The notes beneath the pieces are model-generated. The model made no database searches and was not told where the DNA came from. It worked only from the letters and a program-made list of their open reading frames with translations. Both the position numbers and the translations under genes were made by a program. From an uncultured Clostridia bacterium (GTDB lineage: Bacteria; Bacillota; Clostridia; Oscillospirales; CAG-272), in assembly GCA_947643245.1 (NCBI GenBank), contig CANRVI010000003.1, forward strand, positions 1-41,062: a stretch of 41,062 bases of DNA. Reading direction: 5' to 3'. Positions 1 to 41,062 of this stretch are shown here, piece after piece. Within the stretch, counting starts at the first letter, position 1. Every line of letters begins with the position of its first letter.

Positions 1-13
1 GCTCTTCCGATCT
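1..13. other. Illumina adapter remnant (GCTCTTCCGATCT)
   Basis: First 13 nt equal the 3' end of the TruSeq adapter ...GACGCTCTTCCGATCT; insert sequence appears to start at nt 14. Confidence 0.93.
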
Positions 14-27
14 GCATAAGCAACGGC

Positions 28-558
28 TTAAAACGCACTTCTTCTGAATGTAATATACACCGCAAGAAAGCTTGTTGTAACAGAAGCCGTGCTCAAAATC
101 AAATTTGTCGTGTGAAAAGCTGCCAGGATATAATAAAACACGACTGTAACCACCGCAGTCAGCAAAATCATAAAAAGCATCTCTTTTCGCTTCAGCCGAT
201 TTACTTTTACTTCCGCTTTGTTTCCATTGTACGGATTTCGCAGCCACGAAATCAGCGCAAAAACAGCCATTGGTGCGGTCATCCCCAGGTATGTAATCAT
301 TTCTCCATAATAGGCAAATGCAAAAGATATAGCACCATATATCATGCTGAATACGACCATCAAAATTTGACCGATGGGATTTCCCTTAGCATTGAAAATC
401 AGCGATGTAACCCCTATCAAAGAGGCGGCAAGTGTGCTATAATTTTTTCTGTCGAATAGAAAAAAGGACACAATAATGAACGCAGCCGACGCGCCCCAAA
501 GCACGATTTCTCCTTTTGTAAAATAATGCAATAGGGATTTCCAATTTTTATGAGACAT
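28..558 (-). CDS. pnuC: PnuC-like nicotinamide riboside/mononucleotide transporter, apparently truncated by an in-frame TAA at the contig edge
   Basis: Multi-TM protein with SLIGVTSLIFNAKGNPIGQILMVVFSMIYG...TTSFLAVYITFRRSAF; GGAGG (569-573) upstream of ATG at 558; the frame reads on after TAA as AVAYA. Confidence 0.8.
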   Translation of the reverse strand: MSHKNWKSLLHYFTKGEIVLWGASAAFIIVSFFLFDRKNYSTLAASLIGVTSLIFNAKGNPIGQILMVVFSMIYGAISFAFAYYGEMITYLGMTAPMAVFALISWLRNPYNGNKAEVKVNRLKRKEMLFMILLTAVVTVVFYYILAAFHTTNLILSTASVTTSFLAVYITFRRSAF

Positions 559-675
559 ATACAACATACCTCCGAAACAAAACAAGCACCCGCCCGCACA
601 TCTTCTAAGACCTAACGATGTGCGGCGAATGCTTTCGCTTCTCTACCCGGTGGCAGATTCTTTCTTATTTTGTTT
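559..675 (-). promoter_or_regulatory. Structured 5' leader of pnuC
   Basis: On the minus strand, AAGCATTCGC-CGCACATC ... GATGTGCG-G-GCGGGTGCTT forms a long hairpin (584-634), followed by a T-rich run and the RBS; the competing 5-bp hairpin GCGAA-AGCA-TTCGC shares one arm. Confidence 0.5.
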
Positions 676-681
676 AAAGCA

Positions 682-710
682 AGTATACTGCAAAAAGGCC
701 AAAAAGTCAA
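682..710 (-). promoter_or_regulatory. SigA-type promoter for pnuC
   Basis: TTGACT (710-705), 17 nt, TATACT (687-682). Confidence 0.65.
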
Positions 711-718
711 TACTATTA

Positions 719-1183
719 TTACGCTCTTTTTGCAGTAAAATCCCCACAGACAATTTTATATACGCACACTGCCTCCGCCTGCTGCACCGTAAACGCAGCC
801 GACTTCCCTGTCTGATGCCGAAACAAAATTTCCAGCGCGCGGCATTTATCTGCTGCGTTCTCGACAAATTCCAACACACCCCGGCCCATTACGCTGGAAT
901 AGGCGTATCCATATCCGCATGGAGACGGTGCAGTGCGTAAAGCGCCCTCAGTGCCAACGGCAAAGCAAACCGTCTGCTCCCGCTTCCATATATCCATCTT
1001 ACGGCCTTCCGCAGCGCTGTGAAAATACAAAGTCAGGACGCCGTTTTCCATTGTATAGCCATAGCTGAGAGGTACAACATACGGTTCCATTCCGTCCAGC
1101 ATTCCCACATAGCAGGTTTGGCATACATCTAAAATGGCACATATTTCCCCTATCTCAGTTACTTCACGATCCTTTCTGCGCAT
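719..1183 (-). CDS. Pyridoxamine 5'-phosphate oxidase family (NimA-like) protein
   Basis: ORF; N-terminal CYVGMLDGMEPYVVPLSYGY...LYFHSAAEGRKMD matches the split-barrel flavin-binding family. Confidence 0.82.
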   Translation of the reverse strand: MRRKDREVTEIGEICAILDVCQTCYVGMLDGMEPYVVPLSYGYTMENGVLTLYFHSAAEGRKMDIWKREQTVCFAVGTEGALRTAPSPCGYGYAYSSVMGRGVLEFVENAADKCRALEILFRHQTGKSAAFTVQQAEAVCVYKIVCGDFTAKRA

Positions 1184-1259
1184 AAACAGACTCCTCTTTT
1201 TTCATCTCGCTATCATTGTACACATATACACGCGCAAAAGCAAGACATGTATAAAAAGA

Positions 1260-1288
1260 TTGACAAAAAAGCCGCCTTGTGATATGAT
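1260..1288 (+). promoter_or_regulatory. SigA-type promoter of the ilvBN leader
   Basis: TTGACA (1260-1265), 17 nt, TATGAT (1283-1288). Confidence 0.85.
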
Positions 1289-1315
1289 AAAAGAAATTAT
1301 CAGGAGGACGCTGCT

Positions 1316-1399
1316 ATGACATTGACAACCTTTGGCATGATCGTGGTGGTCGGCATTATCATTTTATGTGATAATGTTGTTTTGCGTCGTGCTGATTAA
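1316..1399 (+). CDS. Branched-chain-rich leader peptide MTLTTFGMIVVVGIIILCDNVVLRRAD upstream of ilvB
   Basis: CAGGAGG RBS at 1301-1307; 12 of 27 residues are Val/Ile/Leu; followed by an intrinsic terminator and ilvB. Below the length cutoff of the supplied ORF track. Confidence 0.8.
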   Translation: MTLTTFGMIVVVGIIILCDNVVLRRAD

Positions 1400-1417
1400 G
1401 GGTAGAAATTGAATCCA

Positions 1418-1451
1418 CCCCTTGCGGCATCCGCCGCAAGGGGTTTTCTTT
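1418..1451 (+). terminator. Rho-independent terminator/attenuator of the ilvBN operon
   Basis: Perfect 11-bp stem CCCCTTGCGGC-ATCC-GCCGCAAGGGG followed by TTTTCTTT; AAGGG at the leader stop codon can pair with CCCTT in the 5' arm as an antiterminator. Confidence 0.85.
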
Positions 1452-1464
1452 CGGGAGGGCTTAC

Positions 1465-3114
1465 GTGAAACGAAGCGGAGCACAAATTATAATTGAACAG
1501 CTGTGCGTCCATGGCGTGACTACCGTATTCGGATACCCAGGAAGTGCGGTTTTGCCCCTATATGACGAGCTGTATAAAAATGCCCATCGCATCCGTCATA
1601 TCATTACCGCACATGAGCAGGGCGCGGCTCACGCTGCCGATGGATATGCCAGAGCCAGCGGAAAAACCGGCGTAGTCATTACTACCAGCGGACCAGGCGC
1701 TACCAATATCGTCACCGGCATTGCAAACGCCTATCTGGACAGCGTACCACTGGTAGCCATAACAGGAAATGTAGACGTCCCACTGCTTGGAAAGGACAGC
1801 TTCCAGGAAGTAGATATTGTGGGCATCACCCAGCCTGTGGTAAAGCACAATTTTGTGGTACGGGATATTGAAGAACTGGCGTTCATTCTGCATGAAGCCT
1901 TCCGGATCGCCGGCAGTGGCCGCAAGGGGCCGGTGCTGGTAGACATACCGAGAGATATCCAAACAAAGCTCTGTACATATCAGGAAATGAAACCAGCGGA
2001 CACTGCGGCTCCCATACAAAAACATGGTGATTTGCAGGAGGCAATTCAAGCAATCAAAGGAAGCAAGCGTCCCTATATTTACGCTGGCGGGGGCGTGGTA
2101 GCCTCCGGCGCACAGGAAGAACTGCTGGAATTTTCTCGGCGTATCTGTGCACCTGTAGGGCTGAGCATGATGGGAATGACCGCTTTGCCTGCGTCTTACG
2201 AATGGAATTTAGGTATGTGTGGGATGCACGGCACAGAAGCTGCCGCTATTGTCGAATCGGAAAGCGATTTGCTGATTGCTCTTGGCGTACGATTCTCTGA
2301 GCGCGCCACCGGTGACATTGAAGCCTACCGAAAAAACAGAACGATTTTGCATATAGATATTGATTTGTCGGAAATCGATAAAAATGTTCCCTCTCAAATC
2401 GGAATTTGCGGGGATATAAAAGAAGTACTACGTTCCTTACTGGATACCCTTCCCCAAAGGGAAAACAATGCATGGCAGCAACGTGCGGCACAGTTAAAAA
2501 GCACGCAAAATGTATCGTCCCAGAACAACTTTTCACCTAAAAGCATCATTGAAACTGTCAGTCGGTATTGCAGATCTGATACTTTAATTGCAACGGATGT
2601 AGGCCAGCATCAAATATGGACAATGCTCTATTATCCCTTTGAGAAGTGCCGTACGCTCCTCACTTCAGGAGGACTAGGCACCATGGGATACGGAATGGGA
2701 GCAGCCATCGGCGGTTGTATCGCTATGGGAGGAAGACAAACCGTGCTCTTCACCAGCGACGGCAGCTTTGGAATGAATCTGTGCGAGCTTGCCACTGCGG
2801 TCTCTCAAGAGCTTCCAATCGTTGTAGTAATTCTGAACAATCAATCTCTGGGCATGGTTCGTCAGTGGCAGACTATGTTTTACGAGGGACGTTATTCTCA
2901 ATCAACTCTCCATCGAAAAACGGATTTTGCCGCCCTTGCCGACGCGTTCGGTGCTATAGGATACAAGGCTGCTACCCTGCAAGAGCTAGAGAATGCCCTG
3001 CAAAATGCGCCGAAAGTCGGACCTATGGTGATTGATTGTCCCATCAATATAGACGAAAAGGTTCTTCCAATGATTCCCCCTGGGGGATGTGTAGAGGATA
3101 TCATCACTTCCTAG
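1465..3114 (+). CDS. ilvB: Acetolactate synthase large (catalytic) subunit
   Basis: ThDP enzyme motifs: VFGYPGSAVLPLYDELY, HEQGAAHAADGYARASGKTGVVITTSGPGATN; GTG start with upstream GGGAGG. Confidence 0.95.
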   Translation: MKRSGAQIIIEQLCVHGVTTVFGYPGSAVLPLYDELYKNAHRIRHIITAHEQGAAHAADGYARASGKTGVVITTSGPGATNIVTGIANAYLDSVPLVAITGNVDVPLLGKDSFQEVDIVGITQPVVKHNFVVRDIEELAFILHEAFRIAGSGRKGPVLVDIPRDIQTKLCTYQEMKPADTAAPIQKHGDLQEAIQAIKGSKRPYIYAGGGVVASGAQEELLEFSRRICAPVGLSMMGMTALPASYEWNLGMCGMHGTEAAAIVESESDLLIALGVRFSERATGDIEAYRKNRTILHIDIDLSEIDKNVPSQIGICGDIKEVLRSLLDTLPQRENNAWQQRAAQLKSTQNVSSQNNFSPKSIIETVSRYCRSDTLIATDVGQHQIWTMLYYPFEKCRTLLTSGGLGTMGYGMGAAIGGCIAMGGRQTVLFTSDGSFGMNLCELATAVSQELPIVVVILNNQSLGMVRQWQTMFYEGRYSQSTLHRKTDFAALADAFGAIGYKAATLQELENALQNAPKVGPMVIDCPINIDEKVLPMIPPGGCVEDIITS

Positions 3115-3128
3115 AAAGGATGTTGTAT

Positions 3129-3383
3129 ATGGAAAAATTTACAATAGAACTAATTGTAGCAAACCGCTACGGTGTCCTCAACCGGATTACCGGATTGTAT
3201 GCCCGGCGGGGATATAATATCGACAGCTTGAATGTAAATGAAACGGCGGACCCTCAGTTTTCCAGAATGCTGATTGTATCCAGAGGCGACGCATATATTC
3301 AAACACAAATGGTACGGCAGCTGTCCAAGCTGTATGATGTGAAGGAAGTCACACTGATGGCCACAGTCAATTTTAAAAAATAA
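3129..3383 (+). CDS. ilvN: Acetolactate synthase small (regulatory, ACT-domain) subunit
   Basis: ELIVANRYGVLNRITGLYARRGYNIDSLNV ACT domain; directly downstream of ilvB. Confidence 0.92.
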   Translation: MEKFTIELIVANRYGVLNRITGLYARRGYNIDSLNVNETADPQFSRMLIVSRGDAYIQTQMVRQLSKLYDVKEVTLMATVNFKK

Positions 3384-3524
3384 AGGGAGTTGGCAGTGTA
3401 GCACAAACTTAAAGTCCCGTTGCTGCAGGTACGATTTTCTCCCTTCGGCAAAGCTCTGTTTTGCCACTTCTCTCACCGCTTGCTTCAAAATGCCCCAGAG
3501 GGAGGCTCTGGATCTTTCTCAATT

Positions 3525-3566
3525 AAAAAACTCCCGCAAACGTATATACGTTTGCGGGAGTTTTTT
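3525..3566. terminator. Bidirectional terminator, perfect 42-bp palindrome between convergent genes
   Basis: AAAAAACTCCCGCAAACGTATATACGTTTGCGGGAGTTTTTT. Confidence 0.9.
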
Positions 3567-3729
3567 ATCTGTATTTTCTATTGTACACCCAGAGTAAAAA
3601 CAAAAGTCCCCCAATGCCGAGAAGCATGATCCCGGCATACACCGCACCGATATGCCGCTGAAATACTACGATCAGCGAAATACATACCGCAAAAAGTGCC
3701 GTCATGAGGATATATCGAATAGCCTTCAT
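3565..3729 (-). CDS. Small membrane protein, DUF6903-like
   Basis: 54-aa ORF not in the supplied track: MKAIRYILMTALFAVCISLIVVFQRHIGAVYAGIMLLGIGGLLFLLWVYNRKYR; sits downstream of the GH112 gene. Confidence 0.65.
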   Translation of the reverse strand: MKAIRYILMTALFAVCISLIVVFQRHIGAVYAGIMLLGIGGLLFLLWVYNRKYR

Positions 3730-3764
3730 CGTTATGACCATGCCTTTCTATGCATACGCATCCA

Positions 3765-5936
3765 TTATCCTTCTTCTGTATTCATCCATCGAATCTCACC
3801 GGGGGCAAGGTCTGCTGTATGCTCTGCACCAGCGCCGTCCCAAAATTTTGTACTGCGGGCTTCCATTGTGTTATTCACCAGTGCATATTTACCGCTGCTG
3901 CGGTACCCGTGCACTTCGCAGCACGGATCCTGGGCATAAAATCTGTACAGCTCTTTTTCCATGCCTGCAGTATAATATATACTGCGAAGCAGCAGGCGTG
4001 CATTTTCACTGCTGTAAGGAAGGCCTGCCATATATACACCTCTACCCTTTCCAAACGCATGTACACTAAGATGCACTTCTCCGTTGGAATATTCCAAAAT
4101 TTCACAGTCTGAAGTGAGAGCATATACATTTCTTCTGCACTCGCCAAAATCAATAGACCCCGTCATATCTTCCGTAATAAACTGAACCTTTACTGGATTT
4201 GTATAATATTTATCCTCTGTAATGGTCAGTCCTCGTTCCTGTTCTACTCCAAGTACATCGCTAAGCTGCAAATACCGCCCCTGATGTGGATATGCTGAAG
4301 GATCACCTACTCCAATAAATCCGCCGCCATGCCAAACCCACATCCGCAGCCGCTCCAGCAAAATCTCATTTCTCCAACAGGCTCCCCCGGAAAAAGCAGT
4401 ACCGCCGTCGCCAGCGTTTATGATTACATCGATATCTTCAGGAATCCCACTTTCTACAATATCAGAAAAAGAAAGGAACCGTACATTTACTGCCATTCCA
4501 CTGAGCGCTTCCAGCACACCCAGATAAGAATAGGTCTGCTTATATACCATACCATGGGCTGCTATATAACTTTGCCAAGACCGTATCTCGCCCCAGCAGT
4601 TTAGTACTGCCACCGTGATAGGTGCATATGGTTTTTGTCCCTCTATAGTATCCAATATTTCACGAAACTCCCCTGCGATATTTTCCACACAGTCTACGAA
4701 TGCAGGAAATTCTGCCGCAAGGCTTAAATATCCACCGTATCCTATCCTGGACACAGGGCTGCGCAAAATCGCCCGGCGGGCGGCAATCCAGTTTTCCATT
4801 GCTTCCTCTTCCGGATGTGCGCCAGGATAAAAAGTATCTGGAAAGAAATAGGGTAAAAAGCGCGCTTCTGTATACTTTACATGAGGAATGTCGGCAATCA
4901 TACGCAGGGTAACGCCGCTGTTTACGCTGCCCACTACAGCGTCCAAACCGATTTTTTGGAAGTGCTTTCCGTAAGGCTCCGCACCGATCCAGTTGTCCCC
5001 CAAAAACATCATCGCCTCTTTGCCGGCCTCATGAACGATTTCTACCAGCTGCGCCGCCCGTTCACACACAAACCGCTGGATATATTCCATATAGTCCAAA
5101 TATTGCTGCCGGGGTGGCCGAAAGGAATTGTTGTAGTATCCTTCATCCACAAAATCTTCCGGCTCCAGCTTATATCCGTATTCCTTTTCAAAGCCAATCA
5201 GCGCTCCTGGAGATACGGCAGCGCCGTAGCCTAGCCAGTCTACGTATTTTTCTTTTTTCAGATTGTTGTAAACCAACGTAAAATGATAGAAAAACGTGGT
5301 AAATCGTACTACATCCACCTGGGGATTCTGCGCAAGCCAGTGGGACAGCGCCGTTTTCATATATGCCCAAGACATCTCCCCATGGGCATCAAAAGGAATA
5401 TCTCGTTCCCTGTCCTGCCACTCGTTAGTAATATAATTGTACATTTGGGTAGGGTCCCAATTGATAAAAGCGGGAAATGAGAGAGTATACACATGGCCCG
5501 GCACCGTTTTTTCAATCGTCACCACGCCTTCTTCTTTATCGATAAAAAAATATTCTCTCGAAACCTTTGTTCCCTGCGTTCGGTCACGTACTTCCCAGTT
5601 GTGCTCCGGATCCCAGTCATAGTCCGGCTCTAACTGCTGGTCGAAATAGCCCTCCATTATGGGAAAAGAAAGTTCTGTACCTACAGCAGTATGCCGATTG
5701 CTCATCAAAAAAATACGCTGACGCTCTTCCAGATGTTCACGGGCAAAAGTGTTGTATCCTCTAGCGACAAAATAGGTGGAATATACTTTTGCAGGACTTA
5801 GCGCCGCAGTCTCATCCGTGATATCCGTTCCGTCGCTGTTTCGAATTGCATCTGCTCCCCAACGCCGAATCAGCTCTTTTGTCTCGTCCAAGAAGCCAGC
5901 CTGAGTGGGAATGGTAAAACGGCCATGTTTTCTCAT
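3765..5936 (-). CDS. lnpA: 1,3-beta-galactosyl-N-acetylhexosamine phosphorylase (lacto-N-biose/galacto-N-biose phosphorylase, GH112)
   Basis: Full-length ORF starting MRKHGRFTIPTQAGFLDETKELIRRWGADAIRNSDGTDI, typical of GH112; adjacent sugar ABC importer. Confidence 0.92.
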   Translation of the reverse strand: MRKHGRFTIPTQAGFLDETKELIRRWGADAIRNSDGTDITDETAALSPAKVYSTYFVARGYNTFAREHLEERQRIFLMSNRHTAVGTELSFPIMEGYFDQQLEPDYDWDPEHNWEVRDRTQGTKVSREYFFIDKEEGVVTIEKTVPGHVYTLSFPAFINWDPTQMYNYITNEWQDRERDIPFDAHGEMSWAYMKTALSHWLAQNPQVDVVRFTTFFYHFTLVYNNLKKEKYVDWLGYGAAVSPGALIGFEKEYGYKLEPEDFVDEGYYNNSFRPPRQQYLDYMEYIQRFVCERAAQLVEIVHEAGKEAMMFLGDNWIGAEPYGKHFQKIGLDAVVGSVNSGVTLRMIADIPHVKYTEARFLPYFFPDTFYPGAHPEEEAMENWIAARRAILRSPVSRIGYGGYLSLAAEFPAFVDCVENIAGEFREILDTIEGQKPYAPITVAVLNCWGEIRSWQSYIAAHGMVYKQTYSYLGVLEALSGMAVNVRFLSFSDIVESGIPEDIDVIINAGDGGTAFSGGACWRNEILLERLRMWVWHGGGFIGVGDPSAYPHQGRYLQLSDVLGVEQERGLTITEDKYYTNPVKVQFITEDMTGSIDFGECRRNVYALTSDCEILEYSNGEVHLSVHAFGKGRGVYMAGLPYSSENARLLLRSIYYTAGMEKELYRFYAQDPCCEVHGYRSSGKYALVNNTMEARSTKFWDGAGAEHTADLAPGEIRWMNTEEG

Positions 5937-5957
5937 CTATCGGATATCCTTTCTTCA

Positions 5958-6851
5958 TTAATCTTTCAATCCACCTACATTCATACCCTGGGTCAGCTTT
6001 TTCTGTACCAGAATATACAAGATTAGTGTAGGCAGCATGACGATTACAAGTCCCGCGTACATCTGCCCGTATTGGGCTGCGGCATTCTGCGCTTTCATCA
6101 GGTTCATTAGTCCTACCGGCAGGGTTTTCGCCCAGTCCTGTGTCATCAGGGTAATAGCTATAATATACTCATTCCAGAAAGACAGAAAATTAAATAAAAT
6201 CACTGTAATAACGGAAGGACGCGCCATGGGAATCATTACCCGGATCATCGTCTGCATATATCCGCTGCCATCTACGTACGCCGCTTCTTCATATTCTTTT
6301 GGCAGTGTTTGAAAATACCCCGAGAGAAGATAGATCGTAAACGGCAATGCGGTAGACGCATAGACCAAAGCCAGTACAAACCGATTGTTTAAAAAAATTG
6401 GCGTTCCCACCAGGTTTCCTGCGTCAACCAACATCAAAAAAATGGGCACAACAATATAACTAACATTGATAAACAGCCCGCCCATAAAAAGCGTGCGTAG
6501 CAGACGTCGTCCACCAAACTTGTATCTGGCAAGCACATATGCCGCGGGCAGCGCTACCACCAAAAGAATCCCCAGCGCCACTGCAGTCACAATTACGGAA
6601 TTAAGGAAATATTCTCCCATATGGGCCTCCTGCCAGGCCCGGGCAAAGTTTTCAAAATACAAACCGGCCGGCAGAGACCAAGGGTTTTGATAAAACTCTG
6701 CGTTTTCCTTAAGGGATGCGAGAAATACCCACCCTACAGGAACAATAATTGATAGTGCAAAAAGGATCAGTACCACATAAATAAAGATCCGGTATAGTTT
6801 ATCACCTCTGTTCATAGACGCCTCCGGCTGCAAAAAATCATAAATCCACAC
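5958..6851 (-). CDS. Carbohydrate ABC transporter permease (MalG-type)
   Basis: Multi-TM; EEAAYVDGSGYMQTMIRVMIPMARPSVITVILFNFLSFWNEY EAA-loop signature. Confidence 0.92.
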   Translation of the reverse strand: MWIYDFLQPEASMNRGDKLYRIFIYVVLILFALSIIVPVGWVFLASLKENAEFYQNPWSLPAGLYFENFARAWQEAHMGEYFLNSVIVTAVALGILLVVALPAAYVLARYKFGGRRLLRTLFMGGLFINVSYIVVPIFLMLVDAGNLVGTPIFLNNRFVLALVYASTALPFTIYLLSGYFQTLPKEYEEAAYVDGSGYMQTMIRVMIPMARPSVITVILFNFLSFWNEYIIAITLMTQDWAKTLPVGLMNLMKAQNAAAQYGQMYAGLVIVMLPTLILYILVQKKLTQGMNVGGLKD

Positions 6852-7743
6852 TATCTCGCCGGGTCACTAAATTGATGATCCCGGACAGAGCAAAGGAAAA
6901 CAGGAAAACCAGCACACCAATGGCCATACCATAGCCATAGGAAGAGTTTGTATACGCTTGCTTGTACATATAGCTAAGGAACACTTCTGTTGATCCGTCG
7001 GGGCCGCCGCTGGTCATAGCCCGCACAAGCAAAAAGCTGATATTGATAGAACTGATGATAAAAAAAGTAAGCGTTGTACGAATATTCGTCCAAATCAGGG
7101 GAATCGTGATAGAAAAAAACTGCCGTACACGGCCTGCCCCCTCTAGGGAAGCTGCTTCATACATACTTTCCGGAACAGAGGACATAGAGGCCGTATACAT
7201 AACCATGTAGTATCCAACCGCCTGCCAAATCATAGCAATGGCAATACTGTATATGACAACCTTCTGATCCCCCAGCCATAATACCTGCCCTGCGCTGCCT
7301 CCGGTGAAGAAAGACAGCAGCGTATTAAGCAGGCCTCTGCTGGGATCATATACGGCGGAAAAAATCGCGGCAATAACCACGGCAGATAAAATATTGGGTA
7401 TATAGAATACCACACGAAAAAATCCTTTAAAACGCAACTTTTCTCTGGTGAGGACCGCCGCTGTTAGCAGCGCCATCGCCATAGTGACGATCGTTACAAT
7501 AACAATTAGCAGCACCGTATTTTGAAAGGATTGCCAGAACTTTGCATCGGAAAACAATTTCACAAAGTTATCCAGTCCTACAAACTCTCTGTGCTGAGAA
7601 TATCCGCCCCATTTGTACATGGAAATAATAAAAATATTCAAGGTAGGATACAGCATGAAAACGCTGAAAAGAATCAGCGCAGGAATTGTGCAAACAGACA
7701 GAAAAGCACGCCGTCCTTTGTGTTTTCGCATAAATTCAGTCAT
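6838..7743 (-). CDS. Sugar ABC transporter permease (MalF-type)
   Basis: Multi-TM; YEAASLEGAGRVRQFFSITIPLIWTNIRTTLTFFII EAA-loop signature. Confidence 0.92.
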   Translation of the reverse strand: MTEFMRKHKGRRAFLSVCTIPALILFSVFMLYPTLNIFIISMYKWGGYSQHREFVGLDNFVKLFSDAKFWQSFQNTVLLIVIVTIVTMAMALLTAAVLTREKLRFKGFFRVVFYIPNILSAVVIAAIFSAVYDPSRGLLNTLLSFFTGGSAGQVLWLGDQKVVIYSIAIAMIWQAVGYYMVMYTASMSSVPESMYEAASLEGAGRVRQFFSITIPLIWTNIRTTLTFFIISSINISFLLVRAMTSGGPDGSTEVFLSYMYKQAYTNSSYGYGMAIGVLVFLFSFALSGIINLVTRRDSVDL

Positions 7744-7761
7744 TCCTTTCCTTGGAGGAAT

Positions 7762-7788
7762 CGGCAGGACGGAGTCCCCGTCCTGCCG
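7762..7788 (-). repeat. Intercistronic stem-loop between the solute-binding protein and permease genes
   Basis: CGGCAGGACGG-AGTCC-CCGTCCTGCCG, 11-bp perfect stem; no T-tract in the minus-strand transcription direction. Confidence 0.7.
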
Positions 7789-7811
7789 TTTTATAATATC
7801 ATCGCAAGGAC

Positions 7812-9143
7812 TTATTTCTTCAGCGCCTTACGCAGACTGTCATTGGCCTTCTTTATAGCATTCTGCCATTCGTCCACTGTTTTATCTCCAGATACGATGC
7901 TGTTGACCGTGCCAAACAGGGTATCTGTCATGCTGACGCCTTCTACCGGATCGGTAGCTGCAAATCCGCCGAGAACCGGTTTGGCACCTGTATCATATAT
8001 ACTGTAAAACAGCTTATTTTCTCCTTCCAGGATCTCACTGACTCCCTGAATAGGTTGGATAGCGCCGGATTCAGCAAAAATTTTAACAGCCTTGTCGGTA
8101 TACAAATATGCGATAAAATCCTTCGCCTCATCCTTATGCTTTGCATTTTCCGGAACCCAAATCTGCTCAAAATAGGTGTAGGAATATCGGTCGCTATCGC
8201 TATCTATTGCCGGAAGGGCCATAAATCCCCATTCAAATCCTTCTGATCGCGGCGCGTCTGCCATTTCGCCCACAACCCAAGTACCGCTTGGCATAAACAA
8301 CGCTTTGTTATCCAAAATCAGCTGCTGATTTTTTAAATAGTTATCATTGTTGGCGTTTGCCACTGTGGTAGGCTCGGTATAAGAAGCGATCCGAGCCACA
8401 ATGTCCAGCGCTTCTCTAGCGTTTTTATCTTCCCATACCCCTTCTTTATAGCGCATACAGTCGTTATAAAAATCTACACCGCCGGTTTCACAAAGCAGCG
8501 CAAACATAAGGGAGTCAAAATAGCCTGCTGTAGGGTAGGTAAACAGAGCCATTCCTTCCGCTTCCGCCTTTTGGCCAAGCTCCCACATTTCATCCCAAGT
8601 TGTAGGTACAGTCCAATTCTTTTGTGCAAACAGGCCCGCATTATAGAATAACCCGCAGGGACCGTAGAACATAGGCGCCATATACATACTGTCATCATCG
8701 TAAGGATGGGTTGCAGCGGTATCTGTAAATCCTTCGATCAGCTTGTCCTTTACAGACACATCCTCACCAAATACTTTTTCATCTAAAATATCAGAGAGGT
8801 CCGCAAGGGAATTTTCCCGAATCATCGTTTCTGTCAAACCTGCTTCTCTACCGGTAGCCAGATGGACCACATCCGGATAATCTCCAGATTTCATTTTAGA
8901 ACCGATTACATCCTCCAGATTTTTCTCTGCAGTCAGTTCGATTTTTACGTCTGTATGATCCGCCTCATATGCGGCGGCTACGTTCTCCCACATTTTCTTG
9001 CCGTAAGCAGACTCCAAGACGGCAACTTTTAATATAGTTTTTCCATCGCTATCCTTATCCTTATCATCCTCCCGTGTACCGCAGGATGCAAGAAGCGGGA
9101 GTGTCAGTATCAGCGCGCAAAACAACGCAACAAATCGTTTCAT
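7812..9143 (-). CDS. Extracellular sugar-binding lipoprotein of an ABC importer
   Basis: Signal peptide with lipobox (LPLLASCG); family 1-type solute-binding protein features; upstream of the permease genes. Confidence 0.9.
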   Translation of the reverse strand: MKRFVALFCALILTLPLLASCGTREDDKDKDSDGKTILKVAVLESAYGKKMWENVAAAYEADHTDVKIELTAEKNLEDVIGSKMKSGDYPDVVHLATGREAGLTETMIRENSLADLSDILDEKVFGEDVSVKDKLIEGFTDTAATHPYDDDSMYMAPMFYGPCGLFYNAGLFAQKNWTVPTTWDEMWELGQKAEAEGMALFTYPTAGYFDSLMFALLCETGGVDFYNDCMRYKEGVWEDKNAREALDIVARIASYTEPTTVANANNDNYLKNQQLILDNKALFMPSGTWVVGEMADAPRSEGFEWGFMALPAIDSDSDRYSYTYFEQIWVPENAKHKDEAKDFIAYLYTDKAVKIFAESGAIQPIQGVSEILEGENKLFYSIYDTGAKPVLGGFAATDPVEGVSMTDTLFGTVNSIVSGDKTVDEWQNAIKKANDSLRKALKK

Positions 9144-9286
9144 GTTTCCCTATTCCTTTCTTAAAGCCGGGTATTATAATAAAAAAGGCAGCCCGACCCT
9201 TTATTGATTTCACCGTTAGCATTGCCCAGACAGCAGAAACTATACATGTTTGTACAAATTAGGTGAGGATGGAGGATTTTGGAAAC

Positions 9287-9318
9287 AAAAAAGGCACTTC
9301 GTTTGAAGCGCCTTTTTT
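9287..9318. terminator. Intrinsic terminator-like hairpin
   Basis: AAAAAAGGCACTTC-GTTT-GAAGCGCCTTTTTT (one mismatch). Confidence 0.7.
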
Positions 9319-9337
9319 CTTCTGCAATTTGCATGTA

Positions 9338-9371
9338 AAAAAACAGAAGAGCCAAAGCTCTTCTGTTTTTT
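9338..9371. terminator. Intrinsic terminator downstream of gatB
   Basis: AAAAAACAGAAGAGC-CAAA-GCTCTTCTGTTTTTT perfect stem. Confidence 0.85.
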
Positions 9372-9378
9372 ATGAAAA

Positions 9379-10809
9379 TCACCCGTTCAGCTGTGCTTCC
9401 ACCAAACGATCCACCACAGTGGGATTGGCCCTGCCGCCGGAAGCCGCCATAACCTTCCCTACAATCGCTTTTGCAGCAGCCTTCTTGCCTTTTTGATAAT
9501 CCGCCACAGATTTGGGATTCTGCTGGATAGCATCCTGTACCCATTTTAAAATTATTGCCTCGTCGCTTATCTGCGCTAGTCCTTCCCGCTCAACCTTTTC
9601 CGCCACATCAAAATCCGCCTCCCACAGTTCTTTGATCAGTTTTTTTACTGTTGCAGAGTTGATCACGCCATCTCCAGACAATGATGCAAGGGCGGCCATA
9701 CGCTGGGGCAAAATTTTGCAGACGCTTTCTTCCCCGTCTGCGAGGCGCATTACTTCGGACAGCAGCATATTTGCTACAAGCTTGGGATACCCGGTCCCCG
9801 CCGCAGCCCTTTCAAAATAATCTGCCATTGCCATATCTGTAGTAAGTACCTCACCATCATAAGCAGACAAACCGTATTTTTCCATATATTCCTTTTTCCG
9901 CTGATCCGGCAACCGGGGGATCTGGGCCTGCAACTGCGCAATTTTGTCATCCGTCAGACGGATAGGGGGCAGATCCGGATCGGGGAAATACCGATAATCA
10001 TTTGCATTTTCCTTGGTACGCATGGAATAGGTTTTTCCGGTAGCTGCATCAAACCGACGGGTCTCCTGTATAATTTTTTCTCCTGCCTCGATGGCCTCTA
10101 CCTGCCGTTTGTATTCGTATTCGATAGCCTTTCCTATAAACTGAAAGGAATTCAAATTTTTCATCTCCGTACGGGTGCCAAATACCTCCGTACCCTTTTT
10201 GCGCACAGACAAGTTTACATCACACCGCAGCGATCCCTCGTTCATTTTACAATCCGACACACCGGTGTACAAAATAATAGCCCGCAGCTTCTGCAAATAG
10301 GCCTTTGCTTCTTCTGCACTGCGTATATCCGGTTCACTGACAATCTCGATCAACGGCACACCGCAACGATTGCAATCGATCATAGTTCCTTTTTCGTCAT
10401 CGTGCATCAGCTTGCCGGCATCTTCCTCAATATGGATTCGAGTAATGCCGATTCGCTTTGCTCCATCTCCCGTCTCGATATCCAACCACCCATGTTCGCA
10501 GAGGGGAAGATCGTACTGAGAAATTTGATATGCTTTTGGCAGGTCGGGATAAAAATAGTTTTTCCGGTCCTGCTTGGAAAACCGAGCAATGGTGCAGTTT
10601 GTAGCAAGTCCCGCCTTCACCGCATAGTCCACCACCTTGCCATTGAGAACCGGAAGCGTTCCTGGTAGTCCCAGACAAACTGGGCAGGTTTGGGTATTGG
10701 GAGCAGCACCGAAGGTAGTAGGACAAGAGCAAAAAATTTTTGTCTCTGTTTTTAATTCCACATGAACTTCCAGTCCAATCACCATTTCATAATCTTTGAT
10801 CATCTGCAT
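9379..10809 (-). CDS. gatB: Asp-tRNA(Asn)/Glu-tRNA(Gln) amidotransferase subunit B
   Basis: YEMVIGLEVHVELKTETKIFCSCPTTFGAAPNTQTCPVCLGLPGTLPVLN. Confidence 0.97.
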   Translation of the reverse strand: MQMIKDYEMVIGLEVHVELKTETKIFCSCPTTFGAAPNTQTCPVCLGLPGTLPVLNGKVVDYAVKAGLATNCTIARFSKQDRKNYFYPDLPKAYQISQYDLPLCEHGWLDIETGDGAKRIGITRIHIEEDAGKLMHDDEKGTMIDCNRCGVPLIEIVSEPDIRSAEEAKAYLQKLRAIILYTGVSDCKMNEGSLRCDVNLSVRKKGTEVFGTRTEMKNLNSFQFIGKAIEYEYKRQVEAIEAGEKIIQETRRFDAATGKTYSMRTKENANDYRYFPDPDLPPIRLTDDKIAQLQAQIPRLPDQRKKEYMEKYGLSAYDGEVLTTDMAMADYFERAAAGTGYPKLVANMLLSEVMRLADGEESVCKILPQRMAALASLSGDGVINSATVKKLIKELWEADFDVAEKVEREGLAQISDEAIILKWVQDAIQQNPKSVADYQKGKKAAAKAIVGKVMAASGGRANPTVVDRLVEAQLNG

Positions 10810-10812
10810 ACT

Positions 10813-12255
10813 TTATTCTTCCCCCTTTCCCATTTCAAAAGCATATCCAACACGGTACAGCATCGCTTCAGAAAAGGCAGGGCCAATTAGCTGCATGCCT
10901 ACCGGCATGCCTCCTTCTCCCGTTCCACAGGGCATGGACAGCGCCGGAAGCCCGGCGATGTTCACCGGAACACTATAGGCATCTCCCAAGTACATTTCCA
11001 AAGGATCGCTGGTTTTTTCTCCAATTTTATAGGCAACAGTAGGCGCAACCGGAGAAAGAATACAATCACATTTTTCAAAGGCAGCATCAAAATCTGCCCG
11101 TACCAGACTGCGCACCTGCAGCGCTTTTTTATAATACGCATCGTAGTATCCAGAAGACAGGGCAAAGGTTCCCAGCATAATCCGTCGTTTCACCTCCGCA
11201 CCGAATCCTTCGCTGCGACTGTTCTGATACAACGTATCCATATCGGAAAAATCTGCTGCCCGGTATCCATACCGTACCCCATCAAATCGTGCCAGGTTGG
11301 AGGATGCCTCCGCTGAAGAAATAACATAATAAGCGGCTAGGGCATGATCCAAAGAGGGCATTTTCACTTGTACAAGTGCAGCGCCCATTCCTTCTAAGGT
11401 ATCTGCCGCAGCAAGTACCGCTTGTTTTACATCCGTAGAAATACCGTCACCAAAAAATTCTTCCGGCAAACCGATTCGCAGACCGGCAACACCGGCCTGC
11501 AATCCGGCAAGATAATCCTCTACCGGCCTGTCGGCGGATGTTGCGTCCCGCTTATCATATCCGGCAATGGCGGACAACACCAACGCATTGTCTCGCACGT
11601 CTCGGGTAAGAGGGCCAATCTGATCCAAGGAAGAGGCAAAGGCAACCAGTCCATATCGAGAAACTCGCCCGTACGTAGGCTTCATTCCCACCACTCCGCA
11701 GAAAGCCGCCGGCTGACGAATAGAACCGCCAGTATCACTTCCCAAGGCGTAGGCAGCTTCTCCCGCAGCAACTGCAGCAGCAGAGCCGCCGGAGGACCCA
11801 CCCGGCACTCGTGTAGTATCACAGGGATTTTTCGTAATCCCCATAGCGGAATTTTCCGTTGTGGAACCCATAGCAAACTCATCCATGTTCAGTTTACCCA
11901 ACAGTACATATCCCGCGTCCTGCAGCCGCTGAATTACATGTGCGTCATATGGTGGCACATAATCTGCAAGCATTTTTGAAGCGCATGAGGTAGCAATCCC
12001 TTTTGTACACATATTGTCTTTAATGCCGGCCGGAATGCCGGTAAGCGCCGTACCCTCTCCTGCCGCAATCCGCTTATCTGCCGCCTTTGCCTGCTCCAAT
12101 GCATAATCTGCATTTGTAGAAATATAGGCATGAATATCCTGCTCACGCTGAGAAATCGTATTCAGATAAGCCTTTGTCAGTTCCACCGCAGAGTATTCTT
12201 TCTTCTCTAGAGACTTGGCGTGTGCATATATACTTTTATTAATAAGTTCTTTCAT
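10813..12255 (-). CDS. gatA: Asp-tRNA(Asn)/Glu-tRNA(Gln) amidotransferase subunit A
   Basis: Amidase signature GGSSGGSAAAVAAGEAAYALGSDTGGSIRQPAAFCGVVGMKPTYGRVSRYGLVAFASSLDQIGP. Confidence 0.97.
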   Translation of the reverse strand: MKELINKSIYAHAKSLEKKEYSAVELTKAYLNTISQREQDIHAYISTNADYALEQAKAADKRIAAGEGTALTGIPAGIKDNMCTKGIATSCASKMLADYVPPYDAHVIQRLQDAGYVLLGKLNMDEFAMGSTTENSAMGITKNPCDTTRVPGGSSGGSAAAVAAGEAAYALGSDTGGSIRQPAAFCGVVGMKPTYGRVSRYGLVAFASSLDQIGPLTRDVRDNALVLSAIAGYDKRDATSADRPVEDYLAGLQAGVAGLRIGLPEEFFGDGISTDVKQAVLAAADTLEGMGAALVQVKMPSLDHALAAYYVISSAEASSNLARFDGVRYGYRAADFSDMDTLYQNSRSEGFGAEVKRRIMLGTFALSSGYYDAYYKKALQVRSLVRADFDAAFEKCDCILSPVAPTVAYKIGEKTSDPLEMYLGDAYSVPVNIAGLPALSMPCGTGEGGMPVGMQLIGPAFSEAMLYRVGYAFEMGKGEE

Positions 12256-12261
12256 ATTACA

Positions 12262-14349
12262 CTATCCTTCCACAACACGGGGAACGGTGATATATCCGTC
12301 ATCCTTGGTTTTTGCTGCCGCTAACAGTTCATCTCTGTCAAAGGAATGGTCCACTGCATCTGTCCGAAATACATTTTCCATAGGAACAATGTGCTCGGCG
12401 GCCGCTGTATCGGTTGTATCCACTTTAGACAGCTGATCTGCAAAAGCAATAATATTTTTCATATCTGCCTGCAAACCCCGCATCTCTTCCTGAGAAAAAG
12501 CAAGGCGTGCAAGTCCGGCCACTGCAGGCACGTCGATTTGAGGCGTTTGTTTTTTCTTTTCTGCCGTCCCGCCGTCTCCCCCTTCCCAAAGCTTATCCAA
12601 TCCAAGAACGGTAAGTTGCTCTGGATCTACAGGAGTAGGCGCATCTGTCATTGGACAGGAAGCATCCTTGATTTTCGGGAATGCAATCACATCCCGCAGG
12701 GAATCTGCACCAAGTAGCAACATCACCAATCGATCCAAGCCAAAGGCAAAGCCACCGTGCGGAGGAGTTCCATATCGGAAAGCATTTACCATAAAGCCAA
12801 ACCGGGTTTCGATCTCTTCCGCAGAGAAGCCCAGCGCTTCAAACATTTTCTCCTGCACATCCTGTCTGTGGATTCGGATGGATCCGCTCCCAAGCTCGAT
12901 ACCGTTGAGCACCACATCATAAGCTTGTGCCCGCACTTTGCTAGGATCGGTAAACAAATACTGCACATCCTCCGGATAGGGCATGGTAAAGGGATGGTGC
13001 GTAGAAACATATCGCTTCTCTTCTTCGGAGTATTCAAACTGCGGAAAATCGGTAACAAACAGGAAGGAAAATGTTTCCTTGTCCCGCAGGCCCAATATTT
13101 CAGCTACGTCCAGACGCAGATTGCCCAATGTACGGCGCACGGTAGCAAGAGTATCTGCAGAAAACAGGACAAAATCTCCTGGAACAGCACCCATACGGTC
13201 CAGCAAGGTCTGCATTTCTTCTTTTGTAAAGTATTTTGTAAGAATCGAATAAATCTCTCCATCGGGACGTATAGCAATCCACGCCATACCCTTTGCACCA
13301 TAAGAAAGGGCCTTTTCGGTAAGGGTTTCAATCTGGGTTCTGGTAAAATTGGCGCAGCCCTTAGCATTGATAGCGCGCACTACGCCACCTTTGTCACATA
13401 CAGAACGGAATACGCTGAAAGAGCATTCTGCAGCAAGATCGGTAACGTCTATAATGGGAAGGTCAAACCGCAAGTCCGGTTTGTCGCTACCATACCGGTC
13501 CATCGCTTCATGCCATGTGAGACGTGGAAAGGGTTCTGCAATGTCTCGCCCGGTATATGCCTTGAAAATATGCCCAAACATTTTTTCCAGATGCACCAGA
13601 ATATCTTCCTGGTCTACAAAAGACATTTCCATATCCACCTGGGTAAATTCCGGCTGCCGATCCGCACGCAGGTCTTCATCCCGGAAGCAGCGGGCCACCT
13701 GATAATATTTATCGATCCCGCCCACCATCAGCAGCTGCTTATATATCTGAGGAGACTGAGGCAAAGCATAAAAAGCCCCCTGATGCACCCGGCTAGGCAC
13801 CAAATAATCCCTAGCACCTTCAGGTGTAGATTTACACAGCATAGGTGTTTCTACGCAAATAAAGCCCTGGGCGTCCAAATAGTCCTGACTGGCCTTTTGT
13901 ACCAAATGCCGGGCACGCAGATTTCTCAGCATAGTTGGACTGCGTAGGTCCAGATACCGGTACCGAAGCCGCAAATCCTCTCGCACACTGATATTGTCGT
14001 CCATGGAAAAGGGCAGTTGCTGTGCCTGGGACAACAGTTCCAAAGAGTCTGCATACAGTTCCACCGTTCCGGTAGCAAGGCGAGGGTTATAGGTGTCCTC
14101 GCTGCGCTGACGGATCACGCCTGACACGGCAATAACAGACTGGCTGCGCAATCCATCCGCCGCTTTGAAAGCGCTCTCATCCAAAGCAGATGCATCAAAT
14201 ACCACCTGCAAAATTCCTTCTCGGTCTTTCAGATCTACAAAAACGACACCGCCCATGTCTCGTTTTGTTTGGACCCAACCGCAGCAGGTCTGTCGTGTTC
14301 CCATTTGTCCTTCCCGTACCAGACCGCAATACATGGTTCTTTTCATCAT
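12262..14349 (-). CDS. aspS-gatC: Aspartyl-tRNA synthetase fused in frame to a C-terminal GatC domain
   Basis: 695-aa ORF: AspRS from MKRTMYCG to GGFAFGLDRLVMLLLGADSLRDVIAFPK, then a linker and GatC-like IDVPAVAGLARLAFSQEEMRGLQADMKNIIAFADQLSKVDT...MENVFRTDAV (12262-12537). Confidence 0.92.
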   Translation of the reverse strand: MMKRTMYCGLVREGQMGTRQTCCGWVQTKRDMGGVVFVDLKDREGILQVVFDASALDESAFKAADGLRSQSVIAVSGVIRQRSEDTYNPRLATGTVELYADSLELLSQAQQLPFSMDDNISVREDLRLRYRYLDLRSPTMLRNLRARHLVQKASQDYLDAQGFICVETPMLCKSTPEGARDYLVPSRVHQGAFYALPQSPQIYKQLLMVGGIDKYYQVARCFRDEDLRADRQPEFTQVDMEMSFVDQEDILVHLEKMFGHIFKAYTGRDIAEPFPRLTWHEAMDRYGSDKPDLRFDLPIIDVTDLAAECSFSVFRSVCDKGGVVRAINAKGCANFTRTQIETLTEKALSYGAKGMAWIAIRPDGEIYSILTKYFTKEEMQTLLDRMGAVPGDFVLFSADTLATVRRTLGNLRLDVAEILGLRDKETFSFLFVTDFPQFEYSEEEKRYVSTHHPFTMPYPEDVQYLFTDPSKVRAQAYDVVLNGIELGSGSIRIHRQDVQEKMFEALGFSAEEIETRFGFMVNAFRYGTPPHGGFAFGLDRLVMLLLGADSLRDVIAFPKIKDASCPMTDAPTPVDPEQLTVLGLDKLWEGGDGGTAEKKKQTPQIDVPAVAGLARLAFSQEEMRGLQADMKNIIAFADQLSKVDTTDTAAAEHIVPMENVFRTDAVDHSFDRDELLAAAKTKDDGYITVPRVVEG

Positions 14350-14400
14350 TTTAATAATATTGCTCCTCTTTCATATTGTTTTAAATACCCTCAAGGGGCG

Positions 14401-14662
14401 AAAAAAAGTCCTTCGCCCCTGTAAAACAGGGACGAAGGACTAAAATCCTCCGCGGTACCACCCATATAGATCTCAACAGATCCGCTCAAAGATACGTGTA
14501 TATCCTGCAGCTATAACGTGCCGCACACGTCCACGCCTACTTGCATCGCTTTCAGGTGGAGGCTCCAAGCTGTTCTTCACCGCAGCATTCGTACCGCGCT
14601 CGCACCGTCCGCGGCTCTCTTCAACTGCAACTCCGGCTACTCGTCTTTTCACAGCCTTTTAC
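14401..14662 (-). promoter_or_regulatory. T-box riboswitch controlling aspS-gatC/gatA/gatB
   Basis: Minus strand carries the T-box motif GGGTGGTACCGCGG, a terminator GTCCTTCGTCCCTGTTTTACAGGGGCGAAGGACTTTTTTT, and a Stem I with AGAGAG bulge and CCGCG/CGCGG distal helix; candidate specifier GAAC at 14575-14572. Confidence 0.92.
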
Positions 14663-14673
14663 TTATTTGGTTT

Positions 14674-14702
14674 AGTATAGCACGTTTCTTTCTTGTTGTC
14701 AA
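14674..14702 (-). promoter_or_regulatory. SigA-type promoter of the T-box operon
   Basis: TTGACA (14702-14697), 17 nt, TATACT (14679-14674). Confidence 0.85.
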
Positions 14703-14825
14703 TAGAAATTCTTTGGGTCCCTTCTCTCTTGTAGGCTTTGGCAAGGTTGCGAATTCCTATTGAACTACGGAAATCGTTATGATAAAATTATTTTAATAAA
14801 ATGAGATAGAAACGGAGAAACGTAT

Positions 14826-15125
14826 ATGTCAAAAACAGCATGGATTTTTTCCTATAAATTAAAAAAGAATGTATGTGAGGAGCAATTTATTGAACGAACG
14901 CAAAGGTTACACGATGAAGTCATTTCTAAAGCAAAAGGCTTCATTTCCTGGGAGCATTATCTGCAAGGGAATATATGGACTGATTTTGTACTTTGGGAAA
15001 CAGAAGAAGATGCCAAAAATGCTACAACGATAGGCCAAGGAAAAGCTGCTACTGAAAAATTTTATGCGTGTATTCAAATGAATACCTGCAGAGCCTTAAT
15101 TTCACAGCTTGTAAAAAAATATTAA
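14826..15125 (+). CDS. Small ABM (antibiotic biosynthesis monooxygenase)-like / hypothetical protein
   Basis: 99-aa ORF; AWIFSYKLKKNVCEEQFIERTQRLHDEVISKAKGFISWEHYLQ suggests a dimeric alpha/beta-barrel fold; AGAAACGGAG upstream. Confidence 0.65.
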   Translation: MSKTAWIFSYKLKKNVCEEQFIERTQRLHDEVISKAKGFISWEHYLQGNIWTDFVLWETEEDAKNATTIGQGKAATEKFYACIQMNTCRALISQLVKKY

Positions 15126-15289
15126 ATAAGCTTTGCTGGTTGAGCAGCCCTTTGGAAATAGGGCCTCACTTTTTAAAGGCTTCCCCATTTTATTAGGCCA
15201 TTCTGTAATTCATCTGCCCGAAATTAAGCATGCGCAATGCTGGAGAGCTTATACATATAAAAACTATAAGACGGCAGAACGCAGCCAAA

Positions 15290-15325
15290 CAAAAGCCGCC
15301 CTGGAAACTTCCAGAGCGGCTTTTG
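15290..15325. terminator. Intrinsic terminator-like hairpin
   Basis: CAAAAGCCGC(C)CTGG-AAACTT-CCAG(A)GCGGCTTTTG. Confidence 0.8.
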
Positions 15326-15356
15326 CTTTATTTAGGAGAAAAGGAAAAATCAAATT

Positions 15357-16967
15357 TCATTGATTCTTGTCTTGTGAAAAAGCAATATCACTGTCCGGCG
15401 TATATTCATAACAGGTAACTTCTACATCCATCATCTGTCCGCCGCGGTAAATAGTAAAGGTAAGCACATCACCCACTGCATGGCCTTCAATCGCTTCTTC
15501 CACATCACTTGCAGATGTGATTTCCGCTCCGTCTACGGATATAATTCGGTCACCGACCTGAAGCGCGCTATCATTGTATCCTTCTCCGACTCGCATAACA
15601 TATACACCCGTAGCCTGAGAGCGGAAATACCGATAGGCAGTGTAAGAATCCTTAACATCAAACAGGCTGACGCCTATAAATGTTTTTCCAGTTACATATC
15701 CGTTTGTCTGCAGTTCTCCGATAACGTGCTCCGCATCGTTGATGGGAATGGCAAATCCAAGTCCTTCAATTTCCGTTCCGGTAGATTTTGCGTTGACAAC
15801 GCCAACCAGTTCACCCTTCATATTGAACAGGCCTCCTCCAGAGTTGCCAGGGTTGATGGCCGCGTCGATCTGAATCAGCGTCATCACCGTATTGTCTACC
15901 GTAATTTCCCGATCCGTGGCAGACACAATACCGCTAGTTGCGGTTCCCCCCAGTTGGCCTAAGGGATTTCCTACCGCCATTACCTGATCCCCCACCTGCA
16001 AAGTGGAGCTGTCTCCAAAGACTGCGTGTTCCAGATCCTCAGCATCAATTTTCAGCAATGCAATGTCGGAATCCTCGTCCCGTCCAATTAACTTCGCTTC
16101 ATATTCCGTGCCGTCGGTAAGACGCACTTTAATTGTATCCGCCACTTTATTATCTGATACAATTACGTGATTGTTGGTTACAATATAACCATTTTCGCTG
16201 ACAACTACGCCGCTGCCGGCTCCACTGCTTACATATTGGAAATTCCCATATGAACTGAGAAAATCTGTTGTAATTTCTACAACACTGTTTTTGACTGTTT
16301 CATAAACCTGTGCTTGGGTCAGCGGATCTTTGATTTCATTTCCGTCTTCATCGGCAATCACGGCCGTTTTGTATATCACCAGCGGATCTTTTCCCGATGC
16401 ACTTCCTCCTGCAGACGACCCGTTTGTCAGCGCAATCCCAAAATACGCGCCGCCAAGCCCCGTTCCAAATGAAAGCAGAAGGCACGCTGCCACAATTAGG
16501 GCAATGCCAGCTCTTTTTTTGCCGTGTTCTTTTTTCTTTTTACGAGGTATCTCTCCTGGTCCGCCCGGTGTAGGAGTATGAGGGGGACGATATCGGTATT
16601 CACCAGATTCGCTTTTCTGCATCCATGCGGGATTCAACGTACTGCCACTTTGCCCTGTTATATTCCCAAGCGGCGTATACTGCGTGTTGGACTGCTGATT
16701 CGCTTCCATGCTGCCAGCAGTATTCTGATGCGACTCTTGCCGCACCGGCTGAACATCAGACCCATTAGACCAGTGATTCCAGGAGGCGGGATCCGCTGAT
16801 GGTTTCTGTGCATCCTGAGCAGCTTGCGCAGGCGTCGATTCTATGACGCCGGTCTGTCTCGGAAAATGTACTGTGGAGTCTTCCGTACCCTCTTTTAGCG
16901 GTACATTACGTACTTCCCCATTTTCTCCAGACGCAGGCTCCATATTGTCGTTTCTGTATTCTTCCAT
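15357..16967 (-). CDS. HtrA/DegP-type trypsin-like serine protease with PDZ domain, membrane anchored
   Basis: TM segment; triad motifs GYIVTNNHVI, DEDSDIALLKI, INPGNSGGGL; C-terminal PDZ (LQVGDRIISVDGAEI). Confidence 0.93.
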   Translation of the reverse strand: MEEYRNDNMEPASGENGEVRNVPLKEGTEDSTVHFPRQTGVIESTPAQAAQDAQKPSADPASWNHWSNGSDVQPVRQESHQNTAGSMEANQQSNTQYTPLGNITGQSGSTLNPAWMQKSESGEYRYRPPHTPTPGGPGEIPRKKKKEHGKKRAGIALIVAACLLLSFGTGLGGAYFGIALTNGSSAGGSASGKDPLVIYKTAVIADEDGNEIKDPLTQAQVYETVKNSVVEITTDFLSSYGNFQYVSSGAGSGVVVSENGYIVTNNHVIVSDNKVADTIKVRLTDGTEYEAKLIGRDEDSDIALLKIDAEDLEHAVFGDSSTLQVGDQVMAVGNPLGQLGGTATSGIVSATDREITVDNTVMTLIQIDAAINPGNSGGGLFNMKGELVGVVNAKSTGTEIEGLGFAIPINDAEHVIGELQTNGYVTGKTFIGVSLFDVKDSYTAYRYFRSQATGVYVMRVGEGYNDSALQVGDRIISVDGAEITSASDVEEAIEGHAVGDVLTFTIYRGGQMMDVEVTCYEYTPDSDIAFSQDKNQ

Positions 16968-17104
16968 ATTTTTATAACCATACCTTTCGGCAAATATTTT
17001 TATGTTCTATCCTGATGCTGTTATTATATTTCCCAAATGTGATAGTTTTTTGAAGACAAAAGGAAAAATACTTGAAAACAAGCGGAAAACAATGTAAAAA
17101 AGTA

Positions 17105-18247
17105 CTATGAAACTTTTTTCTCCGCTGTTACGATAAAACCGTCTACGTTATTGCCGGATACCGTATACGTACAGTCTGCGGGAATCTTACACTGGGTGCT
17201 TCCCTTTCCAGCCTCTACATAATAAATCAAAATTCCCTTGTCAAAAGTCTCCTCCGGCGCCAGCGGGACACTGGTATCTGTTTCTATACTATACAGAAGT
17301 CGTGTACCATCATATGTGTAGGATTTCAAAAAGTCAATGTATTCTTCCAAACAGAGATCCCGCTCCTCCATGATCCGTGCGTGAGGCGTGCCCACATATC
17401 GATAATGCCAGGACTCGTAATTGATACCAGTGATATATACCTTCTCCTCCGGATAGCGGAGAACAAATCCATAATCCTCACAGTTTTCCCGAAACCATGC
17501 ACACGGCTCGTAGCTTTCCACATAGTAAGTTCCTTCACCCGGAACATATACGTTCAAATCCATAGCAAGTCCGGTATGATGCTCACTGTATCCAGGATTG
17601 GCTACATATGCCTTGGCGTAATCCTCTCCATTGGTGGCTGCGTAATCAGCATACAGGTCCGCCTGCTCCTGATAGCTGCGATATCCGCTGTTTACCTGCA
17701 TGCTGGAAAATCCAGTTGCCGCAAAATATGCTTCCGTTAATATATTGAATCTTTCAATTGTGCTTTTGCGCAGCTTCGAGGCCTTGTCCCGGACATAATA
17801 TTTATCATTTTTCAAGGAAGAAACCGAGGTGATTTCTGCTTCTGCATCTTTGGGAAAGGTATATGGATAAGCATAGTTTACCAAAATAAGCGTTCCTGTG
17901 TGAACGGATTCCTCTGACAAAGTTAGAATTTGTTCACGGTTCTCCTCTAAGCCGGTGCCGGACCCATCTACATTTTCGAGTGTCCCTATGTTGGAAGAAG
18001 GCAGCATATTCTCTTCCGGTTTATTTCTTCCGCTAACAAGTAGATAAATACAAACACCAAAGACTACAGCAAAAATCAGCGTAATAAGTATCACACCCGG
18101 ATTGGGCGGCCTACGTCTCCGCCGGCGATATCTGCTTACCGGACGCCGCCGTTGTCCATGCCCTGCTTCCTCCGGTGTATATGTTCGTTTGACTTCCTGC
18201 TGGGGATACAATCCGCCCTCGGAATTACCTTTCCAGTTATCGTTCAT
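17105..18247 (-). CDS. VanY-type D-Ala-D-Ala carboxypeptidase (peptidase M15), TM-anchored
   Basis: SGYRSYQEQADLYADYA...NPGYSEHHTGLAMDLNVYV...YGFVLRYPEEK...ESWHYRYVG. Confidence 0.9.
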   Translation of the reverse strand: MNDNWKGNSEGGLYPQQEVKRTYTPEEAGHGQRRRPVSRYRRRRRRPPNPGVILITLIFAVVFGVCIYLLVSGRNKPEENMLPSSNIGTLENVDGSGTGLEENREQILTLSEESVHTGTLILVNYAYPYTFPKDAEAEITSVSSLKNDKYYVRDKASKLRKSTIERFNILTEAYFAATGFSSMQVNSGYRSYQEQADLYADYAATNGEDYAKAYVANPGYSEHHTGLAMDLNVYVPGEGTYYVESYEPCAWFRENCEDYGFVLRYPEEKVYITGINYESWHYRYVGTPHARIMEERDLCLEEYIDFLKSYTYDGTRLLYSIETDTSVPLAPEETFDKGILIYYVEAGKGSTQCKIPADCTYTVSGNNVDGFIVTAEKKVS

Positions 18248-18271
18248 AAACGCTCCCCCCAATATCACATT

Positions 18272-18297
18272 GTCCCTCTGCCTTACAGCAGAGGGAC
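18272..18297 (-). repeat. Intercistronic hairpin downstream of pnp
   Basis: GTCCCTCTGC-CTTACA-GCAGAGGGAC, 10-bp perfect stem without a clear minus-strand T-tract. Confidence 0.6.
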
Positions 18298-18310
18298 ATA
18301 TTGTATTATT

Positions 18311-20416
18311 TTATTCTTCTGTTTCCAGAGCGTCTTTTCTGGACAGATTCAGTCTGCCGCGCTCGTCTATACCTAAAAATTTGACGCGCATCTTGTCGCC
18401 TACATTACAGATATCTTCAACTTTTTCGGTACGCTTATTATCCAGCTTGGAAATGTGTACAAGACCTTCTTTTCCAGGCGCAAATTCTACAAAAGCACCA
18501 ATAGGAATAATTCTTGTAACAACCCCTTCATAAATTGCACCGGCCTCCGGTTCAAACACAATCCCATCGATAATTTTTTTCGCTTCGTCGATGCTGGACT
18601 GCTCGATTGCAGAAATAAAGATGCTACCATCATCTTCGATATCGATTTTAGCTCCGGTATCCGCTACGATTTTTTGAATCACCTTACCGCCTGTGCCAAT
18701 TACTTCTCGGATTTTGTCTACATGGATCTTCATAGACAGCATCTTAGGCGCAAACTTGGATACTTGCTTTCTAGGTTCGGGAATCGCCTTCAGTAAGATT
18801 TCATCAATGATATAATCTCGTCCCTTGTGGGTCACCTCAAAAGCCTCACGGATAATCTCTGGGGTTAGACCATCTACTTTAATATCCATTTGAATCGACG
18901 TGATACCCTTGTGGGTACCAGCTACCTTAAAGTCCATATCGCCGTAAAAATCTTCCAGTCCCTGGATATCGATCATGGTCATAAAGTCATCGCTGTCTTC
19001 CGCAGTGATCAAGCCGCAGGAAATACCTGCAACCGGCGCGGTAATCGGTACACCAGCATCCATCAGCGCCAGTGTGGAACCGCAAACAGAACCCTGGGAC
19101 GTAGAACCATTGGAAGACACTACCTCAGACACCAGACGAATCGCATAGGGGAAGTCCTCCACGGAAGGAAGCACCGGCACAAGAGACCGCTCTGCCAACG
19201 CGCCATGTCCAATTTCCCGGCGTCCGGGACTTCTTGCAGATTTTGCCTCCCCTACAGAATAGCCGGGGAAGTTGTAATGATGCATATACCGTTTGCTGTC
19301 CTCTGCCCAAATACCGTCTAGTATCTGCGCATCGCTGATGGGGCCTAATGTAGCCAGGGTCATAACCTGGGTTTGTCCTCTGGTAAAGAGGCCAGACCCA
19401 TGGACCCGATTGAAAAGGCCTACTTCCGCACTCAGCGGACGAATCTCATCCATCCGTCTGCCATCTACACGTTTTTTATCAACCAGCAACCAACGGCGGA
19501 CAATTTTCTTTTGAATTTTATAAATAAGCTCCGGATAAATCGTGGGCAGTTCCGGATATTTTTCCAGAAAAGCTTCCATAATTTTATCTTGAATGGGTTC
19601 CATGCGCTCGTCTCTGACATTTTTATCGTCTGTATCCAGCGCCTGCATCACATCCTCTTCCACATAAGCAAAAATTTCGTCAAACATATTGTGGTCCAGT
19701 TCGCCGGAAGGATAGGAAAATTTCTCTTTGCCTACTTCAGAAACAATATTGCGGATAAATACAAGCAGCTGTTTAATTACCGCATGCGCCAGCATAATAG
19801 CGTTGAACATGTCATCATCGGACACTTCCTTTGCACCAGCTTCAATCATTACCACCTTTTCCTCGGATGCAGATACAGTTAAATCTAAAATGCTGGTTTC
19901 ATCCTGTTTTTGGGTGGGATTGATCATCATCTTCCCGTCAGGCGTCATACCTACAAAAACAGCGCCAATAGGACCGTTCCAAGGAATATCGGAAATAGAC
20001 AGCGCAATGGAAGCGCCGATCATAGCGGCAATTTCCGGTGCAGCGTCATGGTCTACGGAAAGAACCGTCAGCGCGACGTTTATATCGTTTCGCAGATCCT
20101 TAGGAAACAGCGGTCGAATAGAGCGGTCAATTACGCGGGAAGTGAGAATTGCCTTTTCTCCAGGTCTGCCCTCCCTCTTCAAAAAGCCACCGGGAATTTT
20201 ACCCACAGAATACATTCTCTCCTCAAAGTCTACAGACAGGGGAAGAAAATCGATTCCCTCTCGGGGACGGGCAGCTGCAGTAGCACAGGCAAGCACTGCG
20301 GTATCACCATAGCGTACCACACAGGAGCCGTTCGCCAGGCCCGCTACTTTTCCAGTCTCCACCACAAGGGGCCTGCCGGCCAGTTCAAATTCAAAGGTTT
20401 TGTACTTCTCAAACAT
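18311..20416 (-). CDS. pnp: Polyribonucleotide nucleotidyltransferase (PNPase)
   Basis: RNase PH domains plus C-terminal KH and S1 domains; GGAGGTATTAAAATG start at 20416. Confidence 0.97.
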   Translation of the reverse strand: MFEKYKTFEFELAGRPLVVETGKVAGLANGSCVVRYGDTAVLACATAAARPREGIDFLPLSVDFEERMYSVGKIPGGFLKREGRPGEKAILTSRVIDRSIRPLFPKDLRNDINVALTVLSVDHDAAPEIAAMIGASIALSISDIPWNGPIGAVFVGMTPDGKMMINPTQKQDETSILDLTVSASEEKVVMIEAGAKEVSDDDMFNAIMLAHAVIKQLLVFIRNIVSEVGKEKFSYPSGELDHNMFDEIFAYVEEDVMQALDTDDKNVRDERMEPIQDKIMEAFLEKYPELPTIYPELIYKIQKKIVRRWLLVDKKRVDGRRMDEIRPLSAEVGLFNRVHGSGLFTRGQTQVMTLATLGPISDAQILDGIWAEDSKRYMHHYNFPGYSVGEAKSARSPGRREIGHGALAERSLVPVLPSVEDFPYAIRLVSEVVSSNGSTSQGSVCGSTLALMDAGVPITAPVAGISCGLITAEDSDDFMTMIDIQGLEDFYGDMDFKVAGTHKGITSIQMDIKVDGLTPEIIREAFEVTHKGRDYIIDEILLKAIPEPRKQVSKFAPKMLSMKIHVDKIREVIGTGGKVIQKIVADTGAKIDIEDDGSIFISAIEQSSIDEAKKIIDGIVFEPEAGAIYEGVVTRIIPIGAFVEFAPGKEGLVHISKLDNKRTEKVEDICNVGDKMRVKFLGIDERGRLNLSRKDALETEE

Positions 20417-20439
20417 TTTAATACCTCCATGTTTGTTGC

Positions 20440-20513
20440 TTCTTCGGAGGTTTAGCACTTAAATATATGCCGCCGACCGCGACGCATATTTAACTGCTAA
20501 TCCGCTCGAAGAA
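20440..20513 (-). promoter_or_regulatory. Long imperfect hairpin in the pnp leader
   Basis: TTCTTCG...TTAGCAGTTAAATATGC-(loop)-GCATATATTTAAGTGCTAA...CGAAGAA arms between rpsO and pnp. Confidence 0.7.
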
Positions 20514-20530
20514 ACGATTATTTTAATATA

Positions 20531-20589
20531 CCCCACAAATGCTTTGCATCTGCGGGGCTTTCGTGAAGGCTGCGGCAGATGCCGCAGCC
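20531..20589 (-). terminator. Two consecutive GC-rich hairpins downstream of rpsO
   Basis: CCCCGCAGATGC-AAA-GCATTTGTGGGG (20557-20531) and GGCTGCGGCA-GA-TGCCGCAGCC (20589-20568), no strong T-tract. Confidence 0.5.
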
Positions 20590-20624
20590 ATAACACATCA
20601 CTAGGAAAGCGGCAGCCGGGTCAA

Positions 20625-20891
20625 TTACTTTCTCAGGCCGAGCTTTTCTACAATTGCACGGTAGCGATTGATATCCTTTTTCTGCAGGTAACCCAGCAGA
20701 TTGCGGCGATGGCCAACCATTTTCAGCATACCTCTGCGAGAATGGAAGTCCTTCTGATTTACTTTCAGATGCTCGGTCAGAGTCTTGATTCTATGGGTCA
20801 GAATAGCGATCTGTACCTCCGGGGAACCGGTGTCGCCTTCATGTGTCTTGTACTCTTCAATAATTTTGTTTTTTTCTTCTTTTGTGATCAT
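20625..20891 (-). CDS. rpsO: 30S ribosomal protein S15
   Basis: [73 protein letters not shown]. Confidence 0.98.
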
Positions 20892-21033
20892 TGTATTCAC
20901 CTCATAAAAATATTTGCAATCGCATTTCTCAGGCGGCGGCAGGTGAAAAAACCTCTGGAAGGCTTTGCATCCGCTGTCCGGGAAACCGACATTGCTAGGG
21001 GGTATTATAACACAATTGCCCGACAATGTAAAG

Positions 21034-21438
21034 CTATTTTATAATTTTTTTCTGTTTTGCTTTTTTAGGGACAAACAGGTTTCGCCACAGGGCAATGCCG
21101 CCGGCGACCACCAGCATACCGCCAAACAGCTTGCGTACCAGCACAGGATCTACCGCGTTCGCAGCAGCAGCCCCGAAATACGCCGCTACCATACCGAAGG
21201 CCGAGGTAAATAAAAGAATCCCAAAGGGAATACGCCGTTTTGTTATATGCACAAACAGAGCGGCGGCAGACGCAAAAATAAAGAAAAATAAGTTTAGTCC
21301 CTGGGCACTGATTTGATCCACATTTCGAATCAGCGTAAGGTAAATGACCAGTAAGCCCCCGCCGCCGATACCCATACCAGATAAAGAGCCCAGCAGTACA
21401 GCGGCGATAAAATCAATGATTACCATGTACTCCTCCAT
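21034..21438 (-). CDS. Half-size TauE/SafE (DUF81) family membrane protein
   Basis: [25 protein letters not shown]...[22 protein letters not shown]. Confidence 0.8.
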
Positions 21439-21475
21439 ACAAGCATACTGCCTTTATCTTGCATCAAAAAGCCTC

Positions 21476-23227
21476 TCAATATGCAGCAGAACCGTGAGAA
21501 AACTGACTGTTATATAGATGATGATAAAATCCCTCTGCCTCCAGCAGAGTTTTGTGATTTCCCTGCTCCACGATTTTTCCATCCCGCATAACCAAAATCA
21601 TGTCCGCATCCCGGATCGTAGACAACCGATGCGCCACGATAAAGGATGTTCTGCCCTGCATCATTTTTGCAAATGCGTCCTGGATTTTCATTTCAGTCCG
21701 GGTATCGATGGAACTGGTGGCCTCATCCAGAATCAGCATAGGCGGAAGACTGAGCATAATTCTTGAAATACATAAAAGCTGTCGCTGCCCTTGAGATAAG
21801 CTGCTCTCTTCTCCAAGCACAGTATCATATCCCTGGGGCAACCGCCGGATAAAACTGTCCGCATGGCTGGCTTTAGCCGCCGCCACAATTTCTTCTTCTG
21901 CAGCATCAGGACGTCCAAAAGCAATATTTTCCCGCACTGTGCCGCTGCAAAGCCATGTGTCCTGCAGTACCATACCAAAATTTTCTCGCAGGCTGTGCCG
22001 CGTAACGGTCCGAATGTCGGCTCCATCTACGCAGATGCAGCCCCCGTCTACATCATAAAAACGCATGAGCAAATTAATCAAGGTTGTTTTTCCGCATCCC
22101 GTTGGACCTACTATAGCAATTCGCTGTCCAGCACTCACCCGTAAATTGAGATTTTCTATTAAAGCCTTGCTTTTATCGTATGAAAAACTTACCGATTCAA
22201 GCATAACATTTCCCCGAACTTGCTGCAAAGCATCTGCTCCGTCCAAGGGCTGCTCCTCTTCATCCAATAATTCAAATACCCGTCCGGCACAAGCCATAGC
22301 ATTCTGCAGCTCTGTGACTACACCGGTAATTTCATTGAATGGCTTTGCGTATTGCACCGCATAGGATAGTAGACAGGACAACGCACCTATCGTCATCGCG
22401 CCGGATATAGCGGACAGCGCTCCCAAAAATACCGCCACTGCATATACAGTGTTGCTAATCAGCCGGGTAGTTGGATTTACTAGCGCCGAAAAAAACAGCG
22501 CACGCACAGAAGACACCTGCAGTTCATCATTGATCTGATCGAACCGCTTTTGATTTTCCTCTTCTCGATGAAAAGCATTTACAATCTTCTGATGCTCGAT
22601 CATCTCTCCTACGAATCCAGTCTGCACGCCCCGCACTTCCGACTGAACTCGAAACATGTGGTAGGTTCTTGTAGCAATAAACCGGGCCACCAGCAAAGAC
22701 AGCGGCGTAAGCAAAATGACCGCAGCAGCAGTCTGCCAGTGAATGCTGATCATAAATCCTACTGTTCCCAGAATCGTAATCACACCAGTGAACAATTGTG
22801 TAAATCCCATAAGCAGGCCATCACAGAATTGATCCACATCCGTAATCACCCGACTCACTGTATCTCCCTGTGGATGTGCATACAGATAGGAAAACGGTAG
22901 CTTTTGAATTTTTACAATTGCCGCATTTCGAATATCCTGCGCTACACTGTACGTAATCCGGTTGTTGACCACATTCATCAGCCACTGTACCAACGCTGTT
23001 ACCGCGGCGACGACACCCGCCCAAAGCAGGATAGAAATAAGAGCATTAAACTGCACCGCGCCAGCTTCCGTGATGGTATCAATAGCATTTCCAAAAAGCA
23101 CCGGTAAATACAGCGTCAGCGCTACGCTGACAGCAGCCAAGAATACCGTTACGAAAAAGAGCCATTTGTATTTCCCAATATATTGCAGAACTCTTAACAA
23201 AGTGCCTTTATTTTGTGTCTTTTTCAT
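21476..23227 (-). CDS. ABC exporter half-transporter (TMD-NBD)
   Basis: Walker A GPTGCGKTT, signature LSQGQ, Walker B MLILDEATSSID, switch His VAHRLSTI. Confidence 0.93.
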   Translation of the reverse strand: MKKTQNKGTLLRVLQYIGKYKWLFFVTVFLAAVSVALTLYLPVLFGNAIDTITEAGAVQFNALISILLWAGVVAAVTALVQWLMNVVNNRITYSVAQDIRNAAIVKIQKLPFSYLYAHPQGDTVSRVITDVDQFCDGLLMGFTQLFTGVITILGTVGFMISIHWQTAAAVILLTPLSLLVARFIATRTYHMFRVQSEVRGVQTGFVGEMIEHQKIVNAFHREEENQKRFDQINDELQVSSVRALFFSALVNPTTRLISNTVYAVAVFLGALSAISGAMTIGALSCLLSYAVQYAKPFNEITGVVTELQNAMACAGRVFELLDEEEQPLDGADALQQVRGNVMLESVSFSYDKSKALIENLNLRVSAGQRIAIVGPTGCGKTTLINLLMRFYDVDGGCICVDGADIRTVTRHSLRENFGMVLQDTWLCSGTVRENIAFGRPDAAEEEIVAAAKASHADSFIRRLPQGYDTVLGEESSLSQGQRQLLCISRIMLSLPPMLILDEATSSIDTRTEMKIQDAFAKMMQGRTSFIVAHRLSTIRDADMILVMRDGKIVEQGNHKTLLEAEGFYHHLYNSQFSHGSAAY

Positions 23228-24951
23228 GCCATCTCCTCCTCACTGCCAAACTGTGAACGGTATATCTCTTGATATACCTTGCAAGAATCCAGCAGATGTT
23301 TATGCGTTCCCTTGCCGGCAATAGTTCCATCATCCAAAACAAGAATCTGGTCCGAATGCATTACAGAAGAAGCCCGCTGGGAAACGATAAAAACAAGAGG
23401 CTTTGGAGAAAGAGTGGCGATAGCGGCGCGCAAGGCTGCTTCCGTAGCATGATCCAGCGCAGAAGCGCTGTCGTCTAAAATCAAAATTTCGGGGGAACGC
23501 ACCAAAGCCCGGGCAATGGTCAGCCGCTGGCGCTGACCACCAGAAAAGTTTCGGCCGCCCTGCTCCACCATAGCGTCCAGCCCTCCTTTATCCCGCACTA
23601 CTTGATCTGCCTGGGCAATCTCCAGAGCCTTCCAAATCGCAGCGTCGTCAGCCGCAGAATCACCCCACAGCATATTGTCGCGGATTGTACCGGAAAACAG
23701 CACCGCTTTTTGCGGTACTACCGCTATGCGCCTAAGGAGCTGCGCCCGGTCCCACGCGGCAGTGGCGATGCCGTTTATATATACCTTACCCTCTGTGGGA
23801 AGATAAAATCCAGGAATCAAATGCATCAGACTGGTTTTTCCGCTGCCGGTGCCGCCAATCACACCGACAGTCTCCCCCGGCGCCGCCGAAAAGGAAATAC
23901 GGGACAAGCTGTCCTCTCCCGCTCCGCTGTACCGCAGCGCCGCGTTTTCAAAGCGGACGCCGCTTTCGTCCACACCGGTTTGGCCACTGTCGGAGAGTGC
24001 CGGTACATCTGGCTGCACTGCAAGGGTCTCCTCTACACGGGCTGCACTAGCAAAAGATTTTGTGATCATAATGACAAGGTTGGCCATTTTCACCAGCTCC
24101 ACCAAGATCTGCGACATATAATTATACAGTGCAAGCACCGCACCAGTAGTGATAATACCTTTATTTACCTGGCCCGCACCCACCCACAGAAGTGCAATGA
24201 TTCCCAAATTGATTACCACATATGTAAGAGGATTCATCAAGGCTGAAATTCTTCCTACCGCCTTCTGCATGATCAGAAGAGCCTTGTTTTTTTCTTCAAA
24301 GTTTTTTTTCTCTCGATTTTCTGCACAGAATGCCCGAATCACTCTAGCGCCCCCAAGATTTTCCCGAGTAGCGCCAAGTACTCCCTCCAACCGACGCTGT
24401 ACCTTTTCATACAGGGGAATACTCGCCAAAATAATGGCAAACACTACGATACATAAAGCAGGGATCACCACTACAAATGTCACAGCGGAATGGGGATCCA
24501 CTACAAAAGCCAGCACTGCCGCACCAAATACAATAAAAGGGGAACGCAAAAATAGACGCAGCATCATATTGACGCCATTTTGCACCGTATTAATATCACT
24601 GGTCATTCGCGTGATCAGTGAAGAAGTTCCAAGAGTATCCAATTGAGAATAGGAAAGGCGCTGCACCCGCTCAAAAAGTGCATGGCGCAATTTTGTTGCA
24701 AAACCCACAGCAGCCACAGCAGAGAAATACTGCGCTGTGACAGAAAAGGCAAGTCCCGCAACAGCAAGCCCAACAAGCAGCAGACACTGGAGCAGCACGG
24801 ATTTCCAATCTCCGCTGCGAATGCCGCTGTCGATAATGTTGGCAACCACAAGGGGAACCGCCAGTTCAAATACTGCCTCGATCAATTTGAACAGCGGGCC
24901 CAGAATCGTCTCTTTTTCATACCCTTTTAAATATTTCAGCAATTTTCTCAT
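23224..24951 (-). CDS. ABC exporter half-transporter (TMD-NBD) with a degenerate nucleotide-binding site
   Basis: Walker A GGTGSGKTS, signature FSGGQRQRL, Walker B ILILDDSASALD, switch region VSQRASSV; start/stop overlap with the preceding gene. Confidence 0.93.
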   Translation of the reverse strand: MRKLLKYLKGYEKETILGPLFKLIEAVFELAVPLVVANIIDSGIRSGDWKSVLLQCLLLVGLAVAGLAFSVTAQYFSAVAAVGFATKLRHALFERVQRLSYSQLDTLGTSSLITRMTSDINTVQNGVNMMLRLFLRSPFIVFGAAVLAFVVDPHSAVTFVVVIPALCIVVFAIILASIPLYEKVQRRLEGVLGATRENLGGARVIRAFCAENREKKNFEEKNKALLIMQKAVGRISALMNPLTYVVINLGIIALLWVGAGQVNKGIITTGAVLALYNYMSQILVELVKMANLVIMITKSFASAARVEETLAVQPDVPALSDSGQTGVDESGVRFENAALRYSGAGEDSLSRISFSAAPGETVGVIGGTGSGKTSLMHLIPGFYLPTEGKVYINGIATAAWDRAQLLRRIAVVPQKAVLFSGTIRDNMLWGDSAADDAAIWKALEIAQADQVVRDKGGLDAMVEQGGRNFSGGQRQRLTIARALVRSPEILILDDSASALDHATEAALRAAIATLSPKPLVFIVSQRASSVMHSDQILVLDDGTIAGKGTHKHLLDSCKVYQEIYRSQFGSEEEMA

Positions 24952-25027
24952 ACCCTACCCTGACCCATATGCAAAATTTACTTATACTGTACAAAAGCAT
25001 GGCGGCAACCATATTGTACTTTTTTTC

Positions 25028-25056
25028 ATTATAACCCTTCCTATTTTATAAGTCAA
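25028..25056 (-). promoter_or_regulatory. SigA-type promoter of the ABC exporter operon
   Basis: TTGACT (25056-25051), 17 nt, TATAAT (25033-25028). Confidence 0.75.
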
Positions 25057-25069
25057 TGACCGCCACCTC

Positions 25070-25098
25070 TTGCAAATGGAGAAATTTTGCAGTATCAT
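25070..25098 (+). promoter_or_regulatory. SigA-type promoter of the YgjP-like gene
   Basis: TTGCAA (25070-25075), 17 nt, TATCAT (25093-25098). Confidence 0.65.
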
Positions 25099-25104
25099 AT
25101 CCTT

Positions 25105-25659
25105 ATGAATATACAATATACACTGATTCGGACTAATCGAAAGTCCATCGGCATTCGGATCAGCGACACGGGAGAAGTGATTGTGCGCGCACCCCGGCAA
25201 ACACCGGTGGGAGAAATTGAAACGATCTTGCAGCAGCATGCAGCATGGATTGAAAAAAACAAGCAGCGGGCAGCGGATCGGAAGACGCGGCTTGGCAGTC
25301 TGAATGAGGAGCAGACGGAGCAGCTGAGGCAGCTGGCAAAAATTCGTCTTACAAAAAAGACGGAGTTTTTCGCTACCCGCATGGGATTGACTTATGAAAA
25401 AATATCTATCACCAGTGCAAAAAAACGACTTGGCTCCTGCAGTACCAGAGGCAGTATATGCTATTCTCTTTATCTGCTCCTATACCCGGATGCAGCAGTG
25501 GATTATGTAGTTGTGCACGAGCTGGCCCACCTGGTGGAGCCTAATCATTCTAAAAACTTTTACGCGGTTATCGACCGTTATCTTCCCGATTGGCAGGCAC
25601 GCAAAGCTCTGCTGCAGCCTGCGTATATGCGAAATCCCCTAGATGGGGAAGAATTTTAA
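25105..25659 (+). CDS. YgjP-like (DUF45/M48-type) zinc metallopeptidase
   Basis: VVHELAHLVEPNHSKNFYAVIDRYLPDWQARKALL; ATG at 25105 preferred over the TTG at 25087 used by the ORF track. Confidence 0.88.
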   Translation: MNIQYTLIRTNRKSIGIRISDTGEVIVRAPRQTPVGEIETILQQHAAWIEKNKQRAADRKTRLGSLNEEQTEQLRQLAKIRLTKKTEFFATRMGLTYEKISITSAKKRLGSCSTRGSICYSLYLLLYPDAAVDYVVVHELAHLVEPNHSKNFYAVIDRYLPDWQARKALLQPAYMRNPLDGEEF

Positions 25660-25810
25660 TAGCTTGAATGCACAGGGGATTCCTTGACGCAAAAGCAGCT
25701 ATGCAAAGGCATCCATAAAATGACACCAGATTAAATAATATTAAACTACTGCCTATCAATCTTGATGGAACAATGTTGGTAGAAAGTACAGGTGAAATAT
25801 ACCACCGCCC

Positions 25811-25852
25811 AAACAATAAAGGGCACCCAATATGGGTGCCCTTTATTGTTTT
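25811..25852. terminator. Bidirectional intrinsic terminator at the end of the V-ATPase operon
   Basis: AAACAATAAAGGGCACCCA-ATA-TGGGTGCCCTTTATTGTTT perfect inverted repeat. Confidence 0.9.
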
Positions 25853-26526
25853 TATTCTTCAATATTCTTTGCAGCACGTCGCTCTTCTATCTGGGCACGG
25901 ATCATCATATCCTTCACCTTCATAAGTCTGGTCTGTGCACCGCGCTCATTTTCATCCAGCTTCATGGAAATTGTTTTTACGCCCGCCTCATACTGGGGAA
26001 TCATAATGTATTCAAATGCATTGACTCTACGGCGGGTCTTTTCTATCTCATCACACAAAAGCGTTGCCGTTTTTTCTAACTGTGCCAGCCGGACAAGCTG
26101 GGCAGACGTAGCGCAAATTTGTTCCACCGCCTCATCCAGTGCACCGGAAGTAAAGGCATATCCGTATCCTACACCGCCAGTGTCTGACGCTTTGATAGCC
26201 TCATACTGAAATACTGGTACATACACGCTCATAATATTTTTTTGCTTGACCAAAAGCTCTCCCTGCATACCCGGCAGCATCAGTGCTTCCTTCATCATAC
26301 GAGGATCCGTCAGCGCCGCAGCTGATGCAAAACTGGAATATACGCTCCCAAGCTGCTGACACAGCGCCTCACGCAGAGCTTTCGCCTCCCGTACTACATC
26401 TAAAAACTGGCGCATCAGCTCATCCCGTTTATCTTTAAGAAGCTTATGTCCTCGTCTGGCTGTAACCAGGCGTGCCTTTAGCTTTTTCAATTCCATTCTG
26501 GTGGGGTTCACTTTTATCTCCGCCAT
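25852..26526 (-). CDS. ntpD: V-type ATP synthase subunit D
   Basis: VNPTRMELKKLKARLVTARRGHKLLKDKRDELMRQF. Confidence 0.95.
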   Translation of the reverse strand: MAEIKVNPTRMELKKLKARLVTARRGHKLLKDKRDELMRQFLDVVREAKALREALCQQLGSVYSSFASAAALTDPRMMKEALMLPGMQGELLVKQKNIMSVYVPVFQYEAIKASDTGGVGYGYAFTSGALDEAVEQICATSAQLVRLAQLEKTATLLCDEIEKTRRRVNAFEYIMIPQYEAGVKTISMKLDENERGAQTRLMKVKDMMIRAQIEERRAAKNIEE

Positions 26527-26571
26527 ATGCTGCGTACTCCCTCCCCCGTCGTTTTATTCTTCTACCGGCCA

Positions 26572-27942
26572 CTACTTATCCAAAAGCTGAGGCTTGATCC
26601 GTTTCATTTCGCTCCTTGGAAGAATCCGCAGAAGCGACCACCCCAAATCCAATGTTTCCTCAATAGTGCGGTCTTCGTAAAATCCTTGGTTAATATACTG
26701 TTTTTCAAATGCATCGGAAAATTTTGCGTACAATCGTTCCACCGGTGTCAGCGCAGCTTCTCCCAGTACCACCATCAGTTCCTTTGCATCTTTTCCTCTG
26801 GCATAGCTAAAAAATAGCTGGTTCATCGTGTCTGCGTGGTCTTCTCTGGTTTTCCCAGCCCCGATGCCTTTGTCTTTCAATCTAGAAAGAGAGGGGAGCA
26901 CATCTACCGGCGGCAAATACCCCTTGCGGTACATTTCTCTAGACAAAATAATTTGTCCCTCTGTTATATATCCTGTGAGATCCGGAATAGGATGGGTTTT
27001 GTCATCTTCCGGCATGGTTAGAATAGGGATCATTGTAATCGACCCCTCGCTGCCCATTTTCCGTCCCGCCCGCTCGTACATTGTTGCAAGGTCTGTATAT
27101 AAATATCCCGGATACCCTCGTCGTCCCGGCACCTCTTTTCGGGCAGCAGATACTTCCCGTAAGGCCTCCGCATAGTTGGTAATATCGGTAATGATCACCA
27201 GCACGTGCATGTCACAGGTATACGCAAGGTATTCCGCCGCAGTAAGCGCCATTCTAGGTGCGGTAATCCGCTCAATAGCCGGGTCGGAAGCAAGGTTGAT
27301 AAACAGTACAGTACGGTCCATCGCACCTGTTTTCTTGAGATCGGAAATAAAAAAATCTGCTTCTTCAAAGGTAATGCCTACAGCGGCAAAAACCACAGCA
27401 AATTTGGAGTCGTCTGTCACTCCGCCGGTACGCACCTTAGCCTGGCGGGTAATCTGGGCAGCCAGATTGGCGTGGGGCAGCCCAGATCCCGAAAAAATGG
27501 GCAGCTTTTGTCCCCGTACCAGAGTATTCAGCCCATCGATTGTAGAAATCCCCGTCTGAATGAATTCAGACGGGTACCGGCGCGCAGCAGGATTCATTGG
27601 CGTGCCGTTTACATCCGGTGTTGCCTCCGGCAAAATTTTCGGACCGCCGTCGATGGGTTCACCCATACCAGAGAACACCCGCCCCAACATATCTCGTGAT
27701 ACAGGAAGCTGTACACCATGCCCTAGAAAACGAACCTTAGAAGTTGCCAAGTTGATCCCCGCAGCATTTTCAAACAGCTGGACCAGTACGTTAGAGCCGT
27801 TAATCTCTAAAACCCGACACCGGCGCACCTCGCCGTTGGGCAGTTCAATCTCCCCTAATTCATCGTATTTTACCCCGTCAACCTTTTTTACCAGCATCAA
27901 TGGGCCGGCTATTTCTTCAATGGTTTTATATTCACGGATCAT
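26572..27942 (-). CDS. ntpB: V-type ATP synthase subunit B
   Basis: [42 protein letters not shown]...[17 protein letters not shown]. Confidence 0.97.
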
Positions 27943-29722
27943 TCTCGTCGCTCCCTTCTCCGCTTTGCACAAGAGCATCTATTTGCCGGTCGATTTCCAC
28001 CTGAATTTGAGCATACGCCTCTTTGAATTGGTCGGCAGAAACAGCCTTGGCACGCCCAATCTGCTCCCGCACCGGCAACTCGGAAATTTTTTGAATATCC
28101 ACACCTTTATCAATTGCTGCTGCAGCCTTTTCTCCAAAATACAAGATCAAAAAAGCGAGCGCGTACTGCTGTTGCATCGGCGTATAAGAATCTGTATCGG
28201 AAAAGGCGTTTTGCTGGAGATAATCCTCACGAATGCTTTGCGCCACTTCCAATGTCAGGCGATCCTGGGGAGAAAGCGCGTCTATACCTACCAGCTTTAC
28301 AATCTCATCTAATTCCGACTCCGCCTGCAGCAGCCGGGAAATTTCGCTTGACTGCGCCGTCCAATGATGATGAACATTCTCCGAGAACCATTCTTCCAGG
28401 CGATCTTTATATAGAGAATAAGAGCTAAGCCAGTTAATCGCTGGAAAATGACGCCGATATGCAAGGCTGGCATCCAATCCCCAAAATACCTTCACAATCC
28501 GCAGCGTCGCCTGAGAGACGGGCTCGGATATATCGCCGCCGGGAGGAGATACCGCCCCAATAGCGGAAAGAGAGCCTCTGCGTCTATCACTACCAATACA
28601 TACCACGTCTCCTGCACGCTCGTAAAACTGGGACAGCCGGGAAGTAAGGTACGCTGGATATCCCTCGTCACCAGGCATTTCCTCCAAACGCCCGGACATC
28701 TCTCGCAGCGCCTCCGCCCAGCGAGAGGTGGAGTCGGCGATAACCGCTACAGAATAGCCCATATCCCGAAAATATTCTGCAATTGTGATTCCTGTATATA
28801 TCGATGCCTCTCTGGCTGCCACTGGCATATCAGATGTATTTTCAATGAGTACCGTACGCTTCATTAAGGACTCGCCGCTTCTGGGGTCGGTAATTTCCGG
28901 GAATTCGCCCAGCACGTCTGTCATTTCGTTACCCCGCTCACCACAGCCGATGTATACCACCAAGTCCACATTACTCCATTTGGCAAGCTGATGCTGCACT
29001 ACAGTTTTTCCACTGCCGAATGGTCCCGGCACACAGGCGGTTCCTCCTTTTGCAATAGGAAATAGCGTGTCAACGATACGCTGCCCCGTCACCATCGGTT
29101 CTCTGGGCGGCAGTTTTTCCAAATAAGGCCGCGCACGACGTACCGGCCATTTCTGCATCAATGTGAGAGAGCGTTCTCCGTTTTCTGTTTCCAAAATACC
29201 GATCTGATCTGTCACGGTATACTCCCCAGAAAAGAGTTCCCGAACAGTACCGCCTCCACCAATGGGAACCATAATCTTATGGCGTATTACTTCCGTTTCA
29301 TCCACATATCCCAGAACATCCCCCGAAGTTACCTGCGAGCCTGCTTTTACCTGGGCATGAAATTTCCATTTTTTCTCCCGATCCAGGGAAGGCACCGAAA
29401 CACCCCGCGTAATGTTAGAACCATACAGCTCCCGCATTTTTTCAAGAGGGCGCTGGATCCCGTCATAAATATTTGTGACAATTCCCGGCCCCAGCTCTAC
29501 AGACAACGGCGCTCCAGTAGATACTACACGCTCGCCCCTGCCGATTCCTGCTGTTTCCTCATATACCTGAATGGAAGCTCGGTCTCCATGAATTTCTATA
29601 ATTTCGCCAATTAGCTGGTGCTTTCCAACATGGACCACATCAAACATGTTGGCATCCCGCATTCCCTCTGCAATGACCAGTGGGCCGGATATTTTTACGA
29701 TTTTCCCTTCCGTCATACGCAT
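27932..29722 (-). CDS. ntpA: V-type ATP synthase subunit A (catalytic)
   Basis: P-loop [33 protein letters not shown]. Confidence 0.97.
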
Positions 29723-29734
29723 GACCTCTGTTTC

Positions 29735-30046
29735 TTAATCTTTGAAAATAATGTCAGCCCCCACAGCCCGTTCCACCGCACGTTTCAGTTGGGCTGTTCC
29801 ATAGCCGCTGTCCAAATCCGGCAAAGTAACAATTGCCGGCAAGGTACCTTCCGACAGACGTGCAATTTCTTCTTCAATCTCTCCGGCCAGTGGCGCCGTA
29901 ATATAGAGGATTACACAGTTCTCTCCCTTTGCCCTTTTCAAAGCCGCCAGTGCCTCGCGGGGGGTTTCGGCATCATAAACGGTAAAGCCTGCTGCCATAA
30001 AGCATAGCACCTGGTCTCTGGGACCAATCACACCGATCTTATACAT
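29735..30046 (-). CDS. V-type ATP synthase subunit F
   Basis: MYKIGVIGPRDQVLCFMAAGFTVYDAETPREALAAL; position in operon. Confidence 0.9.
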   Translation of the reverse strand: MYKIGVIGPRDQVLCFMAAGFTVYDAETPREALAALKRAKGENCVILYITAPLAGEIEEEIARLSEGTLPAIVTLPDLDSGYGTAQLKRAVERAVGADIIFKD

Positions 30047-31031
30047 TTACTTCACGCAGCCTTTCCCGAATTGTATCTGCACTACTACCGGATTCCAATA
30101 TGGCGGCAATCATTCGTCCATTGGCGAGTTCCGCCTCGCGAATCAACAAATATCGAACAGCGACTTCCGGGCCAAATGGCTTAAACCTATAGGGTTGGCA
30201 TGCCAGCAGCACAGCTTCATCAAAAAGCTTTTCTATACCGGATAAATCCGCAGCAGACACTGCACGACGTACCGCATCCTTTACATAGCAATCTCCAATT
30301 CGCTCGCTAATCTGTTCTAAATGCGCAAAATTTTCTTCCTCTCCAAGCAGCATTGAAAGAGCAACCTGTCCACCAGGAACGAATACGCGAGCCATAAGAG
30401 AACGTCCCGCTTCCACGGGAAGACCGCCCAAGCGAATACGCAGACAGGCTAAAATATTGGCAAAATCCGCACGCATACAAACAATTTGCCTGATCAGCGG
30501 CACGCCCTCCGCTGCAGCTTTTTCTGCCATATCTGCAAAACATGCCCGATCCAGCAGTAAATCAATGCAGCGCGCCTCTCCTGTTTTACTATACTCATGC
30601 CGCGCCGTCCAGGCAGCGACAGCCATTGCAGGCGGAAGATCCGGCAGCATATCACGCTGCAAATATTCCTGCATCTGCTGCGCAGGTACCGTGCCGCAGA
30701 TATAAAATTCGTTAAAGGAACGAATCTCTTGAACTGCACATTTAATGGCAATTTTTATATTTGTACAATCGTATTTATACAACAGGGGATAATACACAGC
30801 AAAATTTGGAACTGCGCTGCGCACTTTTTCCACTGCATCATTAAAGGCTGCATCAAAAATCATTTTTTCCGTTGCCGGAACAGAAACACGAAATAACTCC
30901 GACACAACTTGATACAACTGTCCAGCTGAAGGTGCCTCTAGCATCCGCGCCATACGCGCAGATACATTCCCGGCCCCCTCGCTGGCCCGCAGAAAGGATG
31001 AGGAAAACAGATATTCTTTGTCAGGGATCAT
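30039..31031 (-). CDS. ntpC: V-type ATP synthase subunit C (V0D/AC39)
   Basis: V0D/AC39-like sequence; position in operon. Confidence 0.9.
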   Translation of the reverse strand: MIPDKEYLFSSSFLRASEGAGNVSARMARMLEAPSAGQLYQVVSELFRVSVPATEKMIFDAAFNDAVEKVRSAVPNFAVYYPLLYKYDCTNIKIAIKCAVQEIRSFNEFYICGTVPAQQMQEYLQRDMLPDLPPAMAVAAWTARHEYSKTGEARCIDLLLDRACFADMAEKAAAEGVPLIRQIVCMRADFANILACLRIRLGGLPVEAGRSLMARVFVPGGQVALSMLLGEEENFAHLEQISERIGDCYVKDAVRRAVSAADLSGIEKLFDEAVLLACQPYRFKPFGPEVAVRYLLIREAELANGRMIAAILESGSSADTIRERLREVNV

Positions 31032-31064
31032 AGCTGCACAGTCCTTTCCTTGGTTTTTTTATAT

Positions 31065-31742
31065 TTATCCATTCTCCTGTGTCGGGAACAAAATATTTAT
31101 TACCACATGTTCCATTTGTTCCCGAACACTGCCGATTACCGCCTCCACAGAACAATTGGATTCAATATCGCCATAGCGCAATATCAACCCGCCCTGGATA
31201 GGCGCTATATCCTCGGCAAGTGTAAAATCTACTTTTTCAAAAGTAGAAGAAATCCGTTTTAAAAAGTTTTTGGCCTCCTTGATCACAAGCGGCCCCAATT
31301 CCTGATCCGCCTCGCACAACAACAGTTCAAAATTTGTACTGTCCACCTCTTCCTCACCATATGTTTCCTGCAGGTGCTTTACTCTCTCCAATCGCTCTGC
31401 AGCAGAATCCGCCAGCAAATGAGCCAAAAACAGACAGTACTCCTCGCGAGGCAGCTCATATAAGTATTTTCCCGCCTCTGAAAAAGCTTTTGTCAGTATA
31501 CCTACCTTAGCGGCAAGCAAAATTTCCCGTTTTTTCATATCGGCGGTGGAATCTGCCCGCGATTTCGCAGCGTCCTTTTCACGCTCTATTCGATCCCGTG
31601 CTGCTTCCACAATCCCAGCGGCACGCTGTATAGACTCTTTTTCAATTTGTTCGCATTCTTGCTGGGCAGCTTTCCATATCTCCTGGGCTTCATCCTGAGC
31701 CTGGGAAAGGATTTTGTCCAAAATTTTATCTAAATTATGCAT
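31065..31742 (-). CDS. ntpE: V-type ATP synthase subunit E
   Basis: Charged coiled-coil N-terminus, IQGGLILRYGDIESNCSVEAVI C-terminus. Confidence 0.9.
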   Translation of the reverse strand: MHNLDKILDKILSQAQDEAQEIWKAAQQECEQIEKESIQRAAGIVEAARDRIEREKDAAKSRADSTADMKKREILLAAKVGILTKAFSEAGKYLYELPREEYCLFLAHLLADSAAERLERVKHLQETYGEEEVDSTNFELLLCEADQELGPLVIKEAKNFLKRISSTFEKVDFTLAEDIAPIQGGLILRYGDIESNCSVEAVIGSVREQMEHVVINILFPTQENG

Positions 31743-31808
31743 CCGTCGTCCATGCCTTTCTATGCTTTCACCTCAAGTTCAGAGGCAAAGGCGTCACATT
31801 TGAATATC

Positions 31809-34250
<2,442 letters not shown>

Positions 34251-34260
<10 letters not shown>

Positions 34261-34571
34261 TTCTTAAAAATCTCCCGAATAATTTCGTTGACAGCGGCTT
34301 TCATATTCTCGTCAGCAGCCGCAACCATTCTCTTTGCCTGTACACGTGCTTCTTCACGGCTAGAATCAATGCGTATATTATAATTTTTTTTGTTTTCGGC
34401 CTCCGCATCTACGGCAATCTGATGCGCTTGCAACTGCGCCGCTTCTATTCTCTTGGAAGCTGCGGTTCTTGCTGCCGCAACGGAGGCAGCAGCCTGACGC
34501 CTGAAATCCGCTGTAATTTCCTGCGCACGCACTTCTGTGTCTTTAATTTTTTCTATCACTTCATTTCTCAC
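34251..34571 (-). CDS. V-type ATP synthase peripheral-stalk subunit (G/H-like)
   Basis: Ala/Glu/Arg-rich coiled coil; GTG start with AGGAG upstream; first gene of the operon. Confidence 0.8.
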
Positions 34572-34646
34572 AGCGTTTCACTCCTGCTCCGCTTTGCGGT
34601 GCCACTACAGGCATTTTTAGCTATCCAGCAAAGCTTGTCTGTATTA

Positions 34647-34675
34647 ATCGTACCACAGCAATTGGAAAATTGCAA
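34647..34675 (-). promoter_or_regulatory. SigA-type promoter of the V-ATPase operon
   Basis: TTGCAA (34675-34670), 17 nt, TACGAT (34652-34647). Confidence 0.6.
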
Positions 34676-34722
34676 CAAATAAAACAACACTTCACAAGAT
34701 TTTTACATGCATTTTACATAAA

Positions 34723-35118
34723 TCATTTTGTTCGCACTGTCGTTTTAGTCTTTTTACGCTTTCGTATTTTAGGATGCACATCCTGCTGTAAATCCAGAAC
34801 ACCGTCTCGCCACTTATGCTCTATACGAGCACTCCCTACAGAGCGGCCGCGAATTCGCAGGCGCAGGTAAATTTCCACGTCAAAGCCATCCATCGTTTCG
34901 GCAATTCGATAATCCACATAATATTTACCGCCCGCGGGAAAAGTATCCGCGTGACAGTATTCTAATACGCAATCCTTCATATATTCATAGAAAGCGGTCA
35001 TTCGCTGGGCATCGCCCCGTTCCCGCTTGCAGATTTTATCTGTACCCTCTCCGGGGACAAAGGCGGGATAACGCATCATAGCGCCCGCTTCCACACACTG
35101 TTTTGGTTCGGTCCTCAT
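34723..35118 (-). CDS. Hypothetical protein with basic C-terminus
   Basis: ORF; MRTEPKQCVEAGAMMRYPAF...PKIRKRKKTKTTVRTK; family not recognised. Confidence 0.6.
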   Translation of the reverse strand: MRTEPKQCVEAGAMMRYPAFVPGEGTDKICKRERGDAQRMTAFYEYMKDCVLEYCHADTFPAGGKYYVDYRIAETMDGFDVEIYLRLRIRGRSVGSARIEHKWRDGVLDLQQDVHPKIRKRKKTKTTVRTK

Positions 35119-35377
35119 AGCAACGACCACGCCTTTCTTTAAATTTGTGACAGTTTCAAAGTATTGAAACACGTCCTATTCAGACGCGGGGCACAAATTG
35201 GGTCTGAAAGCAGCCAAAGTTTCCTTTTGTCTTCCTTCATTTTCAGACTTTACCTCCGCCGGTATTAAAATACTCCTTTTTTATTTTATGCGGTTTTGTA
35301 TTGCAAGATGCTTAAATCCGGCAAATATGGTATGGTGAATATTGGATAAAACTATGTATAAAGCAAAATGAATAAAT

Positions 35378-35407
35378 AAAAAAAGAGGGGCAAAGCCCCT
35401 CTTTTTT
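35378..35407 (-). terminator. Intrinsic terminator of the GH20 gene
   Basis: AAAAAAGAGGGGC-AAA-GCCCCTCTTTTTT. Confidence 0.88.
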
Positions 35408-37190
35408 ACACATTCATACAGGAAATTTCCCGAACAAAATCAGCCACCAGTTCTAGTTGAGACTCCTTGTTGTCCCGCAGCCAGGCTGCGCGGTATCCTA
35501 CAAGCCACTCCTCAAACTGGGCCAAAATTTTCTCTCCATCCAAGTATCCGTCTACTTTTTTAATTCGCAGGCACACTTGGTTCATCAATTGAATTGCCCG
35601 ACAAGCCAGCAGAAGATCTACAAACCGCTCGTCTGTTTCAGACACGGAACGAATGGTATCTATCACACCATCCAACGTCTTGATATTCTCGATGGCCTTT
35701 TCCACATCCAAAGCCAGCTCAGTCTTTCTGCCTTCCGCAGTGTTTGCACTAAACCAGTACATAAATTCCATCCAATCACAGGTCCGCTCACACCTGCCCA
35801 TCGTACGAACGATGTCAATCATATTTACTTCGTCGGAATCGTAAAGAAGCGAGCTTGCCGCCTGTTCAAAAGCAGGTGTCAACTGCCCATCCGCGTTCCA
35901 TCCTTTTTCGGCACCGATTACTATGCCGTATAGAGAACAGTTAAAGGAGCAAATATTTCCAAAGTCTCCCCAGTTGGTATTCAGTACACCCAGTGCACCA
36001 TATTTCGCACCATATTCTACAAGCTTTGTAATATTTCCTTCGGAACGGTCAAGCTCCTCTACAAAACGGTTCCAGCTGGAAGTGCCCGGACAGACAATCT
36101 GTTTCAGCTTTGCGTCTGCAAAAGCCTTTACCTTGTTTTCATCCGGATCCTTTTCATAAGTCCAGTTAAGCATAATGGTATCCGCAGGAATCTCGCTCAT
36201 TTTATCCGGCTGTTCCAGAGCGATATCGCCCCACATCATAACCGTCTTGCCTCTGGATTTTACGTGTGCAATAATCTTAGACAAAAACTTGAAGTATTCT
36301 TCGCCCGCATCCTTACCAGCATTACGTCCACGACACAGGTCAAATGTTTCATCACAGCAGATATTGAAGCGGTTAGAACGGCACAAAGGAATAAACTGAT
36401 CAATCAGACTTTTAATAAGTTCAATGCTTTCCGGGTTAGATACATCAATCGTATGATGCGCCATCTTTTCAAGCCAATATACCTGTGTAGGCTTGTAATC
36501 TGCCAACTCGCACAGATGACGGTACTTTTCACTTTGCAGCAAATTGTACAGATGGCCAAAGGTAGCCAAGGACGGTACAAGCTCTATAAAATTGTCATAA
36601 CAGTAGTCATCTAATGCAATGATCTCTTCTGCAGTCAGCACATCCTTTGCGGACATAACCCCATCATATTCAACAAACTCGTAAGCATCCTCTACATAAA
36701 GCTGAAGATGATTGATTTTATAATATGCCAGCATATCTGTAATGTGACAAAGCTGCTTCAATGTAGGCACACGGCCACGAGTCACGTCGTGGTATAACCC
36801 CCGTTCTTCAAAATCCGGCGCGTCCTCAATGACGCAACATGGAATAGCATCTCCATATTCATGAATGATCTGACGCAAGGTCTGCACTCCATAATATGCT
36901 CCCTGGGCCCCCTGTCCCTTAATTTCAATGCCGTTTTCCAGCACAGACAAGGTGTACCCTTCACCACTATCACCATGGGAAATATAAATACCTCCCTCTG
37001 TGCAGCCGCAGCTGCTGACTTTCATTCTAATCGGTGCTCCAGTAAGTTCTTCGATTTCATTTTTCAAAGTGGTGGCAATCTTGACAATACGCCGGTCACT
37101 TTCCTCTGCAATTCGCAAATTCCGGAGAGCCGTTAATGCTACGTTCCCTTTTTTCTCCTCAATACTTGCAGGTGTTGGTATAATTTTCAT
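35406..37190 (-). CDS. GH20 beta-N-acetylhexosaminidase-like enzyme, no signal peptide
   Basis: APDFEERGLYHDVTRGRVPTLKQLCHITDMLAYYKINHLQLYVEDAYEF; catalytic Asp-Glu pair in FNICCDETFDL. Confidence 0.87.
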   Translation of the reverse strand: MKIIPTPASIEEKKGNVALTALRNLRIAEESDRRIVKIATTLKNEIEELTGAPIRMKVSSCGCTEGGIYISHGDSGEGYTLSVLENGIEIKGQGAQGAYYGVQTLRQIIHEYGDAIPCCVIEDAPDFEERGLYHDVTRGRVPTLKQLCHITDMLAYYKINHLQLYVEDAYEFVEYDGVMSAKDVLTAEEIIALDDYCYDNFIELVPSLATFGHLYNLLQSEKYRHLCELADYKPTQVYWLEKMAHHTIDVSNPESIELIKSLIDQFIPLCRSNRFNICCDETFDLCRGRNAGKDAGEEYFKFLSKIIAHVKSRGKTVMMWGDIALEQPDKMSEIPADTIMLNWTYEKDPDENKVKAFADAKLKQIVCPGTSSWNRFVEELDRSEGNITKLVEYGAKYGALGVLNTNWGDFGNICSFNCSLYGIVIGAEKGWNADGQLTPAFEQAASSLLYDSDEVNMIDIVRTMGRCERTCDWMEFMYWFSANTAEGRKTELALDVEKAIENIKTLDGVIDTIRSVSETDERFVDLLLACRAIQLMNQVCLRIKKVDGYLDGEKILAQFEEWLVGYRAAWLRDNKESQLELVADFVREISCMNV

Positions 37191-37218
37191 ACGTACATGC
37201 CTCTCTTTTGTTTACTAT

Positions 37219-37272
37219 AACTTACTATATTACAAGTTAAATTATTATAGCCTGCCGCTGTCCGCATTGCAA
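37219..37272 (-). promoter_or_regulatory. SigA-type promoter with a dyad near the start site of the GH20 gene
   Basis: TTGCAA (37272-37267), 17 nt, TATAAT (37249-37244); AACTTGTAATATAGTAAGTT (37238-37219) just downstream. Confidence 0.6.
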
Positions 37273-37307
37273 GGCTTTTTTTCCAAAAAACTGTATTTTT
37301 TTCTAAT

Positions 37308-38705
37308 TTACATTTGAACCTGTGAAATATCATACAAAGCCTTCTCACTGTACCGTGCTTCATAAAGTTTGGAAAGCTCTTCTAACTTTGCATCCAACGC
37401 CTCTTGCTGCAGATTGGCACGCACCCGCATCTGCCACTGCGGCTCTCCGTCTTCCAGCATATGAAGAATATACGCGCCTTCCGTGACAGCAATTACTGTA
37501 GCGTCGCCTGTTTGACGCTCCTCGTCAAATATCCAGTTTTCCAGTTCCGCCGCAACGCGGCCCCGCTCCAAATTCAGAGAAGTATCTCCGCCATATTCCT
37601 GCATCAAAGACTCAAATGCGTCGCGAGTGTTTACTTCATTCTCTTTTTTCCATTGATCCAACACTGCCTGTGCCTTATTTTGGGCAGTGTCAATTCCTTC
37701 TCCCTTTTCCGGTTTAAAGAGAATAAACTCCAAATTTTTTACTGGTGTGGTATCCCGATAGAGTGTCTCTCCCAACTGCTCGTCCGCCGCCGGCAAAAGC
37801 ATATATACAGCAGTTTTTCCATCGTCTGTTTCTTCAGTATATGTTTCGAATGCCTTTCGCTCCGCGTCAAATGCCCACTGGGAGAATGGCGTATCTTCCA
37901 CATACCCAACGCGGCGCTTATATGCCGCTTCAATCTTTTCTTCTAAATCCTCTGCTGAAAGCTCCGGCGTCTCCTCCAGCAGCTGTGCACGCAGCAGATC
38001 CACAAAGGCATCTTCACTTTCTGCATTTGCAAAACGTTCTGCTTGCTGTGCAGGAACTGCCGCGTAAATCAGTCCCACCAAACTGTAGTTTTTGCTATTT
38101 TTTGTGAAGCAGTCTTCCAAATCTTCTACAGTATATGCCTGCTCTTTTTCCAGCTTTTCCGTATACTGCGCCGCCAGCATCTGTAGTCGGAGGCATTTTT
38201 TAATGGTTGTCTCATTGACAGACTCTCCGAACAGGCTATGCAGATAATACGCTGTGGAAGTATTATTTTCCACGGCAGCCGTATTATAGCGAGCCAAGGT
38301 ATCATTGATCTTTTGCACATTTTCTTCGGAAAGTTCCATTCCTTCTGCCAGCGCTGCTTCCCCTAAATAAAGCAGCTGCTGTACTTGTTTCAATGTCTGT
38401 GCAATCAAATAGTCAAACCAGCTGTGGGTATCGGTATATTTTTGTTCCGACAGCGGCTTCGCAGCATCCAGATGCATCTGTTCCAATCGACTGGCATAGT
38501 TGTTTACAAAGGTTCTATAATAAGAATTAAAAAAGTACTCCATCATGGGCTGTGAGACAGTATAATTTTCCGTAGTTACGGCAACGGTACTGTTGATTTC
38601 TGTTTCTTCCTCTGTTTTTTTCTTGTCCGCATTAGAACAGCCAGCCAACAAAGAGGCTGCCAGCGCTGCACCAAGCAGTGCAGCTGTAATTTTACGGATA
38701 CTCAT
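37308..38705 (-). CDS. SurA/PrsA-like lipoprotein (paralog of the 38841-40469 product)
   Basis: Lipobox AASLLAGC; SQPMMEYFFNSYYRTFVNNY...KPLSEQKYTDTHSWFDYLIAQTLKQVQQLLYLGEAAL. Confidence 0.75.
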   Translation of the reverse strand: MSIRKITAALLGAALAASLLAGCSNADKKKTEEETEINSTVAVTTENYTVSQPMMEYFFNSYYRTFVNNYASRLEQMHLDAAKPLSEQKYTDTHSWFDYLIAQTLKQVQQLLYLGEAALAEGMELSEENVQKINDTLARYNTAAVENNTSTAYYLHSLFGESVNETTIKKCLRLQMLAAQYTEKLEKEQAYTVEDLEDCFTKNSKNYSLVGLIYAAVPAQQAERFANAESEDAFVDLLRAQLLEETPELSAEDLEEKIEAAYKRRVGYVEDTPFSQWAFDAERKAFETYTEETDDGKTAVYMLLPAADEQLGETLYRDTTPVKNLEFILFKPEKGEGIDTAQNKAQAVLDQWKKENEVNTRDAFESLMQEYGGDTSLNLERGRVAAELENWIFDEERQTGDATVIAVTEGAYILHMLEDGEPQWQMRVRANLQQEALDAKLEELSKLYEARYSEKALYDISQVQM

Positions 38706-38797
38706 TTTATTGCATACCTTTCTTTATTTTAATAACACTTTTTACACGACATATAACATTGCTTATTACGATGTATTATTAAAAAAGTATAAAGAAC

Positions 38798-38823
38798 AAG
38801 GGAATCAGCACCCTGATTCCCTT
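38798..38823 (-). terminator. Terminator-like hairpin between the tandem paralogs
   Basis: AAGGGAATCAG-CACC-CTGATTCCCTT, T-rich on the minus-strand 3' side. Confidence 0.75.
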
Positions 38824-38840
38824 CGTCTTACAAATTGCGT

Positions 38841-40469
38841 TTATGCGTGTTTGATTTCCTGTACCAAAGACAGTCCCTTTGATTTAAAGGTCACTGTTGT
38901 TTCTTTGGCAATTGCCTCATACTCTTCGCCGTACTGTGTGTTCTTCAGCGCATTGTCCGCATTATACTGCCATTTCACAGCACCCTCACCGGAGAAATAA
39001 AGAATATAGTACCCATCGTTTTCCACAAACTCCATATACGTGTCGCCAGGCTGACGGGCAGAGTCAAAGACCCACTCATCCACTTTTTCAGAAAGCGCCT
39101 TATAATCCGCATTCTCTATAAGACCGCCTTCATATCGGCCATCGCCGTACTTATCGCGAGAAGCCAGTTCGGCAAACGCTTCTTCTGTTCCTTCGTCGTT
39201 GTATTCTGCAAGAATCGCTTCCGCAGTAGTACGTGCTGTTTCCTGATCGTTATCTGACGCGCTCAATTTTACAGGAATATAGCGATAATTTTTCAGGCGA
39301 TAGGTATCTCTGTACATGCAGGCATAATCCAAGTCGGAATCTTCATCTGCCGGCAGAATCATGTATACAGTATAGTCATGATGATCATCATGATCATGTT
39401 CGTCCGTTAATACATCATAAGGCGCGCGCGCAGCATCATACGCCCATTTTGTAAAATCAGAATCCCCTGATTTTACTTTCCCCTCTGTTAGGCACTTGTC
39501 AACCATACTATCGATATCGATTGATTCTGCTTTCAGCGCTTCTTCATCCTTATCCGCATAAACAACGTCTGTCAGATAGGATCTTACACATGCATAAAAT
39601 TCGTCTGCATTTTTTGTGGCTGCCAGCTTATCTACATAGGGTTTCAATGCAGCGGCAGCATCCTCTTTCGCAGTGTCCGAATCGGTAGTTGCTTCCTCTC
39701 CGTCAGCAGTCGTTTCTTCTGATTTGTCCGTATCATCTTCTTTCGGTTCAAAGGTATAAGAAAGGTAATCAACCTTGAGGAACGTGCTGTTGTTTTCATC
39801 AAAATACTTGTTCCAGTCTTCCTCGCTAAATTCATACTGCGCCATCATATGATCATGGTACAGTTCAGCCCTATAGGAAAGTTCCAAACACTTTTCAACA
39901 TCCTTTTTCGTCACGCTTGCACCATATACATTTTTAATATAGTACTGGGTCGTCACATTGTAATTGGCAGCATAGGTGTCAAAATTGCCAAGCAGTTCTT
40001 CGATCTCAGCTTTGTCTTCATCACTGAGTTCCAGCTCCAAGTCATATGCGCCTTCTGCAAGAACCAGTGTTTCCTGGACTTCCCGCTTTGTTGCCTTCAT
40101 AATATAATCAAACCATGTTTCGTTGTCTGTATATTTCTGTTCGCTAAGTGCTTTGGAAGTATCCAGCCCCATATACTGGGAAAATCCTCCATTTACATAG
40201 GTTTGATAGGTAGCATTGAAAAAGTACGTCATCATAGCAGCCGTTACTTCATAGTGCTCGCTTTCTGCCGCAATGGTGTTTCTCTGAATCATACCGCTGC
40301 TATAAATTCCATATGCAGAAAGAACGCCCAGCACAATCACTGCCGCTAACACGAATGCAATGATTGTAACGATCTTTTTGGCTTTTCCCTCTTTCTTTTT
40401 GGTATAGCTTTTGGAAGAACCAGTCGCCAGAATATCCTCGGCGCTGTTTCTCTGCTGTCCTTTACTCAT
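38841..40469 (-). CDS. TM-anchored SurA/PrsA-like protein with His-rich loop
   Basis: TM KKIVTIIAFVLAAVIVLGVLSAYGIYSSG; TAAMMTYFFNATYQTYVNGGF...KALSEQKYTDNETWFDYIMKATKREVQETLVLAEGAY; DEHDHDDHHDYT. Confidence 0.78.
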   Translation of the reverse strand: MSKGQQRNSAEDILATGSSKSYTKKKEGKAKKIVTIIAFVLAAVIVLGVLSAYGIYSSGMIQRNTIAAESEHYEVTAAMMTYFFNATYQTYVNGGFSQYMGLDTSKALSEQKYTDNETWFDYIMKATKREVQETLVLAEGAYDLELELSDEDKAEIEELLGNFDTYAANYNVTTQYYIKNVYGASVTKKDVEKCLELSYRAELYHDHMMAQYEFSEEDWNKYFDENNSTFLKVDYLSYTFEPKEDDTDKSEETTADGEEATTDSDTAKEDAAAALKPYVDKLAATKNADEFYACVRSYLTDVVYADKDEEALKAESIDIDSMVDKCLTEGKVKSGDSDFTKWAYDAARAPYDVLTDEHDHDDHHDYTVYMILPADEDSDLDYACMYRDTYRLKNYRYIPVKLSASDNDQETARTTAEAILAEYNDEGTEEAFAELASRDKYGDGRYEGGLIENADYKALSEKVDEWVFDSARQPGDTYMEFVENDGYYILYFSGEGAVKWQYNADNALKNTQYGEEYEAIAKETTVTFKSKGLSLVQEIKHA

Positions 40470-40648
40470 TTATTTGTCCGCCTTTCTTTTCTTCGTCAAG
40501 GATTTTGACCATTTAGGAAGCTTTGCACACAGTTTTTATAAGAACTTCCTTCTAATTTTAAGATTATATCACATTGCCTGCCTTTTTTCCACCCCCACAC
40601 AAATTTTTTTGTGAATTTTCCTAAAAAAATTTTTTCGCAGAAAGTTTC

Positions 40649-40677
40649 TTGACAATTTCCACCGAATATGCTATTAT
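40649..40677 (+). promoter_or_regulatory. SigA-type promoter of tRNA-Arg
   Basis: TTGACA (40649-40654), 17 nt, TATTAT (40672-40677). Confidence 0.85.
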
Positions 40678-40706
40678 ATATTAGTCGACAGGATGTCGTT
40701 ATAATT

Positions 40707-40782
40707 GCGCCCTTAGCTCAGCGGATAGAGTGCCCGGCTACGAACCGGTAGGCCAGAGGTTCAAATCCTCTAGGGCGCGCCA
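40707..40782 (+). tRNA. tRNA-Arg(ACG), CCA encoded
   Basis: Cloverleaf by hand: acceptor GCGCCCT/AGGGCGC, D arm GCTC/GAGT, anticodon loop CTACGAA, T arm AGAGG-TTCAAAT-CCTCT, G73 + CCA. Confidence 0.95.
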
Positions 40783-40818
40783 AAAGAAAGAACTGCAAAA
40801 GTGGTTCTTTCTTTTTAT
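40783..40818 (+). terminator. Terminator of tRNA-Arg
   Basis: AAAGAAAGAAC-TGCAAAAGTG-GTTCTTTCTTTTTATTTTT. Confidence 0.75.
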
Positions 40819-40850
40819 TTTTCAAGTATTTTATGCAAAAAAAGAAAAAT

Positions 40851-40877
40851 ATCCCCCTGGCATTAAGCCAGGGGGAT
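40851..40877 (-). terminator. Terminator of the cold-shock gene
   Basis: ATCCCCCTGGC...GCCAGGGGGAT followed on the minus strand by ATTTTTCTTTTTTT. Confidence 0.85.
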
Positions 40878-40892
40878 TCCTATTGTCCTTAC

Positions 40893-41062
40893 TTACAGGG
40901 GACAAACATTTACAGCACGCAGCTTCTCGCTGTTTTTCGGATCGGGCTCAGTGTCAAATGTAACCTTCTGGCCTTCTGTCAGCGTTCTGAATCCGTCGGT
41001 CATAATTGCAGAAAAATGTACGAATACATCCTCTCCGCCCTCATCGTTGGAAATAAATCCAT
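40893..41062 (-). CDS. Cold-shock domain protein, 5' end cut by window edge
   Basis: [55 protein letters not shown]. Confidence 0.93.

Follow-up and report, generated by a model that had tools for sequence, protein, structure and literature searches.

The T-box leader upstream of aspS-gatC, gatA and gatB in an uncultured Clostridia bacterium probably has uncharged tRNA-Asn(GUU) as its effector. It is a transcriptional T-box, and the G in front of its AAC specifier, G(-1), is probably no adaptation of this operon for tRNA-Glu. The leader lies on the minus strand of the window, the whole stretch of 41,062 nucleotides that was analysed.

In the proposed mechanism, the AAC specifier would pair with the anticodon of uncharged tRNA-Asn(GUU). 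The UGGU bulge would pair with the 3' GCCA end of the same tRNA, with one G.U wobble. Uncharged tRNA-Asn would then turn on aspS-gatC, gatA and gatB, the genes for making Asn-tRNA. The analysis establishes the leader, the frame of its specifier and the operon; binding of the tRNA and regulation by this leader we infer from the T-box family. The reading is favoured by the Rfam match and the anatomy of the leader, the canonical AAC, its retention in 71 orthologs, the capping purine, and the presence of GAAC before asnA, asnS and asnB. Counting against tRNA-Asn as the only effector are the wobble-only pairing of UGGU with G73, the enrichment of G(-1), and the precedent of Clostridium acetobutylicum.

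Anatomy of the leader

The leader matches the Rfam T-box family (RF00230) at 14661-14425(-) over model positions 1-219 of 219, with 104.2 bits against a gathering threshold of 93 and an E-value of 4e-22 (cmscan). The Stem I covariance model R1 scores it at 90.6 bits, the window sequence being itself a member of that model.

For the structure of Stem I, 80 loci encoding AspRS-GatC relatives were fetched, and a Stem I alignment (A1) was made of 35 sequences. Changes on both sides are seen in 16 of the 17 pairs of the consensus structure in these 35 sequences, and 92% of its cells are paired, compared with 35-46% in slid controls. This covariation-supported stem contains the S-turn (AGUA/GAA), the specifier loop and the AGAGA motif; the last, in the distal T-loop of Stem I, docks the tRNA elbow (PMC7583486).

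Downstream, a UGGN bulge (here UGGU) is found in an antiterminator that competes with the terminator, whose 5' strand shares approximately 14441-14429 with the 3' strand of the antiterminator. The terminator has a folding energy of -30.9 kcal/mol (z -7.8). The leader is thus a complete and well-formed transcriptional T-box, whose promoter is nearly perfect and whose terminator is strong. The initial annotation had described such a complete architecture on the minus strand, and it is borne out by the Rfam score, 11 of 12 promoter matches, the covariation in Stem I and the 16-bp terminator stem.

Table 1. Features of the T-box leader and of the operon downstream, in window coordinates.
Feature	Position	Strand	Evidence
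Promoter TTGACA-17-TATACT	14674..14702	-	Consensus scan, 11/12 matches, extended -10 TG
T-box leader RNA (RF00230)	14425..14661	-	cmscan, full length
Stem I	14562..14663	-	Covariation in 35 orthologs
Specifier loop 5' strand CGAGTA (loop E / S-turn AGUA)	14638..14643	-	Alignment A1 and cmscan alignment
AGAGA motif (Stem I distal T-loop)	14616..14620	-	Invariant columns in alignment A1
Specifier loop 3' strand GAAGAACA	14571..14578	-	Sequence and alignment A1
Canonical (+0) specifier AAC (Asn)	14572..14574	-	TBDB rule and covarying helix
Overlapping -1 frame GAA (Glu), candidate second specifier	14573..14575	-	Sequence
T-box sequence GGGTGGTACC, bulge UGGU at 14460-14457	14454..14463	-	Sequence, cmscan
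Intrinsic terminator, 16 bp stem and T tract	14407..14441	-	Sequence and folding
aspS-gatC fused gene (AspRS with C-terminal GatC domain), 695 aa	12262..14349	-	Pfam PF00152, PF02938, PF01336, PF02686; NCBIfam aspS
gatA	10813..12255	-	Pfam PF01425
gatB	9379..10809	-	Pfam PF02934, PF02637

Reading frame of the specifier

The helix that flanks the specifier loop (14647-14644 with 14570-14567) shows changes on both sides at all 4 of its pairs, with 95.7% of cells paired. The bases AACA are the last unpaired ones ahead of this covarying helix. According to the TBDB rule, the specifier comprises bases two to four, counted from where the bulge ends (PMC7778990). Since covariation fixes the helix, this rule makes AAC (Asn) the canonical specifier and GAA (Glu) the -1 frame. 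The earlier reading of GAA at 14575-14573 and AAC at 14574-14572, overlapping with a shift of one base, agrees with the sequence, and a check of the frame by alignment, which it had called for, here made with 35 sequences and supported by covariation, places the specifier inside GAAC, on AAC.

In T-boxes, a conserved purine 3' of the codon caps the specifier (PMC7583486). In the window leader A follows AAC, and C follows GAA. Of 144 clostridial Asn T-boxes, 128 have A at the capping position 3' of AAC, and 8 have G. In 71 orthologs of the fused aspS, the T-box keeps AAC in place and the base ahead of it varies (G, A or U). The window leader thus has AAC in the canonical frame, a purine next to it, and an Asn-related gene downstream. 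GAAAAACA is found in orthologs such as L019.

The operon and its genomic context

The gene order and Pfam domains are those of a transamidation operon, as the initial annotation had it, except that aspS and gatC are one fused gene. The GatC domain occupies residues 618-689 of the fused protein (Pfam). Fusions of this type are widespread in related Clostridia; AspRS and GatC form one polypeptide in many of them (L010-L089).

The window comes from a 61%-complete assembly, and gene content was therefore read there and in two genomes of the same genus (97% and 95% complete). In the 97%-complete genome there are genes for a second AspRS, for AsnRS, for GlnRS and for GluRS, the last with a score just under the NCBIfam cut-off. 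Neither asnS nor the second aspS is preceded by any T-box found in this genome. Because GlnRS is present, GatCAB is not needed for Gln-tRNA in the genus. Given AsnRS, GlnRS, GluRS and a second AspRS that no such T-box precedes, the best reading of the operon is a supplementary route that responds to asparagine. It looks like an additional way to Asn-tRNA for which uncharged tRNA-Asn would be the inducer, a situation also described in C. acetobutylicum. The window genome also has a second, unfused AspRS (49% identical).

Other T-boxes occur in the genus. Three same-genus genomes (L002, L135, L140) have one whose specifier seems to be CUC (Leu). Its Stem I lies about 240 bases upstream of a gene resembling a xylose-isomerase-type TIM barrel (a weak Pfam match over 70 aa), which is an unexpected target. 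Two Trp T-boxes with a UGG specifier and a UGGC bulge are found in one genome (L006, L007), and a lipoprotein-like gene follows one of them.

The base before AAC

The Stem I covariance model was applied to the 80 loci and to 388 genomes belonging to the class, and additional loci were retrieved. Specifier loops were read off the model alignments. Downstream genes were assigned by tblastn against references, most of these references being confirmed with NCBIfam; the fused-aspS set was chosen by protein homology. A loose specifier pattern run over the 388 genomes matched about as often as in the control and was discarded.

AAC is preceded by G in 119 of the 144 clostridial Asn T-boxes, by A in 12 and by U in the other 13. 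G(-1) is found in 71/88 T-boxes before aspS/gat, a class in which part of the aspS genes were checked for a gatC behind them, and in 47/55 before asnA, asnS or asnB, where the asnA/asnS T-boxes were found with a model trained on aspS/gat leaders and somewhat favouring G(-1) (Fisher p=0.51). The GAAC overlap is thus not specific to transamidation operons in this comparison. Conservation of GAAC in orthologs, which the initial annotation had proposed to look for, holds for the majority counted above; the 17 of 88 aspS/gat T-boxes that lack G(-1) belong to several aspS-gatC lineages and have A or U there.

G(-1) is also more frequent in Asn T-boxes (119/144) than in T-boxes of other specificities found likewise (31/70), in raw counts that ignore kinship and include the bias of the model. 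A structural or historical cause of this enrichment is as likely as a second effector.

The UGGU bulge and the discriminator base

Five distinct tRNA-Glu(UUC) sequences, drawn from six related genomes with that of the window among them, all have A73. tRNA-Asn(GUU) has G73 in two genomes of the genus, and in 74/74 matches to a pattern requiring an encoded CCA in 36 clostridial genomes. UGGU therefore forms a Watson-Crick pair with A73 of tRNA-Glu, but only a wobble with G73 of tRNA-Asn, and both pairings named in the initial annotation are available in this lineage.

tRNA-Trp generally has G73, and the Trp T-boxes of this family have a UGGC bulge; the U of UGGU is thus not explained by tRNA-Asn alone. 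For Trp, a wobble between UGGN and the discriminator is accepted by TBDB (PMC7778990). UGGU is present in 57/86 aspS/gat T-boxes and in 47/52 of those before asnA, asnS or asnB. The match of UGGU to A73 is the one observation in favour of dual sensing, yet it is equally true of asnA and asnS T-boxes. Judged by these sequence counts, G before AAC is shared by clostridial Asn T-boxes in general, and neither GAAC nor UGGU marks the transamidation operon.

G(-1) and UGGU are associated in the raw counts (odds ratio 5-6; p 0.0006 overall and 0.002 within aspS/gat). Their correlated evolution on the AspRS protein tree, with 80 leaders, is not supported (Pagel LR 1.8, p 0.77), and the raw association was dropped as an argument for dual sensing.

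Most clostridial Asn T-boxes (L010-L317) carry UGGU despite G73 in all tRNA-Asn genes seen. A separate group of aspS T-boxes (L016, L017, L028, L044, L046, L057, L084) has UGGC bulges and GAAUAACAC loops, with U before AAC and one additional base 3' of AAC.

Alternative readings

The leader may instead be a two-codon T-box, on which AAC is read by tRNA-Asn and GAA, shifted one base upstream, by tRNA-Glu, so that uncharged tRNA-Glu would also induce the operon. This is the less probable reading, and somewhat unlikely. In its favour, GAAC is present at 14575-14572 and common among relatives, the leader sits on a transamidation operon, UGGU can pair with A73 of tRNA-Glu and wobble with G73 of tRNA-Asn, and passages of PMC4052509 and PMC7778990 give an experimental precedent in C. 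acetobutylicum. The -1 frame is not sterically odd, since codons with no spacer, and others with two bases on their 3' side, are seen in other T-boxes of the family. However, G(-1) is no richer in gat operons and is missing from several of their lineages, and its association with UGGU loses significance on the tree. GAA is followed by C rather than by a capping purine (the rule of PMC7583486), and the GlnRS of the genus leaves GatCAB unneeded for Gln-tRNA. Dual binding by the window leader is possible. Of the two-tRNA sensor proposed initially, the GAAC overlap on a transamidation operon stands; GAAC as the mark of such a sensor finds no specific backing. Because G(-1) is as common before asparagine genes that have no link to glutamate, GAAC is weak evidence of a dual sensor, and the survey can serve as a control for claims of two-tRNA T-boxes in which an overlapping codon alone is the evidence. 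A broader version, in which Asn T-boxes generally may read tRNA-Glu as a second effector, would fit the prevalence of GAAC and UGGU in leaders of the aspS-gat, asnA and asnS types together with G73 in tRNA-Asn and A73 in tRNA-Glu, and is improbable. If true, it would link the supply of asparagine to the charging of glutamate in operons other than the transamidation operon as well. Orthologous leaders in which the -1 base is naturally G, A or U are numerous and usable for a direct test.

A shift of the reading frame in the other direction is very hard to credit. The innermost pair closing the specifier loop, A14644.G14570, is an A.G mismatch in the genus of the window (L010-L015) and in L089, and A-U or C-G in most relatives. 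Such a mismatch could open the loop by one base on each side, so that another tRNA would be sensed (for instance through ACA, Thr, in the +1 frame). But AAC is in the same register in relatives whose closing position is paired, on which ground the shift was rejected, and the downstream genes are Asp/Asn genes.

Comparison with known systems

The bifunctional AspRS-GatC family NF009460 / PRK12820 of NCBIfam resembles the window protein (P0001) in its domain fusion and matches it over residues 5-660. Because the score of 626 is below the model cut-off of 1379, the window fusion belongs to another group.

Asn T-boxes of RF00230 before clostridial asnA, asnS and asnB have the same Stem I, the same GAAGAACA loop and mostly the same UGGU. 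Unlike the window leader, they control a gene for AsnRS or an asparagine synthetase, and no step there involves glutamyl-tRNA.

For the transamidation operon of C. acetobutylicum, experiments are reported in which the T-box binds tRNA-Asn as well as tRNA-Glu (Saad 2013, as cited in PMC4052509). That operon is described as an Asn-tRNA route induced by uncharged tRNA-Asn in the title of Saad 2012 (cited in PMC4206432). As far as these citing accounts describe it, this T-box likewise lies upstream of genes for AspRS and GatCAB, in a clostridium whose routes to Asn-tRNA are redundant, and has Glu and Asn codons overlapping in its specifier loop. The window differs in its fused aspS-gatC, and dual binding by its leader is hypothetical; the two leaders are likened by description. 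The window leader is thus of a known kind, an Asn T-box, with its nearest precedent in C. acetobutylicum.
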